From Streptococcus suis (GTDB taxonomy: Bacteria > Bacillota > Bacilli > Lactobacillales > Streptococcaceae), in NCBI RefSeq assembly GCF_002960445.1, contig NZ_POJD01000107.1, positions 1 through 64,000 of the forward strand: a DNA stretch of 64,000 bases. The letters run 5' to 3'. Each line of letters starts with the position of its first letter. Positions within the stretch are counted from its first letter, which is position 1. Positions 1 through 64,000 of the stretch are shown here, one piece after another. The position numbers and the translations under genes were made by a program. The notes under the pieces were generated by a model. It made no database searches. It was not told the DNA's origin and saw nothing but the letters and a program-made list of their open reading frames with translations.

Positions 1-56
1 TAGCGTCAAAAAGCCCTACGACTTAACAAGACACCTCTACTTTATCATAAAGAAAA

Positions 57-97
57 AGTAGTGAGTACTTTCTCCCGTCGGAGATTTCCTCACTACT
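57..97. other. Long stem-loop upstream of the M50-like gene
   Basis: A 9-bp outer stem (AGTAGTGAG at 57-65 with CTCACTACT at 89-97) encloses a second perfect stem (TCTCC at 71-75 with GGAGA at 80-84). On the minus strand the outer stem is followed by a T-rich run, so it could be a terminator for a leftward gene outside the window. On the plus strand it lies just ahead of the next start codon and would structure that leader. Function is inferred. Confidence 0.5.
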
Positions 98-106
98 AAT
101 CTTAGT

Positions 107-1066
107 ATGTTTTTAATTGTTGGTCTAGGCTATATCTGGTTTATGGGAACACTCTATCTGACCCTCATTCTTCATGAATTGGGGCATGCCTTCTTTGGTT
201 GGTTGACAGGTTTTGACTTGGTGGCGCTTGGCTTGGGCAATCGCTTGTTGGTCAAGACTGATCAGGGCTGGAAATGGAAGAAAACCGTGATTGTGCAAGG
301 GGCAGCTGCTCAGTATATCGGGGTCAAAAAAGACGAGAATGACCCACGGGCAATTTTGATGTTTGCAGGTGGCCTGATTGTTCATCTTGTTCTAGTCTTG
401 CTTTCTGTTTTGATGGGAGTTTTGACGGGGCAGTGGGGGCTACCATTATCGCAAATTCTTCTCAATCTATCTTTATTTATTCTCAATGCCAACCCTTCTG
501 GTTTCTTGGATGGTGCTAAGATACAAGAGTTGCGTGCTCATCCCGAATATAGTCGGCTGACCTATCATGCTCTTCGTCATACAGCTCAAGCATTGGTGGA
601 TCCGACTGCGGCTAACTTGAGTGATTTTGTTTTGGAGCTCCCAATCTTGCCAGGACATTTACCACAAACGCATTACCTCAACTGGACAGAAGTCATGATT
701 TTTAAGGGGCAATACCCAGAAGCCAAGGAACGCTTGGAACAATTGATTGCCACATCCGATAATGATTACATCATCAAAGCAAGCAAACTTATTTTGTTGG
801 AAGTCTATATCTTGCAGGGGTTGGAAGATGAAGCTAGGGAGTTGGGTCAGGACAAACAGGTCAAGGCTCTGCTCAAGTACCCTATGGGAAATTACCAAGT
901 CATCGCGGCTCTCTACCATCAGCGAATTACGAAAGATTACAAGGCTTTGAAGAAATCACTGGTTCAGGCTAAAAAAATGCTGCCCAACAGCCCGCTTTTG
1001 GTTGATGAACAGGGTTATTATAGCAAGCTCTTGGCGGAAGTTGATTTAGAAAGTCAATTGCCATAG
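107..1066 (+). CDS. Membrane M50-like (site-2-protease-type) metallopeptidase with helical-repeat tail
   Basis: A 319-residue protein. It opens with a hydrophobic helix carrying HELGH at residues 23-27, the zinc-binding HExxH motif of M50 peptidases. A second conserved motif, NANPSGFLDG at 127-136, would supply the third ligand (Asp135), and hydrophobic helices surround both. The half after about residue 185 is soluble and alpha-helical, with TPR-like pairs. M50 enzymes cut membrane-embedded substrates or act in membrane quality control; the substrate here is unknown. No strong ribosome binding site precedes ATG 107, and the next in-frame ATG (143) would remove part of the first helix. The gene appears monocistronic. 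Confidence 0.72.
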   Translation: MFLIVGLGYIWFMGTLYLTLILHELGHAFFGWLTGFDLVALGLGNRLLVKTDQGWKWKKTVIVQGAAAQYIGVKKDENDPRAILMFAGGLIVHLVLVLLSVLMGVLTGQWGLPLSQILLNLSLFILNANPSGFLDGAKIQELRAHPEYSRLTYHALRHTAQALVDPTAANLSDFVLELPILPGHLPQTHYLNWTEVMIFKGQYPEAKERLEQLIATSDNDYIIKASKLILLEVYILQGLEDEARELGQDKQVKALLKYPMGNYQVIAALYHQRITKDYKALKKSLVQAKKMLPNSPLLVDEQGYYSKLLAEVDLESQLP

Positions 1067-1143
1067 TAGATTATTTTAACTTGTGTTTGCTATAAAATTT
1101 ATGTTAAAATAGGGACGGAAACAAATAGATTGGGAGGTTGGTC

Positions 1144-1273
1144 ATGAAAAAATTTGTATATGCCTTCTTGGTGCTTGCCTATCTTCTCTAGCTTGTTCTA
1201 TGCTTATCCTTTTTCTTATCGTCTCTCTCTTTCCATCCTATTTACGGTGAATATTGTGCTTGGTTTTAGTTAG
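1144..1273 (+). pseudogene. Decayed small membrane-protein gene
   Basis: A strong ribosome binding site (GGGAGG near 1132) precedes an ATG at 1144, but the frame stops after 15 hydrophobic residues. Shifting the frame by one base at that point restores another 29 codons of membrane-like sequence before a second stop at 1271-1273. This pattern suggests a frameshifted remnant. A genuine 15-residue hydrophobic peptide is the alternative, but no Rgg-type regulator is nearby. The family is not recognised. Confidence 0.4.
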
Positions 1274-1565
1274 CGACTACATATGGATGTCAGGCAGGAT
1301 GGAAATAATCCTTTATTGCCTATTTCAATGTAAAAGAGGAGGGACCAGTTGCCTTGGGAATTTGTTTTCTTGGAGGGCTCTCTAATGTCGGATAGAAGAT
1401 TTGAGATTTTTTGATTTGCATCATTTGTCTCATGTTTGTATTTTGCCTACAAGTCGTACAGATTCTGTTCCCACGAAAATCCTATTTTATCACTAGTTTA
1501 TCATCTATTTTTTTACTTAGAAGAAATTGGGTTTTTTGAATATTTATACGTTTTATGTGAGAATG
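1274..1565. other. Gene-free AT-rich stretch
   Basis: There is no open frame with a credible start between the decayed gene and the aminotransferase promoter. Some short hydrophobic codon runs may be further debris of the remnant upstream. No hairpins, repeats or RNA motifs stood out. Confidence 0.4.
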
Positions 1566-1574
1566 TGGTACAAT
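1566..1574 (+). promoter_or_regulatory. Extended -10 promoter for the aminotransferase gene
   Basis: TGG followed by TACAAT at 1569-1574 forms an extended -10 element 32 bases upstream of the start codon. No good -35 box is visible, which is usual for this promoter class. Confidence 0.5.
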
Positions 1575-1606
1575 ATAGACAGTAAAAAAATGAAGTTGGA
1601 ATAAAA

Positions 1607-2731
1607 ATGAAATTACCACGTTTCGGCGTTGAGGAGTGGCTAAATGTCCACGAAACCAGCGCCACTTATGACATTGCAGGAGTGTCCATTTCTGCCTTAA
1701 CCTTAGATGAATTATTCGCCTTGTCGGGTACCAATCCTGAGGATTTTTATAAAAAATTGCAGGGCACCAAGCTCAACTATGGCTGGATAGAAGGCTCGCC
1801 AGCATTTAAAGAGGCTGTCAGCCAGCTCTACGAACAGGTCAGTCCCGAACAAATTCTCCAAACCAATGGGGCAACAGGGGCCAACTTGTTAGTTCTTTAT
1901 AGTTTGATTGAGCCAGGTGACCATGTTATTTCTCTATACCCGACCTACCAACAACTCTACGATATTCCAAAGTCCTTGGGAGCAGAAGTGGATTTGTGGC
2001 AGATTGAGGAAGAGAAGGGCTGGTTGCCAGACTTGGAGAAATTGCGCCAGCTCATCCGTCCTAACACTAAGATGATTTGCATCAACAATGCCAATAATCC
2101 AACTGGTGCTGTCATGGATAGGACCTATTTGGAAGAATTGGCGGAAATTGCTGGTGAGGTAGGAGCCTATATCCTATCAGATGAAGTCTATCGTTCCTTT
2201 TCTGAGCTGGATGTGCCGTCCATCATTGATGTCTATGACAAGGGGATTGCGGTTAATAGTCTGTCTAAGACCTATTCTCTGCCAGGTATTCGTGTCGGCT
2301 GGGTGGCAGCCAATCTTGAAGTGACAGATATATTGAGAGATTATCGGGACTACACTATGATTTGTGCAGGTGTCTTTGATGACATGGTGGCCCAACTCGC
2401 GCTGGCATCTCGCAAAGAGATTTTGAAAAGAAATCGGCGCATTTTAGAAGAAAATTTAGCTATTTTGGACCAATGGATTGAGAAGGAACCCTTGGTTTCC
2501 TATATTCGACCAGCGGTCGTATCTACAAGCTTTGTCAAGATTGCAGTGGATATGCCTATGGAAGAATTTTGCTTGCAACTCTTGCAAGAACATGGTGTTC
2601 TTTTAGTGCCTGGTAATCGGTTTGATCGTGATGGCTATGTCCGTCTGGGCTATGCCTGTGAAAAAGAAACCTTAATTAAGGGCTTGGAAAAGCTATCTCA
2701 ATTTTTAAGAAGATTCGATAACAAAAACTAG
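1607..2731 (+). CDS. Pyridoxal-phosphate aminotransferase, class I/II
   Basis: A 374-residue fold-type I PLP enzyme. The cofactor lysine is Lys221 in SLSKTYSLPGIRVGW, the motif that also carries the phosphate-binding Arg. NNPTG at 163-167 holds the conserved Asn that contacts the PLP ring, and DEVYRSF supplies the Asp and Tyr. Enzymes of this size move an amino group between an amino acid and a 2-oxo acid, or catalyse a related beta-elimination; the substrate cannot be read from the sequence. The gene has its own promoter and ends only one base before a convergent gene, sharing a terminator with it. Confidence 0.85.
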   Translation: MKLPRFGVEEWLNVHETSATYDIAGVSISALTLDELFALSGTNPEDFYKKLQGTKLNYGWIEGSPAFKEAVSQLYEQVSPEQILQTNGATGANLLVLYSLIEPGDHVISLYPTYQQLYDIPKSLGAEVDLWQIEEEKGWLPDLEKLRQLIRPNTKMICINNANNPTGAVMDRTYLEELAEIAGEVGAYILSDEVYRSFSELDVPSIIDVYDKGIAVNSLSKTYSLPGIRVGWVAANLEVTDILRDYRDYTMICAGVFDDMVAQLALASRKEILKRNRRILEENLAILDQWIEKEPLVSYIRPAVVSTSFVKIAVDMPMEEFCLQLLQEHGVLLVPGNRFDRDGYVRLGYACEKETLIKGLEKLSQFLRRFDNKN

Positions 2732-2754
2732 TTCAGTCACCTGAGCTAGTTTTT
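2723..2754. terminator. Bidirectional terminator containing both stop codons
   Basis: The 14-base arm AAAAACTAGTTCAG (2723-2736) pairs with CTGAGCTAGTTTTT (2741-2754) across a 4-base loop, with one G-T pair. A and T runs at the ends make it work in both directions. The TAG of the aminotransferase (2729-2731) and the TGA of the leftward gene (2733-2735) both lie in the left arm. Confidence 0.85.
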
Positions 2755-3926
2755 GAGTTATCTGAATGATCCAATTGGAAGAGTTTCCGCCAGTCTGGCA
2801 GAGAAATGTCTGGACTTGGAATGGAGGTGTTAACATGCTCTTTCCATATTTGGTAGCGTGTATCGAAGAGTAGCCGAATGAGCTTGTCCATCATTTCAGC
2901 TTCTTGAGGAGAAAATTCTTTCCTTAATCGGTCCATTTCCTGTAATTTTTGTAGGGGATTGACAGTTATGTCGCTGAAACGCTCAATACCTGCCTGGATG
3001 AAAATGCCAAAGAAGAGGTCAAAGAATGCTTTTAATTCTTCATCCGTCAGGCTGGCAGTCCAAGCTTTTAGGGTTTGGTCGATTTGGAGGCTATCACTGG
3101 TAAGGGTAGGGACTGATTTAAAATCCAGCCCCTCGATTTCCCAAGAAAAGGTAATGTGTTGGAGCAGTCCGACCGTATTGGTCTGAACGATTTGGGCGTT
3201 TTTAGGTGCTTCCAACATCATTCCTACAATAGAATTTTGAGGAATGATAGGGTGGATACGGTCTTGGATGTTTTTGTAGCCAGGGGCATCTAAATGCTTT
3301 TTATGAAGTCCAGGAGAATCAAAAGGATAAATAGCAAGGATGCGTTCTTGCAACTCAGGAGCTTGCTGGCTGGCAGCATAAAGGGCTAAATTTCCACCTT
3401 TTGAATGCCCAGCGATATAGAAATTTCCATCTTGACTAGCCATCAGCTTTTCTAAATAGCCACTTGCTGAACGCTGGGCAGGAATTTCATCCATATAGGC
3501 CATGTGGAAGTCTTCCTTCCAACCGATGATAGTGTCATCAGTCCCACGAAAAGCTGTCAAGATGGTCTGTCTATCCAGACGATAGCTGATAGCGGAGAAT
3601 TGTTGTTCTTGGTCCAACTGATAGTCGTCAACGAAGCCAAATGCCTTGATAGACTTGAAGCGTATGGATTTGGCTAGAAGGGCAAATAAGGCTAGGCGAT
3701 TTTTGGTCACCATGGAAAAAGGTGGGAAATCATTCTGATAGGTGGCCTCAAACTGCTCTGCCAGATGGTCCAGCCGGATGCCAGTTTCTGTAAAGGAAGT
3801 GGGAGCCAGTCTGTCAAAAGGTAGGTAGGAAAGTTCGGTCAGGGCCAAAATGTCCAGTTTGTTGAGGGGCTGGTCGTAAAAGCTATCGTATTGGGTATCT
3901 TCGATGTAGTTGAGTAAATTCGGCAT
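2733..3926 (-). CDS. DUF2974 alpha/beta-hydrolase-like protein
   Basis: A 397-residue soluble protein with the lipase-like nucleophile elbow GHSKGGN at 173-179 (Ser175) and an upstream AFRGTDD segment that resembles the oxyanion region of class 3 lipases. These features match the DUF2974 (Mbeg1-like) family of putative serine hydrolases. There is no signal peptide, so it is probably cytoplasmic. The substrate is unknown. It is transcribed alone, leftward, from its own promoter, with a good ribosome binding site (AAGAAAGG) ahead of the ATG. Confidence 0.8.
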   Translation of the reverse strand: MPNLLNYIEDTQYDSFYDQPLNKLDILALTELSYLPFDRLAPTSFTETGIRLDHLAEQFEATYQNDFPPFSMVTKNRLALFALLAKSIRFKSIKAFGFVDDYQLDQEQQFSAISYRLDRQTILTAFRGTDDTIIGWKEDFHMAYMDEIPAQRSASGYLEKLMASQDGNFYIAGHSKGGNLALYAASQQAPELQERILAIYPFDSPGLHKKHLDAPGYKNIQDRIHPIIPQNSIVGMMLEAPKNAQIVQTNTVGLLQHITFSWEIEGLDFKSVPTLTSDSLQIDQTLKAWTASLTDEELKAFFDLFFGIFIQAGIERFSDITVNPLQKLQEMDRLRKEFSPQEAEMMDKLIRLLFDTRYQIWKEHVNTSIPSPDISLPDWRKLFQLDHSDNSKTSSGD

Positions 3927-3946
3927 GGCAATCCTTTCTTTTTTCT

Positions 3947-3975
3947 AGTATAGCGAAATATGTGTGGAATGACAA
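3947..3975 (-). promoter_or_regulatory. Promoter of the DUF2974 gene
   Basis: On the minus strand, TTGTCA (3970-3975) and TATACT (3947-3952) are separated by exactly 17 bases, about 20 bases ahead of the start codon. Confidence 0.65.
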
Positions 3976-4024
3976 ATCTGGGTTGGATTTGTAGAAAATC
4001 CCCCTTTTTTCCTGAAATTTAGGC

Positions 4025-4030
4025 TATAAT
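4025..4030 (+). promoter_or_regulatory. -10 box for the Bce-type two-component genes
   Basis: TATAAT at 4025-4030 lies 31 bases upstream of the response regulator start. The -35 region is poor (C/T-rich), so expression may be weak or need an activator. Confidence 0.45.
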
Positions 4031-4061
4031 AAATAGTATATAGTAAGAGAGGGAAAATGTT

Positions 4062-4745
4062 ATGCAGAGAATTCTTCTGGTTGAGGATGACCGAATTATT
4101 AGTCAATTAGTTGCTAAGAATCTTACAAACTGGGGTTATCAGGTTCAAGAGGTCAAAGATTTTCAGACGGTGTTGGACCAAATAAGCGATTTTCAGCCCC
4201 ATTTGATTTTGCTGGATATTGGTCTGCCGTTTTTCAATGGCTATTACTGGTGTCAGGAAATTCGCAAGACATCCCGTGTGCCCATTATGTTTCTGTCTTC
4301 CCATGACCAGCCCATGGACATTGTCATGGCAATCAATATGGGGGCGGATGACTATGTGACCAAGCCCTTTGAAATGACGGTGCTTTTGGCTAAAATACAG
4401 GGGCTTCTCAGAAGAACCTATGACTTTGTCGGAGAACAAAGTGTACTCTGGTTTGAGGAGATTTCCCTAGACCTAAAGACCATGCAGGTGTCCTATGGAC
4501 AGGCTGTAGAGGAATTGACCCGAAATGAATTTCAGATTTTACGCGTTTTATTTGAACATGGTAAGGAAGTAGTCAGCCGTGAGGAGTTGATGAGAGAACT
4601 CTGGAACAGTGATATTTTTGTGGATGACAATACTTTATCGGTTAACATCGCTCGCCTGCGTAAAAAATTGGCAGAGCTGGGCCTACCTGACTTAATCATG
4701 ACCAAGAAAGGAGTAGGCTACGGCCTGGTGTGGACACATGAATAA
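4062..4745 (+). CDS. OmpR-family response regulator of a Bce-type module
   Basis: A 227-residue protein with a receiver domain (acidic pair Glu8-Asp9/10, phosphoacceptor Asp52 in LLDIGLP, Lys101 in VTKPFE) and a C-terminal OmpR winged helix. It overlaps the next gene by 8 bases, so kinase and regulator are translationally coupled. The following ABC genes identify this as a Bce-type antimicrobial-peptide detoxification module. In the family the regulator activates the transporter operon, and a matching site is visible before that operon. Ribosome binding site GAGAGGG at about 4047. Confidence 0.88.
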   Translation: MQRILLVEDDRIISQLVAKNLTNWGYQVQEVKDFQTVLDQISDFQPHLILLDIGLPFFNGYYWCQEIRKTSRVPIMFLSSHDQPMDIVMAINMGADDYVTKPFEMTVLLAKIQGLLRRTYDFVGEQSVLWFEEISLDLKTMQVSYGQAVEELTRNEFQILRVLFEHGKEVVSREELMRELWNSDIFVDDNTLSVNIARLRKKLAELGLPDLIMTKKGVGYGLVWTHE

Positions 4746-5718
4746 GGAAATGTTGCCTGATTTTCTAACTTCTTGGCTCCGTCATCGTTGGCTATTTCTG
4801 GTCAGCTACTGTCTTTTTGCCACGACCATTCTGGCTTATAGTGGGCTCTTTGACATCCAAAGAAACTTGGTTTTCTACGCCCTCACCCTGCTCACTATCT
4901 GCTGGCTCCTTGCCCTCTTCTGGGATTTTTTCAGGGAATTTTCTCGTTTTGGAAAAATCTGGCGTGGTCAGAAAGTGACTACTGGGACAGCCAGTGAGCG
5001 TTTGTTGCAGGAAAAAGTGGAGCGACTAGAAGTCCAGAACAAGCTCTTGATTGAAAAACAGCGTCAGGAACAGACAGAATTGGATGACTACTACACCCTC
5101 TGGGCCCACCAGATGAAAACACCTATTTCAGCCAGTCAACTTTTGGTCAAGGAAGTAGATAGTAGTCCAGTTCGTCATCAATTAGAATCGGAATTGTTTA
5201 AGATAGAACAATACACAGGCTTGGTCTTGAACTATCTCCGTTTACAGTCCTTTCATGATGATTTGGTTATCGAATCCGTCAATTTGGAAGAGTTAGTCAG
5301 AAGTCTGGTCAAGAAATATTCCCTCTTTTTCATTCAGGCCAATACCAGCTTGGACTTGGAACAGCTGGATAGGAGCGTAAAGACAGACAAACGCTGGCTA
5401 GGTCTCTTGATTGAGCAAATTTTATCCAATGCCCTCAAGTATTGTCAGGGGGGAAGTATTTCGATTGCTCTGGACGGGGATGATTTGGTCATTCGCGATA
5501 CGGGAATTGGGATTGCTGAGAGCGACTTGGAACGGGTCTTTGAGCGTGGGTTCTCAGGTTTCAATGGCCGTAGAACCCAGCAATCTTCGGGTCTGGGGCT
5601 CTATCTCTCACGGAAAATTGCTGCGGAGCTGGGCTATTCCCTAAAGCTAAAATCAAAAGTGGGTCGGGGAACAGAGGTGCGAATCGGTATCAAAGAAGTG
5701 GAGTTGATTTTTGACTAA
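4738..5718 (+). CDS. BceS-like intramembrane-sensing histidine kinase
   Basis: A 326-residue kinase with two N-terminal membrane helices (about 17-35 and 44-62) and almost no extracellular loop. This is the hallmark of intramembrane-sensing kinases, which read the state of a partner ABC transporter instead of binding the peptide themselves. A coiled coil leads to His124 in LWAHQMKTP, followed by N-box, DTGIGI and GLGLYLSRK motifs of the ATPase domain. It starts inside the regulator gene. The transporter next door is the expected sensory partner. Confidence 0.88.
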   Translation: MNKEMLPDFLTSWLRHRWLFLVSYCLFATTILAYSGLFDIQRNLVFYALTLLTICWLLALFWDFFREFSRFGKIWRGQKVTTGTASERLLQEKVERLEVQNKLLIEKQRQEQTELDDYYTLWAHQMKTPISASQLLVKEVDSSPVRHQLESELFKIEQYTGLVLNYLRLQSFHDDLVIESVNLEELVRSLVKKYSLFFIQANTSLDLEQLDRSVKTDKRWLGLLIEQILSNALKYCQGGSISIALDGDDLVIRDTGIGIAESDLERVFERGFSGFNGRRTQQSSGLGLYLSRKIAAELGYSLKLKSKVGRGTEVRIGIKEVELIFD

Positions 5719-5720
5719 TC

Positions 5721-5734
5721 TTACAAAACTGTCA
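5721..5734 (+). promoter_or_regulatory. Candidate response-regulator box before the ABC operon
   Basis: TTACA-AAAC-TGTCA is an interrupted palindrome one base off the TNACA-N4-TGTAA pattern I recall for Bce-type regulators. It lies immediately after the kinase stop and about 60 bases ahead of the predicted transcription start, a typical activator position. Confidence 0.5.
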
Positions 5735-5755
5735 CGCAAATGAAAGCTAGGGCTA

Positions 5756-5784
5756 TGGCAGACTGTCGGAGGATGAGCTAGAAT
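5756..5784 (+). promoter_or_regulatory. Activator-type promoter of the ABC operon
   Basis: TAGAAT (5779-5784) is a fair -10 box, while the hexamer 17 bases upstream (TGGCAG) is a poor -35. A weak -35 with an upstream regulator box fits a promoter that needs the response regulator. Confidence 0.45.
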
Positions 5785-5813
5785 GGGGGTAGAAAAAAGA
5801 AAAGGAGGTTGCA

Positions 5814-6575
5814 GTGATGCCACTCTTAGATGTACAACACGTTCAAAAGATTTACAGTTCTCGCTTTAAGGCGAGTCAGGTCGAGGCCTTGAAGGATATT
5901 CACTTTACTGTGGAAGAGGGTGAATATGTCGCCATTATGGGAGAATCAGGTTCTGGTAAGTCCACCTTGCTCAATATTTTGGCAACCCTTGATAAGCCAA
6001 CGCAGGGCAAGGTCTTGCTTAACGGATTGGATACCCAAGCTATCAAGAGCAAGGAAGCGGCAGCCTTTCGTCGGGAGAAATTGGGCTTTGTCTTCCAAGA
6101 TTTCAATCTCTTGGATACTCTTTCTGTCAAGGATAATGTGCTTTTGCCTCTGGTTTTGTCTCGCTATCCGATTGATGAGATGAACAAGCGACTCGTTCAT
6201 ACGCTTAATAGCCTGGGAATTGCGACCTTGCAAGACAAAATGCCCTACGAGATTTCAGGCGGTCAGCAGCAACGGGTTGCGGTGGCACGTGCGATTATCA
6301 CCCAGCCAGAAATCCTCTTAGCGGATGAGCCGACAGGGGCTCTAGATTCCAAGTCCTCTGCAACCTTGCTGGATATCTTTGAGCAGATAAACCAGCAGGG
6401 GCAGACCATTCTGATGGTGACCCACTCAACTGCAGCGGCCAGTCGTGCCAAACGAGTACTCTTCATCAAAGACGGTATTCTATACAATCAAATCTACCGT
6501 GGCGAGCGGACTAGTCAGGAGATGTATCAGCTGATTTCAGATACCTTGACACTGATGGCGAATCGAGGTGAGTAG
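5814..6575 (+). CDS. BceA-like ABC transporter ATPase
   Basis: A 253-residue MacB/LolD-type ATPase. Walker A is GESGSGKST, the signature is SGGQQQRVA, Walker B is ILLADEP followed by TGALD, and the H-loop is TH. The ATP drives a permease that, in this family, frees cell-wall lipid intermediates from peptide antibiotics such as bacitracin or lantibiotics. The ribosome binding site AAAGGAGG sits ahead of a tandem GTGATG; the start chosen here is the upstream codon, and ATG 5817 would fit equally well. The permease gene follows directly. Confidence 0.88.
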   Translation: MMPLLDVQHVQKIYSSRFKASQVEALKDIHFTVEEGEYVAIMGESGSGKSTLLNILATLDKPTQGKVLLNGLDTQAIKSKEAAAFRREKLGFVFQDFNLLDTLSVKDNVLLPLVLSRYPIDEMNKRLVHTLNSLGIATLQDKMPYEISGGQQQRVAVARAIITQPEILLADEPTGALDSKSSATLLDIFEQINQQGQTILMVTHSTAAASRAKRVLFIKDGILYNQIYRGERTSQEMYQLISDTLTLMANRGE

Positions 6576-6576
6576 T

Positions 6577-8589
6577 ATGTTTGGACTAACTGTTCGATTG
6601 GCTCTGACCAATCTCAAAAAGAACCGCAGGCTCTATTTTCCCTATGCCCTAATGACTATAGTTTCAACAGCCATTGCCTATATTTTTGCATCGCTTGCCT
6701 TTCATCCTGATTTAGGTCAGGTCAAGGGAGCCGATGGGGTAACCATGGTATTGGGCTTCGGTATGATTGTGGTCATGTTGGCGGTTGCCATCATGGTCTT
6801 CTATGCCAATAGTTTTGTCATGAAGCAGCGGTCAAAAGAGTTCGGTGTTTACAGTATTCTAGGCTTGGAGAAAAAACACCTCCTCCTGATGACTTTTCTG
6901 GAAAATCTAGTTTTTGCAGCCAGTAGTATTTTGACAGGCTTGTTGCTGGGCTTGGCTCTAGATAAACTCTTCTATGCCCTCTTGCTCAAGGTCATGCAGA
7001 TGCCTGTTGTCCTAGCTTCAACTTTCCAGTTGAAAAGTCTGGTCACTGTACTTATCTATCTCTTTGGGATTTTCGCTTTGGTTAGCCTCTTTAATATTGG
7101 GAAATTGGGATTAACAGACTCTCTCAAACTGGTTCAGGGCAAGAAGCGAGGGGATAAGAAATCAGGCTCCCTCTGGCTACAGACCCTCTTAGCTATTATT
7201 TTACTGGGGGCAGGCTATACCATTGCCCAGCTAGTGACCAATCCCTTTCAGGCGGTTCCGAGTTTCTTTGGAGCGACTCTTCTGGTTATCTTTGGGACCT
7301 ACCTGCTCTTCCACGCAGGTGTTATCAGTCTCTTAAACTGGCTAAAGAACCGTCAGACCTATTACTACAAGCCAGAGAATTTTATTTCTGTGTCTAACTT
7401 GATTTTCCGTATGCGAAAAAATGCTCTGGGCCTTGCGACCATTACTATCCTCTCCAGTATGTTCTTGGTGACCATGGTTGGAGGCCTCAATATTTACATC
7501 GGTGGCAAGGATTACATTGCTAACCAGAATCCAAATGATTATTCGATTGATGTTGGAATGCAGCCAACCGCTTCAAAAGAACAAACGGAGAAGTGGGAGG
7601 AGTGGGCGGAAGCTATCTTAGAAGAGACAGATATTCCTGTTGAAAGTAAGGTAGTCTATCCTTATCAGCAAGCCTATTTTTCTGAGGTGACAAACCAGCA
7701 AATAAAATTTTTGACGGATGAAGAAGCTGCTGGTATGGATTTCTCTGACCGATTGGGGATCGGTTTTGTCCTTAATCAAGCCAGCTATGAAAAGATGACG
7801 GGAGAAAAACTCCAGTTGGCATCTGACCAAGTGGCAATTTTTAGTAAGGGAGTCCAGTATCAAGCTGGTCAAACCCTTACCTTTGATGAAAAGGAAATGG
7901 AAGTTGTCCAAGTCTTGCCCAAGAATGTGACTTTAGGACATCTACCAGACCATGGTTCCTTCCTTCTCAGCCAGTATCTGGTCATTGTTGTTCAAGACTT
8001 GACAATATTTGAAAATCAAGCCGAAAATCGCTATTATATGGGCTTTGAAAGCAGTCTATCAGAAGAAGAGCAGATAGATAGCCATGACGCCTTTTTATCA
8101 GGTCGTTTTGAAAGTGAGCTTTGGGAGTCCAATATATTACAGAATGCAACGAACGCCATCAGTTTCGCCTATCGTGCCTATGCCATGCGTGGTTTCTTCA
8201 GTTTTGCAGGCTCACTTTTCTTCATCGGCCTCTTGCTATCACTCATCTTTTTGATGGCGGTGGTGCTGGTAATTTACTTCAAACAGATTTCAGAAGGCTA
8301 CGAAGACAGAGATCGCTTCGTCATTATGACCAAGGTTGGTCTGGATGAGGATCAGACCAGACAGTCCATTCGCAAGCAATTGCTGACCGTCTTTTTCCTA
8401 CCTATCGTACTTGCCTTTGTCCATCTAGCCTTTGCCTACAAGATGCTCTCGTCTATCTTGTTGTCTATCGGCGTGGTCAATGCAGGGCTGATGCTGCAAG
8501 TAACGGTAGGAATCTGTGGTGGCTATCTCCTCCTCTACCTAGTGGTCTATGCCATCACGACACGATCTTACAAACAAATTATTTCCTAA
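6577..8589 (+). CDS. BceB-like ABC transporter permease
   Basis: A permease of about 670 residues with the FtsX-like layout: about ten membrane helices and one large extracellular domain (roughly residues 310-530) between helices 7 and 8. In Bce systems that domain contacts the antibiotic-lipid complex and signals to the kinase. An upstream GTG at 6568 is in frame, but GAGGTGA at 6565-6571 is a near-perfect ribosome binding site placed 5 bases before ATG 6577, so I prefer the latter. The ATPase stop (6573-6575) falls between them. A strong terminator follows at once. Confidence 0.87.
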   Translation: MFGLTVRLALTNLKKNRRLYFPYALMTIVSTAIAYIFASLAFHPDLGQVKGADGVTMVLGFGMIVVMLAVAIMVFYANSFVMKQRSKEFGVYSILGLEKKHLLLMTFLENLVFAASSILTGLLLGLALDKLFYALLLKVMQMPVVLASTFQLKSLVTVLIYLFGIFALVSLFNIGKLGLTDSLKLVQGKKRGDKKSGSLWLQTLLAIILLGAGYTIAQLVTNPFQAVPSFFGATLLVIFGTYLLFHAGVISLLNWLKNRQTYYYKPENFISVSNLIFRMRKNALGLATITILSSMFLVTMVGGLNIYIGGKDYIANQNPNDYSIDVGMQPTASKEQTEKWEEWAEAILEETDIPVESKVVYPYQQAYFSEVTNQQIKFLTDEEAAGMDFSDRLGIGFVLNQASYEKMTGEKLQLASDQVAIFSKGVQYQAGQTLTFDEKEMEVVQVLPKNVTLGHLPDHGSFLLSQYLVIVVQDLTIFENQAENRYYMGFESSLSEEEQIDSHDAFLSGRFESELWESNILQNATNAISFAYRAYAMRGFFSFAGSLFFIGLLLSLIFLMAVVLVIYFKQISEGYEDRDRFVIMTKVGLDEDQTRQSIRKQLLTVFFLPIVLAFVHLAFAYKMLSSILLSIGVVNAGLMLQVTVGICGGYLLLYLVVYAITTRSYKQIIS

Positions 8590-8611
8590 ACTTGGGGCAA
8601 CCCAAGTTTTT
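8588..8611 (+). terminator. Intrinsic terminator after the Bce operon
   Basis: AAACTTGGG and CCCAAGTTT form a perfect 9-bp stem closed by a GCAA tetraloop and followed by more Ts. The stem starts inside the permease stop region. Confidence 0.85.
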
Positions 8612-8875
8612 GGGAGTGGGAAAGAACTTGACTAGTAAAAAGAGTTCGTCAACAAGTCCTTATTTCCAGTTGTTGAGCTGAAACAGTCTATCTCCAGACT
8701 GTTTCACTCCCACCCCCGCACAGCTCAAAAGGTTCAGTGAACCTTTTGAGGTTGGAAATAGAGCGAACTTTGTTCGCAACAGTCGTAATGGTCAGATTTG
8801 GAGTGTAAGACACGAACAAATCTGCCAATCAACCACTGCGGTGAGATGTTGACACTAACTTTGAGTAGTAGTGTT
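8611..8875. repeat. Block of consecutive inverted repeats
   Basis: About 260 gene-free bases are nearly filled with fold-back elements. TGGGAGTG (8611-8618) pairs with CACTCCCA (8705-8712) and encloses two more stems: CAACAA/TTGTTG, and AAACAGTCT with AGACTGTTT. Then come AAAGGTTC/GAACCTTT, GCGAAC-TTT-GTTCGC and CAGATTTG/CAAATCTG. The block ends with an ACACTA/TAGTGT hairpin and a T-run. It resembles an interspersed intergenic repeat cluster. No protein-coding signal was seen. Confidence 0.6.
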
Positions 8876-8897
8876 GATTTTTTTTACTCATTTTCCA

Positions 8898-8918
8898 CTA
8901 TTATGCTTTACATACTAG
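8898..8918. promoter_or_regulatory. Candidate PadR operator, copy 1
   Basis: A 21-base imperfect palindrome starting CTATTATG and ending CATACTAG. It has the same length and end sequences as copies 2 and 3, and it overlaps the -35 box of the PadR operon promoter. Confidence 0.55.
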
Positions 8919-8935
8919 TCAGCTTGCGTTATACT
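8907..8935 (+). promoter_or_regulatory. Promoter of the PadR operon
   Basis: TTTACA (8907-8912) and TATACT (8930-8935) with a 17-base spacer form a near-consensus sigma-A promoter. The transcription start would be near 8942. Operator copy 1 covers the -35 box, and copy 2 starts just after the transcription start. Confidence 0.75.
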
Positions 8936-8947
8936 ATAGATACAAAG

Positions 8948-8968
8948 CTAATAGGTAAAACAAACTAG
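8948..8968. promoter_or_regulatory. Candidate PadR operator, copy 2
   Basis: A 21-base element, CTAATAGGTA then AACAAACTAG around a central A. It shares both end sequences with copy 3, which lies 60 bases downstream, and sits at about +6 of the promoter. Confidence 0.6.
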
Positions 8969-9007
8969 TGATAGAAGACAAAGAAAATCACTTTTATTTT
9001 TATTAAA

Positions 9008-9028
9008 CTAGTTGGTATTACAAACTAG
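9008..9028. promoter_or_regulatory. Candidate PadR operator, copy 3
   Basis: The best of the three palindromes: CTAGTTGGTA and TACAAACTAG around a central T, with one mismatch between the arms. It lies just ahead of the ribosome binding site of the first gene in the operon. Confidence 0.65.
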
Positions 9029-9041
9029 ATAGGGAGGCAGT

Positions 9042-9206
9042 ATGAAACTGGATAAGAAAAGTCCGGAAAATTGGAAACTAGCAGGCATCACGCTTGTGAC
9101 TGCTATTATAACTGGTTGGACTTTGGATTCTATTTTGATCTTAGGTATCCTGTTAGGATCAGGCCTATTATTTGGATTTTTTACAGATGACGAGGAGGGC
9201 TTATGA
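9042..9206 (+). CDS. Small membrane protein heading the PadR operon
   Basis: A 54-residue open frame with a good ribosome binding site (AGGGAGG at about 9031). A charged N-terminus (KLDKKSPENWK) is followed by hydrophobic segments at about 13-30 and 33-48, the second glycine-rich, and an acidic tail (TDDEEG). Its stop overlaps the padR start (ATGA), which supports real translation and coupling. The family is not recognised; the shape suggests a short membrane accessory of the membrane protein encoded later in the operon. Confidence 0.65.
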   Translation: MKLDKKSPENWKLAGITLVTAIITGWTLDSILILGILLGSGLLFGFFTDDEEGL

Positions 9207-9520
9207 AAGAAACCCAAATGCTCAAAGGTGTCCTAGACGGCTGTGTCTTGCAGGTCATTGCCCGACAGGAAATCTATGGTTATGAGTTGGTTCAGGAGTT
9301 GAGAAAACAGGGCTTTGAAAACATGGTCGGAGGAACAGTCTATCCTCTGCTCCAGAAGTTAGAAAAAAATGGCTTAATTTTCAGCCAAAACAAGCCCTCA
9401 CCAGACGGACCAGACAGGAAGTATTTTTATTTAACAGACCAAGGGCAGAGCTACTTAAACGATTTCTGGGTCCAATGGGGAGAACTCGTCGCAAAAGTGG
9501 AGAAAGTGAAAGGAGAATAA
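9203..9520 (+). CDS. PadR-family transcriptional repressor
   Basis: A 105-residue winged-helix protein. It contains the family motifs YGYELVQELRKQGF and GTVYPLLQKLEKNGLI and a wing ending GPDRKYFYLTDQG, then a short C-terminal dimerisation helix. Short PadR-s2 proteins of this type commonly repress their own operon and a neighbouring membrane or efflux gene and respond to a drug or membrane stress. Three copies of a 21-base palindrome cover the operon promoter and leader, so autoregulation is likely. It overlaps the small ORF upstream and is one base from the next gene. Confidence 0.88.
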   Translation: MKETQMLKGVLDGCVLQVIARQEIYGYELVQELRKQGFENMVGGTVYPLLQKLEKNGLIFSQNKPSPDGPDRKYFYLTDQGQSYLNDFWVQWGELVAKVEKVKGE

Positions 9521-9521
9521 G

Positions 9522-10316
9522 ATGAGCAAACAAATGGAATACCGCAAGCAGATTGAAGTGATTGAAAGCCAGCTGACCAAGGAAAACAAGGAATACATGG
9601 GCCGTATCAATGGCTACATGATGATTGCCTCTGTCTTTCACAGGCAGGAAGAAGCAGTGACTGCCCAGCTCTTTAGCATCTACCAAGACGTACTTGAAGC
9701 TCAAAAAGACGGGCTTTCGGCGGAGGATTTTCTGGGCAAAGACAGCAAGCAAATGGCAGACGACCTCCTCAGCTACCTCCCTCCGATTGGTTTCATAGAA
9801 GTCGCAAACCTGAGTGGCCTCATGCTCATCATCTACCTCGGCAGCCAATGGCTGATGGATTTTGCAGGGACAGGCACCATTTCGCTAAACTGGCTGGGCT
9901 TGGTGTGTGACACGGCTCTCAGTTTCCTCCTGCCAGCAGGGATTTTCCTCATTATTCGCGGTCTGATTTACCAGACCAGCAAAATCAAGGTTTGGGCAAG
10001 TTTTCTCTGCATCCCCCTTCTTTTTCTCCTGATTTGTGGGCTTCGTCTTTGGGCAATCCCCAAGGAACCTGACCTGGTTCTGACTGGCTGGGGGCTTGCA
10101 GTACCACTTACCGTTCTCGGTTTAGCTCTGCTATTTTTCCAAAAGGAAAAGTTGGTCCGCTATGTCTTTATGCCTAGTTATCTCTTTATGATTGTTGGCG
10201 GTGTGGTGAATATGGTCATGACTGTCCCAGTTTGGCTCAATCTGGTTTTGCTCATTCTGCCTGCTATGGCCTTTTGGATTGGAAGTGCGGTTTTGTTGGT
10301 GAGGAAACCGAAATAG
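9522..10316 (+). CDS. PadR-operon membrane protein (DUF1048/DUF1129-like)
   Basis: A 264-residue protein. The first 90 or so residues are soluble and helical and resemble the DUF1048/DUF1129 helical domain often found next to PadR regulators. After that come about six membrane helices (roughly 90-113, 125-147, 152-172, 180-200, 209-235, 238-258). It starts one base after padR with its own ribosome binding site. A role in sensing or countering membrane stress under PadR control is inference; no catalytic motif is visible. Confidence 0.65.
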   Translation: MSKQMEYRKQIEVIESQLTKENKEYMGRINGYMMIASVFHRQEEAVTAQLFSIYQDVLEAQKDGLSAEDFLGKDSKQMADDLLSYLPPIGFIEVANLSGLMLIIYLGSQWLMDFAGTGTISLNWLGLVCDTALSFLLPAGIFLIIRGLIYQTSKIKVWASFLCIPLLFLLICGLRLWAIPKEPDLVLTGWGLAVPLTVLGLALLFFQKEKLVRYVFMPSYLFMIVGGVVNMVMTVPVWLNLVLLILPAMAFWIGSAVLLVRKPK

Positions 10317-10327
10317 AAGCGATTTTT

Positions 10328-10336
10328 TGGTATAAT
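10328..10336 (+). promoter_or_regulatory. Extended -10 promoter before the DUF2829 gene
   Basis: TGG then TATAAT (10331-10336) forms an extended -10 element just after the membrane-protein stop codon. It starts a new transcription unit for the DUF2829-SDR-ASCH genes. Confidence 0.6.
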
Positions 10337-10368
10337 GATTGAAAGATAGAAGAATAAGGGAGTTTCAA

Positions 10369-10605
10369 ATGACATTTGAAGAGATTTTACCAGGCTTGAA
10401 GGCCAAGAAAAAGTACGTTCGCACAGGCTGGGGCGGGGCGGAGAACTACGTCCAGCTCTTTGACACCATCGAAGTCCACGGGCAAAAGCTGGAGGCGACG
10501 CCCTATTTCCTCATCAACGTGACCGGCGAGGGTGAGGGCTTCTCCATGTGGAGCCCGACCCCCTGCGACGTCCTTGCGACCGACTGGGTAGAAGTCCATG
10601 ACTAA
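10369..10605 (+). CDS. DUF2829 protein, Tad2-like
   Basis: A 78-residue protein matching DUF2829 in outline: an N-terminal helix and KYVRTGW strand, central strands, and the C-terminal signature WSPTPCDVLATDWVEV. In phages this fold includes Tad2, which blocks Thoeris defence by sequestering the cyclic ADP-ribose signal; chromosomal members are common and mostly unstudied. The ATG at 10369 is chosen because AAGGGAG ends 6 bases before it; an upstream in-frame TTG (10339) has no such site. The second half is GC-rich compared with its neighbours. It overlaps the next gene by 8 bases. Confidence 0.72.
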   Translation: MTFEEILPGLKAKKKYVRTGWGGAENYVQLFDTIEVHGQKLEATPYFLINVTGEGEGFSMWSPTPCDVLATDWVEVHD

Positions 10606-11296
10606 GACAGCCCTCATCACCGGCGTTTCCAGCGGCATTGGTTTAGCACAGGCGAAGATTTTTTTGGAAAATGCCTGGCGTGTCTACGGGATTGATCAGG
10701 CCAGCAAGCCTGACTTGACAGGCGATTTTCACTTTCTACAGCTGGACCTGACAGGCGATTTAAGCCCAGTCTTTTCATGGTGCCAGACAGTTGATGTCCT
10801 CTGTAACACCGCAGGCATACTAGACGATTACCGTCCCCATCTGGATATCGAGGAGGATGAATTAGCTCGCATCTTCGCGGTTAATTTTTTCGCGGTGACC
10901 AGACTAACTCGCCCCTATCTGCAGCAAATGGTGGACAGACAGTCGGGCATCATTATCAATATGTGTTCCATTGCCTCCAGTCTAGCAGGTGGTGGAGGCT
11001 CTGCCTACACCGCCTCCAAGCACGCTTTGGCAGGTTTTACCAAGCAGTTGGCACTGGACTATGCCAAGGATAAGGTTCAGGTCTTCGGCATCGCCCCTGG
11101 TGCCGTTCAGACAGGCATGACCCAGAAGGACTTTGAGCCTGGTGGGCTGGCGGACTGGGTGGCAGACCAGACCCCAATCGGACGCTGGACCCAGCCCAGC
11201 GAAATAGCAGAGCTGACCTTCATGCTAGCCAGTGGCAAATTCACTTCCATGCAGGGACAGATTATCACCATTGACGGTGGCTGGAGTTTGAAGTAG
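10598..11296 (+). CDS. Short-chain dehydrogenase/reductase (FabG-like)
   Basis: A 232-residue classical SDR. It has the nucleotide-binding TGVSSGIG at 9-16, NTAG at 70-73, and the catalytic Ser124, Tyr137 and Lys141 (YTASK), with a C-terminal GQIITIDGG segment. It would reduce or oxidise a carbonyl or hydroxyl using NAD(P)H; the closest named activity is 3-oxoacyl-ACP reductase, but the true substrate is unknown. It starts 8 bases inside the DUF2829 gene, so the two are translationally coupled. The housekeeping fabG would sit in a fatty-acid cluster, which is not present here. Confidence 0.85.
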   Translation: MTKTALITGVSSGIGLAQAKIFLENAWRVYGIDQASKPDLTGDFHFLQLDLTGDLSPVFSWCQTVDVLCNTAGILDDYRPHLDIEEDELARIFAVNFFAVTRLTRPYLQQMVDRQSGIIINMCSIASSLAGGGGSAYTASKHALAGFTKQLALDYAKDKVQVFGIAPGAVQTGMTQKDFEPGGLADWVADQTPIGRWTQPSEIAELTFMLASGKFTSMQGQIITIDGGWSLK

Positions 11297-11309
11297 AAAG
11301 GAAAATCCC

Positions 11310-13336
<2,027 letters not shown>

Positions 13337-13344
13337 GTACTATT

Positions 13345-13890
13345 ATGAATTTTGAAGAAAAAACCATCAACCGTACTGAGATTTTCAAGGGTCATATCTT
13401 TGATGTTGTTGTCGATGATGTGGCTTTGCCAAATGGTGGGACTGGTAAGCGTGAACTGATTTTCCACAAGGGGGCGGTCTGTGTCTTAGCAGTCACTCCT
13501 GAAGGTAAAATGATTTTGGTCAAACAATACCGCAAGGCTATCGAGCGGGCTATCTATGAAATTCCAGCAGGAAAGTTGGAACTAGGCGAAGAAGATACGC
13601 TTGAAGATGCAGCCCTGCGTGAATTGGAAGAAGAAACAGGCTATACCAGTGACAAGCTGACCTTGTTGGCAGATTTTTACTCTGCTATCGGTTTTTGTAA
13701 TGAGCGTATTCGCCTCTATTTAGCTGATAACTTGGTTAAAGTGGAAAACCCTCGTCCCATGGATGAGGACGAGGTCATTGAACTGTCTTATGTAACCCTA
13801 GAAGAAGCCTTGGACTTGGTCGCAAGTGGGGATATTTGTGATGCCAAGACCATCATGGCGGTTCAATATTTACAACTCATGAGAAAGTAG
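13345..13890 (+). CDS. nudF: NUDIX ADP-ribose pyrophosphatase
   Basis: A 181-residue NUDIX hydrolase. The box GKLELGEEDTLEDAALRELE, continuing EETGYT, fits G-x5-E-x7-REL-x-EE-x-G. The upstream YRKAIERAIYEIPAGKLE segment is characteristic of ADP-ribose pyrophosphatases, which split ADP-ribose to AMP and ribose-5-phosphate. It lies 8 bases after glmU in the operon order found in other streptococci. Confidence 0.9.
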   Translation: MNFEEKTINRTEIFKGHIFDVVVDDVALPNGGTGKRELIFHKGAVCVLAVTPEGKMILVKQYRKAIERAIYEIPAGKLELGEEDTLEDAALRELEEETGYTSDKLTLLADFYSAIGFCNERIRLYLADNLVKVENPRPMDEDEVIELSYVTLEEALDLVASGDICDAKTIMAVQYLQLMRK

Positions 13891-13899
13891 GAGATGACA

Positions 13900-14220
13900 G
13901 TGGGCAAGCCCTTGTTAACGGATGACATACTAAAACGAGTGAAAAAAATGCAGGAGGCTGATACAGATGAACGCTTTGGACATTTTAGTCCCAAGCAAAC
14001 GGTATCCATGGATGAAAAAATTTTTGAGCCCATTTTAGATGAAGACTACCAAGGCTACGAGGAAGGACAGACCATCCGTATCCCTGTCAAACCATCGGTG
14101 GTCAAAAGTCGTAGAATTGAAACCATCAAACGCGAAGAATTTCGGGGAAAAGTCAACAAAATTCTCTTCTGGGTCATCGTATTATTGATTATCTTTATTA
14201 TTGCAGTTTTATTTATTTAG
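13900..14220 (+). CDS. macP: MacP-like membrane anchored regulator of class A PBP
   Basis: A 106-residue protein with a charged cytoplasmic N-terminus and one C-terminal membrane helix (about 85-105). The opening GKPLLTDD, the KSRRIE segment, and the place between nudF and mtnN match MacP, the streptococcal cofactor of PBP2a described in S. pneumoniae. I prefer GTG 13900 over ATG 13894, because the ribosome binding site TAGGAG (13888-13893) abuts that ATG and stands 6 bases from the GTG. Identification rests on synteny and short motifs. Confidence 0.7.
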   Translation: MGKPLLTDDILKRVKKMQEADTDERFGHFSPKQTVSMDEKIFEPILDEDYQGYEEGQTIRIPVKPSVVKSRRIETIKREEFRGKVNKILFWVIVLLIIFIIAVLFI

Positions 14221-14228
14221 GAGAAAAG

Positions 14229-14918
14229 ATGAAGTTTGGAATTATTGCTGCCATGCCCCAGGAGCTGAAGATTTTGGTCGAGCATCTCCAGGAAAAAGTA
14301 GAAGTAGCTGTCTTGGGACGGACCTATTACCAAGGTCGAATTGGCCAGCATGAAGTGGTTCTAGTCCAATCAGGCATTGGCAAGGTCATGTCAGCAATGT
14401 CTGTAGCCATCTTGGCTGACCGCTTTGCAGTGGACGCCATTGTCAATACAGGCTCAGCAGGGGCAGTAGCTGACGGGATCGCCATCGGTGATGTGGTGGT
14501 AGCTACTCACTTGGCCTACCACGATGTCGATGTGACGGCTTTTGGCTACGCCTATGGGCAAATGGCAGGGCAGGAATTGTATTATCCAGCAGACCAAGTC
14601 TTGTTAGAACAGTTAACAGGCGTTTTGGCAGAGCAGGAAATAAGTAGCCATCATGGACTGATTGTAACTGGTGACAGTTTTATCGCTGGTCAAGATAAGA
14701 TCGCCAGCATAAAGGAACATTTCCCAGAAGTTCTGGCTGTGGAGATGGAAGGAGCGGCTATTGCCCAAGCGGCCGTTAATACAGGTAAACCCTTCTTAGT
14801 CATCCGTGCCATGAGTGATACAGCCCAAGGGGATGCCAATATCACCTTTGATGAATTTATTATCCAGGCAGGTGAACGGTCTGCCCAGACCCTGATTGCC
14901 TTTTTAGAACAAGCATAA
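14229..14918 (+). CDS. mtnN: 5'-methylthioadenosine/S-adenosylhomocysteine nucleosidase
   Basis: A 229-residue phosphorylase-like nucleosidase that cuts adenine from MTA and SAH, feeding methionine salvage and the AI-2 precursor pathway. It shows the N-terminal GIIAAMPQELK, the VNTGSAGA loop, the substrate-binding VEMEGAAIAQA, and the catalytic Asp in RAMSDTA. The length is typical. It is the last gene of the glmU operon and is followed by a strong terminator. Confidence 0.95.
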   Translation: MKFGIIAAMPQELKILVEHLQEKVEVAVLGRTYYQGRIGQHEVVLVQSGIGKVMSAMSVAILADRFAVDAIVNTGSAGAVADGIAIGDVVVATHLAYHDVDVTAFGYAYGQMAGQELYYPADQVLLEQLTGVLAEQEISSHHGLIVTGDSFIAGQDKIASIKEHFPEVLAVEMEGAAIAQAAVNTGKPFLVIRAMSDTAQGDANITFDEFIIQAGERSAQTLIAFLEQA

Positions 14919-14946
14919 AGCAAGCCTCGCAAGGCTTGCTTTTTTT
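14918..14946 (+). terminator. Terminator after mtnN
   Basis: AAGCAAGCCT (14918-14927) pairs perfectly with AGGCTTGCTT (14932-14941) around CGCA, followed by Ts. It overlaps the mtnN stop codon and lies 26 bases from the end of the leftward rlmD gene. Confidence 0.88.
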
Positions 14947-14971
14947 CTATGCAATAAACCTTGTCAGCAGC

Positions 14972-16324
14972 TTACTTCCTACTCAACTTCACAACCGCCT
15001 CAGTTCGTGCGGTATGGGGAAACATATCAACGGATTGGATGTATTCAACCTTGTAGGCTTTGGTCAGCTCAACCAAATCTCTGGCTAGGGTCGAAACATT
15101 GCAGGATACATAGACCATCTTAGCAGGCTTGTATTCCAAAATCGTTTTGAGGAGTTTTTCGTCTAAGCCAGTCCGAGGGGGGTCTACCACCAGGGCGTCA
15201 GCCCGATAGCCATCCCTGTACCATTGGGGAATGATGTCCTCTGCCTTGCCTGCTTCGTAGTGGGTATTGGTCAGCCCCATCCGTTTGGCGTTGGCCTTAG
15301 CATCTTCGATGGCTTCAGGTATGATGTCCATCCCTCGAACAGACTTGACCTTTCTGGCAAAGGCAAAGCCAATGGTTCCCACACCACAGTAGGCATCAAT
15401 CAAGTCTTCATCGCCAGAAATATCTAATGCTTTGACTGCCTCTCCGTAGAGAACTTCCGTTTGTTGGGGATTTAGTTGGTAGAATGCCCGAGGTGACAGG
15501 GAGAATTCATAATCCAAAACAGCCTCTTCGATGGCCTGTTTGCCCCAGAGAATCTCCGTTTTTTCTCCGTATATATCACTGGACTTCTGCCTATTCCAGT
15601 TTAGAGCAACAGTGACAATAGTAGGAAATTGCTTGGTTACTTCTTCAATGAGTTTGGTCAGATTGACCTGGCAGGAGGTGACAAAAATGACCTGCACCTG
15701 ACCAGATTGACGAGCTCTGCGAACCATAACTGTACGAATGCCCTGCTCCTTACGCTCGTTGTAAATAGGGATACGGTGCTTGGTTAGGAGGTCAGCAATC
15801 CTATTGATAACCTTTTGGGTTTCCTTGTCTTGGACATAGCAGTCTGTAATACCAATCAGGCGATGGGAATTTTCAGCATAGAGGCCAGCCTTGACTTGAC
15901 CCTTGAATGAACGGGTTTGAAACTGTAATTTAGCCCGATAATGACTTGGTTGATCCATTCCAATGGTTGGGTGAATGAGGTAATCCTCATAGCCTGCTGG
16001 CTTAAACTTTTTTAAGGCTTGTTGGAGCAGGTCTTGCTTGAAGTCCAGTTGCTTGTCATAACGAAGGTGCATGATTTGACAGCCACCACAGGCTTGATAA
16101 ATGTCACAGCTTGGTTTGACCCGGAATTTTGATTCCTTGTTAATTTTCAGTAGCCTTGCTTCCACAAAATTACGTTTAACAGAGGTTACTTGACAATAGA
16201 TTTCTTCCCCCTTGAGGGCACCCGGAACAAAGACTAGCGTTTTTTGATAAAAGCCAATACCTTCGCCATTGATACCCATTCGCTTGATTTTCAAGGGAAT
16301 TCGTTGGTTTACTTGTAAATTCAT
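14972..16324 (-). CDS. rlmD: 23S rRNA (uracil-C5)-methyltransferase, RlmD/RlmCD type
   Basis: A 450-residue SAM enzyme that methylates 23S rRNA uracils. It begins with a TRAM domain (about 1-60). The Fe-S cysteines are [10 protein letters not shown] (C-x5-C-x2-C) plus a later Cys. The methyltransferase domain has [18 protein letters not shown] and the catalytic-loop Cys in [12 protein letters not shown]. In S. pneumoniae a single enzyme of this type (RlmCD) modifies two uracils; whether this one does cannot be told. It faces away from recX with only 37 bases between the start codons. The ribosome binding site is weak. Confidence 0.9.
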
Positions 16325-16349
16325 ATTATTATTTTACCGAAAATTCCTG

Positions 16350-16355
16350 TATAAT
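16350..16355 (+). promoter_or_regulatory. -10 box of recX
   Basis: TATAAT sits 6 bases before the recX ATG. That spacing would give a leaderless or nearly leaderless recX transcript. If real, this is unusual; a further upstream promoter inside rlmD is the alternative. Confidence 0.4.
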
Positions 16356-16361
16356 GAAAGA

Positions 16362-17138
16362 ATGAGAATTACAAAAATCGAAAAGAAAAAACGGCTCTAT
16401 CTCTTAGAAGTTGAAGGACAGGAAAACACCTATATCACAGAAGATACCATTGTTCGCTTCATGCTCAGTAAGGACAAGGACATCACAGAAGAGGAATTTG
16501 GAGCCATTCGGGATTTTGCCCAATTTTCCTATGGGAAAAATTTAGCCCTGTATTTCATTTCCTTCAAGCAGAGAACTAAAAAAGAAGTATTGGAATATCT
16601 GCAAAAATATGAGATTGCAGGAGCCACTGCTCTAAAAATAGTTGCTAATTTGGAAGAAGATAGGTGGATTGACGATAAAGCCTATGTAGAAACCTATATC
16701 CGTCAGAATAGCTTGAATGGTGACAAGGGACCAGCTATGCTTCGGCAAAAATTGATGACCAAGGGAATTTCGAAATCAATAATTGAAGATGGACTGGCTG
16801 AGATTGATTTTTCAGATCTGGCTGAAAGGGTTGCAGAAAAGTTAAGTCGAAAGTATCAATCCAAGTTGCCCCTGCGAGCTTTACAGGATAAGTTGGTTCA
16901 GGGCTTGATGTCCAAGGGATTTTCCTATGAGCTTGCCAAACAGTGCCTTGCTCAATTAGACTTGACATCGGATGAAGAAAATGAAGCAGAGTTGATTGCC
17001 AAGGAGCTGGATAAGCAGTATCGGAAATACAGTCGAAAATATGAGGGATATGAGCTAAAACAACGTTTGACACAGGCTTTGGCCCGCAAAGGATTTGATT
17101 TTGATACTATAAAAACAGCCCTTCGTGAATATCTGTGA
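16362..17138 (+). CDS. recX: RecX regulator of RecA
   Basis: A 258-residue helical protein matching the long RecX form of Firmicutes, with three-helix RecX repeats (for example the [17 protein letters not shown] and [19 protein letters not shown] regions). RecX binds RecA filaments and modulates recombination. ATG 16362 is the natural start, since [11 protein letters not shown] matches the family's N-terminus; the frame stays open upstream only because it crosses the rlmD start region. No clear ribosome binding site lies ahead of it. Confidence 0.9.
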
Positions 17139-17167
17139 GAAAAATCTTCGCCTAGGTTGAAAAAATA

Positions 17168-17176
17168 TGGTATAAT
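17168..17176 (+). promoter_or_regulatory. Extended -10 promoter of the DUF402 gene
   Basis: TGG then TATAAT (17171-17176), 39 bases ahead of the DUF402 start. Confidence 0.6.
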
Positions 17177-17215
17177 AGTCGAGATAAATTGTAATAGTAG
17201 AAAGTTGGTAACAAA

Positions 17216-17749
17216 GTGAAATTACCAAAGGAAGGCGACTTTATTACTATTCAAAGTTATAAACATGACGGTGAAATTCATCGCACTTGGCGTGACACCA
17301 TGGTATTAAAAACAACGGAAAATGCTGTTATTGGGGTCAATAACCACACCTTAGTGACTGAAAATGATGGCAGACGTTGGGTAACGAGAGAACCAGCAAT
17401 CGTTTATTTTCATAAAAAATACTGGTTCAATATCATTGCTATGATCCGTGAAAACGGTGTTTCCTACTATTGTAACCTTGCTAGTCCTTATGTTCTAGAC
17501 AACGAAGCCCTCAAGTACATCGACTACGACCTAGATGTCAAGGTCTTTGCTGATGGTGAGAAAAGGCTCTTGGATGTGGACGAATACGAGCGTCACCGCA
17601 AGGCTATGAAGTATTCTAGTGATATTGATTTTATTTTGAAGGAAAATGTCAAGATTCTGGTGGACTGGATCAACAATCAACGTGGTCCCTTCTCTCCAGC
17701 CTATGTTAATATCTGGTACAAACGCTATTTAGAACTGCGAAGTAGATAA
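17216..17749 (+). CDS. DUF402 nucleoside tri/diphosphate phosphatase (Ntdp)
   Basis: A 177-residue DUF402 protein. Hallmarks are the central beta-barrel with the [17 protein letters not shown] strand, the YYCNLASP motif, DYDLDVKVF with acidic metal-binding residues, and VDEYERHR. Characterised relatives hydrolyse nucleoside tri- and diphosphates with a divalent metal. It starts with GTG and has its own extended -10 promoter. It commonly follows recX in streptococci. Confidence 0.88.
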
Positions 17750-17764
17750 AGTTAGAAAAGAAAA

Positions 17765-17786
17765 TCCTGTTTTACAGGTTTTTTTC
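17765..17786 (+). terminator. Weak terminator between the DUF402 and DUF960 genes
   Basis: TCCTGT and ACAGG form a short stem around TTT, followed by a run of seven Ts. The stem is short, so partial read-through into the DUF960 gene is likely. Confidence 0.55.
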
Positions 17787-17805
17787 TTACCATAAAGGAG
17801 GAAAG

Positions 17806-18123
17806 ATGGCTTTTGATCAAACAAATGGACGGTACGCAAGTTTTGGTGTTGTCACCTCATTGCCAGGAGAGGTCATTGACAGTTTTTGGTATTTTATTGA
17901 TAACTACTTAAAAGGAGTTATTCCCTTAAAAAGTGTCTTGCGTTTTTCCATCAAAAATAGAAAGGGAAAGGTGACACTTGTGTTTTCTCAAGAGGGCTAT
18001 AGGAATGCCATTGCTTTGGATTTGAACAGTCGCTTCGATCCTTTTTATCCGTCAACGATTTTGGTGATGGATAAGCAGGGCAAGGAAACCATTACCCTGC
18101 CAGATGAAGTGACCCTCCTATAA
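17806..18123 (+). CDS. DUF960 protein
   Basis: A 105-residue small protein with the DUF960 pattern: N-terminal RYASFGVVTSLPGEVID, FWYFIDNYLK, and the alternating strands LRFSIKNRKGKVTLVFSQ. The family has a known fold but no known role. A clear ribosome binding site (AAAGGAGG) precedes ATG 17806. It likely reads through from the DUF402 gene. No signal peptide or membrane segment. Confidence 0.75.
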   Translation: MAFDQTNGRYASFGVVTSLPGEVIDSFWYFIDNYLKGVIPLKSVLRFSIKNRKGKVTLVFSQEGYRNAIALDLNSRFDPFYPSTILVMDKQGKETITLPDEVTLL

Positions 18124-18190
18124 TCATCTTCCATTTTCGCTTCTTGCTCAGCTCTTTTTCATTTGGAATCAATCAAATCACAATAACATC

Positions 18191-18219
18191 TTGTTAATAT
18201 AGTGAATTTAGTGTAAAAT
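18191..18219 (+). promoter_or_regulatory. Promoter of the first GntR gene
   Basis: TTGTTA (18191-18196) and TAAAAT (18214-18219) with a 17-base spacer, 38 bases ahead of the start codon. Confidence 0.6.
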
Positions 18220-18257
18220 AATGGTGAGAGATTGTGCTGATTCGAAAGGAGGATGCT

Positions 18258-18983
18258 ATGAGTGGTCAAGTTGATGACAAACCCCTTTATTTGCAGTTGG
18301 TCGATGAACTAGAAGTAGCTATTCGTGAGAGAATGGCGCCAAATGATAAATTGCTTTCAGAGCGGGAACTGACACAGGTACATGGGGTCAGTCGCATTAC
18401 CGTTCGCCTAGCCTTGCAGGAGTTGGAAAAGCGCGGCTTAGTTTATAGGAAACATGGCAAGGGAACCTATGTTTCAGAAATTTTGGATAATGCTGTTGAT
18501 TTATCCCAGTCCTACAGTTTCACAGACCAGATGAGAAAGATTGGTAAGGAACCCCGAACTTCAATTCTGTCTTTTCAGACTGTTCCAGCTACTGATTATC
18601 TTGCTCAACATCTACAGTTGCGTAAGGGTGAAGAGGTTTTTGAAATAGAACGCCTTCGTCTGGCTGATGAGATCCCAATGATGCTAGAGAGGACCTATGT
18701 TCCTGCCTCTCTATTTCCGAGTTTATCTGCGGATAGAATGATGGAGTTACCCTTGTATGAATTGTTTTTAGAAGATTATGACCAAACCATCCGTTTGGCA
18801 GAAGAAGAATTTTATGCAAGTATTTCTTTGGATAATGAAGCAAAGATGTTAAGTATTCCTAACAACAGTCCAGTTCTTCATTTGGTGAGAAAAACCTACA
18901 ATGATAAAAATAGGATAATTGAGTTTACACTGAGTATTGCTAGAGCGGATCAGTTTCGTTATAAGATTATTCATCAGAAATAG
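18258..18983 (+). CDS. GntR/HutC-family regulator with UTRA domain (copy A)
   Basis: A 241-residue regulator: GntR winged helix at about 8-75 (LSERELTQVHGVSRITVR, GKGTYVSE) and a UTRA ligand domain after about 90. UTRA domains bind sugars, amino sugars or amino acids, and HutC/NagR relatives repress catabolic operons. ATG 18258 follows AAAGGAGG at a good distance. It ends head-on against a second GntR-UTRA gene, with a shared terminator between them. The target is unknown; control of the nearby BgaC-PTS genes or of a distant amino-sugar operon are both possible. Confidence 0.87.
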   Translation: MSGQVDDKPLYLQLVDELEVAIRERMAPNDKLLSERELTQVHGVSRITVRLALQELEKRGLVYRKHGKGTYVSEILDNAVDLSQSYSFTDQMRKIGKEPRTSILSFQTVPATDYLAQHLQLRKGEEVFEIERLRLADEIPMMLERTYVPASLFPSLSADRMMELPLYELFLEDYDQTIRLAEEEFYASISLDNEAKMLSIPNNSPVLHLVRKTYNDKNRIIEFTLSIARADQFRYKIIHQK

Positions 18984-18984
18984 A

Positions 18985-19016
18985 AAAAAACGCAGATGGT
19001 TAAGTCTGCGTTTTTT
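18985..19016. terminator. Bidirectional terminator between two GntR genes
   Basis: AAAAAACGCAGA pairs perfectly with TCTGCGTTTTTT across 8 bases. A-run and T-run symmetry lets it end both converging transcripts. Confidence 0.88.
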
Positions 19017-19020
19017 GCAT

Positions 19021-19731
19021 TTAACGGTGGTTAGCCATGATTTCAAATTTGTAGTATTTCCAGTGCTTGTAGGTTTCAGTATATTCCATAATTTCACCAC
19101 TTGCGCTGTGAGTGGTTGTTTTATTTTGAAGAACTGCAGGTTCTGTTGCTTTTAAATTTAAATGTTTTGAAACGTCTTTTGGACAAGGGCTAACAATTTC
19201 ATTTGTTTCAACAAACGGTTCCTCAGACATATGGATATTGTAGTCCAATTTGAAGCGTTGGTAGATAGACTGATAATGTTCTAGTGGAGCATCCGGATTT
19301 TGAATATATCGTTGAGGGATATAGGAATTGTGGAAGATATAGGGTGTATTTTCTGCTGAACGCACACGAACAATCTTATAGTAGAAATCATTCTTATCCA
19401 GATTGAGTTTTTCTAGAATGTCAGGATCATTGCCTTTTTCACAAGAGAGCACGACAACGGTATCCTTATCCATTGAGAAAACTTCAATATCGGAGAATTC
19501 TACCAAGCGTCCTTTACGGGAACGGGAAACGAAGGTTCCTTTGCCCTGTTGACGAACCAGGTAGCCATCCTTAACCAATTCATTCACAGCACGGATAACC
19601 GTAATAGAGCTAACGTTAAATAGTTTTGTCAATTCAGATTCAGTGTAAAATTTATCGCCATTTTCAAATTTACCAGAGATAATCTGTTGACGTAAGTCAT
19701 TTTGTATCAGTTGGTACTTAGGTACTTTCAT
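19021..19731 (-). CDS. GntR/HutC-family repressor of the bgaC-PTS locus (BgaR-like)
   Basis: A 236-residue GntR-UTRA regulator: winged helix at about 5-70 (TESELTKLFNVSSITVIRAV, GKGTFVSR), then UTRA. It is transcribed away from bgaC, as the pneumococcal BgaR repressor is from its bgaC operon, which is the main reason for the functional call. ATG 19731 has AAGGAAG upstream; the frame extends another 18 codons back into the promoter and is not used. Its sequence differs clearly from copy A, so they are not a recent duplication. Confidence 0.82.
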   Translation of the reverse strand: MKVPKYQLIQNDLRQQIISGKFENGDKFYTESELTKLFNVSSITVIRAVNELVKDGYLVRQQGKGTFVSRSRKGRLVEFSDIEVFSMDKDTVVVLSCEKGNDPDILEKLNLDKNDFYYKIVRVRSAENTPYIFHNSYIPQRYIQNPDAPLEHYQSIYQRFKLDYNIHMSEEPFVETNEIVSPCPKDVSKHLNLKATEPAVLQNKTTTHSASGEIMEYTETYKHWKYYKFEIMANHR

Positions 19732-19756
19732 ATTTATTACTTCCTTTCCATGTTTT

Positions 19757-19785
19757 ATTATACTAAATGAATTTTGAAAAATCAA
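19757..19785 (-). promoter_or_regulatory. Promoter of the BgaR-like gene with a palindrome at the -35
   Basis: On the minus strand TTGATT (19780-19785) and TATAAT (19757-19762) are 17 bases apart. TTTTGA-AAAA-TCAAAA (19772-19787) covers the -35 box and could be an autoregulatory operator. Confidence 0.6.
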
Positions 19786-19886
19786 AATATACAGCTGGAA
19801 ACCCTAAAAAAATCCCTGTAATCCTTTTCCCTATCCTATATTTTTCAAAAAGAATAAAATATTTCAAAAAAATTTCAAAAAAGTAG

Positions 19887-19915
19887 TGGACATAACCAGT
19901 AAAAAGTGTTATTAT
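19887..19915 (+). promoter_or_regulatory. bgaC operon promoter with a candidate operator in the spacer
   Basis: TGGACA (19887-19892) and TATTAT (19910-19915) are 17 bases apart. An inverted repeat ATAAC (19892-19896) / GTTAT (19908-19912) fills the spacer, where a bound repressor would block RNA polymerase. The BgaR-like regulator next door is the natural candidate. Confidence 0.6.
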
Positions 19916-19951
19916 ATTAACAGAAAGGTATATAATTATAAAGGTGACGAG

Positions 19952-21724
19952 ATGACAGAGTTCTATATAAAAGATCAAATTTACTTAGATCATCAACCCT
20001 TTAAAATTCTATCGGGGGCCATCCATTATTTCCGAGTGCATCCTGATGACTGGTACCATTCCTTGTATAACTTAAAAGCTTTAGGTTTTAATACGGTTGA
20101 AACCTATGTTCCTTGGAATATGCACGAACCTAAAAAAGGGGAGTTTTGCTATGAAGGGATACTGGATCTGGAGCGCTTCTTACAGCTGGCGCAGGATTTG
20201 GGGCTTTATGCTATCGTTCGTCCTTCCCCATATATTTGTGCTGAGTGGGAATGGGGAGGTCTCCCCGCTTGGCTGATGCAGGAGGAGCTGAGGGTTCGTT
20301 CTCATGATGAACGCTACCTAAGGCACTTAGATGAATATTACGCTTCTCTTCTTCCTAAATTAGCCAAGTTCCAACTCGCACAAGGTGGCAATATCCTTAT
20401 GTTCCAGGTAGAGAACGAATATGGTTCCTATGGTGAGGATAAGGAATATCTAAGGGCTGTAGCAGGTCTAATGAGGAAGTATGGCTTGACAGCTCCGCTC
20501 TTCACTTCTGATGGTGCATGGCGGGCAACGCTTCGAGCAGGGACCTTGATAGAAGACGACATCTTTGTGACAGGTAACTTTGGTTCGAGAGCTAGAGAAA
20601 ACTTTGCAAACATGCAGGCCTTCTTTAATGAATATGGCAAGGAATGGCCTTACATGTGTATGGAGTTCTGGGATGGTTGGTTTAACCGCTGGGGTGATGA
20701 AGTTATTCGTCGCGATCCAGATGAGATGGTTGACGCTGTTATGGAATGTATTGAATTAGGTTCGATTAACCTCTATATGTTCCACGGAGGAACCAACTTT
20801 GGCTTCATGAATGGTTGCTCGGCTCGGGGTCAGATTGATTTGCCACAGGTGACTTCTTATGACTATGATGCGATTTTAGATGAGGCTGGTAATCCAACTA
20901 AGAAATTCTATGCCTTACAAAAACGTATGAAAGAAGCCTATCCTGATTTGTCCTATGCGGAGCCACTGGTTAAGGAAGCCAAGGCTTATCCAGCAGTAGA
21001 CTTAAAGGACAAGGTTGGTCTATTTTCTACAGCAGAAAATGTAAGCGATTACTCATCTAGCTTCTATCCAAAAAATATGGAAGAGTTGGGTCAATCGACA
21101 GGCTATATTCTTTATAAAACACGGATAGAACGTGATAAGGATGAGGCAGAGCGACTTCGTGTCATTGATGCTCGAGATCGTATTCAGGTCTATGCCGATG
21201 GTCGCTTGGTTACAACCCAGTATCAGACAGAAATTGGTGAAGATATTGAATTAGAGTTCCAGTCTAACCAGGTTGAACTAGCAGTGTTAGTTGAAAACAT
21301 GGGACGAGTCAATTACGGTCATAAATTGACTGCACCTACACAATCCAAAGGTTTGGGTCGTGGTGCCATAGCAGATTTGCACTATATCAGTAATTGGGAT
21401 ATGTACCCATTGCCACTGGATGATATTTCTGGACTAGACTTCACAAAAGGGTGGCAGGAGGGGCAACCAGCCTTCTATCGCTACCAGTTTGAACTAGAAG
21501 ACCTGGCAGACACTTACTTGGACATGACAGGTTTTGGTAAGGGTGTTGTATTTGTTAACAATGTAAATATCGGACGTTTCTGGGAAAAAGGTCCAATCCT
21601 CTATCTCTATATTCCAAAAGGATACTTAAAGAAAGGAGTTAATGAAATAGTCGTTTTTGAAACGGAAGGACAATATAGAGAGAAGATTAGCTTTTCACAG
21701 GAACCCGTTTATAAAGAAGTATAG
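19952..21724 (+). CDS. bgaC: BgaC-type beta-galactosidase, GH35
   Basis: A 590-residue glycoside hydrolase family 35 enzyme. The first 320 or so residues form the TIM barrel, with general acid/base Glu156 in QVENEYGSYG and nucleophile Glu238 in CMEFWDGW; beta-sandwich domains follow. BgaC of pneumococcus removes beta-1,3-linked galactose from GlcNAc/GalNAc glycans. No signal peptide is seen, so it would act on imported sugar or by non-classical export. ATG 19952 has AAGGTGA upstream; an in-frame GTG at 19886 overlaps the promoter and is rejected. It leads the PTS operon. Confidence 0.95.
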   Translation: MTEFYIKDQIYLDHQPFKILSGAIHYFRVHPDDWYHSLYNLKALGFNTVETYVPWNMHEPKKGEFCYEGILDLERFLQLAQDLGLYAIVRPSPYICAEWEWGGLPAWLMQEELRVRSHDERYLRHLDEYYASLLPKLAKFQLAQGGNILMFQVENEYGSYGEDKEYLRAVAGLMRKYGLTAPLFTSDGAWRATLRAGTLIEDDIFVTGNFGSRARENFANMQAFFNEYGKEWPYMCMEFWDGWFNRWGDEVIRRDPDEMVDAVMECIELGSINLYMFHGGTNFGFMNGCSARGQIDLPQVTSYDYDAILDEAGNPTKKFYALQKRMKEAYPDLSYAEPLVKEAKAYPAVDLKDKVGLFSTAENVSDYSSSFYPKNMEELGQSTGYILYKTRIERDKDEAERLRVIDARDRIQVYADGRLVTTQYQTEIGEDIELEFQSNQVELAVLVENMGRVNYGHKLTAPTQSKGLGRGAIADLHYISNWDMYPLPLDDISGLDFTKGWQEGQPAFYRYQFELEDLADTYLDMTGFGKGVVFVNNVNIGRFWEKGPILYLYIPKGYLKKGVNEIVVFETEGQYREKISFSQEPVYKEV

Positions 21725-21779
21725 GTACTCCCTTGAGAGTGTCTAACAGAAAGATTTATGAAGAAAAGGAGAACATTGT

Positions 21780-22265
21780 ATGGCAATTATTGCTACACGT
21801 ATTGATGGTCGTTTGATCCACGGTCAGGTTGCTAACCTTTGGACGACTAAATTAAATATTAGTCGGATCATGGTTATCGATGATGCGGTTGCTCAAAACG
21901 ACATTGAGAAACAAGGTTTGAAATTAGCCTGCCCACCGGGGGTAAAATTATCTATTTTGCCAATCGAAAAAGCAGCTAATAACATCAAGGAAGGCAAATA
22001 TGATGCGCAACGTTTGTTGATTGTTGCCCGTCGTCCTGAAAACTTCCTCCGCTTGGTTGAATATGGTGTAGAACTTGCTGAATTGAACGTCGGCAATATG
22101 TCACAATCACCAGAAACTCGCTCTGTTACTCGCTCTATTAACGTTGTAGACAAGGACATTGCGGACTTTGATGCCTTGGTTGCTAAGGGAGTGAAATTGA
22201 TCGCTCAAATGGTACCAGGCGACACGCCAAAAGACTTTATGCCACTCTTGGATAAGGTCAGATAA
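21780..22265 (+). CDS. PTS mannose-family EIIB subunit
   Basis: A 161-residue EIIB of the mannose/GalNAc family. The phosphorylation site is His14 in RIDGRLIHGQV, and the N-terminal VIDDAVAQND segment is typical. It takes phosphate from EIIA and passes it to the sugar entering through EIIC/EIID. It has a strong ribosome binding site (AAAAGGAG) and follows bgaC by 55 bases, which carry a short hairpin but no terminator. Confidence 0.93.
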   Translation: MAIIATRIDGRLIHGQVANLWTTKLNISRIMVIDDAVAQNDIEKQGLKLACPPGVKLSILPIEKAANNIKEGKYDAQRLLIVARRPENFLRLVEYGVELAELNVGNMSQSPETRSVTRSINVVDKDIADFDALVAKGVKLIAQMVPGDTPKDFMPLLDKVR

Positions 22266-22307
22266 ACTTCGGATATTTTTGAAAAATTTTAAAGGAGGTT
22301 CACTATT

Positions 22308-23201
22308 ATGCAATGGTGGCAAATATTACTTCTAACGCTCTACTCTGCTTATCAGATTTGTGATGAGTTGACAATTGTATCGTCAGCTGGTTCTCCAGTC
22401 TTCGCAGGGTTCATCTCTGGTTTGATCATGGGTGACATGGCAACTGGTTTGACCATTGGAGCAGCTCTTCAATTGATGGTACTTGGTGTAGGTACTTTCG
22501 GTGGTGCATCTCGTATCGACGCAACTTCTGGTGCGGTTCTTGCGACAGCTTTCTCAGTTTCACAAGGTATTGACCCAGAACTTGCCGTATCTACTATCGC
22601 AGTACCTGTAGCAGCACTTCTTGTTTATACAGATATTGCTGGTCGTTTCTCAACTACGTTCTTTGCACACCGCGTAGATGCTGCGGTTGAAAAATTTGAC
22701 TATGCAGCAATCGAACGCAACTACCTTCTTGGAGCTATTCCATGGGCAGCATCTCGTGCACTTCCTGTTTTCCTTGCCCTTGCATTCGGTGGTGAGTTTG
22801 TAAACACAATGGTTACTACTATCCAAGAATATCAATGGATTGCAGATGGTTTAACACTTGCTGCTCGTATGCTTCCAGGTCTTGGATTTGCAATCTTGCT
22901 CCACTACCTTCCACTTAAACGTAACCTTCACTACTTGGCAGTTGGTTTTGCCCTTACAGCTATGTTGACTGTTCTTTACGGTAACGTATCAGCTTTGGGT
23001 GGTGCTGTTGCTGGTATCGTTGGCACTCTTCCTGAAGATGCAGGTATCGCTTTTGTGAACAACTTCAAAGGCTTGTCAATGATCGGTATCGCTATTGTGG
23101 GTGCTTTCCTTTCAGTGCTTCACTTCAAAAATAGCCAAAAAGTAGCAGTGGTTGCTCCATCAGTTTCAGAAAGTGGGGAAATTGAAGATGACGAAATCTA
23201 A
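22308..23201 (+). CDS. PTS mannose-family EIIC subunit
   Basis: A 297-residue integral membrane subunit with many helices. It shows the family's glycine-rich GLIMGDMATGLTIGAALQLM segment and the GTFGGASRIDAT motif. It forms the sugar channel with EIID. It has a consensus AAAGGAGG before the start. The C-terminal tail (about 20 residues) is polar, and its coding sequence overlaps the EIID start. The likely substrate is the disaccharide or galactose released by BgaC, by analogy with the pneumococcal locus. Confidence 0.93.
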   Translation: MQWWQILLLTLYSAYQICDELTIVSSAGSPVFAGFISGLIMGDMATGLTIGAALQLMVLGVGTFGGASRIDATSGAVLATAFSVSQGIDPELAVSTIAVPVAALLVYTDIAGRFSTTFFAHRVDAAVEKFDYAAIERNYLLGAIPWAASRALPVFLALAFGGEFVNTMVTTIQEYQWIADGLTLAARMLPGLGFAILLHYLPLKRNLHYLAVGFALTAMLTVLYGNVSALGGAVAGIVGTLPEDAGIAFVNNFKGLSMIGIAIVGAFLSVLHFKNSQKVAVVAPSVSESGEIEDDEI

Positions 23202-24003
23202 TTACAAACTAACAAAAGAAGATTTTAATCAAATCAACAAACGTAGCTTGTTCACTTATCAGTTAGGTTGGAACTATGAGCGGATGCAGGGTTCTGGTTA
23301 CCTCTACATGATTTTGCCACAGCTTCGTAAAATGTATGGAGATGGTACTCCTGAATTGAAGGAAATGATGAAATTGCATACTCAATTCTTCAACACTTCT
23401 CCATTCTTCCATACCATCATTACTGGTATTGACTTGGCGCTTGAAGAAAGCGACGGTGTAGCTTCTAAGGATGCAGTTAACGGTATTAAGACAGCCTTGA
23501 TGGGACCATTTGCTCCAATCGGTGACTCTATCTTTGGTTCCCTTGTACCAGCTATCATGGGTACTGTAGCAGCGACTATGGCTAAAGAAGGAACTCCAGC
23601 AGGTATCTTCCTTTGGGTAGCTGTAGCAGTAGCTTATGACATCTTCCGTTGGAAACAGTTGGAAATTGCCTATAAAGAAGGTACTAAACTCATCACAACT
23701 ATGCGTGATAAGTTGACAGCTCTTGTAGATGCTGCTTCTGTAATGGGTGTCTTCATGATGGGTGCCTTGATTGCAACTATGATTAACTTTGAAGTATCAT
23801 GGGCTCCAAGTGTTGGTGAAAAAGTGATTGATGTACAAGACTTGCTCAACACTATCTTCCCTCGTTTGGTACCAGCTATCTTCACAGGCTTTGTCTTCTG
23901 GTTGCTAGGACGCAAAGGTATGACTTCTACTAAGGCTATCTTGATTATCATCGTTCTTGCAGTAACGCTTTCAGCAATCGGTAAGTTTGTCTTTGGCATG
24001 TAA
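23188..24003 (+). CDS. PTS mannose-family EIID subunit
   Basis: A 271-residue EIID membrane subunit, with the family N-terminus (LFTYQLGWNYERMQGSGYLY), MGPFAPIGDSIFGSL in the middle and C-terminal helices. ATG 23188 is used because it aligns with the family and overlaps the EIIC gene by 14 bases; the frame is open further upstream only within EIIC. EIID and EIIC together carry the sugar and set specificity. Confidence 0.93.
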   Translation: MTKSNYKLTKEDFNQINKRSLFTYQLGWNYERMQGSGYLYMILPQLRKMYGDGTPELKEMMKLHTQFFNTSPFFHTIITGIDLALEESDGVASKDAVNGIKTALMGPFAPIGDSIFGSLVPAIMGTVAATMAKEGTPAGIFLWVAVAVAYDIFRWKQLEIAYKEGTKLITTMRDKLTALVDAASVMGVFMMGALIATMINFEVSWAPSVGEKVIDVQDLLNTIFPRLVPAIFTGFVFWLLGRKGMTSTKAILIIIVLAVTLSAIGKFVFGM

Positions 24004-24007
24004 GCGT

Positions 24008-24409
24008 ATGGGTAAGAGTTTAATTTTAGTAAGTCATGGGATTTTCTGTGAAGAATTGAAGAAATCTACTGAGATGATTATGGGTCCTCAGGAGGATATC
24101 TATACAGTAGCTCTTTTACCAGAAGAAGGTCCAGAAGACTTCCAGAAGAAATTTGAAGAAACAGTTGCTAATTTAGATGACTTTGTTGTATTCGCTGACT
24201 TGTTGGGCGGTACACCAGCCAACGTTGTTTCCCGTAAATTGATTGACGGTGGGCAGTTTGACCTCTATGCAGGTATGAACATGCCTATGGTGATTGGTTT
24301 CTTGAACGGCGTCTTGCTCGGTGAAGCCGTAGACTATGTGGAATTTGGTACAAGCAACCTCGTCCATGTCAATAGCCTACTAACAAGCGATGACGATGAT
24401 GAGGAATAA
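24008..24409 (+). CDS. PTS mannose-family EIIA subunit
   Basis: A 133-residue EIIA. The active His is His10 in LILVSHGIF; the central VVFADLLGGTPANV motif and the later GMNMPMVIGFL are typical. It receives phosphate from HPr and passes it to EIIB. ATG 24008 lies 4 bases after the EIID stop with a poor ribosome binding site, so coupled translation is likely. It ends the PTS run; in pneumococcus the agaS gene comes next, but here it is absent. Confidence 0.9.
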   Translation: MGKSLILVSHGIFCEELKKSTEMIMGPQEDIYTVALLPEEGPEDFQKKFEETVANLDDFVVFADLLGGTPANVVSRKLIDGGQFDLYAGMNMPMVIGFLNGVLLGEAVDYVEFGTSNLVHVNSLLTSDDDDEE

Positions 24410-24557
24410 ACTAGTTCGGTGGACTAGTTTAGCCCGAGCCTAGAAATGGGTTTCTCATTCCAGTTTTCTGACTAGTCATCTATATGATGAGGCTTTAAGT
24501 ATCCTGAGGGGAAGCAAGTTGATTGCCTCCCCTCATTTGATGTTGTGAGGAAAAGCA
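24408..24557. other. Structured gap between EIIA and galM
   Basis: AAACTAGT (24408-24415) pairs with ACTAGTTT (24423-24430) right at the EIIA stop, and GAGGGG (24506-24511) pairs with CCCCTC (24529-24534) just before galM. Neither has a proper T-tract, so both may be processing or attenuation hairpins. The gap sits where agaS occurs in related loci. No trace of agaS coding sequence was recognised. Confidence 0.5.
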
Positions 24558-25559
24558 ATGATTGACGTAAAAGATTTTGGTGAAAAAGCGAAGCTCTATT
24601 GCTTAAAAAATAAAAATGGCATGCAGGTTACTCTGACTGATTTTGGTGCCAGAGTGGTGGAAGTTCTCTTGCCGGTAGAAGAAAATGGTGGTTTACGGAA
24701 TGTCAGTTTGGCTGCCAAGTCGGATGATGATTACCGTAAGACAGATTTGTACCCTGGTTCAAGCATTGTCCCAGTAGCGGGGCGTATTTCAGGTGCTCAG
24801 GCTGAGATAAAGGGAACCAGATATCAGTTCACAGAAAATGAACCTAGCAGAACCTTGCATGGTGGGATTGACACGGCAAATGAACAGTACTGGGATGTCC
24901 TTCTAGACCATGAGAAAAATCAAGTGACCTTTGGCATTGTCCTAAAAGATGGTTTCAATGGTTTTCCAGGAGATGTGAGGGTTGAGGCTATTTATGGTCT
25001 AACAGACCAGAACGAGTTGACGGTGGATTATCGAGCGGTGTCTAGCAAAGACACGATTTTCAATCCGACCAATCACATCTATTTCAACTTATCGGGGGAT
25101 TTTCAGCAGTCAGTAGCAGACCATGAAATTCGGATTGAGGCAAATCGCTATGCTCCGCTTGGTGAGGATAATCTGCCAACAAGTGTCTTAGAGGATGTAA
25201 CGGGAACACCGTTTGACTTTAGAGAGGGAGCAAGATTTGCTCAGGGCTTTGACAGCCAGCACCCTCAGAATATCCTTGTGAAAGGTTACGACCATCCATG
25301 GCTTTTGGAGCAGGTGGAGGTTCCAGTTGAAGTTAGTAGCCCAGATGGGAAAATAAGTCTGCGCGTGCGAACCAATCAGCCATCAGTAGTCATCTACACT
25401 TACAATTATCCTGTTGAAGCTTTGGCTGCCTACCATGGTGCCTTTAGCTTGGAATGCCAGGCTCTGCCAAATGCTTGCAACCTAGATGGCTTTGGCTCCA
25501 TTTTGCTGGAAAAAGATGAGGAATTTTTATCTCAGACTGTTTATCAATTTTCATGGTAA
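24558..25559 (+). CDS. galM: Aldose 1-epimerase
   Basis: A 333-residue galactose-mutarotase-family protein. It has LHGGIDTANEQYW with one catalytic His, NPTNHIYFNLSG with the second, and the C-terminal FSLECQALPN with the catalytic Glu. It converts beta- to alpha-galactose so that galactose freed by BgaC can enter the Leloir pathway. It closes the bgaC-PTS-galM cluster and is followed by a terminator. Confidence 0.92.
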   Translation: MIDVKDFGEKAKLYCLKNKNGMQVTLTDFGARVVEVLLPVEENGGLRNVSLAAKSDDDYRKTDLYPGSSIVPVAGRISGAQAEIKGTRYQFTENEPSRTLHGGIDTANEQYWDVLLDHEKNQVTFGIVLKDGFNGFPGDVRVEAIYGLTDQNELTVDYRAVSSKDTIFNPTNHIYFNLSGDFQQSVADHEIRIEANRYAPLGEDNLPTSVLEDVTGTPFDFREGARFAQGFDSQHPQNILVKGYDHPWLLEQVEVPVEVSSPDGKISLRVRTNQPSVVIYTYNYPVEALAAYHGAFSLECQALPNACNLDGFGSILLEKDEEFLSQTVYQFSW

Positions 25560-25564
25560 GAATG

Positions 25565-25607
25565 AGAAGCTCTACCTGCTAGACAGATAGGGCTTCTTGT
25601 CTTTTTT
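25565..25607 (+). terminator. Terminator after galM
   Basis: AGAAGC (25565-25570) pairs with GCTTCT (25592-25597), with additional inner CTA/TAG pairs, followed by a T-run at 25602-25607. Confidence 0.65.
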
Positions 25608-25624
25608 GGAAAATGTGGTATAAT
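25597..25624 (+). promoter_or_regulatory. Promoter of the DUF1912-like gene
   Basis: TTGTCT (25597-25602) and TATAAT (25619-25624), 16 bases apart, with TGG ahead of the -10 forming an extended element. It overlaps the end of the galM terminator. Confidence 0.6.
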
Positions 25625-25666
25625 AAATCGGTGTGTTTCGATTGAAGCAGACGAAAGAGGAAAATA

Positions 25667-25921
25667 ATGACAAAAGAACAAGAATTTTTAAAGGAATTTG
25701 AAGCTTGGGTCAATACTCAGGTCATGGTAAACGAGATGGCGGTAGAAGAAAGCCGTCGTGTATTGGAAGAGGATAAGGATGAGCGTGCGGCGGATGCCTA
25801 CATCCGTTACGAAAGTAAGCTAGATGCTTATCGTTTTATCCAGGGGAAATTTGCCAACTATCATGCTGGCAAGAGCTTCCATGATTTACCAGATGACTTA
25901 TTTGGCCAAAGACATTATTAA
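25667..25921 (+). CDS. DUF1912-like small protein
   Basis: An 84-residue, highly charged, helical cytoplasmic protein (EFLKEFEAWVNTQVMVNEMA, then RRVLEEDKDERAADAYIRYE) ending in LPDDLFGQRHY. It resembles the DUF1912 family of streptococci, which has no known role. AGAGGAAAA precedes the start. It is followed at 16 bases by the HhH protein and is probably co-transcribed. Confidence 0.62.
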   Translation: MTKEQEFLKEFEAWVNTQVMVNEMAVEESRRVLEEDKDERAADAYIRYESKLDAYRFIQGKFANYHAGKSFHDLPDDLFGQRHY

Positions 25922-25937
25922 AGAGAGGATAGAAATC

Positions 25938-26324
25938 TTGGCAAAGAAAAATGTAAATCGTAAAAAACTATTGAAAAAACAGTTGGCAGACTTGAAACGT
26001 GCAGGGCGTGTGGGGGTTGCTACAGCGCGTGAGGCTGTTGAAACTGTAGTTGAAAAGGCTGAAGCTGCAGTAGAGCATGCTGTGGAACAAGTGAATGAAG
26101 TTGTAGCAGAGGTGACTTCTTCAGCGACTTCATTGGAAGCCTTTATGGCACTTCCTGACTTGGAAGGTATTGCGGCAGCACGTTTGGAAACCTTCTACCA
26201 AGCAGGTATTCAATCTGTGGCTGATTTTGCAAACCATACAGAAAAAGAGCTCTTGGCTCTTAAAGGCATCGGTCCTGCAACTATCAAGCAGTTGAAAGAA
26301 AAAGGGATTGACTTGAAAGCTTAA
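25938..26324 (+). CDS. Helix-hairpin-helix protein
   Basis: A 128-residue protein: a very basic N-terminus (AKKNVNRKKLLKKQ), an Ala/Val/Glu-rich coiled segment at about 30-70, then an HhH-like domain (LPDLEGIAAARLETFYQAGI and LLALKGIGPATIKQLKEKGI). The GIGPATIKQL loop is the type that binds the DNA backbone. I choose TTG 25938 because AGAGAGGA lies 8 bases upstream; ATGs further upstream lie inside the preceding gene. The function is unknown; nucleic-acid binding is inferred. Confidence 0.65.
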   Translation: MAKKNVNRKKLLKKQLADLKRAGRVGVATAREAVETVVEKAEAAVEHAVEQVNEVVAEVTSSATSLEAFMALPDLEGIAAARLETFYQAGIQSVADFANHTEKELLALKGIGPATIKQLKEKGIDLKA

Positions 26325-26329
26325 ATCCC

Positions 26330-26358
26330 TTGCTTTTTAAGGTGCAATTTGTTACAAT
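26330..26358 (+). promoter_or_regulatory. Promoter of the valS T-box transcript
   Basis: TTGCTT (26330-26335) and TACAAT (26353-26358) are 17 bases apart, with TG one base ahead of the -10. Confidence 0.65.
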
Positions 26359-26363
26359 AAAGC

Positions 26364-26545
26364 CATTCAGAGGTGTTTTGAGCCCCATTTGTCACAGGAA
26401 GCGGTGGTACTGAGAAATCCGCACAAATGTCAAAACTGGTTGCTGATGATGTGAATCGAATAAGCAAAGTGCAGATAATGTATCTGAACAAGGGTGGTAC
26501 CGCGGAATAACTTCGTCCCTGTCTAGAAAGTCTAGGCAGGGATTT
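26364..26545 (+). ncRNA. T-box riboswitch (tRNA-Val responsive)
   Basis: A 5' leader with the invariant T-box AGGGTGGTACCGCG (26491-26504), able to form an antiterminator, followed by a competing terminator. That terminator pairs CCCTGTCTAGA (26517-26527) with TCTAGGCAGGG (26531-26541) and then T-rich sequence. The upstream Stem I region pairs CATTTGT with ACAAATG. A GTC at 26429-26431 followed by A is a plausible valine specifier codon. Uncharged tRNA-Val would turn on the VOC, nuclease-like and valS genes. The specifier is inferred. Confidence 0.88.
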
Positions 26546-26564
26546 TCATTTGGAAAGGAGAAAT

Positions 26565-26969
26565 ATGCTACATCATGTTGAAATTTACGTTTCTGACTTG
26601 GAAACTTCGCGTGCATTTTACGACTTTCTCCTGACCAAGCTGGGCTACTCGCTCTATCAGGAGTGGGAGGAAGGGCTATCTTATAAAAAAGAAGAGCAGT
26701 ACCTGGTCTTTGTCCAAACGCCAGAGGATTTCCTAGAGGCAGGCTATCACCGTTGCCGTACGGGGCTCAATCATCTAGCCTTTCATGCGGGAACACCTGA
26801 TGATATTGACCAATGGCGGAAGGAATTTTTGACCAGACGAGTCAAACTTCTCTACGACGACCGCTATCCCCATGCAGGAGGACCAGCCCACTACGCCCTC
26901 TATTTGGAAGATCCCGATGGGATTAAGATAGAGTTGGTGGGGGAATTTGAAAGGCGAGGTTTGCGATGA
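26565..26969 (+). CDS. VOC/glyoxalase-fold protein
   Basis: A 134-residue VOC-superfamily protein: HHVEIYVSDLETSRAFYDFL at the start, a central LNHLAFHAG with a metal-type His, and a C-terminal LYLEDPDGIKIELV. These are paired beta-alpha-beta-beta-beta modules used for lyases, dioxygenases or drug-binding proteins; the substrate is unknown. ATG 26565 has AAAGGAG upstream. It is the first gene behind the T-box and overlaps the next gene by 4 bases. Confidence 0.85.
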   Translation: MLHHVEIYVSDLETSRAFYDFLLTKLGYSLYQEWEEGLSYKKEEQYLVFVQTPEDFLEAGYHRCRTGLNHLAFHAGTPDDIDQWRKEFLTRRVKLLYDDRYPHAGGPAHYALYLEDPDGIKIELVGEFERRGLR

Positions 26970-27874
26970 ATCTTTTTAAGTTAAATGGGAATGAATTGTA
27001 TCATTTAAAAGATCAAGCATTTAAGCTAGAGCGCGATTTACAACGCTTATTTGAGCGTCATCTAACTCAGTTAACTGGCTTAGAATTTATTGCTTCGGAG
27101 TTTTCTATTCAGAATCAGCGCTTAGATACACTTGCCTTTGATCAAGAAACAAATGCCTTTGTTATTATTGAGTACAAGCGTAGCGCCAACCAAAGCGTTT
27201 TAGATCAAGGTGTGTCTTATTTGAATACTTTGTTGAAATACAAGGCAGATTTCATTTTGGAGTATCAAGAACGAACAGGGAAGTTGCTAAATAAATCACA
27301 GGTAGACTGGTCCCAAAGTAAGGTGGCTTTTGTTTCTCCTAATTTTACTTCCTTTCAAAAACAGGCTGTTGACTTCAAAGATTTGAATATCGAGCTTTGG
27401 GAGGTTAGGAAATTTGAAAATGATGTACTATTTGTGAATGGTATTAAAAAATCGAAGAATGCCCCGAGTATTAAGGCATCAGTTTCTAAAGAGCAATCGG
27501 ATCTGTCCCTTGTTGCCCAGGAGCTAAAAACCTATTCTGAAGAAGATTTATTACTCAAAAAATCGGACGATATTGTAGAGTTGTATGACAGCTTTAAACA
27601 AGCTATTTTTCAATTGATACCGGATTGTGAGTTAATTCCTACTAAGTATTATATTGCTTTTAAGAAGGATGGTCATAATATTGTTGATATTGAAATTCAA
27701 AACAAGCAGTTAAAACTGTTCATAAATGCCCGAATTGGTCAATTGGATGATCCAAAACAATTAACCAGAGATGTTTCAAATATCGGTCATTTTGGAAATG
27801 GGGATTACGAGCTGAAGGTTAAGACGACAGACAATTTAGAGTATATCATGAGTTTGATTAAGCAAGTTTTATAA
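26966..27874 (+). CDS. PD-(D/E)XK nuclease-like protein between T-box and valS
   Basis: A 302-residue protein. Its N-terminal third shows a restriction-endonuclease-fold core: Glu30/Glu40 helix, Asp54 in QRLDTLAFD and Glu69-Tyr-Lys71 in FVIIEYKR, followed by a helix with Gln82 region. This suggests a metal-dependent nuclease related to DUF91/NucS or DUF5655 types. The C-terminal part (about 190-302) resembles a DUF5655-like module. Coding is visibly AT-richer than valS. It overlaps the VOC gene and ends just before valS, so it lies in the T-box operon. The function is unknown. Confidence 0.75.
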   Translation: MNLFKLNGNELYHLKDQAFKLERDLQRLFERHLTQLTGLEFIASEFSIQNQRLDTLAFDQETNAFVIIEYKRSANQSVLDQGVSYLNTLLKYKADFILEYQERTGKLLNKSQVDWSQSKVAFVSPNFTSFQKQAVDFKDLNIELWEVRKFENDVLFVNGIKKSKNAPSIKASVSKEQSDLSLVAQELKTYSEEDLLLKKSDDIVELYDSFKQAIFQLIPDCELIPTKYYIAFKKDGHNIVDIEIQNKQLKLFINARIGQLDDPKQLTRDVSNIGHFGNGDYELKVKTTDNLEYIMSLIKQVL

Positions 27875-27892
27875 ATGTGGAAAGGACAAAAT

Positions 27893-30544
27893 ATGTCAAA
27901 AGAATTATCACCAAAATACAATCCAGCCGAGGTTGAGGCTGGTCGTTACCAGACTTGGTTGGACCAAGATGTCTTTAAGCCGTCAGGCGATGCGGAGTCC
28001 AAGCCCTATTCAATCGTCATTCCGCCGCCAAATGTAACAGGTAAGTTGCACTTAGGACACGCTTGGGATACAACCCTTCAAGATATTATCATCCGTCAGA
28101 AGCGTATGCAGGGCTTTGACACTCTCTGGCTTCCAGGTATGGACCATGCGGGGATTGCCACACAGGCTAAGGTTGAGGAGCGCTTGCGTGAGCAAGGCGT
28201 GACCCGTTATGACTTGGGTCGTGAAAAATTCCTTGAAAAAGTCTGGGAATGGAAGGATGAGTATGCAGCGACCATTCGTGAGCAATGGGGCAAGTTGGGT
28301 CTGTCTTTGGACTACCAACGTGACCGCTTTACGCTGGACGAAGGCTTGTCAAAAGCCGTTCGCAAGGTCTTTGTGGAACTCTACAAAAAAGGCTGGATCT
28401 ACCGTGGCGAATTTATCATCAACTGGGACCCAGCGGCTCGCACAGCTCTTTCTGATATCGAAGTTATTCACAAAGATGTCGAAGGTGCCTTCTACCACAT
28501 GAATTACATGTTGGAAGACGGCTCTCGTGCCCTTCAAGTTGCGACAACTCGTCCTGAAACCATGTTCGGTGACGTTGCGGCTGCGGTTAACCCAGAAGAC
28601 CCACGTTATAAGGACTTGATTGGCAAAAACGTTATCCTGCCAATCGTTAACAAGTTAATTCCAATCGTTGCGGATGAACACGCAGACCCAGAATTTGGTA
28701 CAGGGGTTGTGAAAATAACACCTGCCCACGATCCAAATGACTTCCTCGTTGGACAACGCCACAATTTGCCACAAGTCAACGTTATGAATGAAGACGGTAC
28801 TATGAACGAGTTGGCGGGTGAATTTGCAGGTATGGACCGCTTTGAAGCTCGTAAGGCAACCGTTGCTAAGTTACAAGAACTGGGTGCACTTGTTGAAATC
28901 GAAAACCGTGTGCATTCCGTTGGACACTCTGAGCGTACTGGTGTGGTAGTCGAGCCACGCTTGTCAACTCAATGGTTTGTTAAAATGGACCAATTGGCGA
29001 AGAATGCCATTGCCAACCAAGACACAGCTGACAAGGTAGAATTTTACCCACCACGTTTCAACGATACCTTCCTACAATGGATGGAAAATGTACATGACTG
29101 GGTTATCTCGCGTCAGCTTTGGTGGGGTCATCAGATTCCAGCATGGTATAACGAATCTGGCGAAATGTACGTCGGAGAAGAGGCACCAGCAGGTGACGGA
29201 TGGGTACAGGATGAGGATGTCCTAGATACCTGGTTCAGCTCTGCCCTTTGGCCATTCTCAACTATGGGCTGGCCTGACGAAAACGCGACGGACTTCCAGC
29301 GTTACTTCCCGACCTCAACCTTGGTAACGGGCTACGACATCATCTTCTTCTGGGTGTCACGGATGATTTTCCAATCGCTTGAGTTCACCGGCCGTCAGCC
29401 CTTCAAGAACGTGCTGATCCACGGTTTGATCCGTGACGAAGAAGGTCGCAAGATGTCCAAGTCGCTCGGAAACGGGATTGACCCAATGGATGTCATCGAG
29501 AAATACGGTGCAGACGCTTTGCGTTGGTTCCTGTCAAACGGCTCTGCTCCTGGTCAGGATGTTCGCTTCTCTTATGAGAAGATGGACGCGTCTTGGAACT
29601 TTATCAACAAGATTTGGAACATTTCCCGCTACATCCTCATGAACAATGAAGGCTTGACCTTGGATGCGGCGCGTGAGAATGTAGCCAAAGTCGCAACTGG
29701 TGAGGCTGGTAACGTGACGGACCGCTGGATTCTCCACAACCTCAACGAAACCATTGCCAAGGTCACTGAAAACTTCGACAAGTTCGAGTTCGGTGTGGCT
29801 GGGCACATCCTCTACAACTTCATCTGGGAAGAGTTCGCCAACTGGTATGTGGAGCTGACCAAGGAAGTTCTTTACAGCGCCAACGAGGCCGAGAAAGTCA
29901 TGACCCGCTCTGTCCTTCTCTACACGCTGGACCAAATCCTTCGCCTCCTCCACCCAATCATGCCGTTCGTGACGGAAGAGATCTTCGCTCAGTACGCAGA
30001 GGGCTCTATCGTGGTGGCAGCTTACCCTGTTGTCAACCCAGCCTTTGAAAATGCGGAAGCCCACAAGGGAGTGGAAAGCCTTAAGGATCTGATTCGTTCG
30101 GTGCGAAATAGCAGAGCAGAGGTCAATGTTGCGCCATCTAAGCCGATTACTATCTTGATTAAGACGGCAGATAGCGAGCTTGAAGCCTTCTTCAAGGCAA
30201 ATGAAAACTATATCCGCCGCTTTACAAATCCAGAGCAGTTGGAAATCAGCTCAAGCATTGCCGCACCAGAATTAGCCATGTCAGCCGTTATCACCGGTGC
30301 TGAAATCTTCTTGCCACTCGCCGACCTCCTCAACGTCGAAGAAGAGTTGGCTCGACTAGACAAAGAATTGGCCAAATGGCAAAAAGAACTAGATATGGTC
30401 GGCAAAAAACTCAGCAACGAACGCTTCATCGCCAACGCCAAACCAGAAGTCGTTGAAAAAGAAAAAGAAAAACAAGCCGACTACCAAGCAAAATACGATG
30501 CGACAGTAGGGCGGATTGAAGAGATGAAGAAACTGGTTAAGTAG
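27893..30544 (+). CDS. valS: Valyl-tRNA synthetase
   Basis: An 883-residue class Ia synthetase charging tRNA-Val. It has the HIGH-type motif in [15 protein letters not shown], a large editing insertion, KMSKSLGNG, the anticodon-binding domain and a C-terminal coiled coil ([16 protein letters not shown]). ATG 27893 has GGAAAGGA upstream; the in-frame ATG at 27875 overlaps that site and is not used. It is controlled by the T-box 1.5 kb upstream, with two unrelated genes between. Confidence 0.97.
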
Positions 30545-30562
30545 GTAGAATACAATCAAATG

Positions 30563-30586
30563 CCCAGCCTAAAAAGGCTGGGTTTT
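30563..30586 (+). terminator. Terminator after valS
   Basis: CCCAGCCT (30563-30570) pairs perfectly with AGGCTGGG (30575-30582) around AAAA, followed by TTTT. Confidence 0.82.
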
Positions 30587-30587
30587 G

Positions 30588-30596
30588 TGGTATAAT
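30588..30596 (+). promoter_or_regulatory. Extended -10 promoter of the DUF3883 gene
   Basis: TGG then TATAAT (30591-30596), directly after the valS terminator and 30 bases before the next start. Confidence 0.6.
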
Positions 30597-30626
30597 GGGG
30601 ATAATAAATTGGAACAGGTATAAGTT

Positions 30627-31385
30627 ATGAGTAAGCACAAATATTACCATCTATTAAATTTAATTGGCTATGGTCTGGCTAAATTTGATACCCAGTTAAT
30701 CAAGCAATTTGGTTTCAATACAAAGACGGATTTTTATCAGTATTTTGTTCAGCTTGGTTTAACTGAAACGACAGGTGTTGTCAAGCAACGTATGGATTTA
30801 TTTGATCCTTATTTTGAGAATGGTCGGCGGGGTTGGTGGCAGAAAAAAGATGTTTATGAGCATCGAAAATTATTTATAGATAGTTTGTTTGGAACTGCAG
30901 ATGTAACGGAATTTGCAGATATTTTGAAAATGAGCTTAAAAGAAGAGGGGTTCTTAAAGGACATTTTTGTGGCTCAAAAACCAATTATTCAAACACGATT
31001 TCGGAAATTGCAGGAAACCGGTCTAGAAGCAGAGCAATACTTTTTGCAACATTTCCAGTCAGTACCTCTGTTTAAAGCAGGGAGTATTGAAGATGCTCGT
31101 TTGTATGGTGATGGATATGATTTTCAAATCACAACAACAGAAAGGGTATTTTTATCCGAAGTAAAAGGAATTCGAGAAAACAGAGGTCGTTTCAGAATGA
31201 CTGAGAAAGAATTTTTGAAAGCGAAAGAATTTCCAAATCAATTTGTCTTATCTTTAGTGTTAAATTTGGAGAGTATCCCTAGAATTGTGACGATTGAAAA
31301 TCCATTGAAAGAGTTGGGCTTTAGAGAAAAAATAGTCCAGTCAAAAGCAGTAAAGGAGTATCATGTTCTTGAGGATATTTATTAA
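30627..31385 (+). CDS. DUF3883 (NOV C-terminal-like) protein
   Basis: A 252-residue protein. The C-terminal part matches DUF3883: Glu134/Glu136 in the helix EAEQYF, then GDGYDFQI with Asp165, and SEVKG with Glu178 and Lys180. That is a PD-(D/E)XK-like layout of E, D and ExK. The first 115 or so residues form a separate helical domain (starts YYHLLNLIGYGLAKFD). DUF3883 is common in defence and DNA-modification-dependent systems, but no methylase, helicase or ATPase partner is adjacent. AT-rich, with its own promoter. Confidence 0.75.
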   Translation: MSKHKYYHLLNLIGYGLAKFDTQLIKQFGFNTKTDFYQYFVQLGLTETTGVVKQRMDLFDPYFENGRRGWWQKKDVYEHRKLFIDSLFGTADVTEFADILKMSLKEEGFLKDIFVAQKPIIQTRFRKLQETGLEAEQYFLQHFQSVPLFKAGSIEDARLYGDGYDFQITTTERVFLSEVKGIRENRGRFRMTEKEFLKAKEFPNQFVLSLVLNLESIPRIVTIENPLKELGFREKIVQSKAVKEYHVLEDIY

Positions 31386-31432
31386 AGAGAAACTCACAGA
31401 TTATTCCTCTATTTTCTAGGAAGCAAGGATGA

Positions 31433-32497
31433 ATGATGAACAAATCTAATTCTTACCAAATCCACCTCCCCTCCCTCATCCCTTTCGGTTTTATCCTCTC
31501 CAACAATCGTTACATCTATCGTGAAGTGTTCATGGAGGGGCAGTTAGAGGCGGTGGTGGAGGTCGATGAGGCTGGTCAGCTGTCGTCCTATGTCTGGGAT
31601 TGTGAGATGGAGGAGGTCTATACCGCCCATCTGGTGACTGCGCCAGCGGGGGCTTTTGTGGGGCAGGTGCGTGAGGCTTACCAGACCATTTTGGGTCGGG
31701 TAGAGGAAGCCTGCTGTATCGCTCTGCCATTTACCAAAGACCAAAGCAACCGCCTAGCCCAGCTCATCAAGGAGCAGTGGGGCGACCTTCCTGACTATCC
31801 CTTTGCCAAGTTGCCGACCTATGGGGCTTTTCGCCATCCCAACAATAACAAGTGGTATGCCCTGGTCAGTCAGATTCCGAGGGACAAGCTGGATGGGAGC
31901 GATTCTCAAGAAGAGGTGGAGATTGTCAATCTCAAGGTTGACGGTCGGGAAATAGCAGAGCTGCTGAGTCAGTCGGGCATCTTCCCTGCCTACCATATGT
32001 CGAAGAAGACCTGGGTGTCGGTCTTACTGGATGATACGATGGAGGACCAGACGGTGTTTGCCCTCCTTGAGAAAAGTCGTTTTATGTTGGGACCAAAATC
32101 TTATAAGGCGGAGCAGGGGCCTGATTACTGGGTTATTCCAGCCAATCCCAAGGTCTATGATATTGATACTGAGTTTGCGGAAAATAAGGTAGTCTATTGG
32201 CCGCAAAAATCAACCATTCAAGCTGGGGACATCGTAGCCATCTACGTGACGGCGCCTGTACAGGCCATTCGCTATGTTTGTCGGGTTTTGCAAGCCAATG
32301 TCACCAATCATGGTCAGTCGGATATCCCAAGGGACAAGTCAGTCATGCAGGTCGAGTTGATTGCACAGTTGCCAGATGAGTTTTTGCCAAGAGAGCGCAT
32401 GATGGACCTAGGAGTGAAAGCTGTCCGTGGTCCTAGACGGTTGACAGAAGAGTTGATAAGAGAATTGCAGAAACCCTTTTCTTATCAGGATTTCTAA
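31433..32497 (+). CDS. MmcQ/YjbR domain fused to an EVE-like domain
   Basis: A 354-residue fusion. Residues 118-220 fit the MmcQ/YjbR (CyaY-like) family, with PFAKLPTYGAFRHPNNNKWY, VEIVNLKVD and the YHMSKKTWVSVLLD strand. From 231, DYWVIPANPKVYDI and GDIVAIYVTAP match an EVE (PUA-like) domain. EVE domains can bind modified cytosines or RNA; YjbR proteins are thought to bind DNA. AAGGA lies ahead of the tandem ATGATG start. It is GC-richer than the DUF3883 gene upstream. Function unknown. Confidence 0.75.
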   Translation: MMNKSNSYQIHLPSLIPFGFILSNNRYIYREVFMEGQLEAVVEVDEAGQLSSYVWDCEMEEVYTAHLVTAPAGAFVGQVREAYQTILGRVEEACCIALPFTKDQSNRLAQLIKEQWGDLPDYPFAKLPTYGAFRHPNNNKWYALVSQIPRDKLDGSDSQEEVEIVNLKVDGREIAELLSQSGIFPAYHMSKKTWVSVLLDDTMEDQTVFALLEKSRFMLGPKSYKAEQGPDYWVIPANPKVYDIDTEFAENKVVYWPQKSTIQAGDIVAIYVTAPVQAIRYVCRVLQANVTNHGQSDIPRDKSVMQVELIAQLPDEFLPRERMMDLGVKAVRGPRRLTEELIRELQKPFSYQDF

Positions 32498-32534
32498 TAG
32501 TTCATTAAATTATCAGAATATTTAATAAAAAGGC

Positions 32535-32562
32535 TTTACAAGTTGAAAAAAAAGAGTATAAT
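32535..32562 (+). promoter_or_regulatory. Promoter of asnA
   Basis: TTTACA (32535-32540) and TATAAT (32557-32562), 16 bases apart, 30 bases before the asnA start. Confidence 0.7.
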
Positions 32563-32592
32563 AGGTGTATCAATTTTACGAGGAGGTAAGGT

Positions 32593-33585
32593 ATGAAGAA
32601 AAGCTTCATTCATCAGCAAGAGGAGATTTCTTTCGTCAAAAATACATTCACACAGTATTTGAAAGACAAGTTAGAAATCGTAGAAGTACAAGGACCGATT
32701 TTAAGTCGTGTCGGGGATGGTATTCAAGATAATTTGTCAGGAGTGGAGAATGCCGTGTCAGTTAATGTCAAATTGATTCCAGATGCAACTTACGAAGTCG
32801 TACACTCTCTTGCTAAGTGGAAGCGTCATACCCTGGCTCGATTCGGTTTTAATGAAGGAGAAGGGCTCTTTGTTCATATGAAGGCCCTGCGTCCTGATGA
32901 GGACTCCTTAGATGAAATTCATTCGGTTTATGTGGATCAGTGGGACTGGGAGAAAGTTATTCCAGCAGGTCGTCGTAATCTAGCTTATTTGAAGGAAACG
33001 GTTGAGCAGATTTATAAGGCCATCCGCCTGACAGAATTGGCTGTGGAGGCTCGCTATGACATTGAGTCTGTTCTTCCAAAGAAAATCACCTTTATCCACA
33101 CGGAAGACTTGGTGAAAAATTTCCCAGACTTGACGCCAAAAGAGCGTGAAAACGTTGTTGCCAAAGAATACGGCGCAGTCTTCCTAATCGGTATCGGTGG
33201 AGAACTGGCAGATGGTAAGCCACATGATGGTCGTGCTTCGGACTACGATGACTGGACTAGTCCATCAGAAGGGGATTACAAGGGGCTCAATGGGGATATC
33301 TTAGTCTGGAACGAAGTTCTGGGTTCAGCTTTTGAATTGTCATCAATGGGTATTCGAGTTGATGAGGCAGCCCTTCGTCGTCAGGTAGCCATTACTGGTG
33401 ATCAGGCCCGCCTAGAGTTTGACTGGCATAAGGCGCTCTTGAGCGGCTTGCTTCCACTGTCTATTGGTGGTGGGATTGGTCAATCTCGTTTGGCCATGTT
33501 CTTGCTTCGTAAGAAACATATCGGTGAAGTTCAATCTAGCGTATGGCCACAGGAAGTGCGTGATAACTTTGAAAATATCTTGTAA
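32593..33585 (+). CDS. asnA: Aspartate-ammonia ligase (asparagine synthetase A)
   Basis: A 330-residue class II-synthetase-like enzyme that makes asparagine from aspartate, ammonia and ATP. It has family segments [41 protein letters not shown] and the C-terminal [19 protein letters not shown]. Full length for AsnA. It is a single gene with a near-consensus promoter, a consensus ribosome binding site (GAGGAGG) and a terminator shared with the leftward gene. Confidence 0.96.
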
Positions 33586-33596
33586 GATGAGTATAT

Positions 33597-33634
33597 AAAA
33601 AATGATAGGTTTCAAAAAGGAAGTCTATCATTTT
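33597..33634. terminator. Bidirectional terminator between asnA and the thioredoxin-like gene
   Basis: AAAAATGATAG pairs with CTATCATTTT across a 16-base loop, ending both convergent genes. Confidence 0.7.
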
Positions 33635-33638
33635 CTAT

Positions 33639-34064
33639 TTAATATTGTTTCAAGAACTGCTCAATTTCTTCAAGTGGAGTCTGACTTCCTTTTTCAAGAT
33701 AAGTTTGTTTTTCACCATTTTGATAGAAGGTTAAGTGAGGAACTGTTTGTATATTTTGAGACGATACAAAACTTTTTACAGGGTCACTAGATTCTTCATC
33801 TGTATTGAGATAGTAAACGGGAACTTGTGTATCTTGAATGGCTTTTTCCAAATTTGGAAAGAATTTTTGACAATAAGGACAGGTTGGTCGTCCTACATAG
33901 AGATAGAAGTCTTCTCGGCTGCGTATCTTTTCTTCCACTTCTTCAAGCGAAATAGACTGAGTGGAGGTGATAACCTCTGATTTAGCTTCTTGAGAAGGTT
34001 TGCAGGCATAGAAGATCACCAAACAGAGCAATAAACAAATACAGCTGACAAATTTTTTAATCAT
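33639..34064 (-). CDS. Thioredoxin-fold lipoprotein (bacteriocin-accessory-like)
   Basis: A protein of about 141 residues. The N-terminus (MIKKFVSCICLLLCLVIFYAC) is a signal peptide ending in a lipobox-like FYAC, so it is likely anchored outside the membrane as a lipoprotein. The thioredoxin-like domain has CPYC in RPTCPYCQKF and the cis-Pro region TVPHLTFY. It resembles accessory thioredoxins of the PedC/BrcD type. The start is uncertain: GTG 34076 overlaps the upstream stop (GTGA), while ATG 34064 gives a more usual signal peptide. Both have weak ribosome binding sites. Confidence 0.75.
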   Translation of the reverse strand: MIKKFVSCICLLLCLVIFYACKPSQEAKSEVITSTQSISLEEVEEKIRSREDFYLYVGRPTCPYCQKFFPNLEKAIQDTQVPVYYLNTDEESSDPVKSFVSSQNIQTVPHLTFYQNGEKQTYLEKGSQTPLEEIEQFLKQY

Positions 34065-34072
34065 AATTTCTA

Positions 34073-34798
34073 TCACTGTCTAGTCGGTTCGCATGCACGA
34101 CCATCCCCGTCTCTATCCAAATGTGGGCCATAACCAGGTTGGCCAGATAGAATAGGTTTTAAACTTTCAGGGACTGCAGAACAATTTGGATAGTAAGGTG
34201 CAGCTGGTTCAGTTTGTGTAGGAGTTGCTGGTTCAGTTTGAACAGGGGTCTGAGGTGCTTCTATAGTAGGTGGTGCAGGAGGAGTAACATACTGAGTTGT
34301 AATTTGCTGTCCTAGGGACGTCGCATAGAATTTAACACCTTCTTGTGACCAGCCATGACTAGGGAGAACATTGTACTCATTTAGGTCTGTTGTCCAATGG
34401 TGAAGCCCACGGAGTTTGAAGTTATAAACGCGGTAAATTGGGACGGTACCACCAGAGTAGAATACTGGTTGTCCGTTGTTATCAGATGTCCAACCGTGTT
34501 TAGCAGTTAATTCCGCCACTTCATTGGTGTCGCTAGTATAGAGATGGTTCTGAAGACCAGCATTATAAAGTCTGTATACAGGTGTGCCAGTGTCAGGGGC
34601 ATTCCAACCAATACCTTCGTATCCCCAACCATGTTGGTTATATAAAACATCTTTTTCATTTGCATCAGTGGTATAAAGATGTTCACCATTCTGTCGGTTA
34701 TATAGGCGATAGATAGGAGTATCTGCAGAAACGCTTGTTTGGATACTTGCTCCGATAAGGAGAGCAGCTAACGATATAACGAATGTCTTCACTTTCAT
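34073..34798 (-). CDS. Secreted DUF5648-repeat protein with excalibur domain
   Basis: A 241-residue exported protein. The signal peptide is MKVKTFVISLAALLIGASIQ, continuing through TSVSA. Three DUF5648-type repeats follow, each with IYRLYN or VYRLYN, a HLYT/HHWTT motif and a HGW motif. A Pro/Thr/Gln/Glu-rich linker leads to an excalibur domain (YPNCSAVPESLK and DRDGDGRACEP, with DxDxDG calcium loop). No catalytic domain is present. AAAGGAG precedes ATG 34798. It is followed, overlapping, by the thioredoxin-like lipoprotein gene. Confidence 0.82.
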   Translation of the reverse strand: MKVKTFVISLAALLIGASIQTSVSADTPIYRLYNRQNGEHLYTTDANEKDVLYNQHGWGYEGIGWNAPDTGTPVYRLYNAGLQNHLYTSDTNEVAELTAKHGWTSDNNGQPVFYSGGTVPIYRVYNFKLRGLHHWTTDLNEYNVLPSHGWSQEGVKFYATSLGQQITTQYVTPPAPPTIEAPQTPVQTEPATPTQTEPAAPYYPNCSAVPESLKPILSGQPGYGPHLDRDGDGRACEPTRQ

Positions 34799-35036
34799 TT
34801 TGAAGAATCTCCTTTCATATTTCTTTAAGTATATCATATTCAATCATAAAATAAAAGCGTTTTCTATACATGTTATTATATAAAAAGTTTAGTGTTTAAA
34901 ATAGATAGATATAGGTGGTAGAACAGATTATTTAATTATAGGTTCAACGCTGGCTACAGATTCTTTCCTAGATTCTTTCAAACTTTTGTCTGAAAACATT
35001 TACAATGTGATTATCTGTGATTTTTTCGCCAATCTA

Positions 35037-35045
35037 TGATATACT
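35037..35045 (+). promoter_or_regulatory. Extended -10 promoter of typA
   Basis: TGA then TATACT (35040-35045), 33 bases ahead of the start. The rest of the 280-base gap from 34799 is AT-rich and holds only the leftward promoter of the DUF5648 gene; nothing else was seen. Confidence 0.5.
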
Positions 35046-35078
35046 TTTTTAGTTAAATTAAAAGATACAGAGGATATT

Positions 35079-36926
35079 ATGACAAAACTTAGAGAAGACA
35101 TCCGTAATGTAGCCATTATTGCCCACGTTGACCACGGAAAAACAACCCTCGTTGATGAATTATTGAAACAATCCCAAACCCTTGATGAACGTACGCAGTT
35201 GGATGAGCGTGCCATGGACTCAAACGATATCGAAAAAGAGCGTGGTATCACTATCCTAGCTAAAAACACTGCTGTTGCTTATAACGGTACTCGTATCAAC
35301 ATCATGGACACACCAGGGCACGCGGACTTCGGTGGTGAGGTTGAGCGTATCATGAAAATGGTTGACGGTGTTGTCCTTGTCGTAGATGCTTACGAAGGTA
35401 CTATGCCACAGACCCGTTTTGTATTGAAAAAAGCCCTTGAACAAAACTTGACGCCAATCGTCGTTGTTAACAAGATTGACAAGCCATCTGCTCGTCCAGA
35501 AGAAGTTGTGGATGAAGTCCTTGAACTCTTCATCGAACTCGGTGCAGATGATGACCAGTTGGAATTCCCAGTAGTTTATGCATCAGCTATCAACGGAACT
35601 TCTTCCTTGTCTGACAATCCAGCAGACCAAGAAGAAACCATGGCACCAATTTTTGATACCATTATCGAGCATATTCCAGCGCCAGTCGATAACTCAGATG
35701 AGCCTTTGCAGTTCCAAGTATCGCTTTTGGACTACAATGACTTCGTAGGTCGTATCGGTATCGGTCGTGTCTTCCGTGGTACTGTTAAAGTAGGTGACCA
35801 GGTTACCCTTTCAAAACTAGACGGCACTACTAAAAACTTCCGCGTTACTAAACTTTTCGGTTTCTTCGGTCTTGAGCGTAAGGAAATCCAAGAAGCAAAA
35901 GCTGGTGACTTGATTGCCGTTTCAGGTATGGAAGACATCTTCGTTGGTGAAACGGTAACACCAACTGATGCGGTTGAGCCACTTCCAGTTCTTCGTATCG
36001 ATGAACCAACACTTCAAATGACCTTCTTGGTCAACAACTCACCATTTGCAGGTCGTGAAGGTAAGTGGGTAACATCACGTAAAATCGAAGAACGTCTTTT
36101 GGCAGAATTGCAAACGGACGTATCTCTCCGCGTAGAAGCTACTGACTCGCCAGACAAATGGACTGTTTCAGGTCGTGGTGAATTGCACTTGTCTATCTTG
36201 ATTGAAACCATGCGTCGTGAAGGTTATGAGCTTCAAGTATCACGTCCAGAAGTTATCATCAAGGAAATCGATGGCGTGAAAATGGAGCCATTTGAGCGCG
36301 TGCAAATCGACACACCAGAAGAATACCAAGGTTCTGTTATCCAATCTCTTTCAGAGCGTAAGGGTGACATGTTGGACATGATTTCAACTGGTAATGGTCA
36401 AACTCGTCTTGTATTCCTTGTACCTGCGCGTGGTTTGATTGGTTACTCAACTGAATTCCTTTCAATGACCCGTGGTTACGGTATCATGAACCATACTTTC
36501 GACCAATACTTGCCTGTTGTTCAAGGTGAAATCGGTGGTCGTCACCGTGGTGCCCTTGTTTCTATCGACCAAGGTAAGGCAACTACATACTCAATCATGC
36601 GTATCGAAGAGCGTGGTACAATCTTTGTCAACCCAGGTACTGAAGTTTACGAGGGAATGATCATTGGTGAAAACTCACGTGAAAATGACTTGACTGTGAA
36701 CATCACGACTGCTAAACAAATGACCAACGTTCGTTCAGCAACCAAGGACCAAACATCAGTTATCAAAACACCGCGTATCTTGACTCTTGAAGAATCCCTT
36801 GAATTCTTGAACGATGATGAATACATGGAAGTAACGCCTGAGTCTATCCGTCTTCGTAAGCAAATCTTGAATAAGGCAGAACGTGACAAGGCAGCTAAAA
36901 AGAAAAAATTAGCAACTGAAGAATAA
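35079..36926 (+). CDS. typA: Ribosome-associated GTPase TypA/BipA
   Basis: A 615-residue translational GTPase. It has the P-loop AHVDHGKTT, the switch [14 protein letters not shown], and the EF-G-like domains II, III and V plus the BipA-specific C-terminal domain ([12 protein letters not shown] and [10 protein letters not shown] regions). It binds the ribosome and supports subunit assembly and stress growth. Codon use is strongly biased, as expected for a highly expressed gene. DUF3165 follows 17 bases downstream, likely co-transcribed. Confidence 0.96.
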
Positions 36927-36943
36927 TTCCGAGGAGAAGAGCT

Positions 36944-37195
36944 ATGTTTTACCTCATCCTAGCGATTTTATTGGTACTCTTTTATATTTTTGTAGCCCCT
37001 AAAAATGTCAAGGGGACTATCAATTTGATTTTAGCAGTGTTTTTGCTAGTCGTACTAGTTATCGCGCTCATTCTTGGATTTCTAAAAATCATGCAGTTTT
37101 CTACAAATTTCTGGCTTGGTTTGATCATGATTTTCATTGGGGTCTGGGCTATGAGGGATATTCACTATCTAGATAGTTCTCCTAAAGGAAAATAA
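36944..37195 (+). CDS. DUF3165 small membrane protein
   Basis: An 83-residue protein made of three hydrophobic helices (about 2-18, 24-47, 53-71) with short loops. It resembles DUF3165, a streptococcal family that sits after typA. Function unknown. GAGGAGAAG precedes the start, and a strong terminator follows. Confidence 0.65.
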   Translation: MFYLILAILLVLFYIFVAPKNVKGTINLILAVFLLVVLVIALILGFLKIMQFSTNFWLGLIMIFIGVWAMRDIHYLDSSPKGK

Positions 37196-37210
37196 GTTAA
37201 TAATAGAATA

Positions 37211-37241
37211 AAAGGCTGGACAGTTGGTCCGGCCTTTTTTC
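37211..37241 (+). terminator. Terminator after typA and the DUF3165 gene
   Basis: AAAGGCTGGAC pairs with GTCCGGCCTTT (one G-T pair) around AGTTG and is followed by Ts. Confidence 0.85.
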
Positions 37242-37261
37242 TCAGGATTTTAGGGTATAAA

Positions 37262-37291
37262 AAATAGCCCAAGCGAGTGTTCAGGCTATTT
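37262..37291 (-). terminator. Terminator of the mechanosensitive-channel gene
   Basis: AAATAGCC (37262-37269) pairs with GGCTATTT (37284-37291). Read on the minus strand it is followed by a T-run at about 37261-37256, just after the leftward gene's stop. Confidence 0.72.
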
Positions 37292-37298
37292 GTAATGG

Positions 37299-38501
37299 TT
37301 ATTCTTTGTCAATTTTCTTTTCTAATTTTTCAAGTTGTCTTGCAGCAAAGTCACGACCACCTAAACCGAAGGCAAGGGCGAAGGCTACTGCTAGTGCACC
37401 AAGAACAATTGTGAAGGTTGATTGAACGATATGTTGTGCAAACTTCAATTGATCGAGAGCCATGAAGACTGCAAATACGATAATCAAGTAGCGTACAATT
37501 GTGATAACAAGAGGGCTATCCGTAACTTTTTGTAGGAAGTTAGCTACTAGATTGCTTGCGATGATTGCCAAGATAACAATAGCAACAGCGCTGATAAGTG
37601 ATGGCAGGTAAGCAAGTAGGGCAGAACCAACAGAATTAAATACTTCAAGGTTCAATACTTGGATAGCTTGGATAAAGAAGAAAACGATGATGATAGCACG
37701 AACGACTTGAGTAATGATAGCTGACAATTCAAAGTTAGCTTCTTCTTTAGCGAATAGGTATTTAGAGTAGTTGTTGATACCGGCAGTTTCAAGAAGATTT
37801 TCAAGAAGGTTGCCAATCAATTTAGCTACAAAGCTACCAACTGCAATCAAGATAAGGGCAACCAAAACATTTGGCAAGATACCGATTACTTGATTAAGAA
37901 TGGTAACGATTGGTTGAGAAATACTTGTGATACCAAGTGTTTCCAAAGCCAAGGTTAAGATCGGAATGAAGATCAATACATAGACAACAGTTGATAGGAC
38001 AGAAATGATTTGTTTGCTGTCAAATGGCAATTTTTCCTGACCAGTAACTTTAGTGTACCATGCATCAATATCCAAACGTTCTAGGACACCAGTCAACAGA
38101 CCTTTGATAAATTTGCAGAAGAAAGTTCCAACAAAGATAATCAAACCAGCTGCAATCATGTTTGGAATAAAGGCAAAGAATTTCTCAAACATGCTAGAGA
38201 TTGGATCTACCGTGCTACTGATATTCAAACCAGACAAGATAGATGGAAGGAAGAAGAGAATCACAAGGAAGTAAACAAGTTGACCAAGTGTTTTGATGAG
38301 GGCTTGGCCGTTATCTTCAGGCTTGATAACACCCCATTCTTGTAATTTTTGTGAGAACTGGATTTTGTTCAAACCAGCTAGAGTTAGCTTGCGTAATAAG
38401 CCAGCCAACACAAAGGCAATGATAACCAGGACAAGCATACGGATGACGCCTGGTAAAGCAGAAAGCAAAGGATAGAATAAACTATCGATTATATTTGTCA
38501 T
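37299..38501 (-). CDS. Mechanosensitive-ion-channel family membrane protein
   Basis: A 400-residue polytopic membrane protein with repeated TM-helix modules (about ten helices), for example the FVGTFFCKFIKGLLTGVLER and VGSFVAKLIGNLLENLLE repeats. The end, AFALAFGLGGRDFAARQLE, is the pore-lining helix type of MscS relatives, but no MscS beta-domain follows, as in CmpX-like proteins. A role in osmotic adjustment is inferred. ATG 38501 has AAGGAG upstream; the frame runs 33 codons further back through the promoter and is not used there. Confidence 0.8.
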   Translation of the reverse strand: MTNIIDSLFYPLLSALPGVIRMLVLVIIAFVLAGLLRKLTLAGLNKIQFSQKLQEWGVIKPEDNGQALIKTLGQLVYFLVILFFLPSILSGLNISSTVDPISSMFEKFFAFIPNMIAAGLIIFVGTFFCKFIKGLLTGVLERLDIDAWYTKVTGQEKLPFDSKQIISVLSTVVYVLIFIPILTLALETLGITSISQPIVTILNQVIGILPNVLVALILIAVGSFVAKLIGNLLENLLETAGINNYSKYLFAKEEANFELSAIITQVVRAIIIVFFFIQAIQVLNLEVFNSVGSALLAYLPSLISAVAIVILAIIASNLVANFLQKVTDSPLVITIVRYLIIVFAVFMALDQLKFAQHIVQSTFTIVLGALAVAFALAFGLGGRDFAARQLEKLEKKIDKE

Positions 38502-38535
38502 ATAATACTCCTTAAATATAATATTTTTCGCTATT

Positions 38536-38564
38536 AGTCTACCATGTTTACATACAATTGACAA
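38536..38564 (-). promoter_or_regulatory. Promoter of the mechanosensitive-channel gene
   Basis: On the minus strand, TTGTCA (38559-38564) and TAGACT (38536-38541) are 17 bases apart, 35 bases ahead of the start. Confidence 0.5.
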
Positions 38565-38730
38565 ATAAGTTGGTTTTTTTCTGTTCTGCATGCTATTCAC
38601 TCCCTTTGGCTTGAAAAAGCTTCTTGTAAAGGGTAAAATAAAGTGTTAGAAAATACTTATTCTTGAAAAGGATAATCGGTCATTTGACAAGAGTTGATTG
38701 ACTATGATAGAAAATGAAGGTAACTAGAAT

Positions 38731-40083
38731 ATGAAAGTGACTGAAATTGTAAAAAATAAAAAAGTTTTGGTGCTCGGTTTGGCTAAGTCGGGCGAATCGG
38801 CAGCTCGCCTATTGGATACCTTAGGGGCTATTGTAACAGTAAATGACGGTAAGCCATTTGAAGAAAATCCGACAGCTCAAGGACTTCTTGAGGAAGGAAT
38901 TCGTGTGGTTTGTGGTAGCCATCCGCTGGAGTTGTTGGATGAGGATTTTGCTCTTATGGTTAAGAACCCAGGTATCCGCTATGATAATCCGATGGTTGAA
39001 AAAGCCCTTGAAAAAGGTATACCGGTCTGGACGGAAGTTGAATTGGCCTACCTGATTTCAGATGCTCCGATTATCGGAATTACAGGGTCAAATGGGAAGA
39101 CAACAACCACAACCATGATTGCGGAAGCTCTAAATGCAGGAAATAAGTCTGCAAAATTATGTGGGAATATTGGCTATCCAGCCTCTTCTGTCGCGCAAAC
39201 AGCGACCAATGATGATACTCTAGTAATGGAGTTGTCCTCTTTCCAATTGATGGGAACAGAGGCTTTCCATCCAAATGTAGCAGTTATTACTAATTTGAGT
39301 GCCAACCATATTGACTATCATGGAACCTATGAAGAGTATGTGGCAGCCAAATGGATGCTTCAACGCCAGATGACTGAAGAAGATACGATTGTTCTGAACT
39401 TCAATCAAGAAGAAGCCAAGGATTTGGCTCAAAAAACCAAGGCTAAAGTTCTTCCGTTTTCAACCAAAGAAGTGGTGGATGGTGCCTATTTACAAGATGG
39501 CAAACTCTATTTCAAGGGTGAGTTCATCATGGATGCAGACCAAATTGGTGTTCCAGGAACTCATAATATTGAGAATGCCTTGGCAACGATTGCTGTTGCT
39601 AAGTTGTGGGGAGTTGATAACCAATCTATTCAAGAAAGCTTGTCTGCCTTTGGTGGAGTGAAACACCGCTTGCAGTTGGTTGGTAAAATCAAGGGAGTGA
39701 CCTTCTATAACGATAGTAAATCGACCAATATCCTAGCAACTCAAAAAGCCTTGTCAGGTTTTGATAATAGCAAGGTAATCTTGATTGCTGGTGGTTTGGA
39801 TAGAGGCAATGAATTTGATGACTTGGTTCCAGATTTGCTTGGTTTGAAGAAAATGGTTATTCTGGGTCAATCAGCTCCGCGGGTTCAGCGAGCAGCAGAC
39901 AAGGCTGGAGTACCAACTCTTGCTGCAAAGGATATTGCGGACGCAACTCGGAAGGCCTTCGAAGCAGCAGAAGAAGGGGATGTTGTGCTCTTAAGTCCTG
40001 CCAATGCAAGTTGGGATATGTATCCAAACTTTGAAGTGCGTGGAGATGTTTTCTTGCAGACCTACGAGGAGTTATGTAACTAA
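38731..40083 (+). CDS. murD: UDP-N-acetylmuramoyl-L-alanine--D-glutamate ligase
   Basis: A 450-residue Mur ligase adding D-glutamate to UDP-MurNAc-L-Ala in peptidoglycan synthesis. It has [17 protein letters not shown] (Rossmann), the ATP loop [22 protein letters not shown], and the C-terminal [18 protein letters not shown]. Full length. A possible -35 (TTGACA at 38684-38689) lies upstream without a matching -10. It begins the wall-division cluster and overlaps murG by one base (TAATG). Confidence 0.97.
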
Positions 40084-41147
40084 TGAAAAAAATTGTTTTT
40101 ACAGGTGGAGGTACTGTGGGTCACGTGACCCTCAACCTTCTCTTGATTCCCCGTTTTATTGAAGATGGCTGGGAAGTTCACTATATAGGTGATGGAAATG
40201 GAATTGAGCATGAGCAGATTGTAAAATCAGGCTTAGATGTACGCTTTCATTCGATTGCTACAGGAAAATTACGCCGCTATTTTTCTTTCCAGAATATGCT
40301 GGATGTATTTAAGGTTGGTTTTGGGGTCCTACAATCGCTTGCTATTATTGCAAAAATTAGACCCCAGGCCCTGTTCTCAAAAGGTGGTTTTGTATCAGTT
40401 CCGCCGGTCATTGCTTCTAAACTTCTAGGGGTACCTGTTTTTATCCATGAGTCTGATTTGTCCATGGGTCTGGCCAATAAAATTGCCTACAAATTTGCAA
40501 CAACTATGTATAGTACCTTCGAACAGCCTGCAGGTCTGACCAAGGTCAAACACGTTGGGGCTGTTACCAAGGTAGGGCAAAGCAATGATAAAGTTACACC
40601 AATCCAGTTGCCAGAAATCCTTAGTCATTTTGACAAGTCCTTACCTACTCTCTTATTTGTAGGTGGTTCAGGAGGTGCCAAGGTATTTAATGATTTGATT
40701 AGTCAGAATAGCCTAGCTCTAACAGAACGGTTCAATATTATCAACTTGACAGGGGATAGTAGCCTTAACCGATTAGATAGAAACCTATATAGAGTTGACT
40801 ATGTAACAGAACTATACCAGCCCTTGATGGATTTGGCGGATGTGGTTATTACGCGAGGAGGCTCCAATACCTTGTTTGAGTTGATTGCCATGCAACAACT
40901 TCACTTGATTGTGCCCCTGGGACGTCAAGCTAGTCGAGGGGATCAGATAGAAAACGCTCTCTATGCGGAGAAAAAAGGGTATTCCAAACAAATTGATGAA
41001 AGTCAATTGACCTTGGAAAATCTACTAGCCGAAGTTGAAAATTTATTGGAAAACAAGGAATTTTACAAAAATAATATGGCTAACTCTAAAGAAATCCAAT
41101 CTGTAGATAGTTTTTACAATTTATTGCGGGATGATATGGGGAGGTAG
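40083..41147 (+). CDS. murG: UDP-GlcNAc:lipid I GlcNAc transferase
   Basis: A 354-residue GT28 glycosyltransferase that makes lipid II on the inner membrane face. The N-terminal loop reads [11 protein letters not shown] where most bacteria have GGTGGH; this is the streptococcal form. The C-terminal donor site has [23 protein letters not shown] and [11 protein letters not shown]. It starts in the murD stop codon and ends 5 bases before divIB, so the three are coupled. Confidence 0.95.
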
Positions 41148-41152
41148 GTGCA

Positions 41153-42127
41153 ATGACACAAAAAAATGATAAAGAACCTACTAGCCAAGAACAACCCGAC
41201 TTAGAAGTTCCTTCTATGGAAGCCTCTAAGGAAGAAAAAAGTGCTTTTTTTGAACAGTGGAAGGCCAAGCATCAAGCCTATTTAGCAAGTAAGGTGAAAG
41301 CGGATAATAGTGAGGAAGTTCCTTCAATGGTTCAAGAGAAGAAAAAGCTTTTTCAGGGGATTAAGAAGCCTGGCAAGCTTAGCTCTGTTCCTAAGAATAA
41401 GTTGGAAGGAAAGAAGATTAAGCAAGTAGAAATACCTAAAAAAGTAATTTGGAAATCTGTCCCTATTTTAGTGGTCAGTTTATTACTTGCGGCCCTTTCT
41501 CTCTACTTCATTTCCCCAACTAGTAAGGCGAAAGACATTGTTGTCAAAGGTCAGGATAAGCTGACAGCAGAACAGGTCATCAAATATAGTTTGATTTCGG
41601 ATAAAGACTATGTTGTGACCACTCTATTGAATGCACCAGCTTACGCTGAGAATGTGAAAAAAAATAATCCATCTGTGGAAACTTCGGAGATTAGCTATCA
41701 GTTTCCAAACCAGTTCACTATCCGCATCAAAGAATACGCTATCATTGGCTATATTCAGCAGAACAATCAGCTTTACCCTGTTTTATCTAGTGGTAATATA
41801 GGTACTGAGGTTGTAGCAGTAGATACCTTGCCGGAAACCTATACGACCATTCAATTATCAGATAAAAATCAGGTAAAACAATTAGCCATTGCCCTTGGAG
41901 AGATTGAACCGACGATTAGGGAGAAAATCCAGACTGTAAGTTTAACTCCAAGTCAGGTAACAGCTGATTTATTGACATTCAATATGACAGATGGAAATAC
42001 AGTTTTGGTGCCCCTTAGTGAACTGACCGAAAAACTTGTTTATTATACAAAAATTGCGGCAGAAGCAGAGGGACCAATAACAATTGATATGGAAGTTGGT
42101 ATCTATCGCTATTCAAGTGAAATTTGA
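41153..42127 (+). CDS. divIB: Cell-division protein DivIB/FtsQ
   Basis: A 324-residue bitopic division protein. A long charged cytoplasmic N-terminus (about 1-105, Lys/Glu-rich) is followed by one membrane helix (about 107-125). A POTRA domain comes next (KAKDIVVKGQDKLTAEQVIKY), then the beta domain. It works with DivIC/FtsL in the divisome. The long N-terminus is typical of streptococci. It ends the murD-murG-divIB set, and a promoter follows. Confidence 0.93.
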   Translation: MTQKNDKEPTSQEQPDLEVPSMEASKEEKSAFFEQWKAKHQAYLASKVKADNSEEVPSMVQEKKKLFQGIKKPGKLSSVPKNKLEGKKIKQVEIPKKVIWKSVPILVVSLLLAALSLYFISPTSKAKDIVVKGQDKLTAEQVIKYSLISDKDYVVTTLLNAPAYAENVKKNNPSVETSEISYQFPNQFTIRIKEYAIIGYIQQNNQLYPVLSSGNIGTEVVAVDTLPETYTTIQLSDKNQVKQLAIALGEIEPTIREKIQTVSLTPSQVTADLLTFNMTDGNTVLVPLSELTEKLVYYTKIAAEAEGPITIDMEVGIYRYSSEI

Positions 42128-42188
42128 TAGTTGGGTAAAGAAAAAATTATAAAATAATCCTTTATTATCCCCAAATTCGAATAGAATA

Positions 42189-42197
42189 TGGTATAAT
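42189..42197 (+). promoter_or_regulatory. Extended -10 promoter of ftsA-ftsZ
   Basis: TGG then TATAAT (42192-42197), with about 75 bases of leader before ftsA. Confidence 0.6.
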
Positions 42198-42272
42198 GAA
42201 AGATGACTAATTATACTATTTTTTAAAATGGAAGATGATTTGTTAAAGTGGAAGTAAGAGAGGACTGATAGA

Positions 42273-43649
42273 ATGGCTAGAAACGGCTTTTTTACGGGAT
42301 TAGATATTGGAACAAGCTCCGTTAAAGTCTTGGTTGCAGAATATAATGAAAATGAAATGAACGTAATTGGTGTCAGCAATGTGAAAAGTGCTGGTGTCAA
42401 GGATGGGATTATTGTCAATATTGAGGTTGCTGCAGGTGCAATAAAGAAGGCTATCGAACAAGCCGAAGAGAAGGCGGGAGTCCGAATCGACAGAGTAAAT
42501 GTTGGTTTGCCAGCAAATCTTCTACAAATTGAACCGACTCAAGGCATGATTCCTGTAACAACAGATTCACAAGAAATTACAGATGTGGATGTAGAGAATG
42601 TTGTGAAGTCGGCATTGACAAAGAGCATGACACCAGAACGTGAAGTGATTTCGTTTATTCCAGAAGAATTCATAGTCGATGGTTTCCAAGGGATCAAGGA
42701 TCCTCGTGGTATGATGGGTATTCGCTTGGAAATGCGCGGGATGCTCTATACTGGACCTCGTACTATTCTTCACAATCTACGAAAAACAGTTGAACGTGCG
42801 GGTGTGCAGGTAGAAAACATTGTTATTTCTCCATTAGCTTTGACACGTTCAGTGTTAAATGAAGGAGAACGTGAATTCGGTGCCACTGTTATTGATCTCG
42901 GTGGAGGTCAGACAACAGTAGCCGTCATGCGTGGTCAAGAATTACAGTACACCAACATCTACCAAGAAGGTGGAGATTACATTACAAATGATATTTCAAA
43001 AGTGTTGACCACTTCAAAAAGCATCGCTGAAAACTTGAAATTTAATTACGGAATTGCTTTTCCTCAAGAATCTAGCGATAAGGAAAAGTTCACAGTTGAA
43101 GTGATTGGTGAAAATGCGCCAGTTGAGGTGACAGAACGTTATCTATCAGAAGTGATTGCAGCTCGACTTCGTCAGATTTTTGAACGTGTAAAACAAGATT
43201 TAGAACGAACTCGCGCCTTAGACTTACCAGGAGGTATTGTTCTTGTAGGTGGCGGTGCTATTCTACCAGGTATTACCGAGTTGGCACAAGAAGTATTTGG
43301 AGTAAATACAAAACTCTTTGTTCCAAATCAGATTGGCATACGTAATCCTTCGTTTGCTAGTGTTATCAGTTTTGTAGAGTATGTGGGAGAACTTGAAGAG
43401 GTTGCAGACATCGCTCAACGTGCTGTAAATGGTGAGACAATATTAAGACATAAGCCTGTAGATATTCCTATAGCACGTCCACGTATTAGTCAACCCATTC
43501 AGAAGGAGATTGTGAATGAGCTGAACGTGGTAGAACATGAAGAACCAGTAATTCCTGCCTACAGTAATGAGGTAGAAGAGAGTCGTCCAGCGACCAAAGG
43601 AAACCTAACAGATCGTATCCGTGGTTTGTTTGGCAGTATGTTTGAATAA
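42273..43649 (+). CDS. ftsA: Cell-division protein FtsA
   Basis: A 458-residue actin-like ATPase. The phosphate loops are TGLDIGTSSVKVLV and VIDLGGGQTTVAV, and the adenosine loop is LVGGGAILPGI. A C-terminal extension ends in LTDRIRGLFGSMF, an amphipathic membrane-targeting helix. It anchors FtsZ to the membrane. It lies 25 bases upstream of ftsZ and is co-transcribed with it. Confidence 0.96.
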   Translation: MARNGFFTGLDIGTSSVKVLVAEYNENEMNVIGVSNVKSAGVKDGIIVNIEVAAGAIKKAIEQAEEKAGVRIDRVNVGLPANLLQIEPTQGMIPVTTDSQEITDVDVENVVKSALTKSMTPEREVISFIPEEFIVDGFQGIKDPRGMMGIRLEMRGMLYTGPRTILHNLRKTVERAGVQVENIVISPLALTRSVLNEGEREFGATVIDLGGGQTTVAVMRGQELQYTNIYQEGGDYITNDISKVLTTSKSIAENLKFNYGIAFPQESSDKEKFTVEVIGENAPVEVTERYLSEVIAARLRQIFERVKQDLERTRALDLPGGIVLVGGGAILPGITELAQEVFGVNTKLFVPNQIGIRNPSFASVISFVEYVGELEEVADIAQRAVNGETILRHKPVDIPIARPRISQPIQKEIVNELNVVEHEEPVIPAYSNEVEESRPATKGNLTDRIRGLFGSMFE

Positions 43650-43671
43650 GAGAATAGAAAAGGTGATATAA

Positions 43672-44910
<1,239 letters not shown>

Positions 44911-44911
44911 G

Positions 44912-45583
44912 ATGGATTTACAAAAGAATACGGATGCTGTCTTTATGGCTGTGGCTCAGGCAGCTGAAGAGGCAGGACGTCCAACTGAATCTGTGAATGT
45001 AATAGCTGTCACCAAATATGTTGACAGCTCTATTGCTAATAAGCTTGTGAAGACGGGGGTCACTCATATAGGCGAAAACCGAGTGGACCTGTTTTTAGAT
45101 AAATATAATGCCTTGGCAGATCAAAATCTTACCTGGCATTTAATTGGAACACTGCAAAGACGCAAGGTTAAGGATATCATCAATTTTGTCGATTATTTTC
45201 ATGCCTTGGATTCTGTAAAGTTAGCCAAAGAAATTGATAAAAGAGCTACTAGAAGAATTAAGTGTTTTCTGCAAGTGAATATATCTGGTGAAGAAAGTAA
45301 GCATGGATTTGACCTATCAGAGATTGATGAGGTCTTGTCTGAAATAGCTCAATTTAAAAACCTTGAGTTGGTGGGCTTGATGACAATGGCTCCTTTTGAG
45401 GCAGATGAATTGGAACTGCATTCCATTTTTTCTAAAATGAAGCAAGTTCAAGAAGAATTGTCAAATCGGCAGTTACCAGGAATGCCTTTTACAGAATTAA
45501 GTATGGGCATGAGTGGTGATTTTGAGATAGCCATTGAACATGGGGCTACCTATGTGAGAATCGGCTCTGCGTTTTTTGAATAG
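44912..45583 (+). CDS. ylmE: PLP-binding YggS/YlmE-family protein
   Basis: A 223-residue alanine-racemase-N-domain protein that keeps PLP levels balanced. Family motifs are AVTKYVDSS with the PLP lysine, THIGENRVDLFLDKY, WHLIGTLQRRK, LSMGMSGDFEIAIEHG and the final VRIGSAFF. ATG 44912 starts one base after the ftsZ stop with a weak ribosome binding site; the frame is open further up only inside ftsZ. Confidence 0.92.
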   Translation: MDLQKNTDAVFMAVAQAAEEAGRPTESVNVIAVTKYVDSSIANKLVKTGVTHIGENRVDLFLDKYNALADQNLTWHLIGTLQRRKVKDIINFVDYFHALDSVKLAKEIDKRATRRIKCFLQVNISGEESKHGFDLSEIDEVLSEIAQFKNLELVGLMTMAPFEADELELHSIFSKMKQVQEELSNRQLPGMPFTELSMGMSGDFEIAIEHGATYVRIGSAFFE

Positions 45584-45602
45584 GTGAGGTAGGAAGAAAA
45601 CC

Positions 45603-46157
45603 GTGGCACTAAAAGATACATTTAAAAATTTATTTAATTATTTTGAGGTTGACGATGTAAATGAAGTAGCTGAGCAAGAGGAAGCATATTCCATGCCAAA
45701 TGAACGTCCTAAGATGCGTGTTGCCAATACGACACAAACTGTTAGTGAGCATCAGCAAAAGCCTGAAACACGTAGAGAAACACGTTCAGACTATCAAGTT
45801 CAGCGATTAAGTGAAAAACAACAAGATTTAAAAAATACAGTTATTAGTGATATGGCTAGGACAACCATTGACATTAAGTTTCCAAAACGCTATGAGGATG
45901 CTCCAGAAATGGTCAATTTGCTGTTAGATAATGCAAGTATTTTGATCGATTTTCAGTATATGTCAGAGCAACAGGCTAGACGTTGTTTGGATTATTTAGA
46001 TGGAGCACGCTCTGTTCTTTCTGGTAATTTGAAGAAGGTATCAAATACCATGTGGCTATTGACTCCTGTAAATGTTACTGTACATATTGAAGAATTGCGT
46101 AATGCAAATAATGGTCAAGGGGCAGATTCGTCATTTGATTTTGATATGAAACGCTAA
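45603..46157 (+). CDS. sepF: Cell-division protein SepF
   Basis: A 184-residue protein. The N-terminal amphipathic membrane helix is [13 protein letters not shown], then comes a polar linker, then the conserved SepF core ([52 protein letters not shown]). It bundles FtsZ filaments and tethers them to the membrane. The start codon is GTG 45603, supported by an AGGTAGGAAG ribosome binding site. It lies in the ylm cluster. Confidence 0.94.
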
Positions 46158-46161
46158 GAAT

Positions 46162-46425
46162 ATGCAATTTCTGATTTTAATCCTATTAAAATTTGTAGAG
46201 ATTTATTCCTATCTCTTATTTGCCTACGCTTTATTGAGTTGGTTCCCTGCTCTATTCACAAGTCCCCTTGGTCGTTTCTTAGAAAGTCTAGTTAGTCCGC
46301 TCTTGAAACCCTTTCGGCGCTTGAACTTACAATTTATGGGCTTAGATTTGACAGTCCTGGTGGCCATGCTAGTCTTGAATATGGGAACGCGCCTATTGGT
46401 GCAACTCTTAGTTGGCCTGGTATAA
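46162..46425 (+). CDS. ylmG: YggT-family membrane protein
   Basis: An 87-residue protein with two membrane helices flanking the conserved LVSPLLKPFRRL motif of the YggT family. It has a role in septum-associated membrane organisation or osmotic tolerance, by analogy. It starts 4 bases after sepF with a poor ribosome binding site and ends 2 bases before ylmH, so it is coupled. Confidence 0.9.
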   Translation: MQFLILILLKFVEIYSYLLFAYALLSWFPALFTSPLGRFLESLVSPLLKPFRRLNLQFMGLDLTVLVAMLVLNMGTRLLVQLLVGLV

Positions 46426-46427
46426 AG

Positions 46428-47219
46428 ATGAAGAGTGAAAAGCATATTTTGGAACATTTTGCCCGAGAGGAGAGGGAATTTGTCGAGAAGGTGATGGATA
46501 TGTGTCAGCAAGTTGAGGATACTTATTCCTATAGATTGACAAGTTTTCTAAATCCTAGGCAGGATGCTATTGCTCAGATGATTGCCAATTATTACCACTT
46601 ACAAGCGTTTTCGACAAGGGATCTTGTCCCAACAGAGTATTCTCGTGTCATTCTTGCTCCTAGCTACTATGTCTTGGACAAAAAAGATTTTGATGTGATG
46701 GCCCTAGAACTTGTCTACTCTAGAAAGTTTCACAGTTTATCACATTCACAGGTACTGGGAACTTTCTTGAATAAATTGGGTATTCGGAGAGAATACTTAG
46801 GTGATATTCTTAATAGAGAAGATGAGTTGCTCATTTTTTTGGATAAGAAGTTTGGAGAACTGGCAATTCAGACCATTGTTAAAATTGCAAGGGTTCCTGT
46901 TAAGCTGATGGAACGAGATTGGCAGTCTATGTCAATTAAAATGAATGATGAGGTCCGCTTTAAGGAAGTATTGGTTTCCAGTATGCGATTGGACAAGTTA
47001 ATTGCAGTAGCCTTCCATCTGTCACGAACCAAGGTAGATAAGTTGATTACAGCTGGTCATGTAAAATTGGATTATGTTCAGGTAGAACAAGCAGGTAGGC
47101 AGGTTGAGTTAGGACAATTGATTAGTCTTAGAAAGTACGGAAGAATTCGAGTAAGCGAACTTTTAGGTTTTTCTAAGCAAGGTAAAGTAAAATTAAAGTT
47201 AGAAATGATTAAAACATAG
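46428..47219 (+). CDS. ylmH: S4-domain RNA-binding protein YlmH
   Basis: A 263-residue protein with an N-terminal YlmH domain (FLNPRQDAIAQMIANYY and SRVILAPSYYVLDKKDFD) and a C-terminal S4 domain (SSMRLDKLIAVAFHLSRTKV). The family binds stalled large ribosomal subunits in rescue or quality control, as shown in B. subtilis. The gene always lies between ylmG and divIVA. It is followed by divIVA at 8 bases. Confidence 0.92.
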   Translation: MKSEKHILEHFAREEREFVEKVMDMCQQVEDTYSYRLTSFLNPRQDAIAQMIANYYHLQAFSTRDLVPTEYSRVILAPSYYVLDKKDFDVMALELVYSRKFHSLSHSQVLGTFLNKLGIRREYLGDILNREDELLIFLDKKFGELAIQTIVKIARVPVKLMERDWQSMSIKMNDEVRFKEVLVSSMRLDKLIAVAFHLSRTKVDKLITAGHVKLDYVQVEQAGRQVELGQLISLRKYGRIRVSELLGFSKQGKVKLKLEMIKT

Positions 47220-47227
47220 GGGGAAAA

Positions 47228-47917
47228 ATGGCACTTACAGCACTAGAATTAAAAGATAAAACTTTCGCAACCAAATTTAGAGGTTACGATGCGGATGAAG
47301 TGGATGACTTTTTAGATATTGTGACTCGTGATTATGAGGATTTAACTCGTAAAAACCATGAACAAGAGGCAGAATTAAAGACTCTTCGTGAACGATTGGC
47401 ATATTTTGATGAAATGAAGGAGTCCTTGAGCCAGTCTGTTCTCTTAGCACAAGATACAGCTGAGAAAGTAAAACATGCTGCAGAAGATCAAGCAGCAAAT
47501 ATTATTAAACAAGCAGATTATGATGCCGCTACTTTATTGCACGAAGCAAAGGATAAGGCAAATGAGATCCTTCGTAATGCGACAGATAATGCAAAGAAAG
47601 TTGTAATTGAAACAGAGGAATTAAAGAATAAGACACGTATTTTCCATCAACGATTAAAATCAACAGTGGAAAGCCAGCTATCTTTGATAAATTCTCCAGA
47701 ATGGGAAGAAATTCTCCGTCCAACAGCTACCTATATTCAAACTAGCGATGATGCTTTCCGCGATGTCCTTCATAAGGCTTTAGATGAGGAAGTATCCATT
47801 GAAGAGGATAGCTTAGACTATACCCGTCAGCTAAGTCCAGAGGAAATTGCAGAATTAACTCGTCAGGCAGAAGCTTTTGATAAAGGGGAAACAGTTGAAG
47901 TTTCCGTGACAGAATAG
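47228..47917 (+). CDS. divIVA: Cell-division initiation protein DivIVA
   Basis: A 229-residue coiled-coil protein. The membrane-binding N-terminal domain is recognisable from LELKDKTFATKFRGYDADEV and DDFLDIVTRDYEDL, followed by a long coiled coil (about 30-150) and an acidic tail. DivIVA marks negatively curved membrane at the septum and poles and recruits division and wall proteins. GGGGGAAA precedes the start. The next transcript unit begins with a T-box. Confidence 0.95.
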   Translation: MALTALELKDKTFATKFRGYDADEVDDFLDIVTRDYEDLTRKNHEQEAELKTLRERLAYFDEMKESLSQSVLLAQDTAEKVKHAAEDQAANIIKQADYDAATLLHEAKDKANEILRNATDNAKKVVIETEELKNKTRIFHQRLKSTVESQLSLINSPEWEEILRPTATYIQTSDDAFRDVLHKALDEEVSIEEDSLDYTRQLSPEEIAELTRQAEAFDKGETVEVSVTE

Positions 47918-47934
47918 TTTTCAGATACAAAGAC

Positions 47935-48141
47935 AGTATTGCTAGAAATATATTCAGCGAGTAGGTGATGGTGGAAGACCTGCAATCCCTTTCTAGTCAA
48001 GGATCCCTTTGTCTGATCTTTCCTGAACAGTTAAGTAGGGAAAGACGTCGGTTCACGTTACGAACATAGAGGGATGGGGGAAACCCTATCTAAACTAAGG
48101 TGGTACCACGAACTTTCGTCCTTATTGGCGGGAGTTTTTTT
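47935..48141 (+). ncRNA. T-box riboswitch (tRNA-Ile responsive)
   Basis: A leader with the invariant T-box AAGGTGGTACCACG (48097-48110) followed by a terminator stem (CTTTCGTCC with GGCGGGAG) and a T-run ending near 48141. The upstream region folds as Stem I (CTAGAAA pairs with TTTCTAG). Uncharged tRNA-Ile would stabilise the antiterminator. I could not fix the ATC specifier with certainty, so the amino acid is inferred from ileS downstream. Confidence 0.87.
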
Positions 48142-48148
48142 GTTTGTT

Positions 48149-48586
48149 ATGATCGGATTAGAATTAGTAAATAAGGATAATTTTGAAGAAGTCTTGCAAG
48201 TGCAGGTCTTAGAAGAGGACCAGCGTCGAGTTGCCTCGGTTGAATATTCTCTGGCTCAGGCTTGGCTCTATCGGGAGGAGGGACATCTGCTTCCTTATGC
48301 AGTCAAATCAGGAGAGAAAATCGTAGGTTTTGTATTGTTGTCTATACAAGAAGACAAGAGCTACTATGTGTGGCGTTTGTTAATAGACAGGCATTGTCAA
48401 AATAGAGGCTATGGTAAGGAAGTCATCCGGCAAGTGATTGGTCTGGCTAAGGAAGATCCAAGTTGCCACACAGTTACCATGAATTATGTAATCGGCAATC
48501 ATAAAATGCGGTACATCTTAGAAAAATTTGGCTTCCAATCAGTTGGTATGATTGGACAAGAAATAAAAATGGAATTAACTTTTTAA
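48149..48586 (+). CDS. GNAT-family N-acetyltransferase between T-box and ileS
   Basis: A protein of about 145 residues with GNAT features. Strand VGFVLLSI is followed by YVWRLLIDRHCQNRGYGKEV, which holds the acetyl-CoA-binding R/Q-x-x-G-x-G/A motif, and a C-terminal NHKMRYILEKFGFQSVG segment is typical of the fold. The likely start is ATG 48149, which follows the terminator; upstream in-frame codons lie inside the T-box. The ribosome binding site is weak. It would be expressed only when the T-box reads through. Substrate unknown. Confidence 0.78.
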   Translation: MIGLELVNKDNFEEVLQVQVLEEDQRRVASVEYSLAQAWLYREEGHLLPYAVKSGEKIVGFVLLSIQEDKSYYVWRLLIDRHCQNRGYGKEVIRQVIGLAKEDPSCHTVTMNYVIGNHKMRYILEKFGFQSVGMIGQEIKMELTF

Positions 48587-48598
48587 AAAGGAGATAAA

Positions 48599-51388
48599 AT
48601 GAAATTAAAAGAAACCCTCAACTTAGGTCAAACGGCCTTCCCAATGCGTGCAGGTTTACCAACTCGTGAACCAGAATGGCAAAAGACTTGGGATGAAGCA
48701 AACTTGTATGCTCGTCGTCAAGAACTTAACGCAGGCAAGCCTGCCTTCCACCTACACGATGGCCCTCCATACGCAAATGGGAATATCCACGTTGGGCATG
48801 CTTTGAACAAGATTTCAAAAGACATCATCGTTCGTTCTAAGTCCATGTCAGGTTTCCGTGCCCCCTTTGTACCAGGTTGGGATACGCACGGTCTTCCGAT
48901 TGAGCAAGTCTTGGCAAAACAAGGGGTCAAGCGCAAGGAAATGGACCTGGTAGAATACCTTGAAATGTGTCGTGATTACGCTCTTAGCCAGGTTGACAAG
49001 CAACGTGATGATTTCAAGCGCTTGGGTGTTTCTGCAGACTGGGAAAATCCATATATCACCTTGACTAAAGACTACGAAGCAGCTCAAATCCGTGTTTTTG
49101 GAGCTATGGCGGACAAGGGCTATATCTACCGTGGTGCCAAGCCAGTCTATTGGTCATGGTCATCTGAATCTGCTCTTGCAGAAGCTGAAATCGAATACCA
49201 TGACATTGACTCTACTTCTCTCTACTATGCCAACAAGGTCAAAGATGGCAAGGGGCTCTTGGATACGGATAGCTACATTGTTGTCTGGACAACCACTCCA
49301 TTTACAGTAACCGCTTCGCGCGGTTTGACCATGGGAGCAGACATTGACTATGTCTTGGTTCAACCTGCTGGCTCAGACCGTAAGTACATCTTGGCAGAAG
49401 CCTTGGTTGACAGCTTGGCAGCCAAATTCGGTTGGGAATCCTTTGAAGTGATTTCAAAACACAAGGGTGCTGAATTTGAATATATCGTGACCGAACACCC
49501 ATGGGATGCTGAAGTTGATGAATTGGTTATCTTGGGTGACCACGTCACAACGGATTCGGGTACTGGTATCGTCCATACGGCTCCAGGTTTTGGTGAGGAT
49601 GACTACAATGTTGGTGTCAAATATAACTTGGAAGTTGCCGTAACGGTCAACGAACGTGGCTTGATGAATGAAGCTGCGGGTCCTGATTTTGAAGGTCAAT
49701 TCTATGACAAGGTTGTACCAACGGTTAAGGAAAAATTGGGTGACTTGCTCCTTGCTAGCGAAGTCATCAATCACTCCTACCCATTCGACTGGAGAACCAA
49801 GAAGCCAATCATCTGGCGTGCAGTGCCACAGTGGTTTGCCTCTGTTTCTAAATTCCGTCAGGAAATCTTGGACCAAATTGAATCAACGACCTTTATTCCT
49901 GCTTGGGGTAAAACACGTCTTTACAACATGATCCGTGACCGTGGTGACTGGGTCATCTCTCGTCAACGTGCTTGGGGTGTGCCGCTTCCAATCTTCTATG
50001 CTGAAGACGGCACAGCCATTATGACAAAGGAAGTTACAGACCACGTTGCTGCCCTTTTTGAAGAGCATGGTTCTATTATCTGGTGGAAATCAGAAGCCAA
50101 AGATCTTTTGCCAGCTGGTTTCACTCATCCAGGTTCACCAAATGGCGAATTTACCAAAGAAACAGACATCATGGACGTTTGGTTTGACTCAGGTTCCTCT
50201 TGGAATGGCGTCATGAATGCCCGTGAAAACCTTGCCTATCCAGCAGACCTATACCTAGAAGGTTCTGACCAATACCGTGGTTGGTTTAACTCATCCTTGA
50301 TCACCTCTGTAGCCGTAAATGGTCATGCCCCATACAAAGCTATCTTGTCACAGGGCTTTGTCCTTGATGGTAAAGGCATGAAGATGTCTAAATCTCTAGG
50401 GAATACCATCCTTCCAAGTGATGTTGAGAAACAATTTGGTGCAGAAATCTTACGTCTGTGGGTAACTTCTGTGGATACTTCAAACGATGTGCGTGTATCA
50501 ATGGATATTCTTGGACAGGTTTCTGAAACCTACCGTAAAATCCGTAATACCCTTCGCTTCTTGATTGCCAACACTTCTGATTTCAATCCTGCAAGCGATG
50601 CGGTAGCCTACGACGAACTTCGTTCTGTTGACCAGTATCTTTTGGTGAAATTTAACAAGTTGGTAGCTCAAATCCGTGAAGCCTACGACAATTATGATTT
50701 CATGGCTATCTACAAGTCTGTCGTAAACTTTGTGACTCTTGATTTGTCAGCTTTCTACCTCGATTTTGCCAAAGATGTCGTCTACATTGATGGTGCTAAA
50801 TCACTTTCTCGTCGTCAGATGCAGACAGTATTCTATGACATCTTGGTGAAAATTACCAAGCTCTTGACTCCGATCTTGCCACACACGGCAGAAGAAATCT
50901 GGTCCTACTTGGAACATGAAGCAGAAGAATTTGTACAATTGGCGGAAATGCCAGAGGTGGAAACATTTGGCAATGAAGCGCAGCTTTTAGCTGATTGGGA
51001 AAGCTTTATGGTCTTCCGTACAAAAGCTCAAAAAGCCTTGGAAGAAGCACGTAACGCTAAAGTGATTGGTAAATCGCTAGAAGCACATCTGACTGCCTAT
51101 GTGTCACTTGAAACCAAGTCCTTCTTGGAGAGCTTGAATGCAGACCTGGCTCAGTTACTCATCGTTTCAAACTTGACAGTAACCACGGAAGCAGCTCCTG
51201 AAAGTGCACTTGTGGTGGATGAAGTTGCCTTTGCTGTAGAACGTGCAGCCGGTGAAGTGTGTGATCGTTGCCGCCGCATTGATACTAGCGTTGTTGAGCG
51301 TAGCTATGGTGCAACAATCTGTGACCACTGTGCTAGCGTAGTAGAAGAAAACTTTGCTGAAGCAGTAGCTCAAGGTTTTGAAGCCTAA
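48599..51388 (+). CDS. ileS: Isoleucyl-tRNA synthetase
   Basis: A 929-residue class Ia synthetase. The HIGH-type motif is [14 protein letters not shown], then come the editing domain, KMSKSLGNT and the anticodon domain. The C-terminal zinc site [11 protein letters not shown] plus CDHC marks the bacterial IleS1 type, not the mupirocin-resistant form. Preceded by AAAGGAG. It ends the T-box transcript, and a terminator follows. Confidence 0.97.
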
Positions 51389-51410
51389 GCAATCCATATT
51401 CGTTAATTAA

Positions 51411-51436
51411 AGTCTATCTAGCGATAGGCTTTTTTA
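51411..51436 (+). terminator. Terminator after ileS
   Basis: AGTCTATC (51411-51418) pairs with GATAGGCT (51423-51430), one G-T pair, and runs into Ts. Confidence 0.8.
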
Positions 51437-51448
51437 TTGTTAATTGGT

Positions 51449-51474
51449 CAAAAAAAGAAGCCCGTTGGCTTCTT
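51449..51474 (-). terminator. Terminator of the DUF1827 gene
   Basis: AAGAAGCC (51455-51462) and GGCTTCTT (51467-51474) around CGTT; on the minus strand a T-run follows. The right arm includes part of the gene's stop codon. Confidence 0.8.
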
Positions 51475-51781
51475 AGATTTCAGTAATAATGGGAATAGAC
51501 ATTTCAATCAACCGTTCGGTATGGATGGTTTGAATAGCAGCCTTGTCAATTGTTCGTTCATCAATCTTGCGGTGAAGGAAGAAATCACGGATTTTTTCGA
51601 TTTCGGATTGTTGCACAGCCCTGTATTTGTTGCTGATTAAGAGTTCATAGTGACGAGGGGCCTGGGTGAAAATAACATCTGTATTACCAGCAGAATAGGT
51701 TTCTACTAGAAAGGCATCGGTATTGGCCAACTGATTTTGGACCAGGTATGAATGACTATTTGTCGTATTTATGATTTTCAT
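51473..51781 (-). CDS. DUF1827 protein
   Basis: A 102-residue soluble protein starting MKIINTTNSHSYLVQNQLAN, the DUF1827 signature of lactic-acid cocci. Its function is unknown. ATG 51781 is supported by an ideal AGGAGG 6 bases upstream; a longer frame upstream is not used. It sits downstream of the NUDIX gene on the same strand but has its own extended -10. Confidence 0.75.
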   Translation of the reverse strand: MKIINTTNSHSYLVQNQLANTDAFLVETYSAGNTDVIFTQAPRHYELLISNKYRAVQQSEIEKIRDFFLHRKIDERTIDKAAIQTIHTERLIEMSIPIITEI

Positions 51782-51809
51782 GTGGAACCTCCTACATCTC
51801 TTTAGTTCC

Positions 51810-51818
51810 ATTATAGCA
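51810..51818 (-). promoter_or_regulatory. Extended -10 promoter of the DUF1827 gene
   Basis: On the minus strand, TGC precedes TATAAT (51810-51815), 28 bases before the start codon. Confidence 0.5.
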
Positions 51819-51836
51819 CGCTAGGGGGTGTTTTGG

Positions 51837-52295
51837 CTAGTTATCAGATACATTTTCTTGCAATTTCCATTGTTCAATTCCCCACTTGTGACTGCCTCGT
51901 TTGAGTTTTTCGATGGCCTCATCGATTGGGAACCAGGCAATGTGGTTAAAATCCTCTAAAGGTAGGCCGACCTGGTGATAGCTGGTCACTTGATAGATGT
52001 AAGCGGGGTTGTAGAAGTAGGTATCTCGATGGCTAGAGTAGAAATATTCGTCAGCCTGACCATAATAGTGACCAATTTCGGCTGTAAAACCAAGCTCTTC
52101 CATTAGTTCGCGTTCTAGGGCGATGAGATGATTTTCCCCTTTTTCGATTTCCCCACCTGGTAGGAACCAAGCACCATTTGGTGCTTGAACGAGGATGATA
52201 TTTTCTTTCTTTTCATCAGGGATAACAGCATAGACACCAAATCGATTTTGATAGTCTACGTCAGCCTTCTTTTCTCCAAAAACGGCAATATTCAT
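51837..52295 (-). CDS. NUDIX hydrolase
   Basis: A 152-residue NUDIX protein. The box starts LPGGEIEKGENHLIALEREL and continues MEELGF, close to the G-x5-E-x7-RE-x2-EE-x-G consensus. It would hydrolyse a nucleoside diphosphate linked to another group; the substrate is not predictable. It is distinct from nudF earlier in the window. It is transcribed leftward from its own promoter. Confidence 0.85.
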   Translation of the reverse strand: MNIAVFGEKKADVDYQNRFGVYAVIPDEKKENIILVQAPNGAWFLPGGEIEKGENHLIALERELMEELGFTAEIGHYYGQADEYFYSSHRDTYFYNPAYIYQVTSYHQVGLPLEDFNHIAWFPIDEAIEKLKRGSHKWGIEQWKLQENVSDN

Positions 52296-52331
52296 AGTAA
52301 ACTAAGTCCTTTTTACAATTGAGATGACTAT

Positions 52332-52340
52332 ATTATACCA
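52332..52340 (-). promoter_or_regulatory. Extended -10 promoter of the NUDIX gene
   Basis: On the minus strand, TGG precedes TATAAT (52332-52337), 37 bases ahead of the start codon. Confidence 0.55.
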
Positions 52341-52416
52341 TTTTTCTTACATTTTTCCTCAGACTAGACTTTTCTGGTCAAATCAGGTATTTTTTATATG
52401 TGAGGAAGGATTTTTG

Positions 52417-52447
52417 AAAAAAGGGAACTGGTCAAGTTGCCAGTCCC
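52417..52447 (-). terminator. Terminator of clpE
   Basis: GGGAACTGG (52423-52431) and CCAGTCCC (52440-52447) form the stem; on the minus strand a run of six Ts follows. Confidence 0.78.
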
Positions 52448-52458
52448 ACTTTTCCTAC

Positions 52459-54687
52459 TTATTTTGTTTTTGTATGTGCCTTGATTTGAATGTTCCCCTT
52501 GCTGGTCATAACAGCGCGAAGGTCTTTTTCGCTTGGGTTTTCCAAGTAGAAGTCTGTAATGGCATCTTCAATTTGATCTTGGATGGTTCTGCGAAGTGGC
52601 CGAGCCCCCATTTTGGGATCGTAACCTAGATCAACTAGCTTTTCTTTGACCTTATCTGTCACATGTAAGCTAATGCCGTTATTAGACAAGCGTTTGTTGA
52701 CATCATCCAGCATGAGGCTGACAATTTCAAGGAGGTTTTCCTTGCTGAGTGGTTGGAACTCGATGATTCCGTCAAAGCGGTTCATGAATTCTGGACTGAA
52801 GAAATTGCTGAGTTGGCCAAGAACAGACTGGGTGCGACCTTCCATGGCTGCTCCAAAACCGACACTTGCTTCAACCTTACCAGTTCCAGCATTTGAAGTC
52901 ATGATGATAATGGTGTCTTTGAAGCTGACTGTGCGTCCCTGTCCATCTGTCAGACGGCCGTCGTCTAGGACTTGGAGGAACATGTGCATGACATCAGGGT
53001 GAGCTTTTTCTACCTCATCCAAGAGGATGAGAGAGTAAGGATTGCGGCGGACCTTTTCCGTTAGCTGTCCTGCTTCTTCATATCCTACATAACCTGGAGG
53101 GGCACCGACTAGCTTGGCAACGGCATGTTTCTCCATATACTCGGACATATCGAAGCGAATCATACTATCGGCTGAACCGAAGAGTTCAATCGCTAGTTGC
53201 TTGGACAGCTCTGTTTTACCGACACCGGTAGGTCCAACAAAGAGGAAGGAGCCAATTGGGCGGTTTGGAGCACCAAGACCAACACGGTTGCGGCGAATAG
53301 CCTTGGCGATTTTGTCTACAGCTTCATCTTGACCGATAACGTGTGCCTTGAGATCGCTAGCCAGGTTGATCAATTGAGATTGTTCTTTTTCTTTCAAATC
53401 ACCAACAGGGATATTTGTTTTTTGTTCTACGATGGCTTCAATTTCCTTTTCAGTAATGAGGGGAATATCTTCCTCGCTGATGGTTGCCTTTTGCATTTCC
53501 TTATACTTGGCAATCTGGTCGCGGAAATAGGCAGCCTTTTCATAGTCCTCGTCACGAGTTGCTTGGGCCTTACGATTTTCGGCATCAATTAAGCGTTGGT
53601 CGATTTCTTTTGGATCAACAAAATTGAGGGTCAGGTTCATCTTAGAACCAGCTTCGTCCAGTAGGTCAATGGCCTTGTCTGGCAAGAAGCGGTCTTGGAT
53701 ATAGCGATTTGAAAGGACCGCAGCAGCTTCAATAGCTGCGTCAGAGTATTTGACATGGTGGTAGTCCTGATACTTATTCTGGATACCCTTGAGAATGATA
53801 ATGGTTTCTTCAACGCTTGGTTCTTCGACCTTTACAGGTTGCATACGGCGTTCTAAGGCTGCATCCTTCTCGATAATACGGTATTCGTTGAGGGTTGTTG
53901 CACCGACTAGCTGCATTTCGCCACGGGCAAGGGCAGGTTTGAGGATATTTCCAGCATCCATATTGCCATCACCAGCAGAGCCAGCCCCGACAATCTCGTG
54001 GATTTCGTCAATAAAGAGGATAATCTCACGGCGGTTACGGATTTCCTCCATGAGTTTTTGCATACGTTCTTCAAATTGGCCACGGATACCAGTCCCTTGT
54101 ACCAGGCTGACAACGTCTAATCGGATGACTTCCTTACCTTGCAATTTTTGTGGCACATCGCCGTCGACAATTTTTTGAGCCAACCCTTCAACAACAGCGG
54201 TTTTACCAACACCTGGCTCACCGATGAGGACTGGGTTGTTCTTGGTACGGCGGTTGAGGATTTCGATGACACGTGTAATTTCTTGGTCACGGCCAATCAC
54301 TGGGTCAATATCACCACGGCGGGCAATTTCCGTCACGTTGATACCAAACTCTTCTAACAATCCATTTGGTTGTTGTGGTTGCTGAGGTGGTGGAGTTTGC
54401 CCACCACGCCCGTTGTTCCCTCCTGCTTGTGTTGGTGGGGTTTGGTCACGTTTCTTGCCAGCTGGAGTGTTTCCTGGATAGCCTCCCAAGTGATTGAAGA
54501 ACTCGCTGAAAGGGTCCATATTATTTGGGTTTGTTAAATCCCCTAAACCACGCAAGATGGCATTATTAGGATCAGTTTTCATAATTTGGTAGCAGTTGTG
54601 GCAGAGATCTACCTGTTGTTGCTTACCATTCAGATTGGTATAGAGATGGATGGTTGCATCGTTGATTTTACAGTTATGACAGAGCAT
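52459..54687 (-). CDS. clpE: ATP-dependent Clp protease ATPase subunit ClpE
   Basis: A 742-residue Hsp100 unfoldase. An N-terminal zinc finger (Cys3-x2-Cys6 and Cys29-x2-Cys32) distinguishes ClpE from ClpC and ClpL. A Gly/Pro/Gln-rich linker follows, then two AAA+ domains with Walker [10 protein letters not shown] and GPTGVGKTE, and a UVR-type coiled segment between them. It feeds misfolded proteins to ClpP. ATG 54687 is used, with AGAGGTAG upstream. A CtsR-like operator overlaps the promoter, which fits heat and stress control. Confidence 0.95.
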
Positions 54688-54725
54688 CGTTCTACCTCTT
54701 TCTATGGAATGGACCTTTGTCAAAT

Positions 54726-54742
54726 AGTCAATAAAGGTCAGT
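54726..54742 (+). promoter_or_regulatory. CtsR-like operator at the clpE promoter
   Basis: AGTCAAT-AAA-GGTCAGT is a direct heptad repeat with 3-base spacing, close to the CtsR consensus RGTCAAA-N3-RGTCAAA. It lies just downstream of the clpE -10 box, where CtsR would block transcription. A further GTCAAA lies at 54717-54724. Confidence 0.65.
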
Positions 54743-54751
54743 TATAGCTTT

Positions 54752-54779
54752 ATTATAACAAGATTTAGGGAAAAATCAA
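54752..54779 (-). promoter_or_regulatory. Promoter of clpE
   Basis: On the minus strand TTGATT (54774-54779) and TATAAT (54752-54757) are 16 bases apart, with TG one base ahead of the -10. Confidence 0.65.
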
Positions 54780-54866
54780 GAAACTGCTATATTCGGAACA
54801 TAATCACTTGGATGCCTTGGAACTGACAAGAAAATGTTGAAAAATCAAGACTTTTTTTATAATATG

Positions 54867-54875
54867 TGGTAAAAT
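54867..54875 (+). promoter_or_regulatory. Extended -10 promoter of the DUF1797 gene
   Basis: TGG then TAAAAT (54870-54875), 30 bases ahead of the start. Confidence 0.45.
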
Positions 54876-54905
54876 GTTTTTATAAAAAGGATTAGGAGAA
54901 GGAAT

Positions 54906-55136
54906 ATGGAATCACATTTGGTGAGAATTATCAATCGTCTGGAAGCTATGGCTAACGATGGCGGTACATTGAAACGTAATTTTGAGCGTGAAGGTGTTGT
55001 TGTTGCAGAAGTGGCTTATAGCTATGACGAGGAAAATGGTTCAGTATTTACCTTGCGTGATGTCGCTGCTCGTGAAACCTATACGTTTGACAGCATTGAC
55101 TTGATTGCGATGGAAATCTACGAATTGTTGTACTAA
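54906..55136 (+). CDS. DUF1797 (YkuJ-family) protein
   Basis: A 76-residue cytoplasmic protein with the YkuJ-like pattern: HLVRIINRLEAMANDG, then FEREGVVVAEVAYSYD, and a C-terminal FDSIDLIAMEIYELL. Small conserved protein of unknown role in Firmicutes. TTAGGAGAAGG precedes the start. It stands opposite clpE and has its own terminator. Confidence 0.75.
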   Translation: MESHLVRIINRLEAMANDGGTLKRNFEREGVVVAEVAYSYDEENGSVFTLRDVAARETYTFDSIDLIAMEIYELLY

Positions 55137-55147
55137 GAACAAGCTCG

Positions 55148-55169
55148 AGCACCGATAGGTGCTTTTTTC
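55148..55169 (+). terminator. Terminator after the DUF1797 gene
   Basis: AGCACC and GGTGCT form a stem closed by a GATA loop, followed by a T-run. Confidence 0.82.
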
Positions 55170-55201
55170 TTGCAATAAAATGAATATCTAAGCAAAAATA
55201 G

Positions 55202-55229
55202 TTGCATAAATATTCAAAAATGGTATAAT
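55202..55229 (+). promoter_or_regulatory. Promoter of the amino-acid ABC operon
   Basis: TTGCAT (55202-55207) and TATAAT (55224-55229), 16 bases apart, with TGG immediately ahead of the -10. Confidence 0.65.
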
Positions 55230-55260
55230 GGTGTCTAGATCATATTTGAGGAGTGAATGA

Positions 55261-55941
55261 ATGGATTTTTCTTTCTTGCCTGATTATTGGGCATATTTTA
55301 ATTATGGGGCCCTTGTAACCCTTATTATCGCTTTTTTCTCGGTTTTCTTTGGTAGTATTTTAGGGACGCTCTTGGCCTTTGCCCAACGCAGTAGATATAA
55401 GGTTCTGGTTTGGCTTGCCAATATTTATGTATGGATTTTCCGCGGTACTCCAATGGTAGTACAGATTATGATTGCCTTTGCCATGACCAATTTTGTTGCA
55501 CCGACTATCCAAATAGGGATTTTAGATGTAGATTTGACGCGTTTAATTCCAGGGATTATTGTCATTTCTATGAACTCCGCAGCCTATGTGTCTGAAACCA
55601 TTCGTGCGGGTATCAATGCTGTGCCAAAGGGTCAATTGGAAGCAGCTTATTCATTAGGTATTCGTCCAAAACAAGCCATGCGCTATGTCATTATGCCACA
55701 GGCTATCAAGAATATTCTCCCTGCTTTGGGAAATGAGTTTGTAACCATTGTTAAGGACAGTTCGCTCCTGTCAACCATTGGTGTTATTGAGTTGTGGAAT
55801 GGGGCACAGACGGTTGCTACGACGACTTATCTCACTCAAAGTCCGCTTATTTTTGCAGCCTTCTATTATTTGATGATGACCAGTATTTTGACCCTAGGCA
55901 TTCAAGCTCTTGAGAAAAAATTAAACAAGGGAGGACACTAA
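55261..55941 (+). CDS. Amino-acid ABC transporter permease (HisM/GlnP family)
   Basis: A 226-residue polar-amino-acid permease with about five membrane helices. It has the family's [10 protein letters not shown] segment and the EAA loop ([24 protein letters not shown]) that docks the ATPase. No fused substrate-binding domain is present, and no binding-protein gene adjoins, so the binding subunit must be encoded elsewhere. Candidate substrates are glutamine, cystine or other polar amino acids. It is one base before the ATPase gene. Confidence 0.88.
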
Positions 55942-55942
55942 G

Positions 55943-56677
55943 ATGACAGAAGCAATTATTTCCATAAAAGATCTTCATAAGTATTTTGGTGAAAATGAAG
56001 TTTTAAAAGGGATTGATTTAGATATCCAGCAAGGTCAAGTGGTTGTCATTATCGGTCCCTCAGGTTCAGGAAAATCAACTTTCTTGCGTACCATGAATCT
56101 CTTAGAGGTACCGACCAAGGGGACGGTGACTTTTGAAGGGGTCGATATTACGGACAAATCCAATGATATTTTCAAGATGCGTGAGAAGATGGGAATGGTT
56201 TTCCAGCAGTTTAACCTTTTTCCAAATATGACCGTATTAGAAAATATTACCCTGTCACCTATTAAGACAAAAGGAATTGCTAAGGCAGAGGCAGAAGCTA
56301 AGGCGCATGAATTGTTGGCAAAAGTTGGTTTGCCTGACAAGGCGGATGCCTATCCACAAAGTCTATCAGGTGGTCAGCAGCAACGGATTGCCATTGCCCG
56401 TGGTTTGGCCATGGATCCAGATGTCTTGCTCTTTGATGAGCCGACCTCAGCCCTTGATCCTGAAATGGTTGGTGAGGTACTTGCGGTTATGCAGGACTTG
56501 GCTAAGTCAGGGATGACCATGGTAATCGTAACCCATGAAATGGGCTTTGCGCGTGAAGTAGCAGACCGAGTTATCTTTATGGATGGAGGCTATATTGTTG
56601 AAGATGGAACTCCAGAAGAAGTTTTTGAACACACCAAGGAAGAACGGACTAAGGATTTCTTATCCAAAGTCTTATAA
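55943..56677 (+). CDS. Amino-acid ABC transporter ATPase (GlnQ/HisP family)
   Basis: A 244-residue ATPase. It shows Walker [11 protein letters not shown]-loop FQQFNLFPN, signature [10 protein letters not shown], Walker B VLLFDEP and [13 protein letters not shown], typical of polar-amino-acid importers. It pairs with the permease just upstream. A terminator follows the stop codon closely. Confidence 0.92.
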
Positions 56678-56681
56678 GCTC

Positions 56682-56706
56682 AACTCCGACATTGTTCGGA
56701 GTTTTT
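56682..56706 (+). terminator. Terminator after the amino-acid ABC genes
   Basis: AACTCCGA (56682-56689) pairs with TCGGAGTT (56696-56703), followed by Ts. Confidence 0.82.
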
Positions 56707-56760
56707 TGCTGTTTTCAGATGAATTGGGTGAGAACCTAGTCAAATCAGTGGCAAATAGGG

Positions 56761-56766
56761 TATAAT
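56761..56766 (+). promoter_or_regulatory. -10 box of folD
   Basis: TATAAT at 56761-56766 lies 27 bases before the folD start. It has no clear -35. Confidence 0.5.
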
Positions 56767-56793
56767 GAAGAAAAAGTGAGGAGATTTTAAGCA

Positions 56794-57642
56794 ATGACAG
56801 TGATTGATGGAAAGGCCTTGGCAGCCAAAATGCAGGCAGCTCTGGCAGAAAAAACAGCTCGATTAAAAGTGGAGAAGGGCTTGGTACCAGGCTTGGTCGT
56901 TATTTTGGTTGGAGAAGACCCAGCCAGCCAGGTCTATGTTCGCAATAAAGAACGTTCAGCCCTTGCAGCTGGTTTTAAGAGTGAGGTTGTACGAGTGCCA
57001 GCTAGCATTTCAGAAGAAGAACTTTTGGAATTGATTGAGCGCTACAATCAAGATGATGCATGGCATGGTATTTTGGTGCAGTTGCCTCTACCAGCCCACA
57101 TCAGCGAAGAAAAAGTTTTGTTGGCCATTGACCCAGATAAGGATGTGGACGGTTTTCATCCGACCAATATGGGTAAATTCTGGTCAGGTCATCCGGTCAT
57201 GATTCCGTCAACTCCAGCAGGAATTATGGAGATGTTCAAGGAATACCGGATTGACCTAGAAGGCAAAACAGCGCTGGTTATTGGTCGTTCCAATATCGTT
57301 GGCAAACCCACGGCCCAGCTCCTTTTGGATGCCAATGCAACTGTAACCATTGCTCATTCACGTACAAAAAATCTGGCAGAATTAGCTCGTCAGGCGGATA
57401 TTTTAGTCGTTGCGATTGGTCGTGGACATTTTGTAACCAAGGAATTTGTCAAGCCAGGTGCAGTAGTGATTGACGTTGGTATGAACCGTGATGAAAATGG
57501 CAAACTGATTGGGGATGTCAAGTATGATGAGGTAGCAGAAGTTGCTAGTCACATTACCCCTGTTCCAGGTGGAGTTGGCCCTATGACCATTACCATGCTC
57601 ATGGAACAGACTTTTGAGGCTTGTGTCAGAAGTGGGAAATAG
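56794..57642 (+). CDS. folD: Methylenetetrahydrofolate dehydrogenase / cyclohydrolase
   Basis: A 282-residue bifunctional enzyme of one-carbon metabolism that interconverts methylene-, methenyl- and 10-formyl-THF. It has [17 protein letters not shown] with the catalytic lysine, [24 protein letters not shown], and the NADP-site [15 protein letters not shown]. The end, [15 protein letters not shown], is invariant in the family. Full length. It is monocistronic. Confidence 0.96.
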
Positions 57643-57652
57643 GTAAGTAGGC

Positions 57653-57682
57653 GAGGTTGGCAAGAGCTGACCTCATTTTTTT
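57653..57682 (+). terminator. Terminator after folD
   Basis: GAGGT (57653-57657) pairs with ACCTC (57670-57674), followed by a T-run. The stem is short. Confidence 0.55.
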
Positions 57683-57691
57683 ATAAGAAAA

Positions 57692-57715
57692 ATCCCCAGT
57701 CATGAAACTGGGGAT
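57692..57715 (-). terminator. Terminator of the zinc metallopeptidase gene
   Basis: ATCCCCAGT and ACTGGGGAT form a perfect 9-bp stem around CATGAA. On the minus strand it is followed by TTTTTC, just past the leftward gene's stop. Confidence 0.8.
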
Positions 57716-57720
57716 CGCTT

Positions 57721-58629
57721 TTATGGATTGCTTACTGAGAAGGTGTCGGCGTGGGCAAGGTCACCATAGGTATAGCCGAGGTTAAACCATTTTTTACGTT
57801 GCTCAGAAGTACCGTGGGTGAAACTATCTGGGACAGTACGGCCGTAGGCTTCTTGTTGGAGAGTGTCATCACCAACTGCATGGGCAGCATTCATGGCTTC
57901 ATCAATATCGCCAACGTCTAAGATACCCTGACCATCGACATATTTGGCCCAGGCTCCTGCATAGTAGTCAGCTTGCAATTCTAGACGGACATTGAGGGCA
58001 TTGCCTTCCTTGTCTGATAATTGAGCACGTTTTTGGTGGTAGGCACCAAGGACTTCCAATTCATTTTGGACATGGTGACCAACTTCATGAGCGATGACAT
58101 AGGCCATGGCAAAGTCACCAGCAGCCTTGTATTTGCTAGTAAGTTCTTGATAAAAAGAAGTATCAATATAAATCTTGCGGTCAGCTGAACAATAGAAGGG
58201 GCCGGCTTGAGCAGAACCGGTTCCACAGCCTGTTTGGGTCTGGTCCGTATAGAAAACAAGGGTTGGTGCTTGGTAGGTTAGACCATTTCTTGCAAACTCT
58301 TGTGTCCAAAAATCTTCTGTTGAGGCCAGTACCTTACTCATGAATTCTGCATCTGCGTCAGAAACACTGGTACCGCTTGTCGTAACCTGGCTAGACTGAT
58401 AAGGATTGGTGTTGGTTGTTGGTGAAAGTAGACCACCTAGGTTGGACATGCCACCAAAGACAAAGAGGAGAACCACTAGTAGCAATTTTCCCTTCCAGCC
58501 CAGACGGGAGAAGAGCAGGCTAAGTAAGAGATTTCCACCAGCTGAACCACCAGAGAAAGAGGGACCTGAGCTTCTTTGTCCCCTGCGGTCTTCAATATTG
58601 GAACTTTTTCGTAAATCATCAATTTTCAT
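57721..58629 (-). CDS. Neutral zinc metallopeptidase, YpfJ family
   Basis: A protein of about 302 residues. The N-terminal tail is polar (KIDDLRKSSNIEDRRGQRSS), followed by a Gly/Ser-rich stretch and one membrane helix (about 47-66). The C-terminal domain has HEVGHHVQ, the zinc HExxH motif, with downstream ELQADYYAGAWA supplying a further Glu. This is the layout of YpfJ-type peptidases, whose targets are unknown. Two adjacent ATGs (58632, 58629) follow AAGGAG; spacing favours the second. Confidence 0.85.
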   Translation of the reverse strand: MKIDDLRKSSNIEDRRGQRSSGPSFSGGSAGGNLLLSLLFSRLGWKGKLLLVVLLFVFGGMSNLGGLLSPTTNTNPYQSSQVTTSGTSVSDADAEFMSKVLASTEDFWTQEFARNGLTYQAPTLVFYTDQTQTGCGTGSAQAGPFYCSADRKIYIDTSFYQELTSKYKAAGDFAMAYVIAHEVGHHVQNELEVLGAYHQKRAQLSDKEGNALNVRLELQADYYAGAWAKYVDGQGILDVGDIDEAMNAAHAVGDDTLQQEAYGRTVPDSFTHGTSEQRKKWFNLGYTYGDLAHADTFSVSNP

Positions 58630-58757
58630 CATAAACTCCTTAGAACCTGTCATCAAGTTCCTATTTTCTCACACACTATTATATAGCAAATTGCAGAAAA
58701 AAACACAGGAAAGCTATTGGAAATGATATGTCCAGTTCTGTATAAATGTGCAATTTT

Positions 58758-58766
58758 TGGTATAAT
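58758..58766 (+). promoter_or_regulatory. Extended -10 promoter of xseA
   Basis: TGG then TATAAT (58761-58766), 28 bases ahead of the xseA start. Confidence 0.6.
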
Positions 58767-58794
58767 AGTAGAGATACAGACAGAAGGAGTGGAC

Positions 58795-60138
58795 ATGGTT
58801 GAATATTTAACGGTTAGCCATCTAACTAAGTATTTAAAATTAAAGTTTGACCGCGATCCTTATTTGGAGAAGGTCTATTTAACAGGGCAAGTGTCCAATT
58901 TCCGCAAACGACCTAGCCATCAATATTTTTCGCTCAAGGATGACAAGGCGGTCATCCAAGCGACCATGTGGGCTGGCGTCTATAAAAATCTGGGCTTTGA
59001 TCTTGAAGAGGGAATGAAAATCAATGCGGTTGGTCGTGTGCAATTGTACGAGCCTAGTGGTGCTTATTCCATCATAATTGAAAAGGCAGAGCCAGACGGT
59101 ATTGGTGCCCTAGCTATCAAGTTTGAACAGCTCAAACAAGCTCTGACCCAGGAAGGCCTGTTTAAGCAAGAATTCAAGCAGGAATTGCCACGGTTTACCA
59201 AGAAAATAGGGGTTATAACCAGTCCGAGTGGAGCAGTCATTCAAGATATTATTACCACGGTCAGTCGGCGGTTTCCTGGTGTGGAAATTGTCCTCTATCC
59301 GACCAAGGTGCAAGGAGATGGGGCTGCCCAGGAAGTTGTTGCCAATATCCAAAGAGCCAATGAGCGTGATGATTTGGATGTTCTCATCGTCGGTCGTGGT
59401 GGTGGTTCTATTGAAGACCTGTGGGCTTTCAATGAGGAAATAGTGGTTCGGGCTATTTTTGAATCACGTATTCCTATCATTTCCAGTGTGGGTCACGAAA
59501 CGGATACAACTCTGGCAGACTTTGTGGCAGACCGCAGGGCAGCCACTCCGACAGCTGCAGCAGAATTGGCAACCCCTGTGACCAAGGCAGATTTGCTGGG
59601 TTATTTAAGTCAGCAGGAAAATCGAGCCTATCAGGCCATGACCAATCGCTTGAAATTCCTGAGAGGTCAGGTTGAGAAAATTAGCCAATCAGTTATGTTT
59701 CGGCAGCCTGAACGCTTATACGATGGTTATTTGCAAAAATTAGACCGCTTGACCAATCAATTGCAGACACGAATGAAAGAAGTATATAGCCAGCAGAAAC
59801 AGGCTAGCTTATTACTCAATCAACGTCTACAAGGCTTACAACTTGGCCCTAAAGTCGAGAGTTTCCAAGAAAGAATTATCCAGCAGGAACGGCTTTTAAA
59901 AAGCAATATGGCCAATATCTATGATAATAAGATGGCCAAGGCAGATAAGCTGATTGAGGCCTTAACCATGCTAGATACCAGTCGCATTGTGGCTCGTGGT
60001 TATGCCATGCTTTTACAAGATGGTCGGGTTTTAGACAGTGTGGAAACGATACAAAAGGGTGAACACCTGACCATTCAGATGAAGGATGGTCAACTTGATG
60101 TGGAGGTAAATCATGTCCAAAAAGACAAAAACATTTGA
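58795..60138 (+). CDS. xseA: Exodeoxyribonuclease VII large subunit
   Basis: A 447-residue subunit of the ssDNA exonuclease. The OB-fold N-terminus is [23 protein letters not shown], and the catalytic domain carries [31 protein letters not shown] and [15 protein letters not shown] coiled-coil region follows that holds XseB. ATG 58795 has AGAAGGAG upstream; a longer open frame covers the promoter and is not used. It overlaps xseB by 26 bases. Confidence 0.95.
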
Positions 60139-60328
60139 AGAAAATTTAGCTGAATTAGAAGGAATTGTAACCAAATTGGAGCGTGGGGATGTAGCCTTGG
60201 AAGAGGCACTTGCCGAGTTTCAAAAGGGTATGGTTTTATCTAAGGATTTACAAAAGACACTTGCTGAAGCTGAAAAGACCTTGGTCAAGGTCATGCAGGC
60301 AGATGGCAGTGAAGCGGAGATGGACTAA
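60113..60328 (+). CDS. xseB: Exodeoxyribonuclease VII small subunit
   Basis: A 71-residue helical protein with the family pattern [20 protein letters not shown] and [13 protein letters not shown]. It wraps the coiled coil of XseA. Its start lies 26 bases inside xseA, and its stop overlaps the ispA start (TAATG). Confidence 0.95.
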
Positions 60329-61197
60329 TGGGAGTCAGTAAATTGCAGCTACTTGAGGAAACCATGGCAGGTTTTTATGAACCTCAGGTAGCAGAACGCC
60401 TCAACCAAGCGGTTCTTTATTCGCTACAGGCTGGCGGGAAACGAATTCGTCCCTTGCTCCTTTTGACGCTTTTGGAGTCTTTTGGAGTGAAATTAAAACA
60501 AGCTCATTACCAAGTGGCAGCCTGTCTTGAGTTTATTCATACAGGTAGTCTGATACATGATGATCTACCAGCCATGGACGATGATGATTACCGTCGGGGG
60601 CGTTTGACCAACCATAAGAAATTCGACGAAGCGACAGCTATTTTAGCAGGGGACAGTCTATTTTTAGATCCGTTTGGATTTTTGGCTCAGGTAGATTTGC
60701 CAGCTAAGACCATCCTTGCTCTCGTGAGAGAGCTTTCTCAGGCATCTGGGACTTTTGGAATGGTTGCTGGTCAGGTCTTGGATATGGCAGGCGAGGGACA
60801 AAAATTATCTCTCGAACAATTACAAGCCATCCATGCCAATAAGACTGGAAAATTATTGACCTTTCCCTTTGTCGCAGCTGGTTTGATTGCTGGACAGTCA
60901 GATGAGGTTATCCACCATTTGCGAAAAGCAGGTCAATTGGTCGGTCTAGCCTTTCAGGTGCGGGATGATATATTGGATGTGACGGCTACTTTTGAGGAAA
61001 TCGGAAAAACACCGCAAAAGGATCTATTGGCAGAGAAATCTACCTACCCAGCTCTGATGGGCTTGGAGGCCTCAAAAGTCTTTCTAGAAGACAGCCTGAA
61101 TCAAGCAAGCAGTGAGCTAGATCAAGTGGCTCAACTAGTCCCGTTTTCAAGAGAAGAAATCAAAAAAATCATAGAAAGTTTACGAATCAATGGCTAA
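60328..61197 (+). CDS. ispA: Polyprenyl (farnesyl) diphosphate synthase
   Basis: A 289-residue trans-prenyltransferase. The first Asp-rich motif is in HDDLPAMDDDDYRRG and the second is DDILD, with GGKRIRPLL for IPP binding. It makes farnesyl diphosphate, used for undecaprenyl phosphate and thus the cell wall. It lies in the common Firmicute order xseA-xseB-ispA-tlyA-argR-recN. It overlaps tlyA by 8 bases. Confidence 0.94.
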   Translation: MGVSKLQLLEETMAGFYEPQVAERLNQAVLYSLQAGGKRIRPLLLLTLLESFGVKLKQAHYQVAACLEFIHTGSLIHDDLPAMDDDDYRRGRLTNHKKFDEATAILAGDSLFLDPFGFLAQVDLPAKTILALVRELSQASGTFGMVAGQVLDMAGEGQKLSLEQLQAIHANKTGKLLTFPFVAAGLIAGQSDEVIHHLRKAGQLVGLAFQVRDDILDVTATFEEIGKTPQKDLLAEKSTYPALMGLEASKVFLEDSLNQASSELDQVAQLVPFSREEIKKIIESLRING

Positions 61198-62011
61198 GGA
61201 AAGAGTAGATGTACTGGCTTACAAACAGGGGCTTTTTGAAACCAGAGAGCAGGCCAAGCGCGGTGTTATGGCTGGGCTAGTTATTTCAGTTATCAACGGC
61301 GAGCGATACGACAAACCTGGCGAGAAGATTGACGAGGGAGTTGAGCTCAAGCTCAAGGGAGAGAAACTCAAGTATGTCAGCCGTGGTGGTCTGAAATTGG
61401 AAAAGGCCTTGCAGGTTTTCGACCTATCAGTTGAGGGGCAAACGACCATTGATATTGGGGCTTCGACAGGCGGATTTACGGATGTTATGTTGCAGGCTGG
61501 CGCCAAGCAGGTCTATGCTGTTGATGTCGGAACCAATCAGCTGGCTTGGAAATTGCGCCAGGACGAGCGTGTCATCAGCATGGAACAGTACAATTTCCGT
61601 TATGCTGAGTTGGCTGATTTTGAAGTGGGTCAACCAAGTTTTGCTTCGATTGATGTCAGTTTTATCTCTCTAGGCTTGATTTTACCAGCTCTTCACAAGA
61701 TTTTGGTAGACGGTGGTCAGGTTGTAGCCTTGGTTAAACCCCAATTTGAAGCAGGTCGGGAGCATATCGGTAAGAACGGAATTGTCAAGGATAAGGCAGT
61801 TCACATCAAGGTCTTGGAAGATGTGACTGCTATGGCTGTCGTAACCGGTTTTTCTGTAAAGAGCCTTAGTTTTTCACCTGTTCAAGGCGGTCATGGTAAC
61901 ACGGAATTTTTAGCTCATTTGGAAAAATCAAACCAGCCTAGCCCGATTGAACACAGTGAAATAAGAAATATAGTCGATCAAGCACACGAGGAATTTAAGA
62001 AGGATGAATAA
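61190..62011 (+). CDS. tlyA: TlyA-family rRNA methyltransferase
   Basis: A 273-residue protein with an N-terminal S4 domain (KERVDVLAYKQGLFETREQA) and a FtsJ-like methyltransferase domain. The SAM site is DIGASTGGFTDVMLQAGA, and later motifs are VALVKPQFEAG and SPVQGGHGNTEFL. The family 2'-O-methylates rRNA and was once labelled haemolysin A. It overlaps both neighbours by 8 bases. Confidence 0.92.
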   Translation: MAKERVDVLAYKQGLFETREQAKRGVMAGLVISVINGERYDKPGEKIDEGVELKLKGEKLKYVSRGGLKLEKALQVFDLSVEGQTTIDIGASTGGFTDVMLQAGAKQVYAVDVGTNQLAWKLRQDERVISMEQYNFRYAELADFEVGQPSFASIDVSFISLGLILPALHKILVDGGQVVALVKPQFEAGREHIGKNGIVKDKAVHIKVLEDVTAMAVVTGFSVKSLSFSPVQGGHGNTEFLAHLEKSNQPSPIEHSEIRNIVDQAHEEFKKDE

Positions 62012-62429
62012 ACGAGAACGATTAGAAGTCATTAAAGATTTGGTAGTCCGATTTCCCATTGATACTCAGGAAGAAATTGTGGAACGCTTGGAAGCCTTGG
62101 GGGTTCATGCAACCCAGGCTACTGTGTCCCGTGATATCAAGGAATTAGGCATTATCAAGGTTCCATCAGCTGACAAGGGATATGTCTATGGCTTGCCCAA
62201 AAGTAGCCTAGTCAAGGTCAAGTCCAATAATATTCTTGACTTTGCAGTCATGGACAAGATGGTCAACTTAAAATTGGTACCAGGGAGTGCAACGGTCGTA
62301 AAAAGGCAGATTTGTGAGTATTTCCAAGAGGAAATCTTCTCGATTATTGCTGATGATGACAGTATTCTGCTCATTCTGAAGGACCAGGAAACCATCCCCA
62401 ATTTAGAACGTACGATAAAAGGGTGGTAG
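62004..62429 (+). CDS. argR: ArgR/AhrC-family arginine repressor
   Basis: A 141-residue regulator: N-terminal winged helix (EEIVERLEALGVHATQATVS, then RDIKELGI) and a C-terminal hexamerisation and arginine-binding domain ending LKDQETIPNLERTIKGW. Streptococci carry several ArgR paralogues; the copy next to recN is the AhrC type. It overlaps tlyA by 8 bases. Confidence 0.92.
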   Translation: MNKRERLEVIKDLVVRFPIDTQEEIVERLEALGVHATQATVSRDIKELGIIKVPSADKGYVYGLPKSSLVKVKSNNILDFAVMDKMVNLKLVPGSATVVKRQICEYFQEEIFSIIADDDSILLILKDQETIPNLERTIKGW

Positions 62430-62432
62430 GTC

Positions 62433-64000
62433 ATGTTATTAGAAGTTTCGATCAAGAATTTTGCCATTATTGAACAGGTATCCCTCAATTTTGAAAAGGG
62501 GATGACCATCCTATCCGGTGAAACGGGGGCCGGCAAGTCTATTATCATCGATGCCATGAACCTGATGTTAGGGGCGCGTGCGACGACGGATGTTATTCGC
62601 CACGGAGCAGTCAAGGCGGAGATTGAGGGGCTTTTTTCCTTTGAAAATAGCAGAGCTCTGGAACAGATTTTGAGTGAACAGGGGATTGAAGTTGCGGACG
62701 AACTCATTATCCGTCGGGAAATCCTACAAAATGGTCGTTCCGTGAGCCGTGTCAATGGGCAGATGGTTAATTTGTCTGTCTTGAAACAAATTGGCCAGCA
62801 CCTAGTGGACATCCACGGCCAGCATGACCAGGAAGAATTGATGAAGGCCCAGCACCATATCCGTCTTTTAGACAGCTTTGGAGAAGATGAGTTTTGGGCT
62901 TTAAAAGACCGCTATCAGACCACTTTTGATGCCTATCGTAGCCTCCGCAAACGAGTGCTCGAAAAGCAGAAAAATGAGCAGGAGCATAAGGCCCGCATTG
63001 AGATGCTGGAATACCAAATTGCTGAGATTGAAGCAGCAGCCCTGCAATCTGGTGAGGATGTCCAGCTCAATCAAGAGCGGGATAAGTTACTCAACCACAA
63101 ACAGATTGCGGATACCTTGACCAATGCCTATGCTCTGTTAGATAATGAAGATTTTTCAAGTTTGAATAATCTACGCTCAGCTATGGGAGACCTGCAAAGT
63201 TTAGAAGAATTTGACCCAGAATACCAGCAGCTTTCTAGCAGTCTGACAGAGGCCTACTATGTCGTTGAAGATGTGACCAAGCGCCTCAGTGATGTGGTGG
63301 ATAATCTAGACTTCGATGGCAATCGCCTGTTGCAGCTAGAAAGTCGGTTGGATCTGCTCCACACCATTACTAAAAAATACGGTGGAACGGTCGATGATGT
63401 CTTGGATTATTTTGCAAAAATCAGCGAAGAGTACAATCTTCTAACAGGAAATGACCTATCTGGAGATGACTTGGAAGTGCAACTCAAGACCATGGAGAAG
63501 GAATTAGTGACCTTAGCCAGTCAGCTCAGCCAGTCTCGACATGAATTGGCTCAGTTGCTGGAAGAGATTATCCGTCAAGAATTACAAGACTTGTACATGG
63601 AAAAAGCTCGGTTCCAGGTTCGTTTTACCAAGGGTAAGTTTAACCGAGAGGGGAATGAAACGGTGGAGTTTTACATCTCTACCAACCCTGGTGAAGACTT
63701 CAAGCCTTTGGTCAAGGTTGCCTCTGGTGGAGAATTATCTCGTTTGATGTTGGCCATTAAGTCAGCCTTTGCCCGTAAGGAAGGCAAGACCTCCATCGTC
63801 TTTGACGAGGTGGATACAGGAGTTTCAGGCCGTGTTGCCCAGGCTATTGCCCAGAAGATATATAAAATCGGCCAATACGGTCAGGTCTTGGCTATCTCAC
63901 ATTTGCCACAGGTGATTGCGATTGCAGACTATCAGTTTTTTATTGAGAAAATATCTGATGACCACTCGACTGTTTCTCGCGTCCGTCTATTGACCAAAGA
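62433..64000 (+). CDS. recN: DNA repair protein RecN (3' end outside the window)
   Basis: An open frame runs from ATG 62433 to the window edge, 522 codons. It starts LLEVSIKNFAIIEQVSLNFE, with Walker A GETGAGKS at about 30-37, a long coiled coil in the middle, then the ABC signature VASGGELSRLMLA and Walker B SIVFDEVDTGVSG near the end. RecN is an SMC-like ATPase in double-strand-break repair. The family is about 550 residues, so roughly the last 30 are missing here. The frame is intact throughout. Confidence 0.96.
   Translation, partial: MLLEVSIKNFAIIEQVSLNFEKGMTILSGETGAGKSIIIDAMNLMLGARATTDVIRHGAVKAEIEGLFSFENSRALEQILSEQGIEVADELIIRREILQNGRSVSRVNGQMVNLSVLKQIGQHLVDIHGQHDQEELMKAQHHIRLLDSFGEDEFWALKDRYQTTFDAYRSLRKRVLEKQKNEQEHKARIEMLEYQIAEIEAAALQSGEDVQLNQERDKLLNHKQIADTLTNAYALLDNEDFSSLNNLRSAMGDLQSLEEFDPEYQQLSSSLTEAYYVVEDVTKRLSDVVDNLDFDGNRLLQLESRLDLLHTITKKYGGTVDDVLDYFAKISEEYNLLTGNDLSGDDLEVQLKTMEKELVTLASQLSQSRHELAQLLEEIIRQELQDLYMEKARFQVRFTKGKFNREGNETVEFYISTNPGEDFKPLVKVASGGELSRLMLAIKSAFARKEGKTSIVFDEVDTGVSGRVAQAIAQKIYKIGQYGQVLAISHLPQVIAIADYQFFIEKISDDHSTVSRVRLLTK

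Follow-up and report, generated by a model that had tools for sequence, protein, structure and literature searches.

Three 21-bp sites in a Streptococcus suis padR promoter: predicted operators of the operon's own PadR

Analysis of a 64,000-nucleotide stretch of Streptococcus suis DNA (hereafter the window) points to three 21-bp sites in the promoter and leader of a padR operon that are very probably the operators of the operon's own PadR, which, judging from the arrangement of these sites, would negatively autoregulate the operon. The sequence comparisons presented below establish where the sites are, how far they are conserved, that they go with this PadR and how they are placed on the promoter. 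In kind, this is an ordinary autorepressed operon of PadR subfamily 2 (PadR-s2), to which the analysis adds the predicted operator, the extent to which it is kept within and outside the genus, and a further site seen in the S. suis group. The result is a precise predicted operator for a PadR common to many lactic acid bacteria, none having been found published in the open-licence papers searched.

The sites and the promoter

The three related 21-bp sites occupy positions 8898..8918 (site 1, CTATTATGCTTTACATACTAG), 8948..8968 (site 2, CTAATAGGTAAAACAAACTAG) and 9008..9028 (site 3, CTAGTTGGTATTACAAACTAG) of the forward strand, just where a sequence-only reading of this DNA had placed three 21-base elements, and the matrix scores agree with that placement. 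Using a scoring matrix built from 175 training sites, all from loci with a PadR of less than 74% identity, we obtained 29.0, 24.7 and 29.4 bits for sites 1, 2 and 3, respectively (absolute values are inflated by near copies, from related species, among the training sites). The next-best position in the 64-kb window scored -0.1 bits, and the best score over 20 Markov-randomised 64-kb sequences was 13.5 bits. The same reading had described the elements as copies of a palindrome. This holds for the shared consensus CTAGTATGTANTACATACTAG, that is TAGT-N11-ACTA, with TAGT occupying positions 2-5 and ACTA positions 17-20, and it is in this consensus that the symmetry resides. As to the individual copies (mirrored pairs counted by eye), site 3 matches at 9/10 pairs as compared to 7/10 for site 1 and 6/10 for site 2, and is thus the only near-perfect palindrome on its own.

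A promoter scan placed a -35 hexamer TTTACA at 8907..8912 (inside site 1) and a -10 hexamer TATACT at 8930..8935, both on the forward strand and separated by a 17-bp spacer, which would set the transcription start near 8942. Site 2 begins 12 bp past the -10 hexamer, at about +7, and site 3 abuts from its 5' side the Shine-Dalgarno sequence GGGAGG (9032..9037, forward strand, by eye) of the first gene, a small ORF of 54 aa (9042..9206, forward strand). The earlier description of elements covering the -35 box, about +6 and the leader before the first gene is therefore accurate. A shuffled 500-bp stretch yields on average 1.1 promoters of such quality, so that the promoter call rests on conservation rather than on the scan. 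Among 110 scored orthologous promoters (distinct promoters with at least two sites and a PadR of at least 50% identity, several of them closely related), TTTACA falls inside the first site in 108; in those 108 the second site starts from -2 to +13 bp past the -10 hexamer, and the spacer is 17 bp in 106 of the 108.

In the rest of the S. suis genome, a search allowing up to two mismatches returned eight other strand matches at seven places, as many as the reversed-pattern control (8). Background places L065-L070 were inspected, one of them (L066) lying just upstream of a gene for an Rce1-like CAAX protease. A wider regulon in this genome was rejected, there being no more hits outside the operon than the reversed pattern gives.

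Conservation of the sites and their tie to PadR

A search of the genome and of related species, which the sequence-only reading had proposed as a check, found the sites kept in orthologous promoters. Conservation had been named there as the point on which the three elements would stand or fall; two of them are kept genus-wide and in close relatives beyond, and the third is for the most part a feature of the S. suis group. The genus survey covered 197 Streptococcus genomes, 72 of which were taken as carriers of a PadR orthologue (71 with a match at E ≤1e-36 and G137, where the gene is split over two frames), and four further genomes with a PadR of ~40% identity were set apart. Within 420 bp upstream of the orthologous gene, two sites were found in 55/72 loci and three in 17/72 (the matrix behind this 72/72 count was partly trained on such loci), and the same regions reversed or complemented gave 0 matches. 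A TTTACA-bearing site is present in 70 of the 72. In the split gene (L117; G137:C11:102922-103232), padR matched as two pieces in different frames, with two predicted operators still upstream.

Pattern searches of whole genomes gave the same picture. The site-1 pattern occurs in 74/197 genomes, comprising 71 of the 72 with the orthologue and 3 of the 125 without it (reversed control, 0/197), and the site-2/3 pattern in 69/197, comprising 68/72 with the orthologue and one without it, G057 (with one control match). In G173 (L051), the sole orthologue-bearing genome missed by the site-1 pattern, sites 2 and 3 are kept and the left arm of site 1 is gone. Loci L018 and L051 are natural variants, in which the left arm of site 1 is swapped for hairpin-like sequence and TTTACA is kept.

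The sites in genomes without the orthologue, in three species, are best read as scars of the loss of padR together with the membrane-protein gene that follows it. In G195 (L119), two sites (2350-2406) precede genes for Tad2-like, short-chain dehydrogenase (SDR) and ASCH proteins, which in the window lie beyond padR and the membrane gene; neither of the latter two was found in the 5 kb around the sites. The single site of G152 (L118; 2194) lies upstream of an aldo-keto reductase gene that in L121 comes after padR and the membrane gene, and the site of G057 (L120; 1594) is followed by a small ORF, padR being absent from the 4 kb inspected. Six one-mismatch matches were also seen off the padR promoter (G045, G065, G086, G097, G137 and G171); inspection of the surroundings of those in G065, G097 and G137 gave no obvious promoter role. 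In L121 (3464) and L122 (3276), a one-mismatch site lies 3' of the aldo-keto reductase gene, between convergent genes.

Within the S. suis group the contrast between sites and surroundings is moderate. Over 18 aligned promoters, the invariant positions number 16/21, 21/21 and 17/21 in sites 1, 2 and 3, as against 4/40 in the left flank and 15/29 and 20/39 in the two spacers. Mean identity is 1.000 for site 2, 0.952 for each of sites 1 and 3, 0.950 for the second spacer and 0.71-0.72 for the flanks; only site 2 and the flanks stand out, the second spacer being on a par with sites 1 and 3.

Divergence of the regulator is accompanied by divergence of the sites. The site pairs upstream of the four genus PadR genes of ~40% identity keep the 21-bp layout, at 29-31 bp from one another, but have diverged and score lower, with 6.7-9.0 bits for the second sites; as far as these sequences tell, the sites seem to change in step with the regulator. 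At the level of the order, a PadR match at E ≤1e-15 was obtained in 148 of 295 genomes, 27 of the 148 being in the genus, and 46 loci from 45 genomes outside the genus, mostly from the top of the match list, were examined. Two sites were found in 18/20 of these loci at a PadR identity of at least 57% (the remaining 2/20 having one called site each), in 8/14 at 50-57% and in 2/12 below 50%. The tie of the sites to PadR thus fades below 50% identity. One exception, L153, has just 217 bp of upstream sequence. The site pair is also carried by Enterococcus asini (L020), and the flanks of the sites outside the genus look unrelated by eye.

Spacing, the third site and other readings of the array

The sequence-only reading had taken the spacings to be close to whole helical turns and, from the array, had suggested cooperative or looping autorepression by PadR. 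Autorepression is strongly supported by the tie across 197 genomes and by the cover of the -35 box and the start region; looping and helical-phase cooperativity are not supported, the spacing varying between 36 and 51 bp. In favour of looping, or of cooperation that depends on helical phase, one could cite the constancy of the distance within the genus (50 or 51 bp in 64 of the 70 loci with a full site 1) and LmrR of Lactococcus lactis, a PadR-s2 protein for which binding of multiple dimers to its own promoter has been reported, the Hill coefficient (2.43) being taken to suggest cooperativity (PMC4534193). Such an array nevertheless seems unlikely to us. Over 109 promoters, sites 1 and 2 are 36, 39, 42 or 45-51 bp apart (the lone apparent spacing of 60 belongs to L018, where half of site 1 is lost), and the 45-46 and 50-51 bp classes differ by 5-6 bp, about half a turn. 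At 10.5 bp per turn, the window's own spacings of 50 and 60 bp amount to 4.76 and 5.71 turns, each roughly a quarter turn away from a whole number, and the third site is missing from 54/72 genus loci. Since the spacing varies and the placement relative to the -35 and -10 hexamers is fixed, the constraint looks like one of promoter position, not of helix face.

Over 21 promoters, the distance between the second and third sites is 57-62 bp. The third site is found in 18/72 genus loci (the 17 three-site loci and L051), nearly all of the S. suis group. On a tree of 44 PadR rows, in which bootstrap support is unsettled and the three-site label omits L051, this label is clustered, needing 6 changes against a shuffled mean of 13.8, with 0/500 shuffles as low. 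Two loci placed inside the S. suis branch of an earlier tree with incomplete site labels (L047 and L053) are without site 3, and L054 has an S. suis-type promoter, yet its PadR groups elsewhere. No single site seems indispensable, as half of site 1 is lost in L051 and site 3 is absent from L047 and L053. A link between site 3 and the small ORF was rejected, because the ORF is absent from the three-site loci L013 and L052 and a small ORF is present in L059, where two sites are found.

Binding of PadR to the sites being here a prediction, a different transcription factor might be considered as their ligand, to which we give little chance. A factor encoded elsewhere should leave its sites in genomes without PadR, and among those genomes the site-1 pattern is matched in 3/125 and the site-2/3 pattern in 1/125, all at the apparent padR-loss scars; moreover, diverged PadRs go with diverged sites. 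PadR could also act from these sites as an activator, as some of its relatives do (AphA; PMC10886379). The chances of this appear slim, for the position of TTTACA inside the first site (108/110) and the start of the second just around or past the -10 hexamer favour occlusion, and the spacer is already 17 bp. The S. suis padR gene knocked out in the study that refers to AphA could not be matched to the window padR from the part of the report at hand (PMC10886379).

An RNA element, whether an attenuator or a stability element formed by hairpins in the leader, is highly improbable and was rejected. Sites 2 and 3 would be transcribed from the inferred start and are self-complementary, but site 1 sits on the -35 box and is not transcribed, and a search of Rfam with positions 8500-9300 returned nothing at E up to 1. 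Among the ten mirrored pairs, compared over 89 distinct site sequences, none was complementary notably above the column expectation (for example, 32 against 37.6 expected for pair 4/18 and 28 against 47.0 for pair 10/12, the sole excess being 62 against 61.6). The lack of covariation between the arms argues against RNA pairing and is what would be expected if a protein dimer recognises the two half-sites independently.

Just upstream, at 8613-8875, lies a 263-bp modular repeat with hairpins that ends before site 1 and has 55 matches in the genome including itself; six other copies cover 205-257 bases at 85-95% identity. By its sequence, this repeat would fit a BOX-type element, as reported for S. 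suis (PMC3049150). Despite this neighbour, the probability that the sites reflect chance or mobile-repeat similarity is negligible, as the repeat query stops before site 1, L013 keeps all three sites without that repeat stretch (by eye), the window scores lie far above randomised sequence, and the conservation refutes coincidence.

The operon, a putative switch and related systems

The 54-aa product of the first ORF is hydrophobic with an acidic C-terminus and is matched by nothing in Pfam or NCBIfam at E ≤0.1; its gene overlaps the start of padR. In L059 and L120, a different small hydrophobic ORF is found in its place. The padR gene (9203..9520, forward strand) encodes a protein of 105 aa, the candidate repressor of its own operon, which carries a PadR winged-helix domain (PF03551, 5.8e-23; 81 bits against a cut-off of 27) and fits subfamily 2 in its size (~100 residues, without the long C-terminal domain). 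The named relatives nearest to it are 14 records from S. suis, with identities of 76-96%. Residues 3-103 align with 5zqh, the closest solved structure by sequence, and residues 1-103 with 3hhh. We take 5zqh to be the S. pneumoniae PadR of Lee et al. 2020, a paper that may already describe a pneumococcal operator.

The next gene (9522..10316, forward strand) encodes a 264-aa membrane protein with a putative HAAS-type N-terminus (DUF1129/DUF1048-like), a candidate sensor partner of PadR. The window protein matches DUF1129 with an E-value of 3.3e-4, below the cut-off, and among the aligned orthologues 13/24 match DUF1129 and 6/24 DUF1048 at E ≤0.01. A motif D-x3-A-x6-A-x4-G-x7-D is invariant or nearly so in the aligned proteins. 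The structural model (pLDDT 78.6, pTM 0.59) begins with helices; a fold search with it gave no match at E ≤0.001, and a weak match to 2hh6, which is presumably a DUF1048 protein, was seen at E 3.9 (TM by target 0.57). In a count confined to padR loci, an ORF of more than 150 aa with the HAAS-type motif lies directly 3' of padR in 29 of 30 genus loci (L035-L064). In L052, with three operator-like sites and padR, no HAAS-type ORF was found directly downstream.

If the preferred autorepression model holds, a PadR dimer on site 1 would cover the -35 box and block RNA polymerase binding, and a dimer on site 2, at the transcript start, would keep the polymerase from initiating or clearing the promoter. 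For the S. suis group, a further block would come from the third site, where the leader ends. The output would be negative autoregulation of PadR, the HAAS-type membrane protein and, in this lineage, the 54-aa peptide. Binding of PadR to these sites and repression upon binding are what we infer from the layout, and occlusion of the -35 and start region is proposed by analogy with cdPadR1, LmrR and LltR. The HAAS-type protein may in turn lift repression after a membrane signal.

The nearest parallel in operator geometry is cdPadR1 of Clostridioides difficile (PadR-s2), for which TACT(N11-12)AGTA repeats, two of them in its own promoter, were reported to be bound in gel shifts, and autoregulation was suggested (PMC5050560). 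TACT-N11-AGTA and the TAGT-N11-ACTA of the window have equal geometry and differ in the third half-site base. The cdPadR1 promoter has two sites and the window operon three, and about 200 other motif matches are given for the C. difficile genome in the part of that report drawn on here, as opposed to none above control in the genome of the window (PMC5050560). LmrR resembles the window PadR in being a small PadR, with own-promoter binding known for LmrR, but its operator is described as ATGT/ACAT 10 nt apart, and it controls a multidrug ABC transporter, with no HAAS gene mentioned in the excerpts used (PMC4534193, PMC5050560). The ATGT-N8-10-ACAT operator of PadR-s1/LmrR is not found in the window consensus, which holds ATGT-N3-ACAT with a far shorter gap.

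In gene organization, the closest counterpart is the LltR-lmo0600 operon of Listeria monocytogenes, where, as in the window, a PadR is followed by a multi-spanning membrane protein (DUF1700 in Listeria) and LltR was reported to repress its own gene ~150-fold (PMC6624303). There, a DUF4097 gene comes next, in place of the Tad2-like ORF of the window, and the excerpt of the report gives no LltR operator sequence (PMC6624303). A HAAS-PadR dyad has been proposed as an alternative to two-component signalling (PMC11237479); the window resembles it in having a PadR adjoining a membrane protein with a putative HAAS-type N-terminus and adds the operator layout. A PadR regulon is listed in a reconstruction of lactic acid bacterial regulons, in the consulted part of which no motif was found (PMC3616900).

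These comparisons leave room for a tentative and broader model, which we regard as possible though doubtful: the operator pair on either side of the promoter may be a fixed part of a PadR-HAAS membrane-stress switch common to lactic acid bacteria, in which the HAAS protein would pull PadR off both sites, and the third operator of the S. suis group, at the leader's end, would tighten the switch, ahead of a lineage-specific 54-aa membrane peptide that may tune the sensor. With the operator at hand, the proposed dyad becomes measurable by a simple reporter, natural variants in spacing and site number being available.

Upstream of the operon, positions 5814-8589 encode the ATPase of an ABC transporter and a permease of the FtsX type, which we take to be a BceAB-like pair. 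On the 3' side, a Pfam search identified genes for Tad2-like, SDR and ASCH proteins. The first of these, a chromosomal ORF at 10369-10605 (Thoeris anti-defense 2-like; PF11195, 3.6e-19), is strongly conserved in these streptococci, with identities of 100% in L119, 92% in L063 and 90% in L059.
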